Positions 1 through 64,000 of a DNA stretch of 64,000 nucleotides are shown piece after piece. The notes under the pieces were generated by a model. The model was not told the origin of the DNA. It was given only the letters and a program-made list of their open reading frames with translations, and ran no database searches. Origin of the DNA: an uncultured Bacteroidales bacterium (GTDB lineage: Bacteria > Bacteroidota > Bacteroidia > Bacteroidales > UBA932); contig CALVDR010000001.1 in assembly GCA_944326365.1 (NCBI GenBank), forward strand, positions 124,001 through 188,000, in the 5' to 3' direction. Both the position numbers and the translations under genes were made by a program. Position 1 is the stretch's first letter; each line of letters begins with the position of its first letter.

Positions 1-849
1 GTACCCTACCGGAATGGTGGCTATCACTGTACCGGTCTGTGCAATATGCCCGTGGCGTCCATAGCCGATAGTCCCGTCTTCAGGGGTAAGATGCTTGATC
101 TGCAGTATCTTGCATTTGAATGAAGCCACAGGAGCCAGATGCACGTCCGGCAACGCGCTCACACCGTAGATTCCGATTCCCAGACGCACCATGTCGAACT
201 GATACTGGGGAAAACGCTCTATCCCGGCAGAATTCAGGATATGATACATGGGTCTGTAGCCAAGAACGGAGGTCAGAGCATCCGCATTTCTTCTGAACAT
301 CTCTATCTGCCCGAGTGTGAACCCATCGCTGGACGGATCTTCCGCCGCCGCCAGATGGGAATATACCGACTTGACCCTGACAGCCCTGCATTCTCTCAGG
401 AACTCTGCCAGAGCTGCAAGTTCACTGGTCATGAAACCGAGGCGGTGCATCCCGGTATCCAGTTTGACATGCACCGGAAAATTCTCGATTCCCCTGGATT
501 CAAGCACTTTGCAGAATTCTTTCAATGTTACCAGATTCGGGATGCCCGGTTCCAACGCATTGTCTATAATCTCATCGAAAAAGTCAGTTCCGGCAGTCAG
601 CACCAGTATAGGCGACCATATGCCGGCTTTCCTCAGTTCCACCCCTTCTACGGGATATGCTACGGCCAGATAGTCTGCACCGGCCTTTTCCATCATGGAA
701 GCGAACTCGACGGCACCGTGGCCATATGCGTTTGCCTTCACCAGAACCAGAAGTTTCGTCTCCGGCTGCAGCCGGGACCTGAAATATTGATAATTCCGGA
801 GACAATTCGGCAGGTTTATCTCCAGTCTCGAAAAATCATTTTCCTTCAT
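1..849 (-). CDS. alr: Alanine racemase, partial (C-terminus beyond left edge)
   Basis: PLP enzyme that interconverts L- and D-alanine and supplies D-Ala for peptidoglycan in the cytosol. The 283 visible codons start at the ATG at 849 and run off the left edge. The PLP-lysine motif LVLVKANAYGHG puts the Schiff-base lysine at residue 38. Near the edge the family motif IGYGRHG and then IATIPVGY are readable. The second catalytic residue (Tyr) and the C-terminal barrel lie outside the window. The start is supported by a -7 box about 80 nt upstream and divergent transcription from the peptidase gene. Bacteroidetes often fuse Alr to an N-terminal MurF-like domain; here the racemase begins directly at its own ATG, so this is the stand-alone form. 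Confidence 0.95.
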   Translation of the reverse strand, partial: MKENDFSRLEINLPNCLRNYQYFRSRLQPETKLLVLVKANAYGHGAVEFASMMEKAGADYLAVAYPVEGVELRKAGIWSPILVLTAGTDFFDEIIDNALEPGIPNLVTLKEFCKVLESRGIENFPVHVKLDTGMHRLGFMTSELAALAEFLRECRAVRVKSVYSHLAAAEDPSSDGFTLGQIEMFRRNADALTSVLGYRPMYHILNSAGIERFPQYQFDMVRLGIGIYGVSALPDVHLAPVASFKCKILQIKHLTPEDGTIGYGRHGHIAQTGTVIATIPVGY

Positions 850-928
850 CGGACTCACATTAGAAAAGAAGAACCGCACTTTCCTGACCCGTGTGGGAGA
901 AAGCCGGCACTTCGTTCGGAAACGGGTG

Positions 929-959
929 CAAAAATATCAAAAATTGGACTGCATTCCAA
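929..959 (-). promoter_or_regulatory. Promoter of alr
   Basis: On the minus strand a TATTTTTG -7 box (929-936) and a TTGG -33 box (956-959) are separated by 19 nt, matching the Bacteroidetes primary sigma consensus. It overlaps the divergent promoter of the peptidase gene. Confidence 0.65.
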
Positions 960-974
960 TTTTTTGTAACTTTA
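944..974 (+). promoter_or_regulatory. Promoter of the zinc peptidase gene
   Basis: TTGG (944-947), 19 nt, then TAACTTTA (967-974), one base off the TAnnTTTG consensus. The two divergent -33 boxes form a perfect 7-bp inverted repeat (941-947 with 956-962). Confidence 0.5.
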
Positions 975-1098
975 CATGTTCGAGTATCCGGACAGTCATT
1001 CATGACAATTACTGACAAGATTTCATGACATGACAGGCAGGCTCAGTTTTTGTATGACGTCTGCATTCCCATAAGTTTCACAAATAGAAGACAATATT

Positions 1099-1761
1099 AT
1101 GATCTGGCTGATTCTCATAGCTATATTCATTCTAAGCATGATAGTGCAGAGCATGCTGACCGGCAAATTCAACAAATATTCCAAGGTGCCTGCCGGGATG
1201 ACAGGGGCGGAAGTCGCCATGAAAATGCTCCATGACAACGGCATCTACGACGTGCAGGTAGTACCTACACGCGGAATGCTCACCGATTTCTACAATCCGA
1301 CGAACAAGACGGTGGCACTGAGCGAGGGCGTTTATTCCAGCGCGTCAATAGCTGCAGCAGCTGTAGCCGCCCATGAATGCGGTCATGCCGTGCAGCATGC
1401 AAAGGGCTACGCCCCGCTGAAATTCAGGACAGCTCTCGTCCCGATGGTGAATTTTGCATCGAACATCGTCCAGTGGGTGCTGCTGCTCGGAGTGATCCTG
1501 ATGAACGTGTTCCCCGGCCTGCTGTGGTTCGGCATAGCCCTTTTCGCCATGACAACACTTTTCAGTTTCGCCACACTTCCGGTAGAGATAAATGCAAGTG
1601 CGCGTGCCGTATCATGGCTGAAAAGCGCCGGAATCACCGATTTGAATACCCAGCCTATGGCTGTGGATGCGCTGAAATGGGCGGCATATACTTATGTGAT
1701 AGCAGCCATCGGCTCACTTGCCACCCTGCTTTACTACATCGGGCTTGCCCGCAGAGACTGA
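1099..1761 (+). CDS. YugP-type zinc-dependent membrane peptidase
   Basis: Predicted membrane-bound metallopeptidase of the YugP (neutral zinc metallopeptidase) family, 220 residues, the usual length. A hydrophobic N-terminal segment spans residues 1-20. The zinc motif HECGH sits at residues 92-96 and is followed by HAVQH. Two hydrophobic stretches lie at about 118-150, and a conserved LPVEINASARA segment with the likely third ligand glutamate follows near residue 160. A last membrane segment is near the C-terminus. It is a single-gene unit divergent from alr. Substrate and physiological role are not established for the family; activity is inferred only from the motif. Confidence 0.9.
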   Translation: MIWLILIAIFILSMIVQSMLTGKFNKYSKVPAGMTGAEVAMKMLHDNGIYDVQVVPTRGMLTDFYNPTNKTVALSEGVYSSASIAAAAVAAHECGHAVQHAKGYAPLKFRTALVPMVNFASNIVQWVLLLGVILMNVFPGLLWFGIALFAMTTLFSFATLPVEINASARAVSWLKSAGITDLNTQPMAVDALKWAAYTYVIAAIGSLATLLYYIGLARRD

Positions 1762-1800
1762 CAGCATACATACCTGATTCAGGAACGGACTTGATCTGAA

Positions 1801-1968
1801 TCAGAAAAGAGTAGGCGGATTGGAGTCCAGTTCTTTCAGGACTTTCTCCATGATAGCCTGACGGAAAAACACGGATTTGGTATTGACCTTGAAACGGCTG
1901 CAATATTCACTTATTGCAGCCATTTCCTTATCATTCAGATAGATGACCTGCCTGTTCTTTCTGACCAT
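1801..1968 (-). CDS. Small ribbon-helix-helix-like protein
   Basis: Basic protein of 55 residues starting MVRKNRQVIYL and ending NPPTLF. A short beta strand followed by two predicted helices resembles the ribbon-helix-helix fold, and I recall similar 50-60 residue Bacteroidales proteins that end in PTLF; function unknown, DNA binding is an inference. The open frame extends to 2061 through a TTG codon, but a good -7 box (TATCTTTG, 2050-2057, minus strand) lies inside that extension, so transcription would begin below about 2045. The ATG at 1968 is therefore the preferred start. Confidence 0.65.
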   Translation of the reverse strand: MVRKNRQVIYLNDKEMAAISEYCSRFKVNTKSVFFRQAIMEKVLKELDSNPPTLF

Positions 1969-2049
1969 GGACGCCTTTTCCCTGCTCAGAAAGTCAGGAG
2001 ATACATTCAGAATTGTCTTTTTTCTTCTCAAATCCTGTAATTTTTGCCC

Positions 2050-2057
2050 AAAGATAC
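2050..2057 (-). promoter_or_regulatory. -7 box of the small RHH-like gene
   Basis: Exact TAnnTTTG match (TATCTTTG) on the minus strand. Its position inside the longer open frame argues for the shorter gene model. Confidence 0.5.
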
Positions 2058-2110
2058 TCAATCAAAACCATATTTTTCGAAAATGAGGTACGATTATCAA
2101 AAAATCTTCG

Positions 2111-2118
2111 TATGTTTG
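2111..2118 (+). promoter_or_regulatory. -7 box of the arginine leader transcript
   Basis: Exact TAnnTTTG match (TATGTTTG). No convincing -33 box is visible about 20 nt upstream. The predicted transcription start, about 2122-2126, would leave the leader peptide ATG at 2127 almost leaderless. Confidence 0.6.
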
Positions 2119-2366
2119 CAGCGAATATGGATTTGAGAACTAACATACCGTCTATAATGATGCCGGGCAGACGAGTCCGACGAAGTACGTCTGCAGCGTC
2201 AGTTCTCGTCCGAATCTAGGAGGGTGACCGTTCGGGGCCCCCTCAGACTTTCCAGACACACGACATAAAGGAACGCATTAATTGCAATTGACAATCGAGG
2301 TTTGTCTTGCCGTTAGGGCTTTTATTGTTTTCATGCATTAAACAGTTTAAATCATATACACAGAAA
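2119..2366 (+). promoter_or_regulatory. Arginine operon leader / putative attenuator
   Basis: Untranslated leader of about 240 nt holding the leader peptide and several alternative stems. Seen directly: GAGAACT/AGTTCTC (2135-2141, 2201-2207); GCAGACG/CGTCTGC (2167-2173, 2188-2194); a competing GACGAG/CTCGTC pair (2170-2175, 2205-2210); GAGGG/CCCTC (2220-2224, 2240-2244) that begins at the leader stop codon; and GCAA-tt-GACAA/TTGTC-TTGC (2284-2310) followed by a T-rich stretch around 2320-2331. The last is the best terminator candidate, though the T run is not immediately adjacent. The arrangement fits ribosome-mediated attenuation; the exact switch is not proven. Confidence 0.55.
2127..2219 (+). 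CDS. Arginine-rich leader peptide
   Basis: Short frame of 30 codons (ATG 2127, TAG 2217-2219) just after a -7 box and about 150 nt before the first gene of an arginine operon. The product contains GRRVRRSTSAAS; six of 30 residues are arginine, with R15, R16, R18 and R19 clustered. The Arg codons are AGA, AGA, CGA, CGA, CGA, CGA; CGA looks uncommon in the neighbouring genes by eye. The Arg run lies inside a 7-bp hairpin (2167-2173 with 2188-2194), and the frame as a whole is bracketed by a second 7-bp pairing (2135-2141 with 2201-2207). A shorter start at ATG 2157 or 2160 is possible. The role as an attenuation sensor of charged tRNA-Arg is inferred. Confidence 0.7.
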   Translation: MDLRTNIPSIMMPGRRVRRSTSAASVLVRI

Positions 2367-2939
2367 ATGGATATCGATGTTGTAGTGGCCAACAACGGCC
2401 ATGCGAAGTATGCTCAGGAAATATGCGACGAAATGTTCGTCTCGGCACAGGAAAGAGGTACGGGAATCGCCAAACGTACTCCTGAGTACATAATCGAGAA
2501 AATGAGAGCCGGGAAGGCAGTCATAGCCATAGCAAAAAACGGGAAATTCGCAGGTTTCTCCTACATCGAGACATGGGAAGGCAAGAAATATGTGGCCAAT
2601 TCCGGTCTCATTGTAGCCCATGCGTTCCGCGGTCTGGGGCTGGCAAAGAGGATCAAGCAGAGAATATTCAGACTCTCCAGGGAGAAATTCCCGGATGCGA
2701 AGATATTCAGCATCACCACCGGGGCGGCAGTCATGAAAATGAACTACGAAATCGGATTCAGACCGGTGCCGTTCGGTGAACTCACACACGACCCGGAGTT
2801 CTGGAAAGGATGTCAGGGATGCAAGAACTTCCCTATTCTCCAGAACAACAACTACAAGATGTGCCTGTGCACCGGTCTGCTGTATGACCCTAACGAACAC
2901 ATTGCCGTGCAGGATGCCGGGATCAGGGCTGCGCAATAG
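2367..2939 (+). CDS. GNAT acyltransferase at head of arginine operon
   Basis: GNAT-fold acyl-CoA transferase of 190 residues. The acyl-CoA binding loop is RGLGLA (residues about 88-93) within AHAFRGLGLAKRIKQR. A Cys-rich C-terminal part carries GCQGC and MCLC, unusual for a GNAT. The ATG at 2367 is chosen because the 20 upstream codons belong to the leader region. It is the first gene after the arginine leader and sits 71 nt before argG; a short GCACC/GGTGC hairpin lies in the gap (2964-2976). No argA or argJ is visible in the window, so this is a candidate for the first acylation of glutamate (acetyl or succinyl donor). That role is inferred from context. Confidence 0.85.
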   Translation: MDIDVVVANNGHAKYAQEICDEMFVSAQERGTGIAKRTPEYIIEKMRAGKAVIAIAKNGKFAGFSYIETWEGKKYVANSGLIVAHAFRGLGLAKRIKQRIFRLSREKFPDAKIFSITTGAAVMKMNYEIGFRPVPFGELTHDPEFWKGCQGCKNFPILQNNNYKMCLCTGLLYDPNEHIAVQDAGIRAAQ

Positions 2940-3010
2940 CATTGCGGCGAAGCCGGAAACATTGCACCGAAGGTGCGGAAAATAAAGAAAAACATTAAAA
3001 CTGCAATAAT

Positions 3011-4222
3011 ATGAACAACAAAGTCGTACTCGCATTCAGCGGAGGTCTTGACACTTCGTTCTGCGTGCCTTATCTGAAGAATGAAAAGGGACTGGAGGTC
3101 CACACCATCATGGTGAACACCGGCGGATTCTCGAAAGAGGAAGAGAAGAAAATAGAAGAGCGTGCCCTGCAGCTCGGCGCCGCTTCGCATACGAACATCG
3201 ATGCAGTGGAGACTTACTACAAACACGGGCTCAAGTATCTCATCTACGGAAACATTCTCAAGAATGCGACCTATCCGCTGTCTGTAAGCTCGGAGCGTGT
3301 GTTCCAGGCCCTCGAAGTCCTGAAACATGTGAAGAAACTCGGGGCGGACTATGTGGCCCACGGGAGTACAGGCGCAGGCAACGACCAGGTGAGATTCGAC
3401 ATAGTATTCGAGATCCTCGCCCCTGAGGTGAAGATCCTCGCCCCTATCAGGGAACTCTCCATCACCCGTCAGGAAGAGATAAAATACCTCCAGGACCACG
3501 GGTACGAGTCATCATGGGAAAAATCGAAATATTCCATCAACCAGGGTCTCTGGGGCACGAGCATCGGAGGCGTGGAGACATTGTCTTCAGACGGATACCT
3601 TCCGGAAGAGGCATATCCTACGAAGGTGACGAAAACAGCTCCGGAGCATATCAAGATAGGTTTCGAATCAGGAGAGCCCGTATCAGTGAACGGTGAGAAG
3701 ATGTCTCCTGTGGACGTGATAAGGAAGATCAGGGACATAGCGGGACCTTTCGGTATAGGCCGTGACATCCATGTGGGCGACACCATCATAGGTATCAAGG
3801 GACGTGTGGCATTCGAGGCCGCAGCTCCGCTGATCATAATCAAGGCACACCATCTTCTCGAAAAGCATGTCCTGACCAAAGGCCAGCTCTACTGGAAAGA
3901 CCAGATAGCAGGATGGTACGGGCAGCAGATGCATGAAGCCATGTATCTCGATCCGGTTCTCAGGGACATGGAAGCCATGATGGACAACATGGAGAAGCAT
4001 GTGAGCGGTGAAGTGGAAGTGGCCCTGATGCCATATCATTTCGCAGTGCTGGGATGCTCAAGCAGCCATGACCTGATGAGCTCGAAGTTCGGTTCATACG
4101 GAGAAATCAACAAGTCTTACACAGGAGCTGACGTGGTAGGATTCACGAAGGTGCTTGCAAATCCTCTGAAAATCTACTACAGCGTGAACAGCGAACACGC
4201 GGAAGACGTAGTGAAAGACTGA
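3011..4222 (+). CDS. argG: Argininosuccinate synthase
   Basis: Condenses citrulline and aspartate with ATP to argininosuccinate in the cytosol. The protein has 403 residues, normal for the family. The PP-loop motif AFSGGLDTS is at residues 8-16, and citrulline/aspartate-binding elements such as HGSTGAGNDQVRF follow near residue 117. It is the second gene of the leader-controlled block GNAT-argG-argC-argD, 17 nt before argC. No oddities in length or motifs. Confidence 0.97.
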   Translation: MNNKVVLAFSGGLDTSFCVPYLKNEKGLEVHTIMVNTGGFSKEEEKKIEERALQLGAASHTNIDAVETYYKHGLKYLIYGNILKNATYPLSVSSERVFQALEVLKHVKKLGADYVAHGSTGAGNDQVRFDIVFEILAPEVKILAPIRELSITRQEEIKYLQDHGYESSWEKSKYSINQGLWGTSIGGVETLSSDGYLPEEAYPTKVTKTAPEHIKIGFESGEPVSVNGEKMSPVDVIRKIRDIAGPFGIGRDIHVGDTIIGIKGRVAFEAAAPLIIIKAHHLLEKHVLTKGQLYWKDQIAGWYGQQMHEAMYLDPVLRDMEAMMDNMEKHVSGEVEVALMPYHFAVLGCSSSHDLMSSKFGSYGEINKSYTGADVVGFTKVLANPLKIYYSVNSEHAEDVVKD

Positions 4223-4239
4223 CCTGCAAAACCGAGAAC

Positions 4240-5211
4240 ATGATAAAAGCAGCGATAGCAGGAGGTACGGGATACACCGGAGGAGAACTTCTCAGGATTC
4301 TCCTCCGGCATCCTGAAGTGGAAGTGGTGGCAGCCACCACGACATCATCGGAAGGGGTGCCTGTCAGCGACATACACCGTGATCTCATCGGCGAAACAGA
4401 TCTGGAATTCGGAACGGAACTGAATGAGCCGGATGTGATTTTCCTCTGTCTGGGACACGGTCTGTCACGTGAATTCATCGATACACATGAAATCAGCGGG
4501 TCATGCAGGATCATCGACCTGGGAAATGATTTCAGACTGGACGGGAACTATGCCGGAAGGAAATTCGTATACGGTCTCTGCGAAAGTGCAAAGGACGACA
4601 TCAGGAAGGCGCATGACATCGCGAATCCCGGATGTTTCGCCACGGCCATCCAGCTGGCTCTCCTGCCGCTTGCAGGGAACGGGCTCATCAGGGACGAAAT
4701 CCACGTGACTGCCATCACTGGGTCTACGGGGGCCGGAAAGAAACTGGCGGAAACCTCCCACTTCAGCTACCGTGAAAGCAATATTTCCATTTACAAGCTT
4801 TTCACACATCAGCATCTGGCTGAAATCAGACAGAATATCGGCAGGATTTCCGGACAGGAACCGACAGTGAATTTCGTACCGATGAGAGGAGATTTCACCA
4901 GAGGCATTTTTGCAAGCGTCTATACCAGGGCTGTCAAGGGAATGACTGAAGAGCAATATGTAAGCGTGTTCGAAGACTGGTACAGGGACTCCCCTTTCGT
5001 TTTCCACTCAGGAAAAGGAATTTCCCTGAAAGAAGTCATCAACACGAACAAGGGGCTGGTACATGTCGAACTTCATGACGGCTACGTACATATCAGTTCA
5101 GTCATCGACAACCTGGTGAAAGGCGCATCCGGACAGGCTGTCCAGAACATGAACCTGATGTTCGGGCTGGACGAGACAGCCGGGCTCCGCCTCAAACCTT
5201 CGGCATTCTGA
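4240..5211 (+). CDS. argC: N-acyl-gamma-glutamyl-phosphate reductase
   Basis: NADPH-dependent reductase that converts acylglutamyl phosphate to the semialdehyde, the third step of arginine synthesis. It has 323 residues. The dinucleotide loop GGTGYTGGELL is at 8-18, and the catalytic cysteine is C132 in NPGCFAT. Further conserved segments are GSTGAGK and VPMRGDFTRG. It lies 17 nt after argG and 51 nt before argD. Whether the natural substrate carries an acetyl or succinyl group cannot be read from this protein. Confidence 0.96.
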   Translation: MIKAAIAGGTGYTGGELLRILLRHPEVEVVAATTTSSEGVPVSDIHRDLIGETDLEFGTELNEPDVIFLCLGHGLSREFIDTHEISGSCRIIDLGNDFRLDGNYAGRKFVYGLCESAKDDIRKAHDIANPGCFATAIQLALLPLAGNGLIRDEIHVTAITGSTGAGKKLAETSHFSYRESNISIYKLFTHQHLAEIRQNIGRISGQEPTVNFVPMRGDFTRGIFASVYTRAVKGMTEEQYVSVFEDWYRDSPFVFHSGKGISLKEVINTNKGLVHVELHDGYVHISSVIDNLVKGASGQAVQNMNLMFGLDETAGLRLKPSAF

Positions 5212-5262
5212 TCCTGAAAACCTCGCAAACAGTCACTCATAAAACAAGGTACAACAAAAGAG

Positions 5263-6399
5263 ATGGAATTATTCAAAGTATACAAACTGTGGGATATCGA
5301 ACCGGTAAAAGGTCTCGATACCACCCTGTGGGACGCTGACGGCAATGAATACACGGACCTGTACGGAGGCCATGCCGTCATTTCCGTAGGGCACTGCCAC
5401 CCGCACTATGTGAAGGCCGTCACAGACCAGCTGAACAAGCTCGGGTTCTACTCGAACGCCGTGCAGAATTCCCTGCAGAAAGAACTGGCGCACAAGCTCG
5501 GAAAGGCCAGCGGGTACGATGATTATTCGCTTTTCCTCTGCAATTCAGGGGCCGAGGCCAATGAGAACGCCATGAAGCTGGCTTCGTTCCAGACCGGAAG
5601 GGCCAAAATCCTCGCCTTCGGCAAAGCGTTTCATGGCAGGACCTCAGGAGCGGTAGCCGTCACTGACAATCCCAAGATACAGTCCCCGTTCAATTCCACA
5701 AAGAATGTCACTTTAGTGCCTTTGAATGATCTGGAAGCCACAGAACAGGCCCTGATGACCGGAGAATATGCCGGAGTCATCATCGAAGGCATACAGGGAG
5801 TGGCGGGAATATATGAACCGTCGGACGATTTTCTCAAATCGCTCAGAGAACTCTGCGACCGGACAGGGACAATGCTGATTCTGGACGAGATCCAGTCTGG
5901 CTACGGACGTACAGGACTGTTCTTCGCACACCAGCACGCAGGAATCCGTGCAGACATCATCACTACTGCCAAAGGCATGGCGAACGGTTTTCCTATCGGA
6001 GGCGTGCTCATATCACCTGCATTCAAAGCTGAATACGGTATGCTCGGCACCACCTTCGGCGGCAATCACCTGGCCTGCGCCGCTGCCATAGCAGTACTAG
6101 AAATCATCGGAAGCGAACATCTGGTGGAGAATGCGGCGAAAATCGGGGAATATTTCAGGAATGCACTCTGCCCTGACGGACAGCCGATACACCCGATCAA
6201 AGAGTACCGCGGACGCGGACTTATGATAGGGCTTGAAGTGAAGGACGGATACGAAGACCTTCGTAACAGACTCCTGTTCGAAGAGCATTTCTTCACCGGA
6301 GCGGCCGGTCCCAAGGTCATCAGGCTTCTGCCGTCCCTGACCATCTCCGAAGAAACCGCTTCACGATTCGTCTCCGCACTGAAGAAACTCTCCGAGTGA
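5263..6399 (+). CDS. argD: Acylornithine aminotransferase
   Basis: Class-III PLP aminotransferase, 378 residues, forming N-acylornithine from the semialdehyde with glutamate as donor. Visible features are NSGAEANENAMKLA near residue 94, the cofactor aspartate in LILDEIQSGYGRTG (D208), and the Schiff-base lysine K237 in TTAKGMANGFPIGG. It is the last intact gene of the first arginine block; in many Bacteroidales proC follows, but here a decayed ATPase gene follows instead. Confusion with other class-III transaminases is unlikely given the arg neighbours. Confidence 0.95.
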   Translation: MELFKVYKLWDIEPVKGLDTTLWDADGNEYTDLYGGHAVISVGHCHPHYVKAVTDQLNKLGFYSNAVQNSLQKELAHKLGKASGYDDYSLFLCNSGAEANENAMKLASFQTGRAKILAFGKAFHGRTSGAVAVTDNPKIQSPFNSTKNVTLVPLNDLEATEQALMTGEYAGVIIEGIQGVAGIYEPSDDFLKSLRELCDRTGTMLILDEIQSGYGRTGLFFAHQHAGIRADIITTAKGMANGFPIGGVLISPAFKAEYGMLGTTFGGNHLACAAAIAVLEIIGSEHLVENAAKIGEYFRNALCPDGQPIHPIKEYRGRGLMIGLEVKDGYEDLRNRLLFEEHFFTGAAGPKVIRLLPSLTISEETASRFVSALKKLSE

Positions 6400-6462
6400 C
6401 AGGCCGTTTACGTATCATGAAATGTCCTTATTTGGCCAAAAACAACATTTTTCTTATATTAC

Positions 6463-7407
6463 CGGGGACTCTATGGCAGGCTGACAAGACAGATACACCT
6501 GTCGCCTCTGACATTGGGAGAAACTGAAAAACTGATGGTTTCAAACGGGATAGAACTGGACAAATACGACATTGTCCAGAGCTATATGATTTTTGGAGGC
6601 ATTCCATACTACATAAATGCCTTTACGAAAGGTAAAAGTCTTTCGTGGAATGTTGATCATCTGATCTTCGGACGAGATGCCGCCTTTTCCGATGAATTCG
6701 ACAGAATGTTCGACTCGCTTTTTGTAAATAGTGCCGAATACAAAAGAATGATACGATTCATATCCAAATCGAAATCAGGATTTACAAGAGAAGAAATAGC
6801 ATCCGGCATAGTCACCTCAGGAGGTTATTTAACCAAAATGCTGAAAACACTGAAAGAAAACGGTTTTATTTCAGCATTCCGGGACTTCAGCGGCAAGTCC
6901 AAAAATACAAGATATAAAGTAACGGATCCATTCTGCCTGTTCTATCTGCGGTTTAATGACCACAAAACGACTCAAGACGAAATGTTCTGGCAAAACAATC
7001 AGTTTTTACCTGCTGTCAATACATGGAGAGGTTTCGCTTTTGAGAATGTTTGTTTTCTGCATATTCCTCAGATTAAGTCCGCTCTGGGTATTGCAAGTGT
7101 GGCGACTGATGTCAGTTCATGGTCATTCAAAGGAAATGAAATCCATGACGGGACGCAAATTGACATGTTGGTTTCGCGTGCGGACAGGATTATAAACCTG
7201 TGCGAAATCAAATTCAGTGTTTCAGAATATGTAATAACGAAAGAATATGATGAACGGCTTCGGAAAAGGATGCAGACATTCATGGAAGTAGTCCGGCCGA
7301 AGTATGCCATTCACAATACATTGATCACCACATACGGTTTGAAGCAGAATAACTATTCTTCCCGTTTTCAGAACGTAATCACATTACAGGATCTGTTTGG
7401 CAAGTAA
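6463..7407 (+). pseudogene. 5'-truncated AAA ATPase with DUF234/PD-(D/E)XK tail
   Basis: C-terminal part of the archaeal-type ATPase family whose members are usually 430-500 residues with an N-terminal P-loop ATPase. Recognisable similarity begins at about 6463 (reading RGLYGRLTRQIHLSPLTLGE), but the frame has a TGA at 6418 and no ATG before that point; the first candidate start is TTG at 6514. Walker A and B regions are absent. The middle winged-helix part and the C-terminal nuclease-like motif (GTQIDMLV...LCEIKF) are intact to the stop. Base composition is clearly more AT-rich than the arginine genes, suggesting acquisition then 5' deletion. A short expressed remnant cannot be excluded. Confidence 0.8.
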
Positions 7408-7446
7408 CCAATGATTTGTCGTGTTTCCTGACAGGCTCCATAACCG

Positions 7447-8388
7447 TCATCGCCGGGCTTCATCCTCGGGATGACGGGCTTTGCTGCGGTTGACCAGAAG
7501 GACACCTGAAAAAATGAAGACGACAGCCACGACTTTCAGGATATTGAATGAGTCCATACCCCAGATGATGGCAGCTGCAGTGGCTACTATCGGCTGGACA
7601 TAGTTATACATGGCCACCAGAGTCGGCCGCAGGAACTTCTGTCCTACAGGCACTATGAGATAGCAGAGGAAAGTTCCGAATACAAGCACGTAGGCCAGCT
7701 CGGCATACTCTGTCAGTGAGATGGAACTCCACCCTGTCAGAGCCAGACTTCTGGCCGATACAGGTATCATGATGACAGATGCGAACGTAAACATCCATTT
7801 CATCAGCGTCACTGCAGAATACCTTTTGATCAGATCCCTGAATATCACCAGATACACAGCGTAGGAGCACTGCGCCAGAAAGCATAGCAGGTCACCTGTC
7901 AGGCTGGACGAATGTCCGGCCGCAGCTGCCGGAGCAGCACCCGGCAGCAGCCTGTTCCCGAATACCAGGAGCAATGCACCGCATGCACCCAGCAACACGC
8001 CTCCTGCTTTCCTGCCTGTAATCGGTTCCTTGATGAAGATGGCCGCGAATATCATGGTCACGATCGGAAGGGTCGTAGTGATAATGGATGCATCCACAGG
8101 TGAGGTCATCGACACTCCAGTCACATAGACACACTGGTTCAGGATGATGGCGAACAGTCCGGCGAAGAAAAATCTGATATAATCGGACTTGTGCGTTATT
8201 TTCTCCCCTTTCGTGAACAGGGAGAAAATCCAGAACAAAATCGCAGCCCCGAAAATCCTGACATCAGCCACGAGCATGGCCGATACAGCATCGGAATTCA
8301 TGGCAGCCTTCGATATGGGGGCCATCAGCCCCCACATCACACTCGCACCCAGCATGGCCAGATGCCCGAATTTCTGTTCCTTTGTCAT
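7447..8388 (-). CDS. DMT-superfamily (EamA) transporter
   Basis: Inner-membrane permease of the drug/metabolite transporter superfamily with two EamA repeats and about ten hydrophobic segments. The ATG at 8388 gives 313 residues. The open frame reaches 8412 through a TTG that overlaps a perfect -7 box (8410-8417, minus strand), so the shorter start is preferred. The first helix contains MLGASVMWGLMAPISKAAM, typical of the family. The stop lies 39 nt from the pseudogene, with which it converges. Substrate unknown; amino acid or metabolite export is only the family expectation. Confidence 0.9.
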   Translation of the reverse strand: MTKEQKFGHLAMLGASVMWGLMAPISKAAMNSDAVSAMLVADVRIFGAAILFWIFSLFTKGEKITHKSDYIRFFFAGLFAIILNQCVYVTGVSMTSPVDASIITTTLPIVTMIFAAIFIKEPITGRKAGGVLLGACGALLLVFGNRLLPGAAPAAAAGHSSSLTGDLLCFLAQCSYAVYLVIFRDLIKRYSAVTLMKWMFTFASVIMIPVSARSLALTGWSSISLTEYAELAYVLVFGTFLCYLIVPVGQKFLRPTLVAMYNYVQPIVATAAAIIWGMDSFNILKVVAVVFIFSGVLLVNRSKARHPEDEARR

Positions 8389-8409
8389 AACCGGAAATTT
8401 TTGAGTCGG

Positions 8410-8417
8410 CAAATATA
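8410..8417 (-). promoter_or_regulatory. -7 box of the EamA transporter gene
   Basis: Exact TATATTTG on the minus strand, about 22 nt before the chosen ATG and within the 41-nt gap after gltD, so the transporter can be transcribed separately. Confidence 0.6.
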
Positions 8418-8429
8418 GAAAATTTCCTG

Positions 8430-9770
8430 TTATCCGGCAGCGGAAGACGAATCTATCGACTGCAGCAGTCTGACGGCATCAACATATTTCGCTATGCCTT
8501 CAGCCACAAGTTTGGCATCATGCATGGCCAGCACCACTGTGGACGGCTGGTTCACCACGTCACCGCCGGCGAAAACCCCCTTACGCGAAGTCATTCCGTA
8601 CGGATTCTCACGGGTAAGGACATAGCCGTGCTCATTGACATCAATGCCTTTGGTAGTGGATACTATCCTGCTGGCAGGCACGGAGCCGACAGCCATCAGC
8701 ACCTTGTCTGCCTTTTCTATACGTTTTTCACCGTTGCACTCTATGACCACTCCGCTGAGAACTCCGTTATAGTCCAGAATCTCCACAATATTCGACTCCC
8801 AGTTGAACTTGACACCCTCAGCCACGGCACCTTCGTACTCAGACTGCAGGGCTGTCATCTCCTCTTTCGTCTTGTAGAAGACTATCTCCACATCCTTGGC
8901 GCCCATCCGGATGGCGGTACGCGCCGCATCCATGGCCACGTTTCCGCATCCGATGACGAATACCCTGTCACCGTCATGCACGGGAACGTCCTCCCTGGCG
9001 ATGCTGCCTTCATTGTAGAGACTTACCTTGCGAAGGAAATATATGGCCTGGCGGACACCTTTCAGGTTACGTCCCGGAATATCAAGCTTGCGCGGCTTGA
9101 CAGTCCCTGTTCCCATGAATATGGCATCGAAGCCCTGGGCAAAAAGCTGGTCTATGTTCAGGTCCGGACCTACCGTAGTATTGCAATGGAAAGCCACGCC
9201 GAGTTCCTCTATCTTTCTGATTTCACGTCTGACCACATCCTTCGGCAGACGGTACTCCGGAATGCCGAACATCAGGACTCCTCCCGGCTCAGGTTCCATC
9301 TCGAAGACTTCCACATTGAAACCCATGCGGGCCAAATCTCCTGCTATTGTCAGCCCGGCAGGGCCCGACCCTATCACGGCCACACGGCCTCTCGTCTTCG
9401 GCTGGAGGTTCTCCTTGATGAGTCTCATCTCGCCATCGAAATCCGCGATGAAGCGTTCGAGTTTGCCGACCTTTATGCCTTCACCTTTCTTCGCCAGGAC
9501 GCAGTGCCCCTCGCACTGCTTCTCATGAGGACAGACACGTCCGCAGACTGCCGGCAGATTGCTCTTGTCGTTTATGATTTTCATGGCGTTGCCGAAATTG
9601 CCCTTCGAAATCTCATGAATCCAGTCAGGGATGTCCTGCGATATAGGGCAGCCCTTGGCACACTGCGGCACTTTGCAGCGAAGACAGCGTTTCGCCTCAT
9701 TTATGGCTTCCAGTATGGAGAACCCCTCCACCTCGTGGAAAAGGTCTTTCTGTTCCTGCTCTTTTTCCAT
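8430..9770 (-). CDS. gltD: GltD-like NADPH:iron-sulfur oxidoreductase (glutamate synthase small-subunit family)
   Basis: Flavoprotein of 446 residues in the GltD / homotetrameric GltA family, which passes electrons from NADPH through FAD and Fe-S clusters. The N-terminal domain has Cys motifs CLRCKVPQCAKGCP and CGRVCPHEKQCEGHC. The FAD dinucleotide loop is GSGPAGLTIAGDLAR, and a second loop, GCGNVAMDAARTAIRMG, binds NADPH. No large glutamate synthase subunit and no NfnA partner are adjacent, so the electron acceptor is not settled by context; NfnB (SudA-like) is the main alternative. It has its own strong promoter upstream. Confidence 0.85.
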   Translation of the reverse strand: MEKEQEQKDLFHEVEGFSILEAINEAKRCLRCKVPQCAKGCPISQDIPDWIHEISKGNFGNAMKIINDKSNLPAVCGRVCPHEKQCEGHCVLAKKGEGIKVGKLERFIADFDGEMRLIKENLQPKTRGRVAVIGSGPAGLTIAGDLARMGFNVEVFEMEPEPGGVLMFGIPEYRLPKDVVRREIRKIEELGVAFHCNTTVGPDLNIDQLFAQGFDAIFMGTGTVKPRKLDIPGRNLKGVRQAIYFLRKVSLYNEGSIAREDVPVHDGDRVFVIGCGNVAMDAARTAIRMGAKDVEIVFYKTKEEMTALQSEYEGAVAEGVKFNWESNIVEILDYNGVLSGVVIECNGEKRIEKADKVLMAVGSVPASRIVSTTKGIDVNEHGYVLTRENPYGMTSRKGVFAGGDVVNQPSTVVLAMHDAKLVAEGIAKYVDAVRLLQSIDSSSAAG

Positions 9771-9800
9771 GATTTTCAGGTTGATTTGTCAAATTCGGCA

Positions 9801-9832
9801 CAAAATTATGAGATTGCGGGCATTAGTCAAAA
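9801..9832 (-). promoter_or_regulatory. Promoter of gltD-like gene
   Basis: On the minus strand TTTTG (9828-9832), 19 nt, then TAATTTTG (9801-9808): one of the best primary-sigma promoter matches in the window, about 30 nt before the ATG. Confidence 0.75.
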
Positions 9833-9870
9833 TAAATGCCTGCATAAAAATATGAAAATCGTCCGGACCA

Positions 9871-12800
9871 TTACTTTTTCTCTATCAGAATCACCGGTCC
9901 TGCCAGTCCTGAAGGCTGCAACGGAGTATCCCTGTCATACGGATTTATATTGGTCCATGTCGTCCTTTCTGCCTCCGGCAATGCGGAATCCCTGACAAGG
10001 CTGTTCTTCCAGTTGTTCACCACGTGTATTTCAAGGGTGTTGTTCCCGTTTTTCAGAAAATCCGTCACATCGAGGACATACGGATCTGTCCATACTCCGC
10101 CGGCATACTTCCCGTTCACATGGACCTTGGCCATCACCATGACCTCTCCAAGATCCAGAAAATACCTGCAATCCTTCTTCAATCTCACCTTTATGTCTGT
10201 CCTGTAGACTGCCGTACCCGAATAATACCTGATTCTTTCGTCTTCGGATCCGGTCCAGTCCCAGAGACTATCGCAAGCCACCGTAAATGTCTCATGTTCA
10301 GCAGTGGCATTGCCGGGAACGGCATCCTTGCCGAAGGTGACTGTCCATGAAGGATGCAGGGGCAGCAGCCTCGTCTTTTCCTGCCTTGCCGGGGGAGCTT
10401 CCATATCCCTGAAGACCACGAAAACGCTTTCGAGAGGGGCAAGATCCAGACGGACATGAATCCTGCCGTCTCTTTCTTCAAAGTCAGCCGCCGAAATCTC
10501 GCCTGTAACAGGATTCCAGAGCTGCGGCACCAGCGAAGATACCCTGAACGACATGTCCGCATGATTTTCTCCGTCCCTCTGATTGGAGACAAACCATATT
10601 TCACCGGGACCGGCTCCGCTTCCCTCGAGGGTCCGATGGATGGAAAGGATGTCCCCCTGTCCGGGGGCCAATGCGAAATCAGGTTCGAGAGACAAATCCC
10701 TGAATATCGTCCGCAGAGGCGTCCCTTCCGGATACACCCTGCCCTTTCCGTACACATTGACGGAGTCAGACCAAAGTCCGGAAGCGATTTCCCTCACCTC
10801 CGCATCGGCATGAGGATAATTTTCGAGGCTCGGCGACGATTCCGGAGCAGGGCCGGTAATCACCAGACCGTCATTCACAAGCTCCGCGATTCTGGACAGG
10901 AGTTCAGGCCGCATGGTCTTCTGGTCCGGCAATACCAGAACACTGTATTCCATTCCGCTGTCCAGTACCAGCCTGCCGTTCCTGACTGAGGCGTGTTTCA
11001 TGAGGACTTCCGCATTTATATAATCGAAGGAATAGCCATACGGCAGCGGCGGATTGCATTCGCCTGTCATCTTGGGAGCATCCTCTCCGATGAAATATGC
11101 CGCATCTGCCACATACCGGCCCTGCTGCAGCATGAAATTGCAGCGTTTCAGATAGTCCGTGAACAGGTCCAGACAGCCGAACCATGTGTTGTTCCGGTTG
11201 AACTCATTGCCGAACCAGGCATCCAGACCGGGCTTGCGGTCATCGGGCTGCTGGATATAAAGATGGAGCAGAGAACTGTTTATGCCTTCCGTGAAAAATC
11301 TGTCCACCCTCTGTTTCATGACCCTCGGATAACGCGAGAAGGCAGGGCCGCCGGAAGTGCAGGACTCGGCCCATATCTTCCTTTTTCCGTAAATATGGCC
11401 GCAGGACGATGCCGCCCTGTTTTCTATGTCTCCCAGAGTACCTTCGCTCCAGAATTCTCCGGCTATATGGTCCGACTGGCCTCCGTACATCAGAAATTCT
11501 CCCGGGAAGCCCCAGTGCCCGTAATTTTCCAGCCATGTCTCGAGAGAATGCTCATGGCACGCTTCGCGCAATCCTCCCACATAGTCGAAAGCCACCCTGT
11601 CGGCTACCAGCCGCCGCAAATCCCAAAGGAACCTGTCGGACATGTCTTCGCTGCCGACAACATTTCCCTGCAGCACCGGAAGGAACGGTATGGGATCATA
11701 GCCGTACTCGTTTCTGAAGACCTCTTCCATATCATCAGTCCAATTCGTGCCGCCGGTTTCATAACTGTCCTGCACGACTACCTTGAATGTCTTCCTGTCC
11801 TGCGGAGGTATCCTTTCCAGAATTTTGCCGATATATGCGTCGAAATGAGAGCGGATATGTTCCCTGCTCATCTTGTCCGTCTCCAGGCCGGTGGCTGAGG
11901 GAAGCGCCGGAGAATTTACAACGCCTGTCGGAACCATGCTTACAGCCGCCACACACCATTTCCCGTCCGGAACTTTCCACTTCAGGATATGGTCCGATAC
12001 ATAGCCGGTGACATCCGACACATTTTCCGGAGAGATTATCCCGGCACAGTCAGGACTGTTTTCCGAAGGCTCCCACATATATTCGCCCCACATGGGCAGC
12101 GGATACTGGTACATCTTGGCCAGAGACTTTTCGGCGAAACGTCCGACACGGGGGATTTCGGAAAGGGTTACGGACACTTTTCCGGAACCGCCCTCGTCCA
12201 TCCTGAACACATATTCCCCTGAGCGGACTTCCGGAACTGAAATCGACACAGGAGCATATGGGTCGAAACCCACGTTCAGGGCAGGGTTGCTCCTGTCTAT
12301 CTGAAACGAGCGGATCAGGTCTTCCTTTCCGTCCGAAACCGAATACAGGGAGCAGGAAGAATTGATAGGAGTAGAGACCTTTACGGTCAGGCTGCGCACC
12401 GTAAAATCAGCATCGGGACGCAAGCTGCAGGACAGAGTCTCGCTTTCAGACTTGTCGATGACCCAGGTCCGGGACTTTCCTGACAAGGCAGGATAGGCCA
12501 GCACCTTGAACAGGACGGCATTTTCCACCGTATCAGGCAAGGCTATTTCCTGAACGGTCCCGTCCCCTTCCACGGAAAGGGTGTCCGTCCTTAAATATCT
12601 CATGGCCTGTTCAGGCCTTACCCACGGGCCGCCTGACTGGCTCCATCCCGGACTGTTGAAAATACCGATCCCTATATCCAGATCCGAAGCTGTCTTCAAT
12701 GCCGCCGCGGTGATATCCCACCACTCGTCGGACATGAAGCCGACATCGCCCTGCGGCACTCCGTCCACGCCCACGTTGCCGATAAAGGCCATGTTTATTC

Positions 12801-14823
12801 CGGCCTGCTTCATGGCGTGCAGATCCTTGACCACTCCTTCGCGTGATATATTGTCAGATATCCAGTACCAGTAGACAGCCGTCTGAACGCTGTCGGGAAT
12901 ATCGCGGAAACCCCTCTCCAGATCCGGGATACCGGCCTGTTCTCCCTCCTGCGAGTTATCTTCGGCACTGCCGGAAATCACCTCCACCCCCTCCGGGGCC
13001 CATATTTCAGTTCTGACCCGGCCTGAAGCATCCTTTTCATGCCTGACCCTGACGGTACCGCAGGCTGTAGGACAAGAGCCTTCGACCCAATCCAGGTCTC
13101 CGAGATGCGGCTCTATCCTGACGATTCCGGGACCGATGACCCTGATTCCGAGGACATGCCTGCTCAGCCACGCCGTAGGGCCTGATGCCCAGCCGTGAGC
13201 AAGACTGTGCCTGTAGCCGCGATAGCAGTAATCCCCGTACTCTGCGTGTATGTCTTTTCTGCCGTCAGCGGCCAATGTGTCTATTCTGGCGGCCCCGTCC
13301 ATCCACGATATGTCGAAATCCTCCCAGAATGTCGTGGCTCCGAGGTCAAGCATCCCTCCCCAATACGACCTGATGACATCCATCGCCTCTTCATAACGTC
13401 CGGCAGCAGCCATAGCCTCCAGCATATAATATCCATAGAAGGTGGAAAAGCCTTCCGGACCGCCTGACAACAGGCATTTCCTGCAGGCCTCTTCCGGAGA
13501 CATCAGGCCGGAAAGCGCCAGCAGTGCGGCAGCCTGCTTGTTTCCGGGAGCCGCAGGATTGAAATCCAGGGAATCGAACATCCGGCATTCGCTACGCCCT
13601 GCCGTGGCCAGAAGTTCCCGTGTCTTCCTGCATTCCTCCGCCATTTCATCCTCACCGAGGGCGTCGCAAAGAAAGGCGCCGGCGTCCATAGCCATCACCA
13701 TCAAGGCCTGAAGGCCTACATCGACGGCAACGGTATTGGCCGAGGACGGCCAATCAAGGAAACGCATCCCGTCCAGATGCTCTCGGCCTTCCTTGTCTAC
13801 CTTCGACATCAGTTGAGAAAGCAGACCCTTGATATATTCTCTTTGTCCGGACAGGTAAAGAGTGTCCGCGAACTGGCGGTACCAGTCGGCCTGCATGACA
13901 AGCCACCATATGGAATAGGAGCTGATCCCGTTCATCCATGCCGGCAGCGGATTGGTGTCACGGCTCAGGTCGAGACTCCGCTGAACGGCTTCGTTCCGGC
14001 CGAAGACGGCACATGTCGTCATGATTTCCGGATGAAGGTCGCCGACCCAGACCAGACGGTCTCTCTTTATGCCTTCCGTAAGGTAATTCTGCAGATTCAG
14101 GTGGACAGTGTAAGCCCCTGTCATCCAGATGGAATCCAGTCGGCTGTCACTGGAGCGGAAGGAACCTTCATATGGGATGTCCTGATAAATCAGGCAGGCG
14201 TTGATTTCCTTTATCTGCAGCTCAGTACCGCTGCCCAGAAGATCGAGCCTCAGGAAACGGAAACCCGAAGAACCGGTCTCCAGAGTCCCCAGCCAGGGGA
14301 GCAGGACTTCCATGTCCCTGACAGCATGGTCGTTTGTAGCTCCTCCGGCTCCTCCTATATCGCTCATGGCTTCCCCTGCGGATTCTCCAAGCCGTATCCT
14401 GACCTTGACCGGCTTGCCTGAAGGATACTGCCCTGTCACTATCCTGACCCCGCCATGGATTTCCCGGCCGAAATCGAGAAGCAACGACGCCTGCAGACTG
14501 TCTCCCGTCATCATCCTGCAGACATTGCCATAGCCCAGTACAGCCTGACCGTCGCCCGGATGCAGCAGAAGATTCTCCCCGCTGATGACAGCAGTATCGC
14601 CGGAACTTTTCCATAGCACCTTTTCAGGTGCAATGTACACTCTGGCCCTGTGGTCGGCGACGACTCTCGAAGAATCCTGCCGCCACACAGGAGGCAGTGA
14701 AGCAATGGAGACGGCAGGAGAAAGCAGCATGGCCGAAACGAGGGATATTTTAATGGCCGCAGCGGCCCTGACACTCCGGGAAAGGCATTCAGCCCATCTC
14801 ACGGGCACGGAAAACATGTTCAT
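9871..14823 (-). CDS. GH78-GH106 fused alpha-L-rhamnosidase
   Basis: Secreted or periplasmic glycoside hydrolase of about 1650 residues. The start is set at ATG 14823, since the longer frame to 14901 would cross both the gene's own -7 box (14847-14854) and the divergent argF' promoter. An N-terminal signal segment ends near SPAVSIAS. Residues to about 630 form a GH78-like (alpha/alpha)6 protein with the variant signature EGIKRDRLVWVGDLHPE. From about 640 a complete GH106 module follows: VYWYWISDN, FNSPGWSQSGGPW, VVVQDSYETGGTNWTDD and AESCTSGGPAFSR are family landmarks. A C-terminal galactose-binding-like beta domain (HVNGKYAGGVWTDPY) ends it. Both families cleave terminal alpha-L-rhamnose, as in pectic RG-I/RG-II. 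No SusC/SusD pair is nearby. Confidence 0.88.
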   Translation of the reverse strand: MNMFSVPVRWAECLSRSVRAAAAIKISLVSAMLLSPAVSIASLPPVWRQDSSRVVADHRARVYIAPEKVLWKSSGDTAVISGENLLLHPGDGQAVLGYGNVCRMMTGDSLQASLLLDFGREIHGGVRIVTGQYPSGKPVKVRIRLGESAGEAMSDIGGAGGATNDHAVRDMEVLLPWLGTLETGSSGFRFLRLDLLGSGTELQIKEINACLIYQDIPYEGSFRSSDSRLDSIWMTGAYTVHLNLQNYLTEGIKRDRLVWVGDLHPEIMTTCAVFGRNEAVQRSLDLSRDTNPLPAWMNGISSYSIWWLVMQADWYRQFADTLYLSGQREYIKGLLSQLMSKVDKEGREHLDGMRFLDWPSSANTVAVDVGLQALMVMAMDAGAFLCDALGEDEMAEECRKTRELLATAGRSECRMFDSLDFNPAAPGNKQAAALLALSGLMSPEEACRKCLLSGGPEGFSTFYGYYMLEAMAAAGRYEEAMDVIRSYWGGMLDLGATTFWEDFDISWMDGAARIDTLAADGRKDIHAEYGDYCYRGYRHSLAHGWASGPTAWLSRHVLGIRVIGPGIVRIEPHLGDLDWVEGSCPTACGTVRVRHEKDASGRVRTEIWAPEGVEVISGSAEDNSQEGEQAGIPDLERGFRDIPDSVQTAVYWYWISDNISREGVVKDLHAMKQAGINMAFIGNVGVDGVPQGDVGFMSDEWWDITAAALKTASDLDIGIGIFNSPGWSQSGGPWVRPEQAMRYLRTDTLSVEGDGTVQEIALPDTVENAVLFKVLAYPALSGKSRTWVIDKSESETLSCSLRPDADFTVRSLTVKVSTPINSSCSLYSVSDGKEDLIRSFQIDRSNPALNVGFDPYAPVSISVPEVRSGEYVFRMDEGGSGKVSVTLSEIPRVGRFAEKSLAKMYQYPLPMWGEYMWEPSENSPDCAGIISPENVSDVTGYVSDHILKWKVPDGKWCVAAVSMVPTGVVNSPALPSATGLETDKMSREHIRSHFDAYIGKILERIPPQDRKTFKVVVQDSYETGGTNWTDDMEEVFRNEYGYDPIPFLPVLQGNVVGSEDMSDRFLWDLRRLVADRVAFDYVGGLREACHEHSLETWLENYGHWGFPGEFLMYGGQSDHIAGEFWSEGTLGDIENRAASSCGHIYGKRKIWAESCTSGGPAFSRYPRVMKQRVDRFFTEGINSSLLHLYIQQPDDRKPGLDAWFGNEFNRNNTWFGCLDLFTDYLKRCNFMLQQGRYVADAAYFIGEDAPKMTGECNPPLPYGYSFDYINAEVLMKHASVRNGRLVLDSGMEYSVLVLPDQKTMRPELLSRIAELVNDGLVITGPAPESSPSLENYPHADAEVREIASGLWSDSVNVYGKGRVYPEGTPLRTIFRDLSLEPDFALAPGQGDILSIHRTLEGSGAGPGEIWFVSNQRDGENHADMSFRVSSLVPQLWNPVTGEISAADFEERDGRIHVRLDLAPLESVFVVFRDMEAPPARQEKTRLLPLHPSWTVTFGKDAVPGNATAEHETFTVACDSLWDWTGSEDERIRYYSGTAVYRTDIKVRLKKDCRYFLDLGEVMVMAKVHVNGKYAGGVWTDPYVLDVTDFLKNGNNTLEIHVVNNWKNSLVRDSALPEAERTTWTNINPYDRDTPLQPSGLAGPVILIEKK

Positions 14824-14846
14824 ACGAGAAAAAGGATAATTCAGGA

Positions 14847-14854
14847 CAAATATA
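14847..14854 (-). promoter_or_regulatory. -7 box of rhamnosidase gene
   Basis: Exact TATATTTG on the minus strand, 24 nt before the chosen ATG; no clear -33 box. It lies 11 nt from the divergent argF' -7 box. Confidence 0.55.
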
Positions 14855-14865
14855 AATTTTTTGCA

Positions 14866-14873
14866 TAAATTTG
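14866..14873 (+). promoter_or_regulatory. -7 box of argF' operon
   Basis: Exact TAAATTTG, 42 nt before the argF' ATG. Back-to-back with the rhamnosidase promoter, so the two must compete for polymerase. Confidence 0.55.
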
Positions 14874-14915
14874 TAAAATGCTGCAATTTCAGACAACACA
14901 AAAGTTCAGTAAAAG

Positions 14916-15869
14916 ATGAGACATTTCACTTCAGTAAGACAGTTGGGCAACCTCCAGGAGGCTTTCGCCAAGGCAAAATACGTAAAGGAAAACCCGTTTG
15001 CCGATCAGGCTTTGGGCAAGAACCGGACCCTGCTCATGCTTTTCTTCAACTCCAGCCTCAGGACCAGACTGAGCACACAGAAAGCCGCCATGAACCTGGG
15101 CATGAACGTGATCGTGCTCGATGTGAACCAGGGAGCATGGAAATTGGAAACCGAAAGAGGCGTCATCATGGACGGGGACAAGCCCGAACATCTTCTGGAA
15201 GCCATACCGGTGATGGGATGCTACTGCGACATCATCGGAGTGAGGTCCTTTGCCAGATTCGAAAACAAGGAGGATGACTACAACGAAAAGATACTGAACG
15301 AATTCATCCAGTATTCCGGAAGGCCGGTATTCAGCATGGAGGCAGCCACAAGACATCCGCTGCAGACATTTGCCGACATGATCACCATCGAGGAATACAG
15401 GAAGAAGGACAGGCCGAAAATCGTCATGACATGGGCGCCGCATCCGAAAGCATTGCCGCAGGCGGTACCGAACTCATTTGCCGAAGGCATGAACCTGATG
15501 GACTGCGACTTCGTGATCACTCATCCGCACGGGTATGAACTGGATCCGGCATTTACAGGCAATGCCCGCATAGAATACGACCAGGACAAGGCTTTCGAGG
15601 GTGCGGATTTCATATATGCGAAGAACTGGGCCGCATACAGCGGAGAAAACTACGGAAAAGTCCTGGACATGGACAGGAACTGGACTGTGGACAGCCGGAA
15701 GATGGCCTTGACTGACAACGCATATTTCATGCATTGCCTGCCTGTCAGAAGGAACATGATAGTGACTGACGAGGTCATAGAGAGTCCTCAGTCCATAGTC
15801 ATACCGGAAGCTGCGAACAGGGTCGTGTCCGCCCAGACGATCATCAAGGAAATCCTGCTGTCGCTGTAA
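14916..15869 (+). CDS. argF': N-succinylornithine (or N-acetylornithine) carbamoyltransferase
   Basis: Transcarbamylase that makes N-acylcitrulline from N-acylornithine and carbamoyl phosphate. It has 317 residues. The carbamoyl-phosphate motif SSLRTR is at 46-51 and HCLPVRR is near the C-terminus. Residue 90 is proline (GDKPEHLLEA). In the structural work on this family the Bacteroides fragilis enzyme has Pro90 and uses N-succinyl-L-ornithine, whereas the Xanthomonas acetylornithine enzyme has Glu at the equivalent place (Glu92); this protein therefore matches the succinyl type. It is the first gene of the second arginine block, 32 nt before argB. Confidence 0.93.
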   Translation: MRHFTSVRQLGNLQEAFAKAKYVKENPFADQALGKNRTLLMLFFNSSLRTRLSTQKAAMNLGMNVIVLDVNQGAWKLETERGVIMDGDKPEHLLEAIPVMGCYCDIIGVRSFARFENKEDDYNEKILNEFIQYSGRPVFSMEAATRHPLQTFADMITIEEYRKKDRPKIVMTWAPHPKALPQAVPNSFAEGMNLMDCDFVITHPHGYELDPAFTGNARIEYDQDKAFEGADFIYAKNWAAYSGENYGKVLDMDRNWTVDSRKMALTDNAYFMHCLPVRRNMIVTDEVIESPQSIVIPEAANRVVSAQTIIKEILLSL

Positions 15870-15901
15870 GGCTGCTGACAGGAACTGATACGAAGAACAT
15901 T

Positions 15902-16702
15902 ATGAGCAAGATACAGGTATTCAAGATAGGAGGCAACGTGGTGGACAATCCGGAAAAACTGGAGAAGTTCGCCGCTGATTTCGCTGCGGTCCGGGGGCCG
16001 AAAGTCCTCATACACGGAGGAGGTGCCATAGCCAGCCAGATGCAGAAGAAACTCGGATTCACTCCGGTGATGATAGAGGGGCGCAGGGTGACTGATGCAG
16101 ACACCCTCAGGATAGTGACCATGGTCTACGCCGGATGGTGCAACAAGACCATTGTGGCCCTGCTGCAGAAAAACGGATGCAACGCCATCGGACTTTCGGG
16201 AGCTGACGGGGCTGTAATAAAGGCTGTCAAGAGACCGCCTGTCAGACTCGCATCCACCGGAGAAACTGTCGACTATGGCTTCGTGGGAGACCTGAAGCCT
16301 GAAAATATCGATGCGGACTTCATCATACGGCTGACAGAGATGGGTATGACGCCTGTATTCTGCGCCATCACTTGCACGGCAGAGGGACAGCTGCTGAACA
16401 CGAATGCCGACACCGTGGCTTCGGGCATAGCCATGAGTCTGGCATCGAAAACTGCAGTGGATCTGGTGTTCTGCTTCGAAAAGGACGGTGTGTTGGCCGA
16501 CAAGGACGATGATTCCAGTCTGATCGAAAAAATCGATGCCGCCGCTTTCGAAAGGCTGAAAGCCGGAAAAGTCGTCGCCGACGGGATGCTGCCGAAGCTT
16601 GAGAATGCGTTCAAGGCTATCGCCAATGGCGTTTCACAAGTGGTAATCAAGAATTCCGACAATGTCGGCAATTCCAGACAGACTACTATATTGTGGCAGT
16701 AA
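15902..16702 (+). CDS. argB: N-acylglutamate kinase
   Basis: Amino-acid-kinase-fold enzyme that phosphorylates acylglutamate at the gamma-carboxyl, the second step. It has 266 residues. Motifs are KIGGNVVDN at the start, the glycine-rich IHGGGAIAS, and NADTVASGIAMSLAS in the middle. The stop codon and the last five codons are part of a very long hairpin (16687-16752). Co-transcribed with argF'. The short length lacks the N-terminal extension seen in arginine-inhibited homologues, so feedback inhibition at this enzyme is doubtful; that is an inference. Confidence 0.95.
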   Translation: MSKIQVFKIGGNVVDNPEKLEKFAADFAAVRGPKVLIHGGGAIASQMQKKLGFTPVMIEGRRVTDADTLRIVTMVYAGWCNKTIVALLQKNGCNAIGLSGADGAVIKAVKRPPVRLASTGETVDYGFVGDLKPENIDADFIIRLTEMGMTPVFCAITCTAEGQLLNTNADTVASGIAMSLASKTAVDLVFCFEKDGVLADKDDDSSLIEKIDAAAFERLKAGKVVADGMLPKLENAFKAIANGVSQVVIKNSDNVGNSRQTTILWQ

Positions 16703-16752
16703 TTTTTTCGGGACAGAGAAGATAGTCCCGAAATAAATTCTGCCACAATATA
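16687..16752. terminator. Very long hairpin at argB 3' end
   Basis: Two 28-nt arms (16687-16714 and 16725-16752) pair at 25 of 28 positions around a 10-nt loop. The outer 13 bp and inner 9 bp are perfect. The argB TAA (16700-16702) lies in the left arm. The right arm is not followed by a T tract, so it may act as a terminator, mRNA stabiliser or processing site between argB and argE. Confidence 0.6.
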
Positions 16753-16792
16753 CGGCTGAAATACATTATCGTAATTCTTGGGGAGAACAAAA

Positions 16793-16940
16793 TGCCTATC
16801 CGCAAAAATACCCTCACATTGTCATCTTGACCGGAGGTCCTGTGGACCGGAGTGGAGAGATCTGACATACCTCAAAACCAGATTTCCCGACTCCGGACTG
16901 TGTCCTCCGCTCGAAATGACACACAGGGGCAGCTTTGCTG
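16793..16940 (+). repeat. Dispersed REP-like repeat, copy 1
   Basis: The first 69 bp (16793-16861) match 65 of 69 bases in a second copy at 20486-20554. The body then diverges and similarity returns at the end (ATGACA...ACAGGGG..GCTTTGC). Terminal TGTCAT (from about 16819) and ATGACA (to about 16921) are inverted, and a GGTCC-tgt-GGACC hairpin lies inside. The copy occupies the whole upstream region of argE up to its start codon. Confidence 0.8.
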
Positions 16941-16942
16941 AT

Positions 16943-18097
16943 ATGAATAATAAAATGAAGATAGAAAACAGAGTCATAGATGAAGCTATGGAGATGCTGA
17001 GAGGGATGGTCGGAATTCCGTCCGTATCCTTCTCGGAGGATGAGGTGTGCGGATACGTTTCGGAGATATTGTCCGAACACGGAGTAAGACATGAAAGGGT
17101 AAAGAACAATATCACAGCCCTGAACAGGGACTTCGATCCGGAGAAAAAGACCCTGATGCTCTGTGCACATCTGGACACCGTACCCGTATGCGACGGGTAT
17201 TCTTTCGACCCCTACAGACCTGATTACGGCATAGTCCGTGATATTTTCGGATGCGGCGAAGATGAGATTGTATGCGGACTCGGCAGCAATGATGACGGAG
17301 GCTCTGTCGTGGCGATGTGCGCGGCATTCCGTCATTTTTACGACAAGGACATGCCGTGCAATCTTGTATTGGCTCTCAGCTGCGAAGAGGAACGGTCGGG
17401 CCCTGGCGGAATGGCGTGGATCTGGGAACATTACGGAGAAATTGCCGGTCTGAAGCATGCCGGAAGACCGGACTGGGCCATTGTCGGGGAACCGACAGGA
17501 ATGAAGGCCGCGACATCGGAACGGGGGCTTCTGGTCATCGACGGGGAAGCTGAGGGAGTGAGCGGACATGCAGCCAGAGACGAAGGAGTGAATGCCCTGT
17601 ACATAGCGCTGGAGGATATAGAGCGGCTCAGGAATCATGACTTCACGAAAGTGTCGTCCATGATGGGGAAAGTACGGCTGAACGTCACGCAGATAGAGGC
17701 GGGGACTGCCCATAATGTCATACCGGACAGATGCCGTTTCGTGGTGGACATCAGACCTACTGACATGTACGGAAATCAGGAGATACTGGAAGCTCTGCAG
17801 GCCGTTTGCCGCAGCAGGCTGAAAGCCAGGAATCTGAAGAACCGGTCTTCGGCGACAGTACCGGGCTCTCCTCTGCTGGATTGCTGTTCGGAGCTGGGGA
17901 TAGAGACTTTTTCTTCCCCTACGACTTCAGACTGGATCAGGATAGGCTGCGATGCCATAAAAATGGGTCCCGGCATGTCAGAAAGGTCACACAGGAAAAA
18001 CGAATACATCACACGGGAGGAAATAGCCGGAGGGATAAAAGGCTATATATCCTTTCTGGAAACATTTTTCAGGACAATACAGAAAAACGAATCATGA
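16943..18097 (+). CDS. argE: M20-family acylornithine/acylcitrulline deacylase
   Basis: Zinc hydrolase of the M20 family that removes the acyl group; in succinyl-type Bacteroidetes pathways the substrate is expected to be N-acylcitrulline made by ArgF'. With ATG 16943 it has 384 residues; an upstream open frame from 16778 merely reads through the dispersed repeat and is not used. Metal and catalytic motifs are AHLDTVP (75-81), SNDDGG (115-120) and SCEEERSG (147-154). The dimerisation domain includes VSGHAARDEGVNA. It overlaps mgsA by 4 nt (ATGA). Alternative start: ATG 16955. Confidence 0.9.
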   Translation: MNNKMKIENRVIDEAMEMLRGMVGIPSVSFSEDEVCGYVSEILSEHGVRHERVKNNITALNRDFDPEKKTLMLCAHLDTVPVCDGYSFDPYRPDYGIVRDIFGCGEDEIVCGLGSNDDGGSVVAMCAAFRHFYDKDMPCNLVLALSCEEERSGPGGMAWIWEHYGEIAGLKHAGRPDWAIVGEPTGMKAATSERGLLVIDGEAEGVSGHAARDEGVNALYIALEDIERLRNHDFTKVSSMMGKVRLNVTQIEAGTAHNVIPDRCRFVVDIRPTDMYGNQEILEALQAVCRSRLKARNLKNRSSATVPGSPLLDCCSELGIETFSSPTTSDWIRIGCDAIKMGPGMSERSHRKNEYITREEIAGGIKGYISFLETFFRTIQKNES

Positions 18098-18549
18098 TAA
18101 AGAAAATCGCATTGGTGGCACACGATGCCAGAAAACAGGAACTGGTAAGCTGGGTGAAATTCAACGCCGGCTCACTGAAAGAATGTGAACTGTTCTGCAC
18201 GGGAACTACAGGACGTCTTATAGAAGCCGCTCTGCGGGAAGTGTTGGGTGATGAAGCACCTGAGGTGACCAAACTTCTCAGCGGTCCTCTGGGCGGCGAT
18301 GCACAGATAGGGTCAATGATCGCGGAAGACAGGGTGGACATGCTGGTATTCTTCTGCGACAATCTCATAATGCAGGGACACCAGAACGACGTGATGAGCC
18401 TGGTAAGGCTGGCATCCCTTTACAATATTCCTTTCGCCACGAACAGAAGTACAGCCGACTTCATCATCTCTTCTCCGCTGTTCCTCGACAGCTCGTATGA
18501 AAGGATCATCCCGGCTTGCATCGAATCATACAAAAACAGGAAACTCTGA
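18094..18549 (+). CDS. mgsA: Methylglyoxal synthase
   Basis: Converts dihydroxyacetone phosphate to methylglyoxal and phosphate, a glycolytic bypass. It has 151 residues, close to the E. coli enzyme. The phosphate-binding loop GTTGRLI, the catalytic aspartate loop SGPLGGDAQIG and FFCDNL are present, as is the NIPFATNRSTADF segment. The ATGA overlap with argE and 1-nt gap to argH show it is an integral, probably translationally coupled, part of the arginine operon. I know of no biochemical link between methylglyoxal formation and arginine synthesis. Confidence 0.93.
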   Translation: MIKKIALVAHDARKQELVSWVKFNAGSLKECELFCTGTTGRLIEAALREVLGDEAPEVTKLLSGPLGGDAQIGSMIAEDRVDMLVFFCDNLIMQGHQNDVMSLVRLASLYNIPFATNRSTADFIISSPLFLDSSYERIIPACIESYKNRKL

Positions 18550-18550
18550 T

Positions 18551-19840
18551 ATGGCGACACTTTGGAGCAAGGGGACGAAGGCTTCCGATATCGTGGAGGA
18601 CTTCACTGTCGGAAATGACAGGGTGCTGGACATGGCACTGGCGAGATATGATGTCATGGGTTCGAAAGCCCATATAAAGATGCTCGAATCCATAGGGCTT
18701 CTGACCGCTGAGGAACTGGAAACACTGACCGGGGCCCTGGATGAGATACTGGCCGAGATCGAGGCTGGAAAATTTATTTTAGAGGACGATGTGGAAGACA
18801 TCCATTCACAGGTAGAGCTGCTGCTGACACGCAGGCTCGGGGATGCGGGAAAGAAAATACATTCAGGCAGGTCCAGAAATGACCAGGTACTGGTGGACAT
18901 AAAGCTGTTCCTGCGTGACGAGCTCCGGAAAACACGGGAAGAAATGCTGGAACTTTTCGGTGTCCTGCAGTCGCTGAGCGAAAAGCACAAGGATGTGATG
19001 CTGCCAGGCTACACTCACGGACAGGTGGCGATGCCGTCTTCATTCGGACTGTGGTTCGGAGCATATGCCGAAGCGCTGGCGGATGATATGTACATGGTAC
19101 GCGGAGCCTTCCATCTTGTGAACCAGAACCCTTTAGGTTCTGCCGCCGGATACGGCAACTCTTTCCCGCTGGACAGGGAGATGACCACCAGGCTGCTGGA
19201 ATTCGAAGATCTCGACTGGAACGTGGTGGCCGCCCAGCTCAGCCGCGGCAAGGCGGAAAAGGCCGTGGCATCTGCCATAGGAAGCGTCGCCCTGACTCTG
19301 AACAAGTTCGCTTCCGACTGCTGCCTGTACATGTGTCCGAATTTCGGGTTCATATCTTTCCCGGACGAGCTCACTACCGGGTCAAGCATCATGCCGCACA
19401 AGAAGAACCCTGACGTATGGGAAATCATCAGGGGGAACTGCAACCGCATCATGGCCGCCGAAAATGAAATCACCATGCTGTGCAGCAACATGGCACATGG
19501 GTACCACCGCGATTTCCAGCTGCTGAAGGACATACTCTTCCCTGCCCTGGAACTTATGCACAAATGCCTGAAGATGACAGTATTCATGCTTCACGACATC
19601 AGGGTGAACGGGCACATTCTAGACTCCCCTGTCTATGACTATCTGTTCACGGTGGAAGAAGTGAACAGGCGGGCTTTGGCTGGGATGCCGTTCCGGGATG
19701 CATACAAGAGTGTGGGTATCGAAGTCAACGAAGGCAGGTTTCATGCGGAAAAGACTGTTAACCATACACATGTGGGCAGTATAGGGAATCTCTGCAATGA
19801 CAGGATCGCCGCCAAGATGAAAAAAGCGGCGGAATTTTAG
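18551..19840 (+). CDS. argH: Argininosuccinate lyase
   Basis: Cleaves argininosuccinate to arginine and fumarate, the last step. It has 429 residues from ATG 18551; an upstream in-frame ATG at 18497 lies inside mgsA and is rejected. The fumarase/lyase signature GSSIMPHKKNPD is at about 276-287, and substrate-binding segments SGRSRNDQV and GYTHGQVAMP are present. It is the last gene of block two, with no clear T-tract terminator before the next promoter at 19862. Confidence 0.96.
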   Translation: MATLWSKGTKASDIVEDFTVGNDRVLDMALARYDVMGSKAHIKMLESIGLLTAEELETLTGALDEILAEIEAGKFILEDDVEDIHSQVELLLTRRLGDAGKKIHSGRSRNDQVLVDIKLFLRDELRKTREEMLELFGVLQSLSEKHKDVMLPGYTHGQVAMPSSFGLWFGAYAEALADDMYMVRGAFHLVNQNPLGSAAGYGNSFPLDREMTTRLLEFEDLDWNVVAAQLSRGKAEKAVASAIGSVALTLNKFASDCCLYMCPNFGFISFPDELTTGSSIMPHKKNPDVWEIIRGNCNRIMAAENEITMLCSNMAHGYHRDFQLLKDILFPALELMHKCLKMTVFMLHDIRVNGHILDSPVYDYLFTVEEVNRRALAGMPFRDAYKSVGIEVNEGRFHAEKTVNHTHVGSIGNLCNDRIAAKMKKAAEF

Positions 19841-19861
19841 AATTTCTGTCGAATTAAATGG

Positions 19862-19869
19862 TATCTTTG
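19862..19869 (+). promoter_or_regulatory. -7 box of first barrel gene
   Basis: Exact TATCTTTG, 62 nt before the ATG, giving a leader of about 55 nt. Confidence 0.55.
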
Positions 19870-19931
19870 CAAATACTGTCGGAAATTTCCGGCAAGAATA
19901 AGATTACTTATCTAACAAATAAAAAACAGAC

Positions 19932-20393
19932 ATGAAAAGAATCATTTTGATTGCAGCTCTCGCGCTCGGAGTAGCGTTCGCTGCAGCAGCTCAGCCAAGA
20001 GCTATCGGTGTACGTCTCGGCTATGGCGGGGAAATAAGCTATCAGCATACTCTTGGAGGTGCGAACTTCGTGGAAGCGAACCTCGGATCACTCGGTTTCT
20101 GGGGACTTGATATCTCTTCTACATACAACTTCATGATCGCCCAGCCTGCATGGACAGACAGAGGCGAATGGGGTTTCTATGCAGGTCCCGGTGTAGCCCT
20201 CGGCCTGTTCCATGGCACCAGCATCGCAATACAGGGCCAGGTGGGCCTCGAATATACATTCTGGTTCCCTCTCCAGCTGGCTATCGATCTCAAGCCTCAG
20301 ATCGGTGTCAATATTTGGGACGGAGGAGCAGGATTCTGGCGTGGAGGTCTGTACGGTTTCGCACCTGCACTTTCTGTACGCTACAGATTCTAG
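19932..20393 (+). CDS. Small outer-membrane beta-barrel protein
   Basis: Secreted protein of 153 residues with a signal peptide (MKRIILIAALALGVAFAAAA, cleavage before QPRA). The mature part alternates polar and hydrophobic residues, has repeated aromatic strand ends and finishes in VRYRF, the C-terminal aromatic motif typical of outer-membrane barrels. Its length suggests about eight strands. A paralogue follows at 20713, sharing QPRAxGVR, SYQHT, QPAWT/RPAWT, GLEYTFWFPLQ and the same C-terminus. Function unknown. Confidence 0.8.
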   Translation: MKRIILIAALALGVAFAAAAQPRAIGVRLGYGGEISYQHTLGGANFVEANLGSLGFWGLDISSTYNFMIAQPAWTDRGEWGFYAGPGVALGLFHGTSIAIQGQVGLEYTFWFPLQLAIDLKPQIGVNIWDGGAGFWRGGLYGFAPALSVRYRF

Positions 20394-20440
20394 AGAACTG
20401 GTTTGAGAAGCAGCAAAAGGGTTTTTACCTTATTGCAATA

Positions 20441-20483
20441 AAAAAACAAGTGGCCAAAAGCTTTTCCGGTCACTTGTTTTTTT
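20441..20483. terminator. Intrinsic terminator, bidirectional
   Basis: AAACAAGTG (20444-20452) pairs perfectly with CACTTGTTT (20471-20479); the right arm continues in a T tract and the left arm starts with an A tract, so it can work in both directions. It ends transcription of the first barrel gene. Confidence 0.85.
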
Positions 20484-20485
20484 AT

Positions 20486-20630
20486 TGCCTCTCCGCAAAA
20501 ATACTCTCACCTTGTCATCTCGACCGGAGGTCCTGTGGACCGGAGTGGAGAGATATCTGCATATCAGAAAGCCATACCAATTGCAGATGTCTCGGCTTCG
20601 TTCAACATGACAACAGGGGTGGCTTTGCAT
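20486..20630 (+). repeat. Dispersed REP-like repeat, copy 2
   Basis: Second copy of the repeat at 16793, same orientation, starting right after the terminator. TTGTCAT (20512-20518) and ATGACAA (20606-20612) are inverted ends. The centre differs from copy 1 and contains its own imperfect dyad (ATATCTGCATAT / TTGCAGATG). Confidence 0.8.
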
Positions 20631-20684
20631 ATAGTCATTTTTTATCCGCCATCATCACGATACCTGAAAATCGAAAATTTTCAT

Positions 20685-20692
20685 TAAGTTTG
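20685..20692 (+). promoter_or_regulatory. -7 box of second barrel gene
   Basis: Exact TAAGTTTG, 20 nt before the ATG at 20713. Confidence 0.55.
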
Positions 20693-20712
20693 TACTGGAA
20701 AATATTTCTTTT

Positions 20713-21294
20713 ATGAAAAAGGCAGGAATAATTTTCATATCACTCATATTGTCTGCGGCAGGACTGTCTGCCCAGCCGAGGGCATTCGGCGTGAGGACAG
20801 GAATCACCGGATTTGACATGAGCTACCAGCATACCATAGGGAAAAAGAATTTCGTCCAGACTGACCTGAGCCTTGATTTCGGATATGCCGGCAGCGGAGA
20901 ACCGGGATTCAAGGCCACGGCCCTGTACAACTTCACGGTAGCCAGGCCGGCGTGGACACAGAAAGGCAGCTGGGCCATGTACACAGGACCGGGAATATCA
21001 CTGGGATATGTCCAGGACAGGGTCGTGTACAAGGAAGGGAATTTCAGATATCATCCGAACGACTACGGATTCATGCTTGCCTTTGCGGCCCAGTTCGGAC
21101 TGGAATACACTTTCTGGTTTCCCCTGCAGATAGCTCTGGACATCAGGCCTTATTTCGGAATGCACGTGAATGACGGAGTATCCAGACGCGTGGATGCCAT
21201 CACCGACCAGGTAGTATTCAAGAGCAAGACCGGCTGGTACAACAACGGCTGGTTCGGATTCATTCCGTCCGTCTCCGTCCGATACCGGTTCTGA
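20713..21294 (+). CDS. Outer-membrane beta-barrel protein, paralogue
   Basis: Secreted barrel protein of 193 residues, paralogous to the gene at 19932. The signal peptide (MKKAGIIFISLILSAAGLSA) is cleaved before QPRAFGVR. Compared with its paralogue it has two extra insertions, one around VVYKEGNFRYHPNDYG and one around VSRRVDAITDQVVFKSK, which would be longer surface loops. It ends in the same SVRYRF motif. The pair is separated by a terminator, a repeat and a new promoter, so regulation is independent. Function unknown. Confidence 0.8.
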   Translation: MKKAGIIFISLILSAAGLSAQPRAFGVRTGITGFDMSYQHTIGKKNFVQTDLSLDFGYAGSGEPGFKATALYNFTVARPAWTQKGSWAMYTGPGISLGYVQDRVVYKEGNFRYHPNDYGFMLAFAAQFGLEYTFWFPLQIALDIRPYFGMHVNDGVSRRVDAITDQVVFKSKTGWYNNGWFGFIPSVSVRYRF

Positions 21295-21355
21295 AAACCT
21301 GAAAGTTAGGATGGGTCTCGTGTTAAACTGCGTTTTTCCACTATCCTCACCTCGG

Positions 21356-21376
21356 TAATTCGTACAAGTACGATTA
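21356..21376. repeat. Short palindrome in intergenic DNA
   Basis: TAATTCGTAC-aa-GTACGATTA forms a near-perfect hairpin in the 153-nt gap between the second barrel gene and the TPR gene. Otherwise I see only the terminator hairpin in this gap. Confidence 0.5.
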
Positions 21377-21412
21377 CTCTCGGTTCGTCAATGGTTTCGA
21401 AGAAAGACGTTT

Positions 21413-21448
21413 GAGGTGTGACTCAAAAGGAGCTTTGAGTCACACCTC
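21413..21448. terminator. 15-bp perfect hairpin after the rnf operon
   Basis: GAGGTGTGACTCAAA (21413-21427) pairs perfectly with TTTGAGTCACACCTC (21434-21448) around a 6-nt loop. It abuts the stop codon of the TPR gene on the minus strand and also follows the barrel gene on the plus strand. There is no T tract on either side. Confidence 0.65.
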
Positions 21449-21696
21449 TACGGATTCATCAGATCGGCATTCACGAAACCGTTTATTTCTTTCAGGAGAT
21501 CTATGGATGCCAATGCTTTCAACCGCAAGGCATCGTCTTCAGTCTCCGATGCTTTCAGAAAAGCATTCATAGCCTCACCGAAACGGGCATTCTGACGCAA
21601 AAGGACACCCAGGTCATACCATTCTTCGGCAGACCCGGGTGTCTTCATATTGCAATCCTTGCTGTCCATGGTTCTCCGGAAAAATCCGCGGGACAT
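21448..21696 (-). CDS. Small TPR-like protein at the end of the rnf operon
   Basis: Protein of 82 residues (73 if it starts at the second Met). The central segment AEEWYDLGVLLRQNARFGEAMNAFLKASE reads as one tetratricopeptide repeat pair, from about residue 23. It starts 9 nt after rnfA and ends at a strong hairpin, so it is the last gene of the rseC-rnf transcription unit. A protein-protein adaptor role is inferred only from the fold. No signal peptide or membrane segment is evident. Confidence 0.7.
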   Translation of the reverse strand: MSRGFFRRTMDSKDCNMKTPGSAEEWYDLGVLLRQNARFGEAMNAFLKASETEDDALRLKALASIDLLKEINGFVNADLMNP

Positions 21697-21705
21697 CCTG
21701 CCTCG

Positions 21706-22305
21706 CTAAACCAGTCCTGAGAAGCCCATGAAAGCCATGGCCAGAATGCTGGCGGTCACCAGGGCGATAGGAATTCCCTGGAAAGGCTTAGGCACCTTGT
21801 TCAGTGCTATCTGCTCACGAAGACCTGCGAACAGTATCATCGCCAGGCCGAAACCGAGAGAAGTCGCGAAAGCGAAGACTATCGACTCTGCAAGATTCAG
21901 CATGTGAGGCTCGCCGCCATAGGAGAATTCGTTTGTCACCACCATGAGAGCGACTCCCAGAACAGCGCAGTTCGTAGTGATCAGAGGGAGGAAAATACCC
22001 AGAGCCTGATACAGGGCCGGGCTGACCTTCTTGAGCACTATCTCCACCATCTGCACGAGAGCGGCAATGATGAGGATGAATGCGATGGTCTGCATGAATT
22101 CTATATGAAGAGGGACCAGCACATAATACTGGAACAGGTATGTGACCAGAGTAGCCAGAGTGATGACGAAGCACACGGCGCCGGACATGCCGACAGCGGT
22201 GCTGAGCTTGTTTGACACTCCCAGAAAAGGACAGATACCCATGAACTGGGAGAGCAGGATATTGTTTACGAATATCGCTGAAATGATGATCAATATATAT
22301 TCCAT
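21706..22305 (-). CDS. rnfA: Rnf/Nqr-type electron transport complex subunit A
   Basis: Integral membrane subunit of the ion-pumping ferredoxin:NAD+ oxidoreductase. It has 199 residues and six hydrophobic segments, starting MEYILIIISAIFVNNILL. The family segment SQFMGICPFLGVSNK carries the conserved cysteine that takes part in the intramembrane iron centre with RnfE. It follows rnfE by 25 nt. NqrE is the homologous subunit in the Na+-NQR, but RnfB and RnfC in this operon identify the complex as Rnf. Confidence 0.95.
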   Translation of the reverse strand: MEYILIIISAIFVNNILLSQFMGICPFLGVSNKLSTAVGMSGAVCFVITLATLVTYLFQYYVLVPLHIEFMQTIAFILIIAALVQMVEIVLKKVSPALYQALGIFLPLITTNCAVLGVALMVVTNEFSYGGEPHMLNLAESIVFAFATSLGFGLAMILFAGLREQIALNKVPKPFQGIPIALVTASILAMAFMGFSGLV

Positions 22306-22330
22306 AACTGATTCATTTAATGATTATACG

Positions 22331-22921
22331 TTACTCTCCCTTTTTAGCCGTCACTTTCTTGAAAAGCACTATCAGATAGGCCAGAGCCATGAAAGCGCCC
22401 GGTGCAAGCACGAACACGAGGATACCGTCACCAGTGATGAACTTGTACCCGAATGCAGAGCCGCTGCCGAGAATCTCGCGCACAAGGCCGAGCAGTGTAA
22501 GCGCGAACGTGAAACCGATGCCGATACCGATGCCGTCGCAGGCAGAATCCACTACCGAGTTCTTGTTGGCGAAAGCCTCTGCCCTGCCGAGCACGATACA
22601 GTTCACCACGATCAGAGGTATGAACAGACCGAGAGTCTCGTAGATGTCAGGAGTGAAAGCCTGCATGACCAGCTGAAGTATGGTCACGAACGCCGCTATG
22701 ATCACGATATAGGCCGGAATACGGACCTTGTCAGGAATGTATGGCGCAGTAGCCGAAATGGCCATGTTCGAAAGGACCAGCACGAAAACCGTGGCGAGGC
22801 CCATGCTCATGCCGTTGATGGCCGAGGTAGTGGTCGCAAGAGTAGGACACATACCCAGCAGAAGGGAGAATGTAGGGTTCTCCTTTACAAAACCTTTGGT
22901 TATAAGCTGAATTTTTCCCAT
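22331..22921 (-). CDS. rnfE: Rnf complex subunit E
   Basis: Membrane subunit of 196 residues, homologous to RnfA but with opposite predicted topology. Six hydrophobic segments and the LLGMCPTLATTTSAINGMSMG stretch near the N-terminus, with the conserved cysteine, are visible. It lies between rnfG (11 nt) and rnfA (25 nt). With RnfA it forms the core through which electrons cross the membrane during ion pumping. Confidence 0.95.
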   Translation of the reverse strand: MGKIQLITKGFVKENPTFSLLLGMCPTLATTTSAINGMSMGLATVFVLVLSNMAISATAPYIPDKVRIPAYIVIIAAFVTILQLVMQAFTPDIYETLGLFIPLIVVNCIVLGRAEAFANKNSVVDSACDGIGIGIGFTFALTLLGLVREILGSGSAFGYKFITGDGILVFVLAPGAFMALAYLIVLFKKVTAKKGE

Positions 22922-22932
22922 GATTATTCTCC

Positions 22933-23577
22933 TTATTTAGTTTCCTGATTTTCCGCTTCCTGCCCGCCGCATTCAGAAGTAGCGCCGGAAGCGGCATCAA
23001 CGTCAGCCGTATTGGCGGCCGTGATGCTGTCGAAGACGGTCACGGCCGTCTCCACTGCTTTCGCATAGGCACGGGAAGTGATGGTGGAAGCCGTGATGGC
23101 ATCTATGTCACCCCCGTCCTTCTTCACGGAAAGTTTCTTCCGGGCAGGATTGAAACCCTTGAACTGATCAGCGAATTCCGGTTCGGTACATTTTGCTCCG
23201 AGACCAGGAGTTTCCGCCTGGGAAAGGACCGTCGTATTGTAAATCACCCTGTCGGACGTAATACCTACCATCAGGGTCACCGCTCCGCCGTATCCTGTAG
23301 CCGAAGAAGTGATGGCATAGCCTACAGGCTCCCCGGCCTTGCTTACGGTATAATACGAATATTCCTTTCCTCCTACCTCTATGGTACTGAGCGCCGGATC
23401 GCCCTCGAACTCAGGCACGACCTGGGCTATGGCGTTGATGGTCTTGGCATGGTTCGCAGCCTCGATAGGTTCCTTGGTCACTGCATAGACCGCAGCCAAC
23501 AGGGCGGAAGAGACGATACATACTGCGAAGAGACAGAGTGTCATGTTTTTGAATGAAGATTGTACAGCCATGGTCAA
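22933..23577 (-). CDS. rnfG: Rnf complex subunit G (covalent FMN)
   Basis: Single-span membrane-anchored flavoprotein of 214 residues, with its hydrophobic anchor near residues 12-30 and an FMN-binding domain outside the membrane. The attachment motif appears as DAITASTITSRAYAKAV, the threonine taking FMN through phosphoester linkage in this family. GYGGAVTLMVGI is another family element. It overlaps rnfD by 4 nt. The C-terminal tail is short and charged. Confidence 0.94.
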   Translation of the reverse strand: MTMAVQSSFKNMTLCLFAVCIVSSALLAAVYAVTKEPIEAANHAKTINAIAQVVPEFEGDPALSTIEVGGKEYSYYTVSKAGEPVGYAITSSATGYGGAVTLMVGITSDRVIYNTTVLSQAETPGLGAKCTEPEFADQFKGFNPARKKLSVKKDGGDIDAITASTITSRAYAKAVETAVTVFDSITAANTADVDAASGATSECGGQEAENQETK

Positions 23578-24560
23578 GCCCTCCCGAATTTCTTTTGTTT
23601 GCAGAATTTGTTGATAAGAGGAACTGTGGAGTTCATGATCAGGATGGCGAATGACATTCCTTCCGGATATGAGCCGAAGTACCTTATCAGCATGGTGATG
23701 ATACCTATACCGACACCGAAGATGATGCCGCCCTTGTCACTCATCGGAGATGTCACATAATCGGTAGCCATGAAGACTGAACCGAGAAGGACACCGCCGG
23801 TCAGCAGGTTGAACAGAGGATCGGTATACTGGGACGGGTCGATAAGCCAGAATATGCCTGAGAATACAGCCACTGTCACCAGGATGGACAGGGTGATGTA
23901 CGGTCTGATCACCTTGCGGGCAAGCAGATAGATGAAGCCGATGATGATGGCTATGGCGGAAATCTCCCCTGCAGAACCTCCGATATTCACGAAAAGCATC
24001 TGGGCATAGGAAAAGTCGTGCAGGTCGAAAATCTGCTGCAGAGTCTGGCCCTGCATCAGGCCTTCCTTCACGATTCCGAGAGGTGTGGCTCCTGACACTG
24101 CATCAGCTCCGCCTATGAAGCCTTTGGCTCCGCCCCACGTAGTCATGATGGCAGGGAACGAGATGAGCAGGAAGACACGGCCGGTGATAGCGGGGTTGAA
24201 CACATTCTGTCCGAGGCCGCCGAAGGTCATTTTAGTCACTCCGATAGCGACTATGGCGCCTATCATGGCCACCCACCACGGAGCTGTAGGAGGCAGGTTC
24301 AGAGCGAGAATGATACCTGTCACGACTGCGGACATGTCACCGATGGTGGACGGTTTTTTCAGAAGATATCTGGTGATGAGGTATTCGAGCAGCACGCAGA
24401 ATACCACACTGCTTGCAAGTATGGCCACTGCCGACCAGCCGTAGAAAAGGACAGTAACCAGCACGGATGGCAGGAGCGCGATCACCACATCCAGCATCAG
24501 ACTGCGAGTGGAAGTCTTGCTGTGGATATGAGGTGATGGTGAAACCAATAGTTTGTTCAT
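23574..24560 (-). CDS. rnfD: Rnf complex subunit D (covalent FMN)
   Basis: Polytopic membrane subunit of 328 residues, with about nine hydrophobic segments. The FMN-attachment motif SGATPLG is found around residue 155 in GGADAVSGATPLG. The N-terminus carries the typical SPSPHIHSKTSTRSLMLDV. It is 29 nt downstream of rnfC and overlaps rnfG. Length is typical. Confidence 0.95.
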   Translation of the reverse strand: MNKLLVSPSPHIHSKTSTRSLMLDVVIALLPSVLVTVLFYGWSAVAILASSVVFCVLLEYLITRYLLKKPSTIGDMSAVVTGIILALNLPPTAPWWVAMIGAIVAIGVTKMTFGGLGQNVFNPAITGRVFLLISFPAIMTTWGGAKGFIGGADAVSGATPLGIVKEGLMQGQTLQQIFDLHDFSYAQMLFVNIGGSAGEISAIAIIIGFIYLLARKVIRPYITLSILVTVAVFSGIFWLIDPSQYTDPLFNLLTGGVLLGSVFMATDYVTSPMSDKGGIIFGVGIGIITMLIRYFGSYPEGMSFAILIMNSTVPLINKFCKQKKFGRA

Positions 24561-24589
24561 TTTATCTGTATGTTTAATGTTCTACTATA

Positions 24590-25951
24590 TCATTTTTTCG
24601 GAGCAGTCCTGCTTCTGATGATCCTGATTACCTCACCTTTGGCTATACGGATAGTATCCAGAAGAGGAATGTTTGCCGGGCATGAGTACAGGCAGCAGCC
24701 GCACTCTATGCAGTCCTGGACAGCATTCTGTTCGAGCTCGTCCATCATTCCGTTGCGGGCAAGCTTGTTCAACAGGAACGGTTCGAGTCCCATAGGGCAA
24801 GCTTCTGCACATTTGCCGCATCGGATACAGTTCGTCTCCGGTTTTCTTCTGGTCTGTTCCTCGGTAAGGAAAAGGACTGAAGATGTCCCCTTGAGAGTGG
24901 CGGCATCCAGATTCGCTATGGCCTTTCCCATCATCGGACCGCCGCTGATGGCCTTCGCCGCAGTTTCAGGCACTCCGCCGAGATAATCTATGATATAAGA
25001 AAGAGGTGTACCCACACGGACCAGAAGGTTGCTCTGTTTAGGGAAGCACTCGCCGGTCACGGTGACGGTATTGTCTATCAGCGGTCTGTTCTTCTGTACG
25101 GCATCATACACGGCCAGAGAAGTAGCCACATTCTGTACGACTGCCCCGACATCGATAGGAAGCCCCATTGATTTCACCTGCCTGTGGGTAATGGCATCTA
25201 TGAGCTGTTTCTCACCGCCCTGAGGGTATTTTTTCTTGAGGGTCACCACCTCGATGCCTTCATAGTCTGAAGAACCTGCAGCCAGAGAGGCTATGGCTTC
25301 CTTCATCCTGGCTATGGCTTCAGGCTTGTTTTCCTCAATGCCCACCACTACATGACTCACTCCGAGAACGCGTTTCATGAGAGCCGCCCCGATGATTATC
25401 TGCTGCGGTTTCTCTATCATGATACGATAGTCGGAAGTCAGGTACGGCTCGCACTCTGCACCGTTCAGGATGAGAATGTCGGCTTTCTTGTCAGGAGGAG
25501 GGCAGAGTTTGACATTGGTCGGGAAGGTGGCACCACCGAGACCGACCACCCCGTTGCTTTTGATCCTGTCGACGATGAATTTCGGGTCCTGCGGTATTTC
25601 CTTCACGAGAGTATCGGAAGTATCGATGCCTTCGGCCCACTCGTCAGGCTCAGCTTCTATCTCCACATGCACTACAGGTATTCCTGCCAGATCCTTGCGG
25701 AGACCGACCGACTTCACGGTACCGGTCACTGAAGAATGCACGTATGCTGAAATGAACCCTGTCGGCTCGCCGATCACCTGTCCTGTCTTCACCTTGTCGC
25801 CTGCAGCGACAATGGCTTTCGCAGGTCCGCCCAGATGCTGGGCCATGGATATGTAAACTGTCTTCGGAGTAGGGAGCGTCTCTATCGCGCAACCTGCCGA
25901 GATCTTCTTGTCATCGGGATGAACTCCGCCTATTGAAAATGTCTTCTTCAT
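24590..25951 (-). CDS. rnfC: Rnf complex subunit C (NADH site, two Fe-S clusters)
   Basis: Peripheral subunit of 453 residues that binds NADH and FMN and carries two [4Fe-4S] clusters. The N-terminus MKKTFSIGGVHP and the nucleotide-binding GVVGLGGATFPTNVK segment are family landmarks. The cluster motifs are CIRCGKCAEACP and CIECGCCLYSCP near the C-terminus. It is 3 nt downstream of rnfB. It lacks the long alanine/lysine-rich C-terminal extension of the E. coli homologue. Confidence 0.95.
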   Translation of the reverse strand: MKKTFSIGGVHPDDKKISAGCAIETLPTPKTVYISMAQHLGGPAKAIVAAGDKVKTGQVIGEPTGFISAYVHSSVTGTVKSVGLRKDLAGIPVVHVEIEAEPDEWAEGIDTSDTLVKEIPQDPKFIVDRIKSNGVVGLGGATFPTNVKLCPPPDKKADILILNGAECEPYLTSDYRIMIEKPQQIIIGAALMKRVLGVSHVVVGIEENKPEAIARMKEAIASLAAGSSDYEGIEVVTLKKKYPQGGEKQLIDAITHRQVKSMGLPIDVGAVVQNVATSLAVYDAVQKNRPLIDNTVTVTGECFPKQSNLLVRVGTPLSYIIDYLGGVPETAAKAISGGPMMGKAIANLDAATLKGTSSVLFLTEEQTRRKPETNCIRCGKCAEACPMGLEPFLLNKLARNGMMDELEQNAVQDCIECGCCLYSCPANIPLLDTIRIAKGEVIRIIRSRTAPKK

Positions 25952-25954
25952 GGT

Positions 25955-26902
25955 CTACTCCTCTTTTTTATCTGTTGCAGGACTTGCCGCAGGGGCAGGG
26001 GTCGGTTCCGGTGCGGTGTCTGCTGCCGCCTTGGCTGTTTCCGCAGCAGGTTTCGGCACGGCTTTCTCCGGTTTAGGAGCCGGTGCAGGGAAATTCACGT
26101 CATGGATAGCCCCTGTAGGACATACAGCCACGCATTTCCTGCACAGCTTGCACTTGTTGAAGTCGATGTAAGCCACGTTGTGCTCTACCGTGATAGCGCC
26201 GAACGGACACTCTTTGGCACACTTTCCGCAGCCTATGCAGGCAGCCGAACAAGCCTTGCGGGCTGCAGCGCCTTTCTCCATATTCACGCATGAAACGAAT
26301 ACGCGTCTGTTCTTCGGCCCCTTGTTCCTGAGTTCGATGATTTTTTTCGGGCAGGCCTTCACGCAGGCTCCGCAGGCCGTACATTTCTCCTCGTCCACTA
26401 CTGGCAGACCTGTTTCCGGATCCATGGAAATGGCACCGAACTGGCAGGCGGCGACGCAGTCTCCACAGCCCAGACAGCCATAGAAACAGCCGGTGTCTCC
26501 GCTATAAAGCGCAGCCTTGACCTTGCACGACTTGATCCCGTCGTACTCGTTCACAGTCGGACGGTTCGCACAGGTACCGTTACAACGTACAACAGCCACC
26601 ATAGGAGCTTTCTCATGTACTTCAAGCCCTAGGACGGCTGCCACCTTTTTCATTACCTCGTTTCCGCCGACCGGACAGTAATTGTTGTCCAGATTGGCTG
26701 CCTCGACGCAGGACTGGGCAAACGCCCGGCATCCCGCAAAGCCGCAGCCTCCACAATTGGCTCCCGGCATCACTTTTTCCACCTCGTCTATTCTCGGATC
26801 TTCCTCCACCTTGAACTTCGTAGCTACAAGATAAAGGACTACCGCAAGAAGGACTCCCAGGACAGTGATAGCCACAATAGTCCAGATAATTGTTGCAGTC
26901 AT
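25955..26902 (-). CDS. rnfB: Rnf complex subunit B (ferredoxin-accepting, poly-cluster)
   Basis: Electron-entry subunit of 315 residues. One N-terminal membrane helix (about 5-27) is followed by a cluster domain with CGGCGFAGCRAFAQSC and NNYCPVGG. Four ferredoxin-type motifs come next: CLGCGDCVAACQ, CTACGACVKACP, CIGCGKCAKECP and CKLCRKCVAVCP. The last ~50 residues are a Pro/Ala/Lys-rich low-complexity tail, which looks like a disordered linker. It is the first rnf gene, 59 nt after rseC. Confidence 0.96.
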   Translation of the reverse strand: MTATIIWTIVAITVLGVLLAVVLYLVATKFKVEEDPRIDEVEKVMPGANCGGCGFAGCRAFAQSCVEAANLDNNYCPVGGNEVMKKVAAVLGLEVHEKAPMVAVVRCNGTCANRPTVNEYDGIKSCKVKAALYSGDTGCFYGCLGCGDCVAACQFGAISMDPETGLPVVDEEKCTACGACVKACPKKIIELRNKGPKNRRVFVSCVNMEKGAAARKACSAACIGCGKCAKECPFGAITVEHNVAYIDFNKCKLCRKCVAVCPTGAIHDVNFPAPAPKPEKAVPKPAAETAKAAADTAPEPTPAPAASPATDKKEE

Positions 26903-26961
26903 TATAATTTAGGTTTTAATTAATTAGTTTCATGTTATCCATATGGGCACAGCCCGTCAAA

Positions 26962-27375
26962 TCATTTGATATAGAACACGAAATCATTCGCCAGCCTGTT
27001 CCTGAACAGATAAATGACCAGGTAGTACAGCGCCACGCCTGCAATGGCTCCCAACCCCACATATGCTTCGTGCACGTTAACGGACGACAAAGATAATATT
27101 AAAATCATTAAAATGAACAAAGGAATCACATAAGATATCCAAACAGCTTTCAACCCCATGGATTTTTTCAGCATTACCTGTACCTCATCCCCCACTTCAT
27201 GGACGGAATACGGGTCGGTAGGTACGGATATTTCCTTGACTTTCGACTCGGACATGCCGCACATTCCTTTCGCGTGGCACTCGGCGCATGCGGACGTGGA
27301 GAGTATTTCCACGGTAGTCAGTTCAGGCGTAATTGACTTGATCACTCCCTTGTGGGAAATTTCATTCTTGGACAT
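26962..27375 (-). CDS. rseC: RseC/MucC-like membrane protein
   Basis: SoxR-reducing-system protein RseC family, 137 residues. The N-terminal cytoplasmic part has four cysteines in CAECHAKGMCGM, and two membrane helices follow (about 80-98 and 105-125). The gene precedes rnfB, as commonly in Bacteroidetes. In E. coli RseC works with Rsx (Rnf) to reduce SoxR; no soxR is seen here, so a role as Rnf assembly or accessory factor is more likely. That is an inference. Confidence 0.88.
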   Translation of the reverse strand: MSKNEISHKGVIKSITPELTTVEILSTSACAECHAKGMCGMSESKVKEISVPTDPYSVHEVGDEVQVMLKKSMGLKAVWISYVIPLFILMILILSLSSVNVHEAYVGLGAIAGVALYYLVIYLFRNRLANDFVFYIK

Positions 27376-27399
27376 GGTCTTATGATATTCAATTGATTT

Positions 27400-28269
27400 C
27401 TAACGTTTCTTGATCAGCGAAGTAAAAGGATGCTTCAGCCCGGACCATTCCGTGATCCTTCCCGATGCCACTCCAACCAGAATAGGGGCCTCGAAAAGGA
27501 CTGGAATCCTGTTTTCGTCATCCGTAATCCACACGGAAAGGTCTTCTTCCCCGGTGAAGACATTGCCGGAAATCAGCTTTACCGAAAATCTGATGGTCTT
27601 CACCGTACCCACTCCGCGCACCTTGATGGTCTCGCGCCCGCGCAGGATGAAATACACATTGTATATATCGTCATCTATCGCGAAAGTCATGGGATACTTC
27701 ACTTCCGGGGTGACGGCATCGAAGTCCATGTTCCTGGCATAGTAGAAAAGCGCAGGAAGATCGAAAGTGCAGGAGTTGAGGGGGAGATTTACCGACCTGT
27801 CTCCACGGCTTGTGGTATAGACATCTGCCATGATATGGTCTCCGTCCAGTCCTCCGCGTCTGTACACGTAGGCATTCTTTGCCGTGTACTTCCCCTCCTT
27901 TGTATCACGTGTGAATCTCAGCGGCTGAAGCCCGTCGTAGCTGAACCACGACTGGAAATTCTCCCTCACAGGGAAGAAAAGGTCATAAAGACGCGTAGTC
28001 CGCCCGTAAACCATGCAATGCCAAGACTTCGTCCCGTTCACTCTGACGGTGTCCAGCACAATGTTCGCCCAACCTACGTCGGAATCTATCGCACCCCATT
28101 CATAATGTATGGAAAATGAAAATTTTTCACCGGCCTGATAGGCCAATGAGTCACCGTCGGATATTTCCCTTACCGGCACACATCCCCCTGGAGACCAGGA
28201 CCTGGTCTGTCCCGCTGCCAGAACCGACAGGAACATGGACACAAACACACTCAGAATTTTCAGTAACAT
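27400..28269 (-). CDS. DUF3108 secreted protein
   Basis: Exported protein of 289 residues with an N-terminal signal peptide (MLLKILSVFVSMFLSVLAAG). It belongs to DUF3108, recognisable from the AGEKFSFSIHYEWGAI opening, the GRTTRLYDLFFPVRENFQSW segment and the ITDDENRIPVLFEAPILVG ending. The fold is expected to be a beta-sandwich lipoprotein-like domain, but no lipobox cysteine is present. It starts 2 nt after the dnaB stop codon. Function of the family is unknown. Confidence 0.85.
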   Translation of the reverse strand: MLLKILSVFVSMFLSVLAAGQTRSWSPGGCVPVREISDGDSLAYQAGEKFSFSIHYEWGAIDSDVGWANIVLDTVRVNGTKSWHCMVYGRTTRLYDLFFPVRENFQSWFSYDGLQPLRFTRDTKEGKYTAKNAYVYRRGGLDGDHIMADVYTTSRGDRSVNLPLNSCTFDLPALFYYARNMDFDAVTPEVKYPMTFAIDDDIYNVYFILRGRETIKVRGVGTVKTIRFSVKLISGNVFTGEEDLSVWITDDENRIPVLFEAPILVGVASGRITEWSGLKHPFTSLIKKR

Positions 28270-28271
28270 GA

Positions 28272-29786
28272 TCAGAATTCCGGATTATCAAATTCACCGT
28301 TCCCGGCAGAAAAGCCGCCTTCCCCTCCCATGTCGAAGGATTCTTCATTCATCATGGATGAGACCGGAACGAAAGACTGCGCGATCATGGCATCTTCATT
28401 ATCCACAAAACGCACCTCGGATGCACGGAATGTAAGAGGGATATCCCCGATCTCTCCGTTTCGGTGTTTCGCTATGATCAGGTCCGTCTTGCCCACTTCC
28501 GAGGCATCCTCGTTCAGTCCCTGATAGTCATAACGATGGATAAAAAGCACCATGTCGGCATCCTGCTCGATGGAACCTGATTCACGCAGGTCGCTCAGAA
28601 GAGGACGGTTGTTGCTGCCCTGACGTTTCACGGCATCACGGCTGAGCTGCGACAAGGCTATGACAGGGACATTCATTTCCTTCGCCGTGGCCTTGAGCAT
28701 TCTCGAAATGGCGGCCACTTCCTGCTCTCTCATGCCTTTCAGCTCGGCAGGTCCCTGCATCAGCTGCAGATAGTCCACTATGACCAGCCGGACCCCTTTC
28801 TGATTCACCAGTCTTTTCACTTTCGACCGGAATTCCATAACGGGAAGGGACGGAGTATCGTCTATGTACAACGGGGCCTTGGCCAGATCCTTCAGTTTCT
28901 CTTCCAGCTGCACCCACTCATAACGCTCAAGTTTCGTCCCGCCCTTGATCTTGTCAGAAGAAAGTCCGGTTTCCGATACCATCATTCTCTTGGCAAGCTG
29001 GATGGCAGGCATTTCCAGAGAAAAGAATGCCACAGGCATATGATGGTCCACAGCGGCATTTCTGGCGATATTCATGACGAAAGCAGTCTTTCCCATGGAC
29101 GGACGGGCCGCCACGATGATCAGGTCGGACGGCTGCCAGCCGAAAGTGACCCTGTCGAGAGAAGGGAAACCTGACGGCACCCCGCTCAGCCCTGTGGATT
29201 CCTGCAGACGCTCTATATCCGAAATGGCCTGGTTTATGACCGAGCCTATCTCCTGCACATCCTTCTTGACATTGTTCTGTATGGCCGCGAAAATTTTGGT
29301 CTGCGCCATATCGATGAGCTGGTCCACATTGACGCTGTCATCATAGGAATCCTTCAGGATGGCATACGAAGCAGTGATCAGCTCCCGCTGTATGCATTTC
29401 TGCTTCAGTATCTTGATATAATACTCGATATGTGCCGCCGCGCCCACCTTCTGGGTCAGCCCTGCAAGCTCGGAAGCACCTCCGACCACTTCGAAATTCC
29501 CCTGTTCCTTCAGTTTCTGCGAAACGGTGAGAAGGTCCACGGAAGAATGCTCGTTCACCAGTGCGACTATCGCCTGGAATATCATACGGTGCTTCTCGCT
29601 GTAGAACGAAGACGGAGTAAGCTCCTCTACCGAATCATCCACACAGGAAGGTTCGATAAGGAGCGCACCTATCACAGCCTCTTCGACGTCAAGAGCTTGA
29701 GGCGGTTTATTTCCCATCTCAAGCCCTAAAGTATCGAGGTTGACCGTATTTTTTCTGGAATACTTTCTTTTTCCTTCTTCAGCCAT
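28272..29786 (-). CDS. dnaB: Replicative DNA helicase
   Basis: Hexameric 5'-3' helicase that unwinds DNA at the replication fork. It has 504 residues. The N-terminal DnaB domain begins KPPQALDVEEAVIGALL, and the RecA-like domain carries Walker A in AARPSMGKTAF and Walker B in LVIVDYLQLM. FIHRYDYQG and LIIAKHRNGEIGD are conserved near the C-terminus. No intein is inserted. It is followed by the DUF3108 gene and preceded at 20 nt by a zinc-ribbon coiled-coil gene. Confidence 0.96.
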   Translation of the reverse strand: MAEEGKRKYSRKNTVNLDTLGLEMGNKPPQALDVEEAVIGALLIEPSCVDDSVEELTPSSFYSEKHRMIFQAIVALVNEHSSVDLLTVSQKLKEQGNFEVVGGASELAGLTQKVGAAAHIEYYIKILKQKCIQRELITASYAILKDSYDDSVNVDQLIDMAQTKIFAAIQNNVKKDVQEIGSVINQAISDIERLQESTGLSGVPSGFPSLDRVTFGWQPSDLIIVAARPSMGKTAFVMNIARNAAVDHHMPVAFFSLEMPAIQLAKRMMVSETGLSSDKIKGGTKLERYEWVQLEEKLKDLAKAPLYIDDTPSLPVMEFRSKVKRLVNQKGVRLVIVDYLQLMQGPAELKGMREQEVAAISRMLKATAKEMNVPVIALSQLSRDAVKRQGSNNRPLLSDLRESGSIEQDADMVLFIHRYDYQGLNEDASEVGKTDLIIAKHRNGEIGDIPLTFRASEVRFVDNEDAMIAQSFVPVSSMMNEESFDMGGEGGFSAGNGEFDNPEF

Positions 29787-29806
29787 ATGGCGGATCTTTC
29801 AAAGGA

Positions 29807-30616
29807 TCATTCGAAGTCCGGATTCACCAGTATCCTTCCGCAGTATTCGCAGATGATCATCTTCTTGTTCGTGGAAATGTCGATGAGCCTCTGCGGCGGG
29901 ATAGAGTTGAAGCAGCCTCCGCATGAATCTCCGTTGAATACGGAAACGACAGCCAGATGGTTGTTGCAGCTGTTTCTGATACGCTCATAGGCGCTCATCG
30001 TCCTGGCATCGATCTTCTCGGCACACACCGCCCTTTTTGCACGAAGCCTTTCCTCTTCTGCGGCAGTGGACTCCACTATCGTGGCGAGTTCGGCATTCTT
30101 GGCTTTCAGATCCTCGTTCTTCACGTCGGTCTTTTCCTTGATCTCTTCGAGATCCGCCTTCCTGGAAGCGATTTCCGCTTTGGATTCATCGATGTTCTTC
30201 TGTGCGATGGCCTTGAGCAGTTCCTGATTCTCTATCTCCTTGTTCAGAGAATCATATTCACGGCTGTTTGCCACATTTTCGAGCTGTGACCTGTATTTCT
30301 CCAGCTGGGTATCACACTCCACGATATTATGCTTGGACTCGGTGATCTTCGCATTCAGTTCGTCGATCTGAGCCGTAATATTGGCTGACTTGCCCTTCAG
30401 CTCCGAAATCTCGTTTTCAAGAGATTCCACCTCAAGAGGAAGCTCGCCTCTGAGCTGAAGAATCTTGTCTATCTCAGTATCTGCCTGCTGCAGGGCATAC
30501 AGAGTCTTGAGCTTCTCCTCTACGCTCAGGTCGGAATCAGCGAAGCTCTTCTGGATGGACACGAAAGTTTCCCTCTGGTCTATAGGGGTTTCGATTTTTT
30601 TCGTTTTTTTAGCCAT
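29807..30616 (-). CDS. Coiled-coil protein with C4 zinc ribbon (DUF164/CdsZ family)
   Basis: Cytosolic protein of 269 residues. A long antiparallel coiled coil spans about 40-200, and a C-terminal zinc ribbon has CGGC and CEYC pairs about 22 residues apart. The family is often encoded beside Nif3, as here (5 nt after the Nif3 gene). Binding to nucleic acid or the ribosome has been proposed for such proteins; nothing in the sequence decides this. Confidence 0.88.
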   Translation of the reverse strand: MAKKTKKIETPIDQRETFVSIQKSFADSDLSVEEKLKTLYALQQADTEIDKILQLRGELPLEVESLENEISELKGKSANITAQIDELNAKITESKHNIVECDTQLEKYRSQLENVANSREYDSLNKEIENQELLKAIAQKNIDESKAEIASRKADLEEIKEKTDVKNEDLKAKNAELATIVESTAAEEERLRAKRAVCAEKIDARTMSAYERIRNSCNNHLAVVSVFNGDSCGGCFNSIPPQRLIDISTNKKMIICEYCGRILVNPDFE

Positions 30617-30621
30617 TTTAC

Positions 30622-31404
30622 TTAAAAATAATAATATACCGGGTTACTGTTTATATTCTCCGTAATTCGGACTGCAAAGTTAGGAAAATTTTTCTTTATC
30701 AATGAAAATAATACGGGAACTATGCCTATCTCGCTCTCATAATGACCTATATCCATGATCATGAAATCGTCTCCGGTGAAAAAATGATGGTACGACACAT
30801 CGCCGGTGATATAAAGGTCGGCGCCTGCGGCAATGGCCTTTCCTGCCAGAGAGGCTCCTGAACCGCCGCACAATGCGACCCGGCGCAGTTCTCCGCGGAC
30901 AGGCCTGGAAGAGCGTATGACCTTCAGGGAAAAGCATTCCTTCACATAGCGCAAGGCTTCATCGGCAGATTTCGGAGACGGGAAGCTGCCTATCACGCCA
31001 AGTCCGGTTCCGCCATCCTCCGGATCAAGTACGGATACATCCTCAAGACCCAGACGTGCGGCCATGGCCCAGCTGACACCGGAAACCACCTTGTCAGCCG
31101 TAGTATGTGCTGAATATACGGATATCCCTGCGGATATCGCCTTGATGACGGCAGCGCCGACAGGATCACGCGGCGATATTTTCTTCAATCCGGAAAATAT
31201 CAGCGGATGATGTGTCACTATCATGTCCGCGCCGCATGACACGGCCTCGTCCACCAGTTCAGGAGTACAGTCCAGTCCGATAAGGACTGATGATACATCC
31301 GCATCCGGAGACCCTACGGCCAGACCGCTGTTGTCCCAGCTCTCCTGTACCGAAAGAGGAGCGAAATCCTCCAATACCTTTATTATATCCCTGACTTTCA
31401 TCAT
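30622..31404 (-). CDS. Nif3-like dinuclear metal protein
   Basis: Nif3/YbgI family protein, 260 residues, forming toroidal hexamers with a dinuclear metal centre. The metal ligands are seen in VTHHPLIFSGLK (HH pair) and in the C-terminal DIGHYESE. It lacks the ~100-residue CutA-like insertion of longer homologues. It is co-directional with the MerR gene (37 nt upstream) and the zinc-ribbon gene (5 nt downstream). A GTP cyclohydrolase-type activity has been suggested for some members, but the general function is unclear. Confidence 0.9.
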   Translation of the reverse strand: MMKVRDIIKVLEDFAPLSVQESWDNSGLAVGSPDADVSSVLIGLDCTPELVDEAVSCGADMIVTHHPLIFSGLKKISPRDPVGAAVIKAISAGISVYSAHTTADKVVSGVSWAMAARLGLEDVSVLDPEDGGTGLGVIGSFPSPKSADEALRYVKECFSLKVIRSSRPVRGELRRVALCGGSGASLAGKAIAAGADLYITGDVSYHHFFTGDDFMIMDIGHYESEIGIVPVLFSLIKKNFPNFAVRITENINSNPVYYYF

Positions 31405-31441
31405 TATATCTTTTTTACCTTCGTGCCGTGGAAAGATCCGC

Positions 31442-31771
31442 TTACTTGCCGGAGAGGGAAGTCCGGACTGCTACCAGCCTTTCCCGTATCGACTTCAGGG
31501 AGTCAAGGACCTTCAGTTCGGCAGCAACGGACGCCCTGTCATCCCTCAGACGGCGGGCGACACCCTCCAGCGTCAGCCCCGTACTGACCAGATAGTGGAT
31601 CTGACGCAAAGTCTCCACGTCATCCGCCGAGAACATCCGGTTTCCCTTCGCGTTTCTCACGGGACGGATGAACTTCGGGAAAGTTTCAGACCAGAAACGC
31701 ACCAGCGAAACATTCTCGTGCAGGATATCGGCGACCTCGCCTATCGAGTACAAAATCTTTTTCATCGTCAA
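31442..31771 (-). CDS. MerR-family transcriptional regulator
   Basis: Small regulator of 109 residues with an N-terminal MerR helix-turn-helix: YSIGEVADILHENVSLVRFW followed by a wing with the NRMFSADDVETLRQI element. The remaining ~30 residues form a short helix, too short for an effector domain, so it is a minimal MerR. The start overlaps the end of the upstream M23 peptidase gene by 4 nt. Targets unknown. Confidence 0.88.
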   Translation of the reverse strand: MTMKKILYSIGEVADILHENVSLVRFWSETFPKFIRPVRNAKGNRMFSADDVETLRQIHYLVSTGLTLEGVARRLRDDRASVAAELKVLDSLKSIRERLVAVRTSLSGK

Positions 31772-32721
31772 TCAAGCGACTGTCCCGTCATCACGGACAC
31801 TATGAACATCTGTACGTATTCTTCCGGATCCACGGAGCCGAAAAAATAATTTACCGGGTCACACAGCAGCGTATCGCGCCACACCTCATAATGGAGATGG
31901 GGAGCGAATGAACCGCCGGACATTCCCACGTGACCGATCACCGCACCCCGTTCCACTTTCTGCCCTCTCTTCACAGTCATATCCTGCAAATGGGCATATC
32001 TGGTCAGGTAACCGTCACAGTGCTCTATCACCACCACATTTCCCGGACCTTTTCTGGACCTGGAGACCTGAGTCACGGTACCGTCAGCTGCAGCCAGGAC
32101 TTCCGCGCCGAGCGTGGCCATGAAATCCAGCCCTTCGTGATTTCCTGTCACCTTGTAGAACGGATTCATCTTCCTTCCTACGGAAGCGCCCGTCATCGGC
32201 AGGGAAAAATCCGAAAGAGGCAGATGCATGGGAGGGAAGGCCTGTCCGCTTTCCGAGAGTCTCGTCAGGATATGCCTCATGTTCTCCTCCACCCTGGACG
32301 CACCAGACATCAGCTTTTCGGACTTCGCCTCGGTAAGCATCACCAGACTCTCTTCTGCCACGGAATCAGTCAGGGAAACCAGATTCATATCCGGAATCCT
32401 GTCCAGTTCCGGCGCATCGGTCTCGAAAATATCTTCATAGATTTTCATGTCCCTGACCCTCAGTCCCTCCACCACATCATCCAGGAGCCCGGCCTTCCGC
32501 TCCATCTCAGGATACATTCTTTCGAGCATGCGGTTTTCATTCCGGAGCGCACGCTCGGTATCGGTACTGAAAAAGAGAGCGAAAACTATATAATAGATTA
32601 CGGTCAGCGAAATACTGGCCAGAAAGAGTTTCAGCACCAGCATGGCGAATCTCCGGCCTTTCCGGCCATCCCTGCCGACACTGAAATCATCACTGTCGAA
32701 AACGTATTTCTTCTTCCCCAT
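31768..32721 (-). CDS. M23 (LytM-type) peptidase, membrane-anchored
   Basis: Cell-wall endopeptidase candidate of 317 residues. A membrane helix lies at about 27-50, a coiled-coil stretch follows, and a LytM domain occupies the C-terminal third. The zinc ligands are in HEGLDF and HLHYEV, and a YLTRYAHLQ strand lies between them, so the site looks complete. It is a paralogue of the next gene upstream, 20 nt away. Localisation to the periplasmic face is inferred from the single N-terminal helix. Confidence 0.9.
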   Translation of the reverse strand: MGKKKYVFDSDDFSVGRDGRKGRRFAMLVLKLFLASISLTVIYYIVFALFFSTDTERALRNENRMLERMYPEMERKAGLLDDVVEGLRVRDMKIYEDIFETDAPELDRIPDMNLVSLTDSVAEESLVMLTEAKSEKLMSGASRVEENMRHILTRLSESGQAFPPMHLPLSDFSLPMTGASVGRKMNPFYKVTGNHEGLDFMATLGAEVLAAADGTVTQVSRSRKGPGNVVVIEHCDGYLTRYAHLQDMTVKRGQKVERGAVIGHVGMSGGSFAPHLHYEVWRDTLLCDPVNYFFGSVDPEEYVQMFIVSVMTGQSLD

Positions 32722-32741
32722 ATGCAGGATGCCGGACGGCT

Positions 32742-33719
32742 TTAAGCGGGATCGGAAGACGATGCCTTCTCAGTCACCTGTGCATATTCGTCTACTCCCA
32801 TTCCCAAATCCATATAATTCATGGGATTCATATAACGGCCCATGTACATGACCTCGTAATGAAGGTGCGGGCCTGAAGACCGGCCGGAATTTCCGGAAAG
32901 GCCGATGAAAGAACCTCGTCTGACAGTCATGCCTTTTTCCACACCTATCTTGGACAGGTGCGCATATCTGGTCTTATACCCGAAACCGTGATCCACGATC
33001 ACGTATTTTCCATAGCCGTAAGAACCCGATCTGACCGACTCCACCACTCCGTCAGCTGTAGCATAGACACTGTTGCCGACATCGCAGGCGAAGTCCATGC
33101 CTGTATGACGTTTTTTCTTGCCGGTAAAAGGATCGGACCTGTACCCGAACGAACTTGAAATCCTGTAGATGTTCCTGTCCGGAATCACAGGAGGGACTGA
33201 CGGTATGCACGCAGCCATGTCTCCGGCTTTCTTGGCCACAGACTCTATCTCGTCAAAGGAATCAGACTGCACACAAGCCTTTTTCGTAAGTACGTCAAGA
33301 CGGATTTCCGTTCTGGTCAGGAGACCTGTACGGTCAATGGCTTCAAGATATGCATATCTGTTCACACCGCCGAATCCGGCGTTTCTCACCTCGTCAGGTA
33401 TCGGATTCATCCCGAACACCGAACGGTATATGTCATTGTCCCTGGACTGGAAAGATTCAAGACACTTCGCATCGGAATCAAGTTCCCTATTCAGAAGCTC
33501 CAGCTGTGAATTCAGCCTGGCATTGGTCTTCTTCAGAAAAGCCGTTTTGGGAAGATCCCACCCGAACACGGATGTATACAGCCACAGATACAGGAAAGCC
33601 GCCGCAACGCTTGCCACGAAAACGGACAGGCCTTTCATGAATTTCAGCTTCCCTGACGAAGCATAGACCTCGTATGTAAGTGTGTCTTTATTAAAGATAT
33701 ATTTCGGCATCAACGACAT
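32742..33719 (-). CDS. M23 (LytM-type) peptidase, membrane-anchored paralogue
   Basis: Peptidoglycan endopeptidase candidate of 325 residues with the same layout as its neighbour. The N-terminal cytoplasmic segment PKYIFNKDTLTYEVY precedes a helix at about 31-50, then a coiled region and a LytM domain with HTGMDF and HLHYEV. Proteins with this N-terminus are common in Bacteroidetes. Start 33719 is the longest ATG after the promoter; ATG 33710 is equally plausible. The two peptidases, with MerR, form one unit. Confidence 0.9.
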   Translation of the reverse strand: MSLMPKYIFNKDTLTYEVYASSGKLKFMKGLSVFVASVAAAFLYLWLYTSVFGWDLPKTAFLKKTNARLNSQLELLNRELDSDAKCLESFQSRDNDIYRSVFGMNPIPDEVRNAGFGGVNRYAYLEAIDRTGLLTRTEIRLDVLTKKACVQSDSFDEIESVAKKAGDMAACIPSVPPVIPDRNIYRISSSFGYRSDPFTGKKKRHTGMDFACDVGNSVYATADGVVESVRSGSYGYGKYVIVDHGFGYKTRYAHLSKIGVEKGMTVRRGSFIGLSGNSGRSSGPHLHYEVMYMGRYMNPMNYMDLGMGVDEYAQVTEKASSSDPA

Positions 33720-33736
33720 TTTTCGGCATAATCGTA

Positions 33737-33744
33737 CAAATATA
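33737..33744 (-). promoter_or_regulatory. -7 box of the M23 peptidase unit
   Basis: Exact TATATTTG on the minus strand in the 63-nt gap after ribF, about 18 nt before the ATG. Confidence 0.6.
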
Positions 33745-33782
33745 TAAAGATTATTTGAATTATACCGAATTTTTCAGATATT

Positions 33783-34706
33783 TCACTGTCCGTCCTGCCT
33801 TTCGGAGCCGGCTTCCGCCCTATGCTTCAGGGTCATGCAGTAGAACTTGTCTCTGGCCAGCTGGGCCTTGAGCTGAGTGAATGATGAAAACCTTATTTCC
33901 TCCCTGATACGGCGGAGGAAAGTGAGCCTGATGTCGAGTCCGTATATGTCCTCGCCGAAATCGAAGATATTCGTCTCGATGGTACGGGCGTTGCCTTCCC
34001 GCACTGTAGGGCGGTTTCCGATATTGCACATGCCGTAGAACTCCCGGCCGACAGTATCCACCTTGACAAAATATACACCGTTCGCGGGCACGAGTTTCAG
34101 AGGTTCATACAGCTGCATGTTCGCAGTAGGGAATCCCAGCACCCTGGAACCTATGCGCTCGCCCGACACGACGACACCGAAAAGGGAATAATCATATCCC
34201 AGCATCTGTGCGGCTCTCACCACGCCTCCCCGTTCCAGCTCATCCCTGATTTTCGTGGAGCTTACGTCCAGCCCATGCCCGGAAACGACCTTCTCCGTCC
34301 ATATCACATCCAGCCCCGCATCTTCGGCTGTGCGGCGGACTTCAGATGCGTTTCTGGCATCGCTTCCCATTCTGTTGTCATAGCCCAGCACGATGGCTTT
34401 CGCACCATATCTGCCGATCAGATATTTTTCAAAGTATTCTCTGGCGGTCAATGCCCCGAATTCCTTCGTGAAAGGTATGACCTCCACTCTGTCCACTCCC
34501 AGATCCTTCAGGAGAGCTTTCTTTTCGGACATGGATGTAAGCAGCCTGAGGCTGCGTGCCTCCTGCTGCAAAACAGTACGGGGATGAGGCCAGAATGTCA
34601 CCACCATGCTCTCATCCCCTCTGTCATGTGCAGCCTTGACCAGCCGCCCTATCACAAGACGGTGCCCGATATGGACACCGTCGAAAAATCCGGTCGCTAC
34701 AACCAT
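33783..34706 (-). CDS. ribF: Bifunctional riboflavin kinase / FAD synthetase
   Basis: Makes FMN from riboflavin and then FAD. It has 307 residues. The N-terminal adenylyltransferase domain carries GFFDGVHIGHRLVI and the SSTKIRDELERG motif. The C-terminal kinase domain shows GFPTANMQ and GMCNIGNRPT. It starts 12 nt after the glycogen synthase-phosphorylase gene, so it may be read through from the glycogen island. Confidence 0.95.
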   Translation of the reverse strand: MVVATGFFDGVHIGHRLVIGRLVKAAHDRGDESMVVTFWPHPRTVLQQEARSLRLLTSMSEKKALLKDLGVDRVEVIPFTKEFGALTAREYFEKYLIGRYGAKAIVLGYDNRMGSDARNASEVRRTAEDAGLDVIWTEKVVSGHGLDVSSTKIRDELERGGVVRAAQMLGYDYSLFGVVVSGERIGSRVLGFPTANMQLYEPLKLVPANGVYFVKVDTVGREFYGMCNIGNRPTVREGNARTIETNIFDFGEDIYGLDIRLTFLRRIREEIRFSSFTQLKAQLARDKFYCMTLKHRAEAGSERQDGQ

Positions 34707-34718
34707 TTCAGGAAAATG

Positions 34719-37700
34719 CTACAGCCACTTCACCAGTTCGAAATCCTGTCTGTGAGGCAGAAGGTCGTTCTTGGCATAAATGCGCGCAGCTACCTGATAA
34801 AGTCCTGCCACCTCAGGTGTGATGACAGCCTGATATGTGGCCACACCGTCATTGAGAGAAACAGGAGAGAATTCGGCTATCGAACTGATATGAAGTTTCC
34901 CTTTCGAATCGGTAGTGGCAAACAGCATCTCCACGCCGATCTCCTCAGGCTTGAGGTCGCCTATATTGAGAACGACTTCCGACTTGAATTCCTTGCCCAG
35001 AGAAATGTCCTCATTGGCGCTGTCAGGCTTGATCATGGACACGAAACTTACATTCTGCCATTCGCGGCGGAGATGTCTCTTCCAGTCGGCGATCTGTCTG
35101 GCGACAGCGAAATCATTGGCCGCAAGGCTTTCAAATCTCTTGGACTGAGGGTCGTAGTACTGGTTTATGTAGTCGGTCAGCATCCTATTCGTAGTGAAGT
35201 TGCATGCTACCTGGGCTATGGTGTTCTTTATGTACTCGAGCCAGTCGGATGAACGTCCGGTAGAGCGGCTGATGTTGTAGAATGTAGGAGCGATGTCGTT
35301 CTCTATGATAGTGTAGATGGTAGCGGCATCGAGTTCGTCCTGATAGTTCTGGTCCTGGTAAGTCCTTTCCATCGGGAGAGCCCATCCTGCACCAGGCTTG
35401 TAGCCTTCCACCCACCAGCCGTCGAGAACAGAGAAATGCATGACGCCGTTCATGGCTGCTTTCTCACCTGATGTACCTGATGCCTCAAGCGGCCTTGTAG
35501 GGTTGTTCATCCACACGTCCACGCCCTGTACAAGGTACTTCGCGAGGGTGATGTCGTAGTTAGGCACGAAGACGATCTTTCCTATGAACTGCGGCATCTT
35601 CGAGATGTCCACTATGCTCTTGATCAGGTCCTGGCCTGCCTTGTCTGCAGGATGCGCCTTGCCGGCGAAGATAAACTGAACCGGTCTTTCAGGATTGTTC
35701 ACGATCTCGTTCAGCCTGTCAAGGTCGCGGAACAGGAGGTGTGCCCTCTTGTAGGTAGCGAATCTGCGGGCGAAACCTATGGTCAGCACATCGTCCCTGA
35801 GAGTCTCCTTGATGGTGACTATCTGGCGAGGTGAATAGTGGTTGGCCACGGAAGTGTCCGAAAGCCTTTCCTTGATCTCTGCTATGAGCTTTTTCCTCAA
35901 TGTGGTGCGCACATTCCAGATGTCGGCATCAGAGACCTTGTATATACCCTCGAAGCAGGATTTGTCGTAGTGGTGTGTCTTGAACTCTTCTCCGAAGACT
36001 TTCGCATGAATCTCCTTCCACTCCGGAGCGGTCCATGTAGGATAATGGACTCCGTTCGTGACGTAGCTGACATGCAGCTCTTCAGGCAGATAGCCGGGCC
36101 ACATGTTTGCAAAAATGTCGCGGCTGACTTCCCCGTGAAGCCATGACACTCCGTTCACTTCCTGAGAGATATTCGCAGCGAGAATGCTCATGGAGAACTT
36201 CTCGTTCACATCGTTTCCGTTGATCTTTCCGAGTCCCATCATGGTCTCCCAGTCGATCTTGAGTCTCTGAGGATAATGTCCTATGTATTTTCTCAGAAGG
36301 CCTTCATCGAATGAGTCATGTCCGGCAGGCACCGGTGTATGGGTAGTGAAGAGAGATGACGATCTTACGAGTTCAAGAGCCTCAGGATAGTCCATGTTGC
36401 CGTCCTGGATGTATTCCCGGAGTCTTTCGAGACCGGTAAATGCGGCATGGCCTTCATTGCAGTGGTATACCTGAGTGTTTATGCCAAGTTTCCTGAGCGC
36501 ACGTATACCGCCGACTCCGAGGAGAAGCTCCTGCTTGAGCCTGTTTTCCCAGTCGCCTCCGTAAAGGTGGTGTGTCACAGACCTGTCTTCAGGCAGGTTT
36601 TCCTCATAGTCCGTATCCATGAGATAGAGTTCCGTCCTTCCGACGTCCACTCTCCAGAGCCTTGCATTCAGATTCCTGCCAGGGAAGGCGACACTTACTG
36701 TCATCCAGTTTCCGTTGGCATCCCTTACAGGAGTAGCCGGAATCTTCATGAAGTCCTGTGCATCGTATTTTGACACCTGGTCACCCTGGGCGGAAAGCAC
36801 CTGGGTGAAATATCCGTAACGGTAGAGAAGACCTACAGCCACGAGATTCACGTTCATGTCACTGGTCTCTTTCAGGTAGTCTCCTGCCAGGATTCCGAGA
36901 CCGCCGGAGTAAATCTTCAACGATGTGTCCAGACCATACTCCATGCAGAAATATGCGATGGACGGATCCTTCCTTTCAGACTTCAGGGCCATATATGAAT
37001 TGAACTCGTTCATGACAAGATTCAGCTCGCCCATGAATTCAGTGTTCTTTTCCAGATCACGGAACCTTTTCAGGCTCACTTTGTCAAGCATGGCGATAGG
37101 GTTTTCCCCTGTCTCCTTCCATGCCTTCGGGTCGATTTTCCTGAAGATATTCTTGGCGGATTCATTCCAGCACCACCAGAGATTTCTGGACAATGTTTCC
37201 AGATCTTTCAGACCGTCAGGCAGATGTCTCGATATCAGGACGCTGTTCCATGACGGCTTGTTCACGTCTATTTTCTTGTACTGCATTGGTTTGTCACTCT
37301 TAAATTTAGGGAAAGCTCCCCTGTCTGTGATTATTTTGTTAAGGGCTTCAGCATAAGCCTGCTTGTAATATACGATATTGTTTTCCCACAGGGCTATCTC
37401 GGAAACATCCTTCGCGTTGTCCATATACCGTTTGCGGTCATCCTTGGTGAGACGTGCGATCTCTTTCACACGCTCCACGACTCCGTCCACGACCTGCGGA
37501 TAATTCGAGTCATCCCTGTCCAGGACAGTGATGCCCGGATGGTCCTTGTGATAATGGCTCTTCACCCAAAGCCCGAAACCTGCGAGAGTGGTAGTGAGGG
37601 TAGGTACCTTGAAAGCCAGACTTTCAAGAGGAGTATAGCCCCACGGCTCGTAATATGACGGGAACAGCGCCAGATCAAGGCCTACTATGAGATCATAGTA

Positions 37701-38957
37701 AGTCATGTCAAATACGCCGTCGTTTCCGTTCAGATATGACGGGATGAAATATACTTTCACCTTGTCTCCTGCGGCGTTGTTGAAATGGAGTTCGTCAAGC
37801 CTTCTGGAGATGGTATCATACTCCCTGTTCATCAGGTAATGCGAAGTCCTGGTGACATAATCCGATTCCTTCCCGTGCAGTTTGGCCACCAGCTCGCGGT
37901 CAGGACCGTTGTGTCCCGACGGGATCATGATGAAAGCCTGTATGCTCTTGCCCTGAAAATCAGACTTGTTCAGCTTGTCCAGAGCGTCGATGAAGACATC
38001 GATGCCTTTGTTCTTGTACTCATAGCGGCCTCCGATACCTATGAAAATGGAATTCTCCGGCACTGTCTCTCCGGACATGGCCGTAGCCACCTGTACAAGC
38101 TTGTCCCTGGCGGCGGATCTGACCATAGGGTAGTCTTCTTCCGACGGTGTGAAACTGTTCTCGAAACCGTTCGGCGTCACGATATCCACCTTGCGGCCGA
38201 GGAACTGACGGCACTCATTGGCCGTGATATCACTCACCGTGGTGAACACATCAGCGTTCTGCGCTGAGTATTTTTCCAGCGAATGCCTTGCTATGACGTT
38301 GAAATCCCTGGCTTTCTGATCCCCGTCATACAGATTCATCGAATCGTACAGCGGGACATTGTTTCCTGCCAGACATCTGCCCACCACAGTGGCATGCGTA
38401 GTGAATACCGTAGCTACAGGCAGTCCTGACTGCTTGATATAGAGAAGACCTGCACCTGTCTGCCATTCATGGAACTGTGCCACAACCCTGTCGGCAGGGG
38501 AAAGATTGAACCTGTAGAAGCTTTCTATCACCTTACCGGCAGCGTAGCCGAAAAGCGCCGATTCCACATAGTCCCAATTTCCAGTCAAGGAGTCTACACC
38601 GAAATGCAGCCAGTATTCTGTCAGGATTTCTGATTTTTTTGTAAGAAACTGTTTGAAATCTACGAGGATAGCGACAGGGGATCCGGGAATGTTCCATTTT
38701 CCGATCGATATTCTCAAGCCTTCGGCTTCAGCCTGGGCTTTCCAGTCCTTGTACAGGCCCGGGTCTTCAATGAAGTCTGGATTGCTTTTGTCAGACTCCA
38801 TCCAGACATCAGGACCGATCAGAATATGATGCCTCTTTAATTCCGTTTTAAGGTAGAGGGCCTTGGTGGCTATCACCGTATAAATACCCCCTACCTTATT
38901 GCAGACCTCCCAGCTTACCTCAAAAAGATAATCCGGTCTGATCAAATCGTTGTTCAT
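34719..38957 (-). CDS. Fused GT3 glycogen synthase and GT35 alpha-glucan phosphorylase
   Basis: Single frame of 1412 residues joining both directions of glycogen metabolism. Residues 1 to about 555 are a GT3, eukaryote-like glycogen synthase: FEVSWEVCNKVGGIYTVIAT opens it, and FPSYYEPWGYTPLESLAF is the C-terminal donor-binding region. From about 570 to 1400 follows a short-form GT35 phosphorylase with YFCMEYGLDTSLKIYSGGLG, the HNEGH-like CNEGHAAFTGLER, and the PLP lysine in EASGTSGEKAAMNG (about residue 1160). No stop or frameshift interrupts the joint. In Bacteroides the two are, as far as I recall, adjacent separate genes. It is 6 nt after the GH57 gene. Confidence 0.92.
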   Translation of the reverse strand: MNNDLIRPDYLFEVSWEVCNKVGGIYTVIATKALYLKTELKRHHILIGPDVWMESDKSNPDFIEDPGLYKDWKAQAEAEGLRISIGKWNIPGSPVAILVDFKQFLTKKSEILTEYWLHFGVDSLTGNWDYVESALFGYAAGKVIESFYRFNLSPADRVVAQFHEWQTGAGLLYIKQSGLPVATVFTTHATVVGRCLAGNNVPLYDSMNLYDGDQKARDFNVIARHSLEKYSAQNADVFTTVSDITANECRQFLGRKVDIVTPNGFENSFTPSEEDYPMVRSAARDKLVQVATAMSGETVPENSIFIGIGGRYEYKNKGIDVFIDALDKLNKSDFQGKSIQAFIMIPSGHNGPDRELVAKLHGKESDYVTRTSHYLMNREYDTISRRLDELHFNNAAGDKVKVYFIPSYLNGNDGVFDMTYYDLIVGLDLALFPSYYEPWGYTPLESLAFKVPTLTTTLAGFGLWVKSHYHKDHPGITVLDRDDSNYPQVVDGVVERVKEIARLTKDDRKRYMDNAKDVSEIALWENNIVYYKQAYAEALNKIITDRGAFPKFKSDKPMQYKKIDVNKPSWNSVLISRHLPDGLKDLETLSRNLWWCWNESAKNIFRKIDPKAWKETGENPIAMLDKVSLKRFRDLEKNTEFMGELNLVMNEFNSYMALKSERKDPSIAYFCMEYGLDTSLKIYSGGLGILAGDYLKETSDMNVNLVAVGLLYRYGYFTQVLSAQGDQVSKYDAQDFMKIPATPVRDANGNWMTVSVAFPGRNLNARLWRVDVGRTELYLMDTDYEENLPEDRSVTHHLYGGDWENRLKQELLLGVGGIRALRKLGINTQVYHCNEGHAAFTGLERLREYIQDGNMDYPEALELVRSSSLFTTHTPVPAGHDSFDEGLLRKYIGHYPQRLKIDWETMMGLGKINGNDVNEKFSMSILAANISQEVNGVSWLHGEVSRDIFANMWPGYLPEELHVSYVTNGVHYPTWTAPEWKEIHAKVFGEEFKTHHYDKSCFEGIYKVSDADIWNVRTTLRKKLIAEIKERLSDTSVANHYSPRQIVTIKETLRDDVLTIGFARRFATYKRAHLLFRDLDRLNEIVNNPERPVQFIFAGKAHPADKAGQDLIKSIVDISKMPQFIGKIVFVPNYDITLAKYLVQGVDVWMNNPTRPLEASGTSGEKAAMNGVMHFSVLDGWWVEGYKPGAGWALPMERTYQDQNYQDELDAATIYTIIENDIAPTFYNISRSTGRSSDWLEYIKNTIAQVACNFTTNRMLTDYINQYYDPQSKRFESLAANDFAVARQIADWKRHLRREWQNVSFVSMIKPDSANEDISLGKEFKSEVVLNIGDLKPEEIGVEMLFATTDSKGKLHISSIAEFSPVSLNDGVATYQAVITPEVAGLYQVAARIYAKNDLLPHRQDFELVKWL

Positions 38958-38963
38958 CTAAAT

Positions 38964-40331
38964 CTATTTCTTCGTTTTTGCCGTTTTCCTTACAGACGGT
39001 TTTTTGCCTGCGGCCTCGGCGGAAGTCTTCGCAGACTTCTTTTCAGCGGTCTTTTTCACAGGCTTCTTTTCTGCAGCAGCAGACTTTGCCTTGGCAGACA
39101 CCGTCTTCTTTTCGGCTGCAAAGTTAACATCTGAAACGGAAATTGCATCATCCACCCTCAAAATAAAATCGCTAAGAACATTCATATAATTTATAAATGC
39201 CTCATACGGAGTATCATACGGGTTGAAATATTTATGCACTGCACCGTCTGAGAAGAACTTGGTACACATATAATAGAAATGGTCGCTCTCCTGAAGATGT
39301 CCGAAATCAGACCAGAGGTCGCTGTTTTCATTCAGAAGCGAGATCTTCTCGGTGACATTGTACAGCTTCTTGAATGCATCGCTCTGAAGTTCGTTTCCGA
39401 GCCATGCTGTGATATCCCGTTCTTCATCAGCCCATGAAATAGGGTCGGGAACATCGAGGGAAGCCACTGCCTTGTGCTTGCGTCCTGCCTGCTCCGGTGT
39501 CACGAACTCGAACTCGCCGTCCTTGATGACCACGTCAGGGAAATATCTCAGGAAGTCAAAGATACCGCTCTGGGCTTTCTGGTGCTCGCCGAATGTCTCG
39601 TAATCCATGAAGAGGTTCACGATCTCGTCATTCTGTGCGGAAGCCTTGATCCAGCCGAGGAACTTGTCCCCCGTAAGAGGCCAGTCCTGCCAGTTCTTGT
39701 CCGAGAATCTGAATGCTATATCATCACTGAGTGTATAATTCCTGAGGAGGAGCTTGAGCTTCGGAGCCAGGGCGCCTGCATATACATAGTTAGGGCTCTT
39801 CCATCCGAGGACATGCTTTGCGCCTTCGGTCAGCATGGTCTTGAAGCCCATGTCATAAACCATAGAACCTATCTCGTCGGAATAGATAAGCTCTGTATTC
39901 CTGAACGACTTCGGAGTGATGCCGAAATAGTGCTCGATGGTTTCCTTGTGTTTCTCCACCTGACGTTTGAACTCAGTCGGGGAAGCGATGGCTGCCAGAG
40001 AGTGGTAATATGTCTCGGCAAGGAATTCCACGCAGCCCGTTCCTGCCAGCTTGCGGAAACTGTCGATTACCTCAGGTGCATATCTGTCGAACTGTTCGAG
40101 TACTGAACCGGAGATGGAGAAAGCCACCTTGAACTGTCCCTTATGGGAGTTGATGAGATCCAGCAGAAGTTCGTTTGCAGGAAGATAGCATCTCTGCGCC
40201 ACCCTGCGGAGGATGGTCCTGTTCGCGAAATCGTCATAGTAGTGGGAATCCTTTCCGATATCGAAGAATCTATATAACCTCAATCTGTTAGGCTGGTGCA
40301 CCTGGAAATACAGGCATATACTTTTTTTCAT
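38964..40331 (-). CDS. GH57 alpha-amylase-like protein with basic H1-like tail
   Basis: Glycoside hydrolase family 57, 455 residues, acting on alpha-glucans. The N-terminus SICLYFQVHQPNRLRLYRFF is the family opening, FRNTELIYSDEIG precedes the nucleophile region, and MDYETFGEHQ is the conserved fourth region. The last ~50 residues consist almost only of Lys, Ala, Ser and Thr (for example KKPVKKTAEKKSAKTS), which is unusual for this family. It lies 23 nt after the GT4 gene and 6 nt before the fusion gene. Confidence 0.9.
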   Translation of the reverse strand: MKKSICLYFQVHQPNRLRLYRFFDIGKDSHYYDDFANRTILRRVAQRCYLPANELLLDLINSHKGQFKVAFSISGSVLEQFDRYAPEVIDSFRKLAGTGCVEFLAETYYHSLAAIASPTEFKRQVEKHKETIEHYFGITPKSFRNTELIYSDEIGSMVYDMGFKTMLTEGAKHVLGWKSPNYVYAGALAPKLKLLLRNYTLSDDIAFRFSDKNWQDWPLTGDKFLGWIKASAQNDEIVNLFMDYETFGEHQKAQSGIFDFLRYFPDVVIKDGEFEFVTPEQAGRKHKAVASLDVPDPISWADEERDITAWLGNELQSDAFKKLYNVTEKISLLNENSDLWSDFGHLQESDHFYYMCTKFFSDGAVHKYFNPYDTPYEAFINYMNVLSDFILRVDDAISVSDVNFAAEKKTVSAKAKSAAAEKKPVKKTAEKKSAKTSAEAAGKKPSVRKTAKTKK

Positions 40332-40354
40332 TGTTCTGAAATTTTAAGTTTAGA

Positions 40355-41647
40355 CTATTTGATTATTACTGACTCGTAAACCTTCTTGATCTTGTAGGCG
40401 GCGTTGTTCCACTTGAGGGCGTCCACTTCATCACGTCCGCAGCGCGCTGCCATATCCGACATGGCCGGGTAGTTCAGCAGACCGTACATGGCATCAGCCA
40501 TCGCATCTATATCCCAGAAATCCACCTTGATGGCGTATTTCAGGACTTCAGCGACACCGGACTGCTTGGAAATGATGGACGGAACATTCGTCTGCATGGC
40601 CTCAAGCGGAGAAATACCGAACGGCTCAGATACCGAAGGCATCACGTATACGTCCGACAGCGCGAACATTTTCTGTACGTCAGCTCCGCGGAGGAAACCG
40701 GTAAAGTGGAACTTGTCGGAGATACCCAGTCTGGCGACATGGCGTATGCATCGGTTCATCATGTCACCGCTGCCGGCCATCACGAACCTGACATGGTTGC
40801 ACCTCTTGAGGACTTTCGCGGCGGCCTCGATGAAATATTCAGGACCCTTCTGGAACGTGATACGGCCAAGGAAGGTAACTACCTTGTCCTTCACTCCCCT
40901 TTCGACCTCTATGGTCTTGCGGTCGCTGAAGTCCACTGCGTTGTGGACAGCCACCACCTTGTCCGGAGAAATACCGTATTTGTTTATCACGATATTCCTC
41001 GTGAGCTCGCTCACTGCGATTACTTTGTCAGCAGCCTCCATACCTTTTCTTTCGAGGTCATATACCCTCGTATCGATCTTGTCATCGCTGCTCCTGTCGA
41101 AGGAAGTAGCGTGGACATGCACTACGAGAGGCTTGCCTGTAAGCTGCTTTGCAGCTATTCCGGCCAGATATGTCAGCCAGTCATGGGCATGGATGACATC
41201 GAATTCGTCGGCGTGCTGAAGGGCGATCGTGGCGCCTACCATGGCATATCTTGCCACCTCTTCCATCAGGTTTTCGCCGTATTTGCCGGAAAACTTGTAT
41301 TTCTGCCCGTACTGGACCCTGAAACCTTTGATCTGGCGTTTCCTCTCTTCTTCCACCATTTTGGTGAAATCCTGAGGGTCCACATAAGGCACCATATTCG
41401 AGCCGATATGAATGAACCTCACCTTTCCGAGGAATTCATCGACCGAAGTAGATACAGTATCTACAGGGACATCACTTGCATTTATGATCTTCACGGCGCT
41501 CTGGTCCTCGTCACCTGAAGCCGACGGCATCACGAAAAGCACGTCCACATCATTGGCGGCAAGACCTTTGGTCATACCGTAGCAAGCCGTTCCCAATCCT
41601 CCTGCTATGTGAGGAGGAAATTCCCAACCGAACATCAGAACTTTCAT
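40355..41647 (-). CDS. GT4/GT5-like glycosyltransferase (glycogen/starch synthase type)
   Basis: GT-B glycosyltransferase of 430 residues. The N-terminus FGWEFPPHIAGGLGTACYG is the glycine-rich acceptor loop, and SVSEPFGISPLEAMQTN is the donor-binding E-x7-E motif. A likely elongator or initiator of alpha-glucan, given its place between the debranching enzyme (2 nt) and GH57 (23 nt). Donor specificity (UDP- or ADP-glucose) cannot be read. It is distinct from the GT3 domain in the fusion gene, so the island has two synthase-like proteins. Confidence 0.88.
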   Translation of the reverse strand: MKVLMFGWEFPPHIAGGLGTACYGMTKGLAANDVDVLFVMPSASGDEDQSAVKIINASDVPVDTVSTSVDEFLGKVRFIHIGSNMVPYVDPQDFTKMVEEERKRQIKGFRVQYGQKYKFSGKYGENLMEEVARYAMVGATIALQHADEFDVIHAHDWLTYLAGIAAKQLTGKPLVVHVHATSFDRSSDDKIDTRVYDLERKGMEAADKVIAVSELTRNIVINKYGISPDKVVAVHNAVDFSDRKTIEVERGVKDKVVTFLGRITFQKGPEYFIEAAAKVLKRCNHVRFVMAGSGDMMNRCIRHVARLGISDKFHFTGFLRGADVQKMFALSDVYVMPSVSEPFGISPLEAMQTNVPSIISKQSGVAEVLKYAIKVDFWDIDAMADAMYGLLNYPAMSDMAARCGRDEVDALKWNNAAYKIKKVYESVIIK

Positions 41648-41649
41648 AA

Positions 41650-43611
41650 CTATTCCTCCTTCCTGTATTTGTTCATCAGATAGTCCACTCTCAGAAGCGC
41701 AGCGGTGCTGCAGGCCGAAGCGATGGCCCCGTGAGCCTCGTGAGGAGGGTCTCCGTCATAAAGTTCGGAGAATGCGCCTACGCCATGCTTGTTTATGTCA
41801 GCGTAGAAGCCCTCGGTCAGATATTCAGCCTTCTTGTAGAAATTGGACCCCATCATCTTGAAACAGATGTTCACATACGGATCGAGAAGGATAGGGAATG
41901 CACAGCCCTGATAGTATGCCAGGTCACGGTCTGTCTGCGAACCCTCGTATACTCCCCTGTACATCACGTTGCGAGGTGAAAGTGTCCTGATTCCCCTGCG
42001 GGTAACCAGTTCGTTGTTCACGGTCATCACCACATCGGACTTGATCATGTCCTCTACAGGAGAATAGTCCAGGCTGATGGCATAGAGCTGGTTCGGCCTT
42101 ACGTCCATGTTCTGTCCGGAGTTGTCGACATAGTCGGCGAGGTATCCGGCTTCATAGTTCCAGAACGTCTTCTGATAGTTTTCCTCGATCAGATCACGTA
42201 TCGGCGACCATTTCCCGACAAATTCGTTCTTTCTCTTCGGCCCGTATTTCGTCTCCATATCGATGGCGAAGCATACCGCGTTGTACCACATGGCGTTCGT
42301 CTCGACCTGATAGCCGGCACGTTCGGTAACAGGATGTCCGCCCACGTATGTGTTCATCCATGAAAGGGCGACTCCGTCCATCTGTGCCCAGAGAAGTCCG
42401 TTCGGATGCATGGCCACTTCGTTCCTGTGACCCGGAAGATAGCTTTCGAGAATTCCTTTCAGAGTGGCGCCGTACTTTTTCCATACCTTCTTGGCGGCAT
42501 CCTTTTCTCCTTTCTCATCTTCGAGGAAATGGATATACTGCTGTACCGTATCGGTCAGCAGAAGCGGAGCCTCCACCTGGGTAGTCCTGTGGAAGAGCCT
42601 TTCCTGTTCGTCTGCGATGAGATTGTCCAGAATCTCTTCGAATTCCTCGCAGTTCCCGTCGGCATAAAGTGTAAGTCCCGGCAGGGAAAGCACCGTTTCC
42701 CTGAGAAGTCCGGTCTCAAGCCATGAGAAACCTGCATTTATGCGCTTGTGCCCGTTTCTTGAGCATTTGAGCATGTCGGCATTCCTGACCAGAAGATCAT
42801 GATAGTTGTGAATGTCGCCCAGACGCTTGAGTGCATCCGTAAATTTGCGTTTGAGTGCTTTCGGCTCGTCTTCGGCCACTGACGCGGAGAAGACGATGCT
42901 GTCTCCCGGCTTCATGGAAACAGTGAAGAAACCAGGCACGAAAAGGTCTTCCTTGCAGCTGAATCCGCGGCGCATCTCATCCGAGTAGGTGATGCCGTTG
43001 TACCAGTATGGAAGCGACTTGAACTGCGTCTTGGCGCTTATCTGCATGTTCAGTTCAGGAAAATCTTCGTAAAGCCTGAACGAAACGCCGTTCTGGATTT
43101 CCTTATAGTCTGTCACAGCCTCCGGATTCTGGCTTGTCAGGCTGTGCACGCTTCTGAATGCAAGGAAAGGCTTGAGCATGAGAGTAGCCTTTTCCGGTGC
43201 GGAGATAAGATGGTACTTGATCAGTACCTGATCCGTATCAGGAGCCATAAGGATAGTCTTGCTGAACATGATTTCGCCTACCTTGTAGACGATTTCCGGA
43301 GCCGGGTCAGCATCGAAATCGACTATATACTTATGACCTCTCGGTTCATAGACATCACCGTAGCAGTGAATGCCGAGGTTGAATTGCTTGCCCCCCACGA
43401 CAAGACTCTCGTCCAGAGATGACAGAAGGATGAAATTCCCTCCGCCCAGCTTGTCGACCGGAACTGCAAGAAGTCCATGGTAGCGCCTTGTATTGCAAGT
43501 CACGATGGATGTGTTGCAATAGGCCCCTGTCTTGTTCGCCACAATGATCTCCCTTTTGAGCGAATACTCCAGGTTTACCAATTCTGACTTGTTGAATTTC
43601 AAAAAAGCCAT
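41650..43611 (-). CDS. Glycogen debranching enzyme (amylo-alpha-1,6-glucosidase, GH133)
   Basis: Protein of 653 residues with an N-terminal GDE_N beta domain (TRRYHGLLAVPVDKLGGGNF) and a C-terminal (alpha/alpha)6 catalytic domain. Segments such as LYADGNCEEFEE, MHPNGLLWAQMDGVALSW and VDNSGQNMDVRPNQLYA fit the family. It hydrolyses alpha-1,6 branch points. It is 2 nt before the GT4 gene and 28 nt after the branching enzyme gene. No signal peptide; acts in the cytosol. Confidence 0.92.
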   Translation of the reverse strand: MAFLKFNKSELVNLEYSLKREIIVANKTGAYCNTSIVTCNTRRYHGLLAVPVDKLGGGNFILLSSLDESLVVGGKQFNLGIHCYGDVYEPRGHKYIVDFDADPAPEIVYKVGEIMFSKTILMAPDTDQVLIKYHLISAPEKATLMLKPFLAFRSVHSLTSQNPEAVTDYKEIQNGVSFRLYEDFPELNMQISAKTQFKSLPYWYNGITYSDEMRRGFSCKEDLFVPGFFTVSMKPGDSIVFSASVAEDEPKALKRKFTDALKRLGDIHNYHDLLVRNADMLKCSRNGHKRINAGFSWLETGLLRETVLSLPGLTLYADGNCEEFEEILDNLIADEQERLFHRTTQVEAPLLLTDTVQQYIHFLEDEKGEKDAAKKVWKKYGATLKGILESYLPGHRNEVAMHPNGLLWAQMDGVALSWMNTYVGGHPVTERAGYQVETNAMWYNAVCFAIDMETKYGPKRKNEFVGKWSPIRDLIEENYQKTFWNYEAGYLADYVDNSGQNMDVRPNQLYAISLDYSPVEDMIKSDVVMTVNNELVTRRGIRTLSPRNVMYRGVYEGSQTDRDLAYYQGCAFPILLDPYVNICFKMMGSNFYKKAEYLTEGFYADINKHGVGAFSELYDGDPPHEAHGAIASACSTAALLRVDYLMNKYRKEE

Positions 43612-43639
43612 AATGTTTGATATTATAGGTTAATAATTT

Positions 43640-45673
43640 TCAGTCTATTTTCTTCAGCACTATTGCGCAGCGGCATGGCAGGTAGAGATACAGCGTATGA
43701 TCGTATTTCCGGTTTCCGTTCGGGGACTTTTCCGCCATGGACAAGTGCTCTTCGCCCATTTTTATCCTTGAGAATCCATCGAATTCGGCCTCATCGCTGT
43801 CAAGCACCACCCTGTATTTCCCTGACGGGGCTGAAAACCCATAGTCTGAAAAGGATAGGCAAGGATTGAAATTGAACGCAAAGATACAATTTATTCTTTT
43901 GAATACTAATATTTTTTTCTCTTCATCCTGCACCAGCAGTTCCGGGCGTCCGGAAAGTATATCCTCTGATTTTCCGAGCCTTATCATCGCGTTGTCGAAA
44001 TTCAGAAGGTACTTGTAGCGGAGATAATCCGGTTCGGCAAGCGACCATTGGCGGCGGGCGTACTTGTACGACCAGCCGTTCCCCTCACGAGGAAAATCTA
44101 TCCACTCGGGATGGCCGAACTCGTTGCCCATGAAATTCAGGTATCCGTCCCCTGCGGTAGCCATAGTCACAAGCCTTATCATCTTGTGCAGGGCGATACC
44201 CCTGTCTATGATATCAGACTTCGACTCCGTGTTCATGGAGAAGTACATCTCCTTGTCCATCAGACGGAAGATGATGGTCTTGTCCCCCACCATGGCCTGG
44301 TCGTGGCATTCCGCATAGCTGATGGTCTTCTCGTCGGCACGCTTGTTCGTAAGCTGCCACCACATCTCGCCCATGCTCCACTGGTCGTCCGACAGTTCCT
44401 TGATCCACTTGATCCAGTTGTCGGCCACACCCATGCTCATGCGGAAATCGAATCCCACTCCTCCGGCCTCGAAAGGCGCAGCCAGCCCGGCCATTCCGCT
44501 GACATCCTCGGCGATAGTGAAGGCATCCGGATTCAGCTCTTTCACAAGCATATTGGCGAGAGCCAGATAAGTCACGGCAGACTCGTCGACCCCGCCGTTG
44601 AAATAGTTGTCATAGCCGACGAAGTCCTTGCCGAGGCCGTGGTCCCAGTACAGCATGCTGGTCACGCCGTCGAAGCGGAAACCGTCTATATGATACTCTT
44701 CCATCCAGTATTTGCAGTTCGACAGGAGAAAATGCTGTGTCTCGTGCCGTCCGTAGTCGAAACAGCGGGATCCCCATGCAGGATGACGGCCCCTGTCCCC
44801 CGAATAGAAGTACATGTCCCCGTCCTTTCCGTCGAAATCCCCTAGTCCTTCCAGTTCATTGTCCACGGAATGCGAATGGACGATATCCATCACTATGGCT
44901 ATACCTGCCCCGTGAGCCTCATCCACCAGGGCCTTGAAATCCTCCGGAGTGCCGAATCTGGAACTCAGGGCATAGAAATTCGAGACCTGATAGCCGAAAG
45001 ACCCGTAATACGGATGTTCCTGAAGGGCCATTATCTGTATGGTATCATACCCGTCCTTTATGATTTTCGGAAGAATATTTTTCCTGAACTCAGCAAACGT
45101 CGAGACCTTTTCCTCCTCGGAACTCATCCCTATATGACATTCATATATGAAAGGGTGCTCACGTTTCCCCGGTCCCTTGTGTTTCCATCTGTACGGCTTG
45201 TCCGGATCCCACACCTGCGCCGTGAACATCTTGGTCTCAGGATCCTGCACGGCCCGCGTCGCATAAGCGGGAATCCTCTCACCTCCGCCTCCCGGCCATT
45301 CCACATACAGCTTGTACAAAGTACCGTGCGATATGAACATCTGGTTCACGGTGATCTCCCAGTTCCCGTTGCCGACAGGATGCAGGGCATAAGCCTCCGT
45401 CCTCTTCCAGTTGTTGAACTCGCCTATCAGGTAAATCTTGGTCGCGTTGGGTGCCCACTCCCTGAAAATCCAGTCACCCTCCGCAGTCCTGTGCATGCCG
45501 TAATACAGATGATTGTTCAGACCTCTGGACAGAGAACCGTCGACTTCGATATCCGCTCTGGCATCAAGAATACGCTGATGCCGCGCATCGATGGCATCCT
45601 TATAAGGGGCAAGCCATGTATCAGTCTCATAGATCATCGGCATTTTCGCCGATTTCATTTCTTTCTTCTTCAT
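43640..45673 (-). CDS. glgB: 1,4-alpha-glucan branching enzyme (GH13, eukaryote-like)
   Basis: Introduces alpha-1,6 branches. It has 677 residues. A CBM48 region includes FREWAPNATKIYLIGEFNNW, the catalytic nucleophile aspartate is in GFRFDGVTSML, the acid/base glutamate in TIAEDVSGM, and NFMGNEFGHPEW follows. It resembles the eukaryote-type branching enzymes of subfamily GH13_8 more than the E. coli type. It is the first gene of the island, 37 nt after xseB. No clear promoter in the gap, so it may share the xse transcript. Confidence 0.93.
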   Translation of the reverse strand: MKKKEMKSAKMPMIYETDTWLAPYKDAIDARHQRILDARADIEVDGSLSRGLNNHLYYGMHRTAEGDWIFREWAPNATKIYLIGEFNNWKRTEAYALHPVGNGNWEITVNQMFISHGTLYKLYVEWPGGGGERIPAYATRAVQDPETKMFTAQVWDPDKPYRWKHKGPGKREHPFIYECHIGMSSEEEKVSTFAEFRKNILPKIIKDGYDTIQIMALQEHPYYGSFGYQVSNFYALSSRFGTPEDFKALVDEAHGAGIAIVMDIVHSHSVDNELEGLGDFDGKDGDMYFYSGDRGRHPAWGSRCFDYGRHETQHFLLSNCKYWMEEYHIDGFRFDGVTSMLYWDHGLGKDFVGYDNYFNGGVDESAVTYLALANMLVKELNPDAFTIAEDVSGMAGLAAPFEAGGVGFDFRMSMGVADNWIKWIKELSDDQWSMGEMWWQLTNKRADEKTISYAECHDQAMVGDKTIIFRLMDKEMYFSMNTESKSDIIDRGIALHKMIRLVTMATAGDGYLNFMGNEFGHPEWIDFPREGNGWSYKYARRQWSLAEPDYLRYKYLLNFDNAMIRLGKSEDILSGRPELLVQDEEKKILVFKRINCIFAFNFNPCLSFSDYGFSAPSGKYRVVLDSDEAEFDGFSRIKMGEEHLSMAEKSPNGNRKYDHTLYLYLPCRCAIVLKKID

Positions 45674-45710
45674 CGGTATATGAGTTTAGCGTCAATACGA
45701 CGTGGTTTCA

Positions 45711-45938
45711 TCAATATGTCTCTATGCCATCCGCCTTCTCTCTGGCCGTCCGCAGATATTTCCTGCATCCGGAGATCAGTTCGTCCGCCCTCCTGATATA
45801 CTTGTCTATATCATCGATTCCGGTGGCCGGATCCTCCACTTTCGCAGCTATCTTCTCCAGTTCGGCGACAGCATCCTGATACCGGAAAGCCTTTTCCGGA
45901 ACTTCACATTTTCCTTCCGATCTCTTTTTCTCAGCCAT
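45711..45938 (-). CDS. xseB: Exodeoxyribonuclease VII small subunit
   Basis: XseB, 75 residues from ATG 45938; the open frame reaches 45977 only through a TTG. The typical helical hairpin is FRYQDAVAELEKIAAKVED followed by a short second helix. It lies downstream of xseA, and the two subunits together degrade single-stranded DNA. Usual length is 70-85. Confidence 0.9.
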   Translation of the reverse strand: MAEKKRSEGKCEVPEKAFRYQDAVAELEKIAAKVEDPATGIDDIDKYIRRADELISGCRKYLRTAREKADGIETY

Positions 45939-45986
45939 AAAAAAACATTTAGCGGCCTTCGGCCAATATTTCCTCAAAAGCCCATG

Positions 45987-47120
45987 TCAGTCCGGCCTTC
46001 CGGCCAATGTCACTTTCGTGACCCTGCATTCAAGCGTACCGTCGGCGAACATCAGCGAAACCTCGTCCCCGCAGGACTTGTCGGCAGCCTTCTTGAACGG
46101 CACTCCCGAACTGTCAAGTGCCAGCACATACCCCCTGCGGAGTATGTTACGAGGATCTGCGGACCTGATTCTCGTCTCAAGCATCTGGACCTGGCTCTCC
46201 ATCCGGCTTATCTTGTTCAGGAAAGCCAGCTTGAGCCTGGACCCGAAAGACAGCAGTCTCGCGTCCTCGTCTGCATAATATCCAATAAGTTCATCAGCCA
46301 TGGCCGTAGGCGTCTTCATGTAGCCGTAAGCCACCATGTCACAGACATGATGGTCCTGATCATGTCCCACGGCGGTAAAGACAGGGACAGGAAAACGGGC
46401 AATGGCGGCTGCAAGGTCATAGTCGTCATAACACGCAAGATCCAGTTTCGCCCCGCCTCCCCTCATGACAAGCACCAGATCATACGGGGTATCAGACTGT
46501 GCTATACTCTCCAGGGCCCCGATGATGGAAGAGGGTGCCGCACTGCCCTGCATGACGGCAGGAAACAGTTCGGAACGGAACACAAAACCATAGTCGTTTT
46601 CCAGAAGATGTCTGGTAAAGTCCCTGAATCCCGCAGCATCGGAAGCCGAAATCACGGCAAGCCTGTACGGCAGGACCGGCATCGGCAGTTCTTTCTGCAG
46701 TTCCATAAGCCCTTCCGCCTCCAGACGCGCGATCGTCAGGCGCCGCTGCTGCTCCTTTTCCCCCACCGTAAAGGAAGGGTCGATATCGTCGATGACCAGA
46801 GACAAACCGTAGAGCTGGCTGAAATTCACAGACACCAGTACAAGCACATTCATCCCTTCAGACATGTCCGATCCGGTCACTGACTTGAAAAATGGAGCCA
46901 AAAACCTGAATTTCGAGCTCCATATCACCGCCTGGGCCTTCGCCACCAGACCTGTTTCCGAACTTTGGGAAAGTTCCATATAGCAATGCCCCGCAGGCCT
47001 CACCTTCATGGCACTGATTTCAGCCTTCAACCACAGTTTCGACGGAAAAGCAGCCTCAATCCCGTTTTTCAATCTGGTCTGAAGTTCATACAAGTCTATG
47101 TAATTCCCGGGTCCTGACAT
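45987..47120 (-). CDS. xseA: Exodeoxyribonuclease VII large subunit
   Basis: Catalytic subunit of Exo VII, 377 residues. The N-terminal OB-fold (LWLKAEISAMKVRPAGHCYMEL) and catalytic domain (VLVMRGGGAKLDLACYDDYDLA, then FTAVGHDQDHH) are clear. It is shorter than the E. coli protein (about 456), mostly by loss of the long coiled coil before the C-terminal segment (RRGYVLALDSSG). It lies upstream of xseB with 48 nt between. Confidence 0.93.
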   Translation of the reverse strand: MSGPGNYIDLYELQTRLKNGIEAAFPSKLWLKAEISAMKVRPAGHCYMELSQSSETGLVAKAQAVIWSSKFRFLAPFFKSVTGSDMSEGMNVLVLVSVNFSQLYGLSLVIDDIDPSFTVGEKEQQRRLTIARLEAEGLMELQKELPMPVLPYRLAVISASDAAGFRDFTRHLLENDYGFVFRSELFPAVMQGSAAPSSIIGALESIAQSDTPYDLVLVMRGGGAKLDLACYDDYDLAAAIARFPVPVFTAVGHDQDHHVCDMVAYGYMKTPTAMADELIGYYADEDARLLSFGSRLKLAFLNKISRMESQVQMLETRIRSADPRNILRRGYVLALDSSGVPFKKAADKSCGDEVSLMFADGTLECRVTKVTLAGRPD

Positions 47121-47138
47121 ATTACGTTTATATCCTTA

Positions 47139-47146
47139 CAAAATTA
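47139..47146 (-). promoter_or_regulatory. -7 box of xseA
   Basis: TAATTTTG on the minus strand, with a TTG about 21 nt upstream; 18 nt before the ATG. Confidence 0.55.
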
Positions 47147-47262
47147 ACAATTTCAGCGAAATTTCCGCAATACTCTTATGATTTTTTCGACATTCCGTCA
47201 TTCCTGTTAAGATTTACATAATTTTCCGATATTTTTTCTTTTTTCCATGTAGAGAATAATAA

Positions 47263-47296
47263 TTTTTTGTTATCTTACGCAGATAAATTATCTTTG
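47263..47296 (+). promoter_or_regulatory. Promoter of engB operon
   Basis: TTTTTTG (47263-47269), 19 nt, TATCTTTG (47289-47296): a full primary-sigma match, 28 nt before the engB ATG. Confidence 0.75.
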
Positions 47297-47324
47297 CGGG
47301 CTACTCACCGAAGTCATTGTCGAA

Positions 47325-47954
47325 ATGAAAATAACGGAAGCATTATTTGCAGGAAGCAGCACCAGAATATCGGACAGGCCAAAGCAGGCCTTTCCCGAGT
47401 TCGCTTTCATCGGAAGATCCAACGTCGGAAAATCGTCGCTGGTAAATATGCTGTGCGGGAACAAAAAGCTGGCAATGACTTCCGCCACACCAGGCAAGAC
47501 ACAGGTGGTCAACCACTTTCTGATCAACCGTTCATGGTATCTGGTGGATCTCCCGGGCTACGGATATGCCAGGATGTCAAAAAGCGGAAGACAGAGGCTC
47601 GGCCAGATGATCAGGAGCTACATAAGCCTCTCTCCGGATCTTGTGATGCTTTTCGTCCTCATAGATTCGCGGCATGATATCGGCAAGACGGACATGGACT
47701 TCCTGATAGAGCTCGGAGAGAGCAGGATTCCGTTTTCCATCATTTTCACGAAAGCGGACAAGAACGGGGCCACAGCCAGAGACGCCCAGATAGAAAAGAA
47801 CAAACAGAAGATTCTGGAATACTGGGAAGAGCTTCCTCCTGTCTTCGTCAGCTCGGCAATGAACGGAATGGGAAAAGAAGAGATACTTGACTATATAGAA
47901 TCCGTCCTGCATCAGCTGGATGAAACGGAGACGACAGACGAAAACGACAAATAA
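47325..47954 (+). CDS. engB: Ribosome-biogenesis GTPase EngB/YsxC
   Basis: Essential GTPase for 50S subunit assembly, 209 residues. G1 is GRSNVGKSS (30-38), G3 is in DLPGYGYA, and G4 is TKADKNG. TSATPGKTQ supplies G2. It opens a unit with prs (15 nt), the Cys-rich peptide and der, joining two ribosome GTPases. Confidence 0.95.
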   Translation: MKITEALFAGSSTRISDRPKQAFPEFAFIGRSNVGKSSLVNMLCGNKKLAMTSATPGKTQVVNHFLINRSWYLVDLPGYGYARMSKSGRQRLGQMIRSYISLSPDLVMLFVLIDSRHDIGKTDMDFLIELGESRIPFSIIFTKADKNGATARDAQIEKNKQKILEYWEELPPVFVSSAMNGMGKEEILDYIESVLHQLDETETTDENDK

Positions 47955-47969
47955 TAAAACCATATCGAG

Positions 47970-48920
47970 ATGCACAACGAACATAAAATGAAACTTTTTG
48001 CGTGCAGGAGTTCAAAGCCTCTCGCAGAAAAGATTGCCAAGTCTCTGAACATAGAGCTGGGACAGTCCGATGTCCTGACGTTCAGTGACGGGGAATTTCA
48101 GCCGTCCTTCAACGAGAGCGTCAGAGGCGCTACCGTTTTCATCGTGCAATCGACCTTCCCGCCTGTAGAAAACCTTTTTGAGCTTCTGCTCATGATCGAC
48201 GCAGCCAAGAGGGCTTCAGCCCATTGCGTCATCGCCGTAATGCCGTACTTCGGGTGGGCAAGGCAGGACAGAAAGGACAAACCGCGGGTATCCATCGGGG
48301 CGAAACTGGTGGCGAACGTACTTCACGCCGCCGGATGCGACCGCGTAATGACCTGCGACCTGCATGCAGACCAGATCCAGGGATTCTTCGATTTCCCGGT
48401 AGACCATATATACGCCAGCTCGATATTCCTGCCTTATCTCAGGGAAAAGAGCATCGAGAATCTGGCCATTGCCGCTCCCGACATGGGCGGGGCGAAAAGG
48501 GCAAACGCATATGCCCGCTACCTCCAGTGTCCGGTAATAATCTGCCACAAATCCCGCGAAAGGGCTAACGTAGTAGGTTCCATCACGGCCATAGGCGATG
48601 TCGCCGGCAAGAACGTCATCATCGTGGATGACATGATAGACACTGCCGGGACGCTGACCAAGGCGGCCAATGTCCTCAAGGAAATGGGCGCCGCCAGCGT
48701 AAGGGCATGCGCCACACACGCGGTATTCTCAGGAAACGCGTATGAACGCATAGCGCAGTCCGCACTTGAGGAGGTGATAGTGACCGACACCATACCTCTG
48801 TCATCGAATCCAGACAAGGACAAGAGCAAAATCACGGTGCTTTCCGTGGCTGACATCTTCGCCAATATTATATATAAGGTATACAACGACGAGCCTATCA
48901 GCCCTGACTTTATTTTCTGA
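47970..48920 (+). CDS. prs: Ribose-phosphate pyrophosphokinase
   Basis: Makes PRPP from ribose-5-phosphate and ATP for nucleotide, His and Trp synthesis. It has 316 residues from ATG 47970; ATG 47988 (MKLFACRSSKP) is a credible alternative. Motifs are FSDGEFQP, YFGWARQDRKDKPRVSIG, CDLHADQIQGFF and the PRPP loop IVDDMIDTAGTL. Between engB and a small membrane gene. Confidence 0.95.
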   Translation: MHNEHKMKLFACRSSKPLAEKIAKSLNIELGQSDVLTFSDGEFQPSFNESVRGATVFIVQSTFPPVENLFELLLMIDAAKRASAHCVIAVMPYFGWARQDRKDKPRVSIGAKLVANVLHAAGCDRVMTCDLHADQIQGFFDFPVDHIYASSIFLPYLREKSIENLAIAAPDMGGAKRANAYARYLQCPVIICHKSRERANVVGSITAIGDVAGKNVIIVDDMIDTAGTLTKAANVLKEMGAASVRACATHAVFSGNAYERIAQSALEEVIVTDTIPLSSNPDKDKSKITVLSVADIFANIIYKVYNDEPISPDFIF

Positions 48921-48925
48921 CGGAA

Positions 48926-49195
48926 ATGGAAATCTTCATCGCAGCACTTATCTTCATCGGGCTAAGTGTCTTCGGCCTGTGCTTCAACATCATATTCAGG
49001 AAAAACGGAAGGTTTCCCGAAACCGAAGTCAGCAGGAACAAGGAGATGCGCAAGCTCGGCATCAGATGTGCGAAAGAAGACGAGATGAAACTCTGGGGGA
49101 AGAAAAACGGAAAAAAATATCCGTCATGCAGCGACCTTGGATGTTCGGACTGTGCCGGCTGTGACATAATGCCTGGAGAAGACAAGAAAAATTAA
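48926..49195 (+). CDS. Small membrane protein with Cys-rich tail
   Basis: Protein of 89 residues. One hydrophobic helix covers about 3-23, then a basic stretch (NIIFRKNGRFPETEVSRNKE), and a C-terminal cysteine cluster C-SDLG-C-SD-C-AG-C. The gene is 5 nt after prs and 12 nt before der, so it is clearly co-transcribed. The Cys spacing could bind a metal or Fe-S cluster at the membrane. I do not recognise the family with certainty; NqrM-like small proteins share the layout but not the sequence. Confidence 0.75.
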   Translation: MEIFIAALIFIGLSVFGLCFNIIFRKNGRFPETEVSRNKEMRKLGIRCAKEDEMKLWGKKNGKKYPSCSDLGCSDCAGCDIMPGEDKKN

Positions 49196-49207
49196 ATCCG
49201 ACGACTT

Positions 49208-50515
49208 ATGAGCCTTGTAGCTATAGTAGGAAGACCGAATGTAGGAAAATCGACGCTTTTCAACCGTCTGGTGGGGATGCGCCAGGCTATCGTGGACGAG
49301 ACCGCCGGCGTGACCCGTGACAGGCATTACGGAAAATGCGAATGGTGCGGGACATTGTTTTCGGTAGTGGACACCGGAGGGTATACATCCCGCTCCGAAG
49401 ACGTCTTCGAAGAAGAAATCCGCAAACAGGTGGTTCTTGCGATAGATGAAGCAGACCTGATACTTTTCATGGTCGAAGCCGCCACCGGCGTGACAGACTA
49501 TGACGAAGAGATAGCAGATATACTGAGACGTTCCGGAAAGCCGGTAGTACTGGCTGTCAACAAGGTAGACACCGGTGAAAAGATGTATGACTCTTATCAG
49601 TTCTACTCGCTGGGACTCGGTGAAGTGTGGAGCATTTCGGCAGCCAACGGCAGCGGGACAGGCGACCTGCTGGATGAAATCGTAAGGCAGCTGCCTGATA
49701 CCCCTTCCACAGACGACGATCACCCGGATCTTCCGCACATAACCATAGTCGGAAGACCGAATGTCGGGAAGTCGTCACTGACCAATGCATTGCTGGGGAT
49801 TGAAAGAAACATAGTCACGCCTGTGGCCGGAACCACCAGGGACTCCATCGCCACATACTACAACAAATTCGGACATGAATTCATGCTGGTAGACACGGCA
49901 GGGATGAGACGGAAGACGAAGGTCCATGAAGATCTTGAATTCTACTCCGTAATGAGATCCATACGTGCTATCGAACACTCGGATGTCTGCATCCTGATGG
50001 TAGACGCACAGACAGGGCTCGAATCCCAGGACATGAACATTTTCAACCTTATAGTCAGGAATCTGAAAGGATGCGTCATAGTAGTGAACAAATGGGACCT
50101 CATAGAGAAGGACAGCAACACCCTGAAGCGGTATGAAGAAGCTTTCAGGGCGAAACTGGCCCCGTTCAACGACGTTCCCATCATTTTCACGTCAGTATTG
50201 AAAAAACAGAGGATACTGGATGTACTGAACGCTGCGGCGAAAGTCTATGAAAACTACACGAAAAAAATCCCTACTTCCAGACTGAACGATGTCATGCTTC
50301 CTGTAGTGGATGATTACCCGCCACCTGCATGGAAAGGCAAGTATGTGAAAATCAAATATGCTACACAGCTTCCTACGAAGAACCCGAAATTCGCATTCTT
50401 CTGCAACCTGCCGCAATACGTGAAAGCCCCTTACAAGAGATTCATCGAAAACAAGCTGCGGGAGAACTTCGATTTCACAGGATGCCCGATGCAGATTTTC
50501 TTCAGACAAAAATGA
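49208..50515 (+). CDS. der: Ribosome-biogenesis GTPase Der (EngA)
   Basis: Double GTPase for 50S maturation, 435 residues. The first G domain has GRPNVGKST at 7-15 and the second GRPNVGKSS near 181. G3 motifs DTGGY and DTAGM and G4 motifs NKVD and NKWD are intact. The C-terminal KH-like domain ends [12 protein letters not shown]. It ends at a strong bidirectional terminator. Confidence 0.96.
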
Positions 50516-50537
50516 CGGTGGCTTAAAAAAAGAAATC

Positions 50538-50573
50538 AAAAAGAGACGATCAGCAAACCGACCGTCTCTTTTT
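50538..50573. terminator. Intrinsic terminator after der
   Basis: AAAAAGAGACG (50538-50548) pairs with CGTCTCTTTTT (50563-50573), 11 bp perfect, with A and T tracts built into the stem. It can stop transcription from both der and the convergent DUF4783 gene. The ~70 nt after it hold only AT-rich sequence. Confidence 0.85.
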
Positions 50574-50646
50574 GAACTATAACCCTATTATTAACAACTA
50601 AACTAACCGACTACTTAATTAGCAAAACCCGTGCCAAAACCAGAAA

Positions 50647-51051
50647 CTATTCTACGCGTTCTATCTTCAGCTGCTGGATCTCGAAAGAATCATGTACGAA
50701 ATTGACAAAAACAGTCACGACAAAACGTTCTCCTCCGGCATTCAGGATTCCCAATGCATATTTCATGTTCGACTTGCCGGCCTGATGGGTGATGGAAAAT
50801 GCGCTCGGGCTGTAGGCGCTGAAAAAGGACTTCATAATCTGACGGGCCTGATTCCTGCTGGAATCATTAGTCTGTGAAATTACCACGATTTCCAGATTGT
50901 CGGCAAACCATGCGGAAAGCTTGTCCGCATCACCTACCCTGATATATTTGGCAATAGGCGTAAACACATCAAATTCCTGTGCGGACATATCCGCACAAAA
51001 TCCGAGCAATACTGCCGGAGCAAGCGTCATTATCCTAACCAGATTCTTCAT
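50647..51051 (-). CDS. DUF4783 secreted protein
   Basis: Exported protein of 134 residues from ATG 51051, which gives a normal signal peptide (MKNLVRIMTLAPAVLLGFCA, cleavage near MSAQ). The longer frame to 51084 would start inside AT-rich promoter DNA. The mature part is an NTF2-like fold of DUF4783, recognised from FTPIAKYIRVGDADKLSAWF and the QIMKSFFSAY segment. Function unknown; convergent with der and divergent from rlmH. Confidence 0.82.
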   Translation of the reverse strand: MKNLVRIMTLAPAVLLGFCADMSAQEFDVFTPIAKYIRVGDADKLSAWFADNLEIVVISQTNDSSRNQARQIMKSFFSAYSPSAFSITHQAGKSNMKYALGILNAGGERFVVTVFVNFVHDSFEIQQLKIERVE

Positions 51052-51078
51052 GCCTTGAAAAATAGCAGGATAATAATC

Positions 51079-51109
51079 TTGCAAAATTTAAGCCACGTAA
51101 GTATATTTG
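51079..51109 (+). promoter_or_regulatory. Promoter of rlmH-kinase unit
   Basis: TTG (51079-51081), 20 nt, TATATTTG (51102-51109); 43 nt before the rlmH ATG. Confidence 0.65.
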
Positions 51110-51152
51110 TGACAAAAGCATAAAGAATTGTTTCGTCAGACATGCACCGATT

Positions 51153-51626
51153 ATGAAAATCAGATTGCTGACAGTAGGGAAAACGGACACTGACTGGATA
51201 CGCACAGGCATTGCGGTATACAGGGACAGGCTGAATCATTATATAAATTTCTCGATCACCGAACTTCCGGACATAAGGAATACGGCATCACTGAGCAAGG
51301 ATCAGATAAAATCCAGAGAAGGGGATCTGATTCTGAAAAGCCTCGGTCCCGGGGATCATGTCATCCTGATGGATGAAAAAGGACGTGAATTCACATCGTC
51401 CGAATGGGCATCGTGGATAGGGAACAAGCTGGCCCACCTCTCCGGAGATCTGGTGTTCGTCATAGGAGGTCCCTACGGTTTTTCAGAAGCGGTATATGCC
51501 AGAAGCAACGGCATGGTCTCCCTTTCACGCATGACATTCTCACACCAGATGGTCAGAGTGATATTCACGGAACAGCTGTACCGCAGTTTCACTATCATCA
51601 GAGGAGAGCCTTATCATCATGAATAA
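51153..51626 (+). CDS. rlmH: 23S rRNA (pseudouridine-1915-N3)-methyltransferase
   Basis: SPOUT-class methyltransferase, 157 residues, acting on pseudouridine 1915 of 23S rRNA in assembled ribosomes. The SAM knot includes DLVFVIGGPYGFSE, and the C-terminus EQLYRSFTIIRGEPYHHE is the family signature. It overlaps the sensor kinase gene by 8 nt, so the two are translationally coupled. Confidence 0.95.
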   Translation: MKIRLLTVGKTDTDWIRTGIAVYRDRLNHYINFSITELPDIRNTASLSKDQIKSREGDLILKSLGPGDHVILMDEKGREFTSSEWASWIGNKLAHLSGDLVFVIGGPYGFSEAVYARSNGMVSLSRMTFSHQMVRVIFTEQLYRSFTIIRGEPYHHE

Positions 51627-54600
51627 CACAGGAAATAACATAAACAGGCTTAATTACAAGGAAAACTGCTGGAAGATATTCCTCGGGCTCTCGATTCTGC
51701 TGTTCCTGCTGTCCGTCACGCTGAGAATCACTTCGGAAAGTGCGGAAAAGACAGCCATCGACCTGAGCGGGAAAATAGAAAAACGGCTGGAAATACTGGA
51801 AAGATACGCGGATGAAGCCATCAGGGCAGACCACAGCCAATGGCTTCAGCTGCGCAGGCTGCCGCCTGACATGGTCATATACCGGTATGTCTACGACACT
51901 CTGCAGTCGTGGAGCAACCAGTTCCCTGTCGCGAATGACGATATCAGCACCAAAGTAGTGATAGAGAAGCTGTCGAACCTGAGATCAGGCATATCTTCTC
52001 CGCTGACAGAAATTCCGGAAAGTGCCTGCTACATGAATCTGGGGCCCAAATGGTACATCATCAAAAGCAGATACGATGACAGAAGCTGCAGAATCATATA
52101 CGGGCTGGAGATACAGAATACCCTGCTTGCAAACAGACAGAACTCGGAATCAGGAGTGAATCCGGCCCTGAAGCTGCCGAAAAAATATGTAGTCACGCCT
52201 ATCAGCCATACGGGAGGTGTCCCTGTATTCGTGAACGGAGAACCGCTGCTGAAAGTGATATCGGAGACCACGAGGGACATTCCGTTCCCTGCAAACATTC
52301 TCCTCCGGTGGATAGCGATGATCCTCTTCATGCTGTCCGTCCTGGCATATTTCTGGAGACATCCGTCATTGAAGGCATTCCCTGCAGCGATTCTGATACT
52401 CGGGGCGGCTTCGGTCATAGCATACAGCTGGGGGCTTCAGCTGAGAAACGTCATGCCCGTATTCTCGCCCGGGATATATGCCGGCGGTTCGGTACTTTTT
52501 TCCTTCGGAGCCCTGCTCATAATGAACTGTTTCGTGACGTGCTATCTGCTGTGCATTTATCTCTGCAGGAAACCGTTTATCCGGGAAATGCTCTCAACCG
52601 GCAAGCTCAGAAGCAAAATCATATATACGTCCCTCATAGTCCTTACATTCACAGGCGCGGGAATATACGTCCACACCACACTGGTAAGCCTGATCATGAA
52701 CTCCAGCATCACGCTGGAACTCTACATGTGGTTCAACCTGTCCGTATATACAGTCGTGGTGTATGCCTCATATATAGGGCTGCTGTTCTGTATGATGCTG
52801 CTACTGCAGCTTCTCAGACCGGTCGTATATGAATTCACAGGAAAGAAATACAGCGTATTCTCGAGAAAATGGGCTCTCGGGTTCTCTGTATTCTGCGCAT
52901 TGTACCTGACTGTCACTGCCGGCGTCCTCGGTTTCCGGAAAGAACAGGACAGAATCATGGTCATGACGAACAGGCTGGCCGTAGACAGGGACCTTTCTCT
53001 GGAAATCCAGCTCCGCTCCATCGAAGATGCCATAGCTTCCGACCCTATGGTGGCATCGCTTTCAGAACTGGACAGAAGCGACATGATCATCCTGAACCGC
53101 CTCAACGAAAACTATCTGTACAGGATTTCGCAGGACTATACGGTCACGGCCAGCATCTGCAGGGACAATGCCGTACGCCACTTCGGCAGAAGCGGTAAGG
53201 ACGAGCCTTGCCTGGACTACTACGGCAGGAAATTCATATCCGGCACACCGGTTTCACCTGAATCAAGATTCAGATTCGTGTATGATGAATTCGGAAATTC
53301 GCTGTACATCGGCTCGTTCATATACTATTCATCCGCGACAGGCGTGGTACACATGTTTCTGGAAGTGGAAAAGAAGGCAAGGAAAGAGGAAAACGGATAC
53401 ATGAACATATTCAGGAAAGCCGGTTCCGATCAGGTAAATCTGCCGCAATTCTATTCGTATGCGAAATTCCTCTCCGGAAAGCTTGTGAACTACAGGGGAA
53501 ACTATCCTTATCCTGCCATCATCACCCCTGACGTTCTGGAAGCAATCGAAAGCGATGCCAACCACTTCAGAGAGAGCAGGTACGTACATTTCATAAACAG
53601 GATATCGCCGAACGAAGTCATCTTCACATCCAGGCCGCAGCGCGGATGGATGACTTATTTCGTGAACTTCTCATATCTGGTCATCCTCACATACGGACTC
53701 CTCTACATGGTTTCGCTCCTGTATCACGGAAAGAACGGACAGGTGTCCAGAAACTATTACCGCTCCCGAATCAATTTCGTGCTTTCCCTGTCCCTGTTCG
53801 CCACGCTGATAGTCATGACATCTGCCAGCGTCGCTTTCGTATACAAGAGGAACGCCACGAACATGTACAACATGATGTCCGACAGGATCAGCACCATACA
53901 GAATCTGATGGAGAGCCGGACAAGACATGCCGAAGACTGGCATGACCTCAACTCTACGGACATCGCCGCCGCCATGGAATCAATCGGGAACACCACCAAA
54001 TCCGACATCACCCTGTACACTCCCGGCGGCAAGGTATTCAGGTCCACCAGCCCTGAGGTCTTCGAAAAAATGATACTGGGCACCAGGATGAACCCTGAAG
54101 CATACTACGATATCAGGTACAAGAACCAGAGGTTCTGCATCTGCCAGGAAAAGGTGGCAGGTTTCCGGTTCTACTCCATGTACGCGCCCCTGTTCAACGG
54201 CCAGGGCACCATGGTCGCCATCCTGAACTCGCCATACACGGATCAGAACTATGTGTTCAGGCACGACGCTTTCTTCTACAGCGCCATCATCATAAACATA
54301 TTCATCCTGCTTCTGATAACCACCATCGTCCTGAGCACCACCATAGTGAACGCCATCTTCAAGCCTCTCACCGCGATAGGCGAAAAGATGTCATCCACCG
54401 ACCTGCATGCCCTGGAACCTATCGAGTACGACAGGGATGACGAGATTTCCACTCTGGTGAAAGCCTACAACCAGATGGTGACCGACCTGACAGAGAGTAC
54501 GAGAAAACTGGCCCAGGCGGAAAGGGACAAGGCGTGGAGCGAAATGGCCAGACAGGTAGCACATGAAATCAAGAACCCGCTGACTCCGATAAAACTGGAA

Positions 54601-55230
54601 ATACAGAGGCTCATAAGGCTCAAACAGAGACAGGACCCGAACTGGGACGAGAAATTCGACAAGGTATGTTCCGTGGTACTGGAACATATCGACATACTCA
54701 CTGAAACCGCGAACGAATTCTCGACATTCGCAAAACTGTACAGTGAAGAACCGGTACGTCTCGACCTGGATGCCACCCTCCGCGACCAGCTGGTGATATT
54801 CGACAACAGGGAGAATATCCGCATCTCCTATCTGGGCATGCCAGACGCTTTCGTGACCGCACCGAAACCACAGCTGATAAGGGTATTCGTAAATCTGCTG
54901 ACGAACGCCATACAGGCGATAGAAATCAAGCAGAAACAGGAAGAAGAGAACGGAAAGCCGGTGAGCAGGGGTGAAATCCTGATATGCCTGAGAAACAGCA
55001 CCATGGACGGATGCTACGACATAGTTTTCGAAGACAACGGGCCTGGTGTGAGCGAAGAAAACCAGGACAAGCTGTTCACCCCGAACTTCACCACGAAAAG
55101 CGGAGGCACGGGACTCGGCCTGGCCATAAGCCGCAATATCGTGGAAAAGTGCAACGGGGAAATCACATACCGCAAATCCTACACCCTCTACGGGGCCTGC
55201 TTCACGGTCCGGCTTCCGAAAGATCAGTAG
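51619..55230 (+). CDS. Large multi-span sensor histidine kinase (NtrY-like)
   Basis: Inner-membrane sensor kinase of 1203 residues with about ten hydrophobic segments, far more than a usual kinase. The first is near 18-38, a cluster lies about 225-430, and more occur near 690-760 and 890-915. Extracytoplasmic domains lie between the clusters. A HAMP region follows the last helix, then the H box MARQVAHEIKNPLTPIKLEI (His about 982), N box VNLLTNAIQAIE, and G boxes DNGPGV and GGTGLGLAIS. It overlaps rlmH by 8 nt at the start and the convergent sigma54-type regulator by 7 nt at the end. Signal unknown. Confidence 0.9.
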   Translation: MNNTGNNINRLNYKENCWKIFLGLSILLFLLSVTLRITSESAEKTAIDLSGKIEKRLEILERYADEAIRADHSQWLQLRRLPPDMVIYRYVYDTLQSWSNQFPVANDDISTKVVIEKLSNLRSGISSPLTEIPESACYMNLGPKWYIIKSRYDDRSCRIIYGLEIQNTLLANRQNSESGVNPALKLPKKYVVTPISHTGGVPVFVNGEPLLKVISETTRDIPFPANILLRWIAMILFMLSVLAYFWRHPSLKAFPAAILILGAASVIAYSWGLQLRNVMPVFSPGIYAGGSVLFSFGALLIMNCFVTCYLLCIYLCRKPFIREMLSTGKLRSKIIYTSLIVLTFTGAGIYVHTTLVSLIMNSSITLELYMWFNLSVYTVVVYASYIGLLFCMMLLLQLLRPVVYEFTGKKYSVFSRKWALGFSVFCALYLTVTAGVLGFRKEQDRIMVMTNRLAVDRDLSLEIQLRSIEDAIASDPMVASLSELDRSDMIILNRLNENYLYRISQDYTVTASICRDNAVRHFGRSGKDEPCLDYYGRKFISGTPVSPESRFRFVYDEFGNSLYIGSFIYYSSATGVVHMFLEVEKKARKEENGYMNIFRKAGSDQVNLPQFYSYAKFLSGKLVNYRGNYPYPAIITPDVLEAIESDANHFRESRYVHFINRISPNEVIFTSRPQRGWMTYFVNFSYLVILTYGLLYMVSLLYHGKNGQVSRNYYRSRINFVLSLSLFATLIVMTSASVAFVYKRNATNMYNMMSDRISTIQNLMESRTRHAEDWHDLNSTDIAAAMESIGNTTKSDITLYTPGGKVFRSTSPEVFEKMILGTRMNPEAYYDIRYKNQRFCICQEKVAGFRFYSMYAPLFNGQGTMVAILNSPYTDQNYVFRHDAFFYSAIIINIFILLLITTIVLSTTIVNAIFKPLTAIGEKMSSTDLHALEPIEYDRDDEISTLVKAYNQMVTDLTESTRKLAQAERDKAWSEMARQVAHEIKNPLTPIKLEIQRLIRLKQRQDPNWDEKFDKVCSVVLEHIDILTETANEFSTFAKLYSEEPVRLDLDATLRDQLVIFDNRENIRISYLGMPDAFVTAPKPQLIRVFVNLLTNAIQAIEIKQKQEEENGKPVSRGEILICLRNSTMDGCYDIVFEDNGPGVSEENQDKLFTPNFTTKSGGTGLGLAISRNIVEKCNGEITYRKSYTLYGACFTVRLPKDQ

Positions 55231-56372
55231 ACGTAGTCTTTCACATCCTGGGCTGTGATGGAGCTGCCAGAAAGAATGAGCAGGCGTTCCACCACGTTCC
55301 GGAGTTCACGGATATTTCCCGACCAGGACTTGTCGACAAGAAGCTTCAGAGCGTCAGGTTCCACTTTCCGCTTCTGCATGCCGGTCTCGGCACATATCTG
55401 GTCTATGAAATAGTCTACCAGAAGAGGAATGTCGGTCTTGCGCTCGTCCAGAGACGGGACATTGATGACTATCACGCTCAGACGATGGTACAGGTCCTCC
55501 CTGAAATTTCCCTTTTCAATCTCGGCCTTCAGATTCTTGTTCGTGGCAGCCAGTACACGGACATCGACGGTGATATCCTTGTCGCTGCCTACCCTGGAGA
55601 GCTTCTTCTCCTGGAGTACGCGCAGAACCTTCGCCTGCGCTGCAAGGCTCATGTCACCGATTTCATCGAGGAAAAGCGTCCCTCCGTCTGCCTGTTCGAA
55701 CTTGCCCTTGTGCTGCTTGATGGCCGAAGTGAAAGCTCCTTTCTCATGGCCGAAAAGCTCGCTCTCGATGAGTTCTGACGGAATCGCGGCACAGTTCACT
55801 TCTATATAAGGCATGGCCGACCTTCCGCTTTTCTGATGCAGGCTTCTGGCCACAAGTTCCTTTCCGGTACCGTTCGCACCTATGATCAGGACACGGGCAT
55901 CGGTCGGGGCCACCTTGTCGATGATGGAACGGATGTGCTGCATGGGCTCCGACTCCCCTATCATCTGCTGCCCGTAGACCTTCTTTTTCAGGATCTTCGT
56001 CTCTTTCACCAGGGACACCTTATCCGTAGCGTTCTTGATGGTGATGAATATCCTGTTCAGGTCGAGAGGTTTCTGGATGAAGTCAAAAGCTCCTTTCTTG
56101 ATACATTCCACGGCAGTATCGATATCCCCGTGTCCGGAAATCATGACTATGGCCGAATCCGTCCCGGCTTCCACAAGTTTCGCCAACACTTCCTGACCGT
56201 CCATCCCGGGCATCTTGATATCGCAGAATATCACGCTGTAGCGTTCCTTTTCCGCCATTTCGCAGCCATGGACACCGTCCTCGGCCACATCCACTTCATA
56301 TCCTTCGTCCATCAGTATCTCTTTCAGAGAATTCCTGATGGCCCTTTCATCGTCAATAACCAGTATCTTCAT
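55224..56372 (-). CDS. NtrC-type sigma54 response regulator lacking a DNA-binding domain
   Basis: Response regulator of 382 residues. The receiver has phospho-acceptor D51 in FCDIKMPGMDG. The AAA+ domain has Walker A GANGTGKE (165-172), Walker B GGTLFLDEIG, and the sigma54-contact loop as GAFTSA (212-217) instead of GAFTGA. The protein stops right after the AAA+ lid (NIRELRNVVERL...DVKDYVY), so the C-terminal Fis-type HTH of NtrC is absent. The ATG at 56372 is the real start; the frame extending to 56717 runs back over cmk. It is convergent with the NtrY-like kinase, its likely partner. I recall similar ~385-residue proteins in other Bacteroidetes. Confidence 0.92.
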   Translation of the reverse strand: MKILVIDDERAIRNSLKEILMDEGYEVDVAEDGVHGCEMAEKERYSVIFCDIKMPGMDGQEVLAKLVEAGTDSAIVMISGHGDIDTAVECIKKGAFDFIQKPLDLNRIFITIKNATDKVSLVKETKILKKKVYGQQMIGESEPMQHIRSIIDKVAPTDARVLIIGANGTGKELVARSLHQKSGRSAMPYIEVNCAAIPSELIESELFGHEKGAFTSAIKQHKGKFEQADGGTLFLDEIGDMSLAAQAKVLRVLQEKKLSRVGSDKDITVDVRVLAATNKNLKAEIEKGNFREDLYHRLSVIVINVPSLDERKTDIPLLVDYFIDQICAETGMQKRKVEPDALKLLVDKSWSGNIRELRNVVERLLILSGSSITAQDVKDYVY

Positions 56373-56469
56373 AATCGCTGTTTTTTTCCGTTGCGGCTCC
56401 GCTGTTCTCCGCCGCAATGGCCATGGAATACAAATATCGGACTTTTTCAGCCACTTCCGAAAATTTTTG

Positions 56470-56477
56470 TAATTTTG
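56470..56477 (+). promoter_or_regulatory. -7 box of cmk
   Basis: Exact TAATTTTG, 29 nt before the cmk ATG. Confidence 0.55.
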
Positions 56478-56505
56478 CCGAACTATCCGTAAAGAACAAG
56501 CATCG

Positions 56506-57201
56506 ATGAATATTCCCGACATAATCATAGCCATCGACGGATTCTCGTCCACCGGCAAAAGTTCCTTCGCCAAACTGATTGCCAGAGAATTCGGCTTCAG
56601 GTATCTGGATTCGGGAGCATTGTACAGAGGCGTCACCCTGTACGCCGTGGAACACGGTCTCATCGGTGACGACGGAGTCATAGACACGAAGGCATTGGGC
56701 GAAGCCCTCCCAGGCATTGACCTGAATTTCAGGTCGGGAAAGGACGGTTCGAAGACTTATCTGGGGTCACGGTGCATAGAGAAGGAAATAAGGGGTCTGG
56801 CGATTTCGCGGAAAGTGAGTCCGGTATCAACATTGCCGCAGGTAAGGGAGTATGTGGACAGGAAACTGAGGGAGCTGGGCAGGCAGAGAAGGGTGGTCAT
56901 AGACGGCAGGGATATCGGGGTGACGGTGTTTCCTGATGCGGAGCTGAAGATTTTCATGACGGCCGCCCCAGAGGTGCGCGCCATGAGACGGATGAAGGAG
57001 ATGCAGGGGAAAGGCGAGGACGTGAAATTCGAGGATGTGCTGGAAAACGTGAAGGAAAGGGACTATATCGACTCGCACCGGGAGGTATCACCTCTGGCAA
57101 AGGCTGACGATGCAGTGGTCCTGGACAATTCGGACATGACTCTGGAGGAACAGATGGTATGGGTCAAGAAACTGATCGCCGAAAGGTTCGGTGATGACTG
57201 A
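56506..57201 (+). CDS. cmk: Cytidylate kinase
   Basis: Phosphorylates CMP and dCMP. It has 231 residues, normal for the type. The P-loop is DGFSSTGKSSFA (11-22), with FRYLDSGALYRGVTLYA following and DGRDIGVTVFPDAELKIF near the middle. It is followed by ispH at 23 nt, a frequent neighbour in Bacteroidetes and many Firmicutes. Confidence 0.95.
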   Translation: MNIPDIIIAIDGFSSTGKSSFAKLIAREFGFRYLDSGALYRGVTLYAVEHGLIGDDGVIDTKALGEALPGIDLNFRSGKDGSKTYLGSRCIEKEIRGLAISRKVSPVSTLPQVREYVDRKLRELGRQRRVVIDGRDIGVTVFPDAELKIFMTAAPEVRAMRRMKEMQGKGEDVKFEDVLENVKERDYIDSHREVSPLAKADDAVVLDNSDMTLEEQMVWVKKLIAERFGDD

Positions 57202-57224
57202 TATAAACACGTGTACTTAAAACC

Positions 57225-58166
57225 ATGAAACTGACTGTCGATATCGACTCGAACTCGGGATTCTGCGCCGGAGTGACCAGAGCGATAAAAAAAGCCGAAG
57301 AACAGCTCGAAGGACCGGAAGGGAAGCTCTTTTCGCTGGGTGCCATAGTGCACAATGATGCCGAACTGTCCAGACTGGGAGCCAAGGGACTGGTCACCAT
57401 AGACAAGGAAGATCTGGAAGAGATGCAGGATGCCGAGGGGGAGACCCTGCTTATCCGTGCCCACGGAGAACCGCCTGCCACATACGAAAAGGCCGCCGCA
57501 CTGCATTTCCGTCTGATAGACTGCACGTGCCCTGTAGTCCTGAAACTGCAGGAAAGCATAAGGGATGCATATTCTAAGATAAAGGACGGAAGCGTGGACG
57601 GACAGATCATCATCTTCGGGAAGCCAGGACATGCCGAGGTGCTGGGACTCGTAGGCCAGGCTGAGGGTCATGCCCTGGTGGTGGAAAACTGGCAGATGCT
57701 TCAGAGCGCGATAGAAAACGGACAGGTGAATCTGAAAAAGCATATCGAGATCTTCTCCCAGACTACGAAGAACCCTGCGGAATACTCCTCCCTGTGCTCA
57801 AGGCTGGAGGAAATGATGGCCAAGGAGAATGAACTGCCGATGCAGAGATTCTCCGGAAGAGGGCTTCTGAACGTACATAACACGATATGTTCGCAGGTAG
57901 CTACCAGACATGCGAAACTTTCCAGATTCGCCATAGAACATGACATTCTGATCTTCGTGTCAGGAAAGGCAAGTTCAAACGGGAAAGTGCTGTGCGACAG
58001 ATGCAAGTCCCTGAATATCCGCACCTATCACATCGAGACTCCCGGGGAAATCAGAAAGGAATGGTTCAGGGAGGACGACAAGGTCGGCGTATGCGGAGCT
58101 GCATCCACGCCGAAATGGCTGCTGGAAGACATCGCGAACCGGATACTGGCATTCAACGAAGAATGA
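57225..58166 (+). CDS. ispH: HMBPP reductase (isoprenoid MEP pathway)
   Basis: Fe-S enzyme, 313 residues, making IPP and DMAPP from HMBPP, the last step of the non-mevalonate pathway. Cluster cysteines are visible in SGFCAGVTRAIKKA (C14), DCTCPVV and NTICSQVATRH. The VCGAASTPKWLLEDIA segment near the C-terminus fits. Co-directional with cmk. Confidence 0.95.
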   Translation: MKLTVDIDSNSGFCAGVTRAIKKAEEQLEGPEGKLFSLGAIVHNDAELSRLGAKGLVTIDKEDLEEMQDAEGETLLIRAHGEPPATYEKAAALHFRLIDCTCPVVLKLQESIRDAYSKIKDGSVDGQIIIFGKPGHAEVLGLVGQAEGHALVVENWQMLQSAIENGQVNLKKHIEIFSQTTKNPAEYSSLCSRLEEMMAKENELPMQRFSGRGLLNVHNTICSQVATRHAKLSRFAIEHDILIFVSGKASSNGKVLCDRCKSLNIRTYHIETPGEIRKEWFREDDKVGVCGAASTPKWLLEDIANRILAFNEE

Positions 58167-58181
58167 CGGATCATACAAAAA

Positions 58182-58213
58182 TTTGGCGGAAACGTTTCAT
58201 TTTTATATTTTTG
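58182..58213 (+). promoter_or_regulatory. Promoter of efp
   Basis: TTTG (58182-58185), 20 nt, TATTTTTG (58206-58213); 39 nt before the efp ATG. Confidence 0.75.
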
Positions 58214-58252
58214 CAGCCGCAAACGGGAATAATCCTTATTAAAAGATAACAT

Positions 58253-58819
58253 ATGGCAACAACAGCTGATTTCAAGAACGGACTTTACATCAACTACAAC
58301 GGCAAGCCTTGCTCTATAGTCTGGTTCCAGCACGTAAAACCTGGAAAAGGTCCTGCTTTCGTGAAGACCAAACTCCGCAATCTGGAGAACGGACGCATAC
58401 TCGAAAACACATTCACAGCCGGTGCCAAAATCGAGACTATCAATGTGGAAAGACGCCCTTATCAGTTCCTTTACAAGGATGAGGACGGATTCAACTTCAT
58501 GCACGAAGAGACTTTCGAGCAGATCCATCTCGATGCTGACCTGGTGGACAATGCCGACCTGATGAAAGAAGGCCAGCATGTGGAAATGATGTTCCTCGCC
58601 GATGAGGAAAGATGTCTGACATGCGAACTTCCTACATATGTGGAACTGGAAGTGACGTATACTGAGCCTGCAGTGAAAGGCGATACTGCTTCTACCAGCG
58701 CACTGAAGGAAGCCACCCTCGAAACAGGTGCCATGATCATGGTTCCGCTTTTCATCAATCAGGGTGAGAAGATCAGGGTGAATACCACTGACAGGACTTA
58801 CGGCGAGCGTGTGAAATAG
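58253..58819 (+). CDS. efp: Elongation factor P
   Basis: Translation factor that relieves stalling at proline runs, 188 residues with three beta-barrel domains. The tip loop that enters the peptidyl-transferase centre reads FQHVKPGKGPAFVKTKL with lysine at position 32. The C-terminal signature IRVNTTDRTYGERVK is present. Single-gene unit with its own promoter and terminator. No lysylation or rhamnosylation enzyme gene is in the window. Confidence 0.96.
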   Translation: MATTADFKNGLYINYNGKPCSIVWFQHVKPGKGPAFVKTKLRNLENGRILENTFTAGAKIETINVERRPYQFLYKDEDGFNFMHEETFEQIHLDADLVDNADLMKEGQHVEMMFLADEERCLTCELPTYVELEVTYTEPAVKGDTASTSALKEATLETGAMIMVPLFINQGEKIRVNTTDRTYGERVK

Positions 58820-58838
58820 CAAGGCAGTCCCTGTATGG

Positions 58839-58878
58839 AAAAAGCGTGGAACCTGTTCCGGATTCCACGCTTTTTTTT
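58839..58878. terminator. Intrinsic terminator after efp
   Basis: AAAAAGCGTGGAA (58839-58851) pairs with TTCCACGCTTTTT (58863-58875) and is followed by more T. It also covers the last bases of the convergent lptB stop region. Confidence 0.88.
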
Positions 58879-59618
58879 CATTTGACGGCTGCTGAACGTT
58901 TGAGGACGAAAGTGGAGCCGAGATATTTCGTACGGACTTCCTCATCGGCGGCAAGTTCTTCAGGTGTCCCGCTCTGCAGGATATTCCCCTCATACAGAAG
59001 ATAAGCCCTGTCGATGATGGCCAGAGTCTCGCCCACGTTGTGGTCCGTGATGATGACTCCGATATTCTTGTATTTCAGTTTGGCGATAATATGCTGGATA
59101 TCCTCCACGGCGATAGGGTCCACACCGGCGAACGGCTCGTCCAGAAGGATGAACTTAGGGTCGATGGCCAGTGCCCGCGCTATCTCGCAGCGGCGTCTCT
59201 CGCCTCCGGAAAGCTGTATCCCGAGACTCTTGCGGACCTTGTGCAGGTTGAACTCGTCTATCAGGGATTCCAGGCGCTCCTTTCTCTCCGCCTTGGAAAA
59301 CGAGGACATCTCCATGACAGACAGGATGTTGTCCTCGACAGACATACGCCTGAACACGGAAGCCTCCTGTGCAAGATACCCTACTCCTTTCTGCGCCCTC
59401 TTGTACATCGGCAGTCCCGTGATCTCCTCATCATCAAGGAAAATCCTGCCGGCATTCGGGACTATGAGCCCTGTAATCATATAGAAACTGGTGGTCTTGC
59501 CGGCACCGTTCGGACCGAGAAATCCCACGATCTCTCCCTGCTCGACTTCCATCGACACACCTTTGACCACAGTCCTCACACCATATTTCTTTACCAGATT
59601 CTCGCAACGTAATTTCAT
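58878..59618 (-). CDS. lptB: LPS export ABC transporter ATPase
   Basis: Cytosolic ATPase that powers LPS extraction with LptFG, 246 residues. Walker A is [11 protein letters not shown], the ABC signature [15 protein letters not shown], Walker [14 protein letters not shown], and the switch histidine is in [10 protein letters not shown]. No lptF/G/C gene is adjacent, a normal situation in Bacteroidetes. Its upstream region is filled by a palindromic repeat. Confidence 0.93.
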
Positions 59619-59624
59619 ATAATA

Positions 59625-59830
59625 TAACGTCAGTTCGACGAATTATTTTACTCAGTACCAGAGACTCCGTCGAACTGACGTTACGATTTCTTCGAAATCT
59701 CCATTCCTTTTACGTGTCACCCCACCTAAATCCTCCCCTATCGAGGGGAGGACTTGCCTACGGATTCGTTCCACGAATCCTCTAAAAGAGGTAGTCCTCT
59801 GAAATTCACTACGTTCTTTTCATCGAACTC
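59625..59830. repeat. Multi-hairpin repeat element A (left of dnaX)
   Basis: About 205 bp. It begins with a 16-bp perfect stem (59625-59640 with 59668-59683), then a 9-bp stem TCCTCCCCT/AGGGGAGGA (59731-59752) and GGATTCGT/ACGAATCC (59762-59780). The reverse complement matches element B to the right of dnaX at roughly 85 percent by eye. No coding capacity. Confidence 0.85.
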
Positions 59831-59920
59831 ACGTTCATTTATTCCTGTTGTGTCCTGCCGGACAATTCTTTCGTTATCCTACACTGTTCCGCCGCTCCAG
59901 GATGCTCCGCCGGACCCGCG

Positions 59921-61711
59921 TCATTTAAGGTCAAGGCCGAAATCGGAAACAAGATTCCGGACCTCGTCATTTTTCGACATCAGATCGCTGAGCTTCTCGC
60001 TCGGCATGTAATTCACCTGCGGTCTTTCCTCTTCGGGTTCTATATCCACTCTCAGACGTACGTCAGCCGCTCCGGTGATCTGCTTAAACCTGCCTTCAAG
60101 TTCGTGCAGGAGTTTGGTTTCTATCCATTCTTTCTGGGCCGTATTCAGTACCTTGAAAGTCACCCAACGGGTCTGGCCTTCCTGTGCTATCTCCAGACTG
60201 GCAGTAGCAAGAGTGTTGTTCAGCCTCGGCTTGGCTGCATACATGGCCGCCAGATCCTGCCACCTGGCAAGTATGTCTTCATCCGGTACATGTACCCCTG
60301 ATGCCGCCACGGGTCTGGAAGAAGAAACATCGCCAGCATCTCCGATGATGGAATTCAGGGCTATGGCTGACGGTCTCGCAGTCCTCGTCCTGCGTGGTTT
60401 CGGAGCATCCGTAGCGGAGTCCGGGACAGCCGGAGCCTGTGCCGGACTGTCTGCTGCAGGAGCCGGTGAAGGTTCCGGGGATTCCATCGGCTTGTACGGA
60501 GAAGTCTGCGGCTGCGCTGCATGCTGCGGTCTGTCAGTGGCCTGTGGGATCCGGGACTGGGCCGGTGACGCCGCCTGGTTTGCCGGAGTGCCGCCGAAAG
60601 CCGGCTGTCCTGAAATTTTCGCAGGCAGGGCACTGAGTTTCATCAGAGTCAGCTCTATGAGGAATCTCGGATTTATGCTTGCCCTGTATGAAGACTCGCA
60701 CTGTACCGTGACATTCATGGCTTCATAGAGAAAGACCAGCGGACAGCGTCCGGCCTGCTCCGCATACCTTTTCTTCAATGATTCAGGCAAATCGAGCAAC
60801 GCCTCCAGCCCGGAAGTCTTGCTTACGAGCAAATCACGGAAATGAGAACTGAGCGCAGATACGAAATGCAGGGCATTGAAACCTTTCGAAAGGATTTCGT
60901 CGAATTTCAGGAAAGCCGTCCTGTAATCTCCGGCCAGAAACGCATCCGTCAGCGAAAAAGTATATTCATAGTCCAGTACGTTGAGGTTCTTTATGACTTC
61001 TTCGTACTTCACGTCCTTCCCGCAGAAAGCGACAGTCTGGTCGAATATGGTCAGGGCATCCCTCATGGCCCCGTCCGCCTTCATGGCTATTACATGAAGT
61101 GATTCATCGTCTATGGCCACGCCTTCCTTCTGTGCGATGGACTTCAGGTTCCCCACTATGCCTTCGACCGTGATTCTGTTGAAATCATAGGTCTGGCAAC
61201 GGGAAAGTATGGTAGGCAGTATCTTGTGCTTCTCGGTGGTAGCCAGAATGAATATGGCATATGCAGGCGGTTCCTCCAGGGTCTTGAGGAAAGCATTGAA
61301 CGCGGCAGAACTGAGCATGTGCACCTCGTCGATGATGTACACGCTGTACTTTCCGGTCTGGGGAGGTATGCGGACCTGGTCTATCAGGGCCTTGATGTCG
61401 TCCACCCCGTTGTTTGAAGCCGCATCCAGTTCATGTATGCAATAAGATCTCCCCTCCGCGAAAGACAGGCAGGACTCGCACTTCCCGCACGGTTCCATGT
61501 CCGGACCGGGATTTGCACAGTTTATGGTCTTCGCGAAAATCCTCGCGGTACTGGTCTTTCCCACTCCGCGGGGGCCGCAGAACAGGTATGCGTGCGCCAG
61601 CTGGCCTCTCTTTATGGAATTTTTCAGGGTCCTGGCTATATTTTCCTGTCCGACCAGCGATTCGAAGCTGTCGGGCCTGTATTTTCTGGCTGATACGATA
61701 TAGTCTGACAT
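59921..61711 (-). CDS. dnaX: DNA polymerase III subunits gamma and tau
   Basis: Clamp-loader ATPase, 596 residues. Walker A is GPRGVGKTS (46-54), zinc cysteines are C65, C75, C78 and C81 (CGKCESC), and Walker B/sensor segments YIIDEVHMLS and ILATTEKHKILPTILSRCQ follow. A Pro/Ala-rich linker separates the clamp-loader core from a C-terminal tau-like domain. No A-rich slippage run needed for a short gamma form was noticed. The gene lies between two inverted copies of the same repeat. Confidence 0.95.
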   Translation of the reverse strand: MSDYIVSARKYRPDSFESLVGQENIARTLKNSIKRGQLAHAYLFCGPRGVGKTSTARIFAKTINCANPGPDMEPCGKCESCLSFAEGRSYCIHELDAASNNGVDDIKALIDQVRIPPQTGKYSVYIIDEVHMLSSAAFNAFLKTLEEPPAYAIFILATTEKHKILPTILSRCQTYDFNRITVEGIVGNLKSIAQKEGVAIDDESLHVIAMKADGAMRDALTIFDQTVAFCGKDVKYEEVIKNLNVLDYEYTFSLTDAFLAGDYRTAFLKFDEILSKGFNALHFVSALSSHFRDLLVSKTSGLEALLDLPESLKKRYAEQAGRCPLVFLYEAMNVTVQCESSYRASINPRFLIELTLMKLSALPAKISGQPAFGGTPANQAASPAQSRIPQATDRPQHAAQPQTSPYKPMESPEPSPAPAADSPAQAPAVPDSATDAPKPRRTRTARPSAIALNSIIGDAGDVSSSRPVAASGVHVPDEDILARWQDLAAMYAAKPRLNNTLATASLEIAQEGQTRWVTFKVLNTAQKEWIETKLLHELEGRFKQITGAADVRLRVDIEPEEERPQVNYMPSEKLSDLMSKNDEVRNLVSDFGLDLK

Positions 61712-61729
61712 ATGGAAACGTTATCTTAC

Positions 61730-61737
61730 AAAAGTAA
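61730..61737 (-). promoter_or_regulatory. -7 box of dnaX
   Basis: TACTTTTG on the minus strand, 18 nt before the ATG; no clear -33 box. Confidence 0.5.
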
Positions 61738-61749
61738 GTATTATTTTGT

Positions 61750-61757
61750 AAATTTGC
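61750..61757 (+). promoter_or_regulatory. Possible outward promoter into repeat element B
   Basis: TAAATTTG on the plus strand, reading into the repeat and on to the gene at 62118. Strength doubtful because no -33 box is visible. Confidence 0.35.
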
Positions 61758-61770
61758 CGCTGAAAAGATA

Positions 61771-61813
61771 AAATTACTTAAGTTCGATGAAAAGAACGGA
61801 GTGAATTTCAGAG
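61771..61813 (+). repeat. 43-bp direct repeat, first copy
   Basis: Identical to 61984-62026. It spans AAAATTACTT to the ATTTCAGA end and overlaps the left edge of element B. Confidence 0.8.
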
Positions 61814-61984
61814 AACTACCTCTTTTAGAGGATTCGTTTTACGAATCCGGCAGTAAGTTCTCCCCTCGATAGGGGAGAATTTTAGAGGGGTGACACGTAA
61901 AAGGAAAGAGATTTCGCAGAAATCGTAACGTCAGTTCAACGAAATCTCTGGTACTGAGCAGAATAATTCGTTGAACTGACGTTA
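61779..61984. repeat. Multi-hairpin repeat element B (right of dnaX)
   Basis: Inverted counterpart of element A. It ends with an 18-bp perfect stem, TAACGTCAGTTCAACGAA (61926-61943) against its complement (61967-61984), around a 23-nt loop. It also has the CTCCCCT/AGGGGAG and GGATTCGT/ACGAATCC stems. Coordinates may be off by one or two bases at the left end. Confidence 0.85.
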
Positions 61985-62026
61985 AAATTACTTAAGTTCG
62001 ATGAAAAGAACGGAGTGAATTTCAGA
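61984..62026 (+). repeat. 43-bp direct repeat, second copy
   Basis: Identical to 61771-61813, directly abutting the right end of element B; suggests a partial tandem second element. The remaining bases to 62117 contain a short GC-rich hairpin near 62070-62095 but no other feature. Confidence 0.8.
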
Positions 62027-62117
62027 TAATTCGTCGAGCCGATGTTAAAATCGGGACGAATTTTCAGATCGGGAGGCGGTGCGTGACCGCCGCACGGAAA
62101 GATTGGAGGTTTTGATT

Positions 62118-62960
62118 ATGAAAAAGATCATTGTATTGGCGATAGCCGTACTGATGCCTGTAATCATGTCGGCGCAGGCTCAGGTCAACACGAAAAAAGT
62201 GAAGATCGAGGATTTCACGGAGAAAACGACCAAGGTGGTGCTGACAGGCAACATATTCTTCGACCAGTCCCTGAAGGACGAGGTGCAGAACAGATGGAGG
62301 ATTTCCCCGTTCGAGTTCTGTACCCTGAAAGAGTTCGAGCAGCTGAAAACTGATGACAGCTATTATTTTCTGATGACTGTGAAAGGGCAGTTCAGGAAGG
62401 AGGCCAGGCCGGGGCTCACCATGCTTTCGGTAATGAAAGGCGGGGCGGCTGCCGAAAAGGGCATAAGCAAGATGCTGGACGTAGTGACTGTCCCTGTCAT
62501 GTCCACGGACGATCCGTCCGGCAGGGAATTCGTCTTCCTGCCGGCTCTGCTGGATATCATCCAGGAGCACATACTCCGCTCCATGGAGACAGATGTAGCC
62601 GGATATTCCGGTCTGAGCAGCAGCAACATGGACATAAGTGAAGCCGAAACGAAAGACATCATCATGGCTGAGGAAGACCTCGCGGACGGCATATCCGAAG
62701 AAGAACTTGAAAGTCTTGAGGCAGACGGAATATATGTAGCCGATACCGACACTGTAGACGAAATGATGATGAGCCATACTCCGAACGCCGTACTCAGCTA
62801 TACGGTCTATCCTGCGGATAAGGCTGCCGGATCATTCTGCTACAAGATGCTGATAGACGCACAGACCCACAAACTGTATTATTTCAGAAAGCACAGGCTG
62901 TCGAAGAAGTTCGGTGCAGGATTCCTGCCGGAAGACCTGTACCGTATAGCGGAAAGATAG
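62118..62960 (+). CDS. Secreted hypothetical protein
   Basis: Exported protein of 280 residues from ATG 62118; the longer frame from 62079 would put 13 charged residues before the signal peptide (MKKIIVLAIAVLMPVIMSAQ). The mature part is acidic, with a long Asp/Glu-rich stretch around residues 175-230 (EEDLADGISEEELESLEADG) and a basic C-terminus ending FLPEDLYRIAER. I do not recognise the family. It is 52 nt before an M16 peptidase gene, so a shared envelope role is possible. Confidence 0.7.
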   Translation: MKKIIVLAIAVLMPVIMSAQAQVNTKKVKIEDFTEKTTKVVLTGNIFFDQSLKDEVQNRWRISPFEFCTLKEFEQLKTDDSYYFLMTVKGQFRKEARPGLTMLSVMKGGAAAEKGISKMLDVVTVPVMSTDDPSGREFVFLPALLDIIQEHILRSMETDVAGYSGLSSSNMDISEAETKDIIMAEEDLADGISEEELESLEADGIYVADTDTVDEMMMSHTPNAVLSYTVYPADKAAGSFCYKMLIDAQTHKLYYFRKHRLSKKFGAGFLPEDLYRIAER

Positions 62961-63012
62961 ACTCAGTATACATGGTTTCCAGATTAAAGAGAGATTTCGG
63001 AGAATTTGCAGA

Positions 63013-64000
63013 ATGCTATACGGGAAAACAGACTGCGGTCTGCAGTACGCAGTGAAAAGGACTGGCTCGGCTGCTGCATATTGCGCGTTAAGCATAAAAT
63101 GCGGGACACGCGATGAGGAAGGCTACCACTCGGGACTGGCGCATTTCACGGAACATACCATATTCAAGGGTACGGAAAAGAAAAGCGCGTCAGTGATCAA
63201 CGGCTATCTGGACAGGCTTGGAGGCGAACTGAACGCCTTCACCACTAAAGAAGAAATCGTACTCCACGCCACCGTTCTGAAAGAGGACCTGCCGAAAGCG
63301 GCGAACCTTCTCTTCGAACTGGCCACATCAGCCACATTCCCCGAAGCAGAAGTCAACATCGAAAAGGGTGTCGTGATAGACGAGATCAACTCCTACAAGG
63401 ACTCACCGGCCGAAGATGTCTACGACAAGTTCGAGGAAATGATTTTTTCGGGACACCCTCTGGCAGCCCCGATCCTCGGCACCAGCTCATCCGTAAAGAA
63501 GATAGACAGGGCCGAACTGCTGGAATTCACGTCCGGGAAATTCACTCCGGAGCGGATGGCCTTCAGTGTCGTGGCCGACATCGATGAAAAAAAGATGGAG
63601 AAGTTTGCCGGCAAGCTGGCCGCAAAATGGTTTCATGGAAGCAGGACATCTTCGTATGAAGAATGCGAGGACGCCGGCGTCAGGAATGCATGCGGGGCCA
63701 GGATGAATCTCAGAAGACCCCAGCCCGTACGGTTCGACAAGACGGTGAACAAGAAGAACCATCAGGTGAACTGCGTCATCGGAAACCTCGCCCCGTCGCT
63801 TTACGAGGAGAAGGAAAGGGTGGCCACGATACTGATGTGCAACATCCTCGGAGGACCTGCCAGCAATTCCATACTCAACTATGAACTCAGAGAAAAGAAC
63901 GGATGGGTCTATGGTGTGGAATGCGCTTATACCCAGTATTCCGACAGCGGAATCGTGGCTATCAGCCTGGGGTGCGACAAGGAAAACCTGGAAAAATGCG
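63013..64000 (+). CDS. M16 zinc peptidase, partial (C-terminus beyond right edge)
   Basis: Insulinase-family metallopeptidase. The 329 visible codons start at ATG 63013, with no better in-frame start upstream and no signal peptide. The inverted zinc motif HFTEH is at residues 44-48 in GLAHFTEHTIFKGT, the third ligand region EEIVLHATVLKEDL follows, and the second M16 domain begins near NILGGPASNSILNYELREKNG. Members of this type act as cytosolic or periplasmic peptidases on small proteins. Cut by the right end of the window. Confidence 0.9.
   Translation, partial: MLYGKTDCGLQYAVKRTGSAAAYCALSIKCGTRDEEGYHSGLAHFTEHTIFKGTEKKSASVINGYLDRLGGELNAFTTKEEIVLHATVLKEDLPKAANLLFELATSATFPEAEVNIEKGVVIDEINSYKDSPAEDVYDKFEEMIFSGHPLAAPILGTSSSVKKIDRAELLEFTSGKFTPERMAFSVVADIDEKKMEKFAGKLAAKWFHGSRTSSYEECEDAGVRNACGARMNLRRPQPVRFDKTVNKKNHQVNCVIGNLAPSLYEEKERVATILMCNILGGPASNSILNYELREKNGWVYGVECAYTQYSDSGIVAISLGCDKENLEKC

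Follow-up and report, generated by a model that had tools for sequence, protein, structure and literature searches.

The region between the promoter and the arginine biosynthesis operon in our window (the whole 64,000-nt stretch of uncultured Bacteroidales DNA analysed here) is probably, at roughly 70%, a leader-peptide regulator that senses arginine and stands in for the repressor ArgR of sister species. Leader-peptide control is of a known kind; what is new is the arginine operon under it, the single obligatory CGA codon, a hairpin that we call P2, and the repeated exchange with ArgR. A literature search that left subscription journals mostly uncovered, so that absence is not proof, found neither an arginine leader peptide in Bacteroidetes nor the combination of such leaders with replacement of ArgR, in keeping with an earlier sequence-only reading of this DNA that could name no arginine attenuator for Bacteroidales. 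A passage in a Flavobacterium transcriptome paper offers leader-peptide clues for amino-acid operons and does not name arginine. The leader would add arginine biosynthesis to the operons apparently under leader-peptide control in Bacteroidales, a kind of control that has been little mapped in this order; the comparison also reveals a near-invariant RNA hairpin in P2.

A leader frame with an obligatory CGA codon

The host genome of the window is 2.78 Mb and 98.5% complete, with Candidatus Cryptobacteroides among its close relatives. All of the parts that the sequence-only reading had listed around the leader, namely a -7 box, a 30-codon frame, six arginine codons with four of them clustered at R15-R19, a hairpin at the leader stop codon and the GNAT-argG-argC-argD genes downstream, were found (Table 1). 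The six arginine codons are two AGA and four CGA. CGA accounts for only 2.8% of the arginine codons in the window genes (6/213), against 4/6 in the window leader (binomial p 9e-6) and 57% (107/187) in the leaders of its relatives taken together; arginine likewise makes up 17.1% of leader residues as compared with 5.0% in the window genes. Downstream of argD, a 297-aa frame (6514-7407, +) resembles a DUF4143-type ATPase in its C-terminal portion, and we take it to be possibly a truncated gene.

Table 1. Positions of the promoter, leader, RNA and operon features within the window.
Feature	Position	Strand	Basis or remark
-7 promoter box (Bacteroidetes type), TATGTTTG	2111-2118	+	sequence read; -7-like box in relatives
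Leader ORF, MDLRTNIPSIMMPGRRVRRSTSAASVLVRI and stop	2127-2219	+	30 codons, ATG 2127, TAG 2217-2219; 51 distinct in-frame leaders compared
Codon 7, ATA	2145-2147	+	leader comparison
First GTC CGA CGA site (V17 R18 R19)	2175-2183	+	33 nt 5' of last GTCCGA; long leaders only
P0 stem, first to last Arg site, GACGA/TCGTC in the window	2179-2210	+	window's subclade only; as many as 10 bp in sister loci
Proposed sensor codon R29, the invariant CGA in last-but-one sense position	2211-2213	+	51/51 distinct leaders
P1 hairpin, stop TAG within AGGAGGG, 3' arm CCCCCTC	2217-2245	+	locus comparison, constrained folding
P2 hairpin, GCAA-[UN]-GACAA-UCNMGGU-UUGUC-UUGC plus lower stem, bulge 2288-2289	2279-2315	+	near-invariant; single copy in genome
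T-rich stretch 3' of P2	2316-2337	+	not conserved
GNAT acetyltransferase, first gene of the operon	2367-2939	+	PF00583
argG, argininosuccinate synthase	3011-4222	+	PF00764
argC, N-acyl-glutamyl-phosphate reductase	4240-5211	+	semialdehyde dehydrogenase domains; name from operon context
argD, class-III aminotransferase	5263-6399	+	PF00202; name from operon context

We compared the regions upstream of GNAT in 58 genomes of the genus and on 80 named contigs, about 47 of the latter belonging to this group. A strict screen, which required a short ATG frame directly behind a -7 box with at least three Arg, was passed by 47 of 70 ArgR-less relatives (ArgR status being assumed for some of the named contigs), as compared with 0.6 expected from dinucleotide-preserving shuffles. 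In almost every relative, a -7-like box lies 14-18 nt ahead of the leader ATG. The sequence-only reading had staked itself on the conservation of the frame and its arginine codons in relatives, and both were conserved: CGA is the last-but-one sense codon in every one of the 51 distinct leaders, which range from 11 to 31 codons, and the codon ahead of it always fits GNC (GTC in 43, GAC in 5, GCC in 2 and GGC in 1, for V, D, A or G). One locus, L032, is an exception in that its TAG has become CAG and the frame extends three codons further. Because the final CGA was used to locate the leaders, a fairer test of codon bias leaves out the last two codons; CGA still makes up 55 of the remaining 122 arginine codons, a bias with a nominal p of about 2e-51 among leaders that are related by descent. 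The leader-end pattern gave three extra matches elsewhere that we read (G082, G025 and G067), all of them without the module, and the one in G082 lies inside a 476-aa frame.

The shortest leaders, such as MIKIGNIFVRL, contain a single arginine codon, the CGA at codon 10 of 11. As judged from these alignments, the leader is kept as a frame and not as a peptide, its invariant core is CGA-NNN-stop, and the R15-R19 run is a local elaboration, since the shortest leaders keep one arginine codon only. The arginine run, which had been taken for the essential sensor, is thus not supported in that role; the proposed sensor, one obligatory slow codon next to the stop, would be of an unusually bare design. 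Outside subgroup 1b and part of classes 2 and 3, all 39 of 39 distinct leaders have ATA as codon 7, whatever their length; in the window genes, ATA makes up 36% of isoleucine codons. That the frame encodes an ordinary small protein whose arginine codons serve another purpose is very improbable: beyond the existence of the frame nothing speaks for it, whereas the leader sequences diverge freely except at codon 7 and the CGA near the stop, their lengths vary threefold, and the module excludes ArgR.

Mutual exclusion of the leader module and ArgR

Control of the operon by ArgR would call for an ArgR gene, and a search for the ArgR C-terminal domain found none in the window's genome; the same search was positive in Bacteroides and other controls. 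Among the 101 sampled genomes of the genus, argG and GNAT were found in the same 58, and 33 of these 58 encode ArgR, mostly right beside GNAT. The leader/P2 module was present in 23 of the 25 ArgR-less genomes and in none of the 33 ArgR-bearing ones (Fisher p 3e-14, with species that are not independent), the zero meaning that neither leader nor downstream element was seen in the stretches that we read. The 23 take in L019, which has P2 and no usual leader, and L005, whose contig starts downstream of the leader. In 25 further genomes, ArgR was found in two only, both leader-less. Neither ArgR nor a leader was found in seven sampled relatives (G027, G098, L063-L065, L067 and L073), some of whose genomes are incomplete.

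On a GNAT tree of 89 rows, the state of ArgR has to change eight times, with well-supported branches forcing at least five of the changes, and ArgR-bearing groups fall within leader-bearing ones; as far as this gene tree can tell, several independent swaps between leader and ArgR are required. Repetition of this kind is difficult to account for if leader and ArgR have different jobs. ArgR, encoded beside the GNAT-argG operon in other Bacteroidales, serves the same operon and the same presumed signal, but it is a protein repressor, absent here and present, mostly adjoining GNAT, in leader-less sister species. Comparison over dozens of species indicates that one operon can be served interchangeably by a leader peptide or by a DNA-binding repressor, and that the two have been swapped several times among close relatives.

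Arginine leaders also occur beyond the genus. Among ArgR-less Bacteroidales outside it, 6 of 28 upstream regions passed the strict screen as compared with 0.1 expected; one of them, L214, passed the automatic screen only and was left out of the family list made by eye. By eye, we detected leaders ahead of the same operon in the ArgR-less families f1, f19, f64, f93 and f74, ending, before the stop, in HVRRYA, RRVRRCA, GLVRRCR, SPRPALG or SPRPGRG, SLNRRESRR and, less clearly, YRFRCLFRCPIRE. On this sequence evidence, at least four further ArgR-less families of Bacteroidales have leaders bearing arginine codons ahead of the operon. In other families, many ArgR-less genomes showed no leader upstream, so that leaders recur without being universal. 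Taken together, the exclusion with ArgR, the repeated swaps and the arginine leaders in other ArgR-less families suggest that arginine leader peptides replace ArgR in these genomes, as they appear to do from their distribution.

The RNA downstream of the leader differs between lineages. In family f64 (L200, L211, L216 and L222, with leaders ending in SPRPALG or SPRPGRG), a GC-rich hairpin lies at the stop codon and is accompanied by a second hairpin with an ACGUA-like loop, and changes in the stem of this second hairpin appear to keep pairing.

Several observations concern the neighbouring gene content. A divergent gene (1801-2061, -) for an 86-aa ribbon-helix-helix-like protein with a weak DUF6290 match was considered as a regulator and rejected; it is a conserved neighbour that adjoins the leader in many relatives, but it is missing beside many leaders. 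Subgroup 1b, which bears the leader (G008, G015, G058, G065, G080 and G097), has an argG only about 51-53% identical to that of the window's genome (G000) and a GNAT 68-73% identical to it, which suggests that argG was replaced behind a retained leader. Allowing for incompleteness, the 43 of 101 sampled Cryptobacteroides genomes that lack argG are probable arginine auxotrophs, and at least six of them (e.g., G019, G020, G028, G034, G083 and G093) still have an ArgR-domain protein.

RNA hairpins between the leader and the operon

The folding energy of the whole region is ordinary (z -0.31), so structure alone proves nothing and the comparison of loci has to carry the argument. P1 starts within the stop codon and forms between AGGAGGG and a pyrimidine arm further 3', which reads CCCTC or CCTCC in most loci. 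Changes in the inner part of P1 and in the outer extension found in subgroup 1b mostly keep pairing (GAAGAU/AUCUUC in L018 and GAGUGU/ACACUC in L060), though some subgroup 1b members have mismatches in P1; we detected no covariation in its conserved arms, and the extra arms covary only in part. In constrained folding, P1 has a mean probability of about 0.95 on ribosome-free RNA and of 0 with a ribosome at the CGA or the stop, the zero arising because the ribosome footprint masks the 5' arm of P1 in the calculation.

The two mutually exclusive stems that the sequence-only reading drew across the arginine run (2167-2194 and 2170-2210) both exist in the sequence, but the first recurs only in the nearest relative, L032. 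The pairing between the first and last GUCCGA sites, 33 nt apart, forms at least 6 bp in 13 of 16 members of the window's subclade, 5 bp in two, the window among them, and 3 bp in one; confined to this subclade, it cannot make exclusive stems a general feature of the leader.

P2, a hairpin of about 40 nt, has a bulge of two bases and a loop of seven. No other stretch of the region is as well conserved, with 29 of 52 alignment columns invariant in 34 distinct sequences. No covariation was found in P2, and 10 of its 13 pairs never vary; because it hardly varies, covariation cannot test it, and the modelled structure is based on predicted pairing together with changes in one partner only that leave the pair intact (U-G/U-A). 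P2 always stands in the operon orientation, at a distance of 23 to 122 nt from the start of GNAT, and this favours an RNA over a DNA operator. As a genome-wide motif P2 was rejected: with up to 3 mismatches allowed, the window's genome has one copy, and four 2-mismatch matches elsewhere are at about chance level by our own estimate. It was not found in viral contigs, nor with a covariance model outside Cryptobacteroides in 295 genomes of the order. P2 as coding sequence was also rejected: by eye, a stop at the variable loop (ATC TAG) interrupts one of the frames in some loci, and variation is missing from most synonymous positions.

What had been described as a late hairpin with a T-rich tail is P2, and the tail turned out to be clade-specific. 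P2 as a terminator was discarded on this ground and on an empty terminator scan, which found no intrinsic terminator in the window between 2050 and 2420. P1 and P2 as alternative structures were likewise discarded, the mean probability of P2 being 0.80 versus 0.77 across ribosome positions; in the modelled stall, P1 is blocked by the footprint and P2 folds either way. A classical switch between terminator and antiterminator, for which a hairpin with a U-run would be needed, is not supported: the window has no such terminator, and P2 folds regardless of a ribosome on the leader.

The conservation of P2, its single copy in the window's genome and its constant orientation could instead mean that P2 is the primary regulator, bound by arginine or by a protein with affinity for RNA or DNA, and that the leader peptide has an accessory part; in L019, P2 directly follows the promoter with no usual leader. 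We regard this as rather unlikely, since leaders without P2 (classes 2 and 3 and other families) also occur in ArgR-less genomes, P2 was not found outside the genus, and the L019 genome is only 63% complete.

An arginine sandwich motif has been described in HIV TAR and 7SK (PMC6189040). The P2 bulge resembles it, with A-[U,N]-G-A opposite U-C-U including the cap-forming U, and shows its layout of an A-U pair, a bulged U, a G-C pair and an A-U pair; in every sequence the bulge opens with U, followed by a free position (U, C or G). This likeness, noted after the fact, extends to a few positions and to layout only. We consider it a long shot that the module is a two-input sensor in which the CGA would read charged tRNA-Arg and P2 would be an arginine-binding RNA of TAR-like sandwich type, which, if true, would make P2 a bacterial riboswitch for arginine that acts jointly with a leader peptide.

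Proposed mechanism, polarity and known systems

In the leader-peptide model that we favour, transcription would start a few bases ahead of the leader ATG, and a ribosome would read the leader to the obligatory rare CGA, followed by one more codon and the stop within AGGAGGG. With charged tRNA-Arg in short supply, this ribosome would wait at the CGA, its footprint covering the 5' arm of P1; with plenty of arginine, it would finish and leave, and P1 would form. Formation of P1 would lower operon expression, with arginine starvation as the ON state. That the leader is translated and that ribosomes stall on it are steps that we infer, and P2 may be part of the read-out, as a pause site, in factor-dependent termination, in RNA stability or as a site for a ligand or protein. 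In most class-2 relatives, a hairpin at the place of P1 is followed by a U-run and looks by eye like an intrinsic terminator, which suggests that expression falls when P1 forms and rises under starvation. The window lacks an intrinsic terminator of this kind, so its read-out must differ, perhaps by factor-dependent termination, pausing or RNA decay.

The main rival keeps the same leader and reverses its polarity: with ample arginine, ribosomes would dwell at the stop codon and prevent P1, and under starvation a stall at the first arginine cluster would let P1 form and turn the operon ON through mRNA stability or protection from Rho. Such logic has been described for the arginine-codon leader of Salmonella orf34-speF (PMC6386406), and the missing U-run terminator fits a read-out by Rho or RNase. 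Long leaders, including that of the window, have a GTCCGACGA cluster 33 nt upstream of the last CGA, where strong starvation could hold ribosomes, leave P1 free and reverse the polarity, so this rival could apply to them. However, the 11-codon leaders have their CGA at codon 10 and no upstream arginine cluster, the only conserved stall site covers P1, and the U-run in most class-2 relatives argues against reversal. On balance we hold the reversed polarity to be unlikely, though the likeliest of the alternatives.

Salmonella orf34 is the closest studied precedent for the leader-peptide model. In this leader of speF (orf34/speFL), arginine codons sense arginine and a hairpin lies just 3' of the stop, with a read-out by Rho and RNase G that has been shown (PMC6386406). 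The window leader shares the arginine codons in a short leader and the hairpin just downstream of its stop, but orf34 controls ornithine decarboxylase and not arginine synthesis, its peptide has a conserved domain (DUF2618), and it belongs to gammaproteobacteria.

As to the longer-known attenuators, the his, trp, leu and ilv operons of enterobacteria are under ribosome-mediated attenuation. The window locus resembles them in having, just ahead of the operon, a short conserved leader frame rich in codons of the regulated amino acid, rare ones included, and hairpins that overlap the stall site. It differs from them in that the amino acid is arginine, one invariant CGA can suffice, the leader appears to replace a repressor, no intrinsic terminator with a U-run or antiterminator pair was found in the window, and P2 is an extra hairpin. 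Within Bacteroidetes, the Bacteroid-trp RNA motif is, to judge by its name, linked to trp genes. This motif (RF01692) is listed as cis-regulatory (PMC2864571), but no Rfam family matches the window region above its gathering score and P2 belongs to no Rfam family; a scan of the other leader classes gave weak sub-threshold matches to eukaryotic families only. Between the terminator-like hairpin and GNAT, the class-2 loci L056, L062, L068-L072 and L075 carry a small hairpin with the loop CAGCAGAA (GGGA/UCCC, GAAGA/UCUUC).
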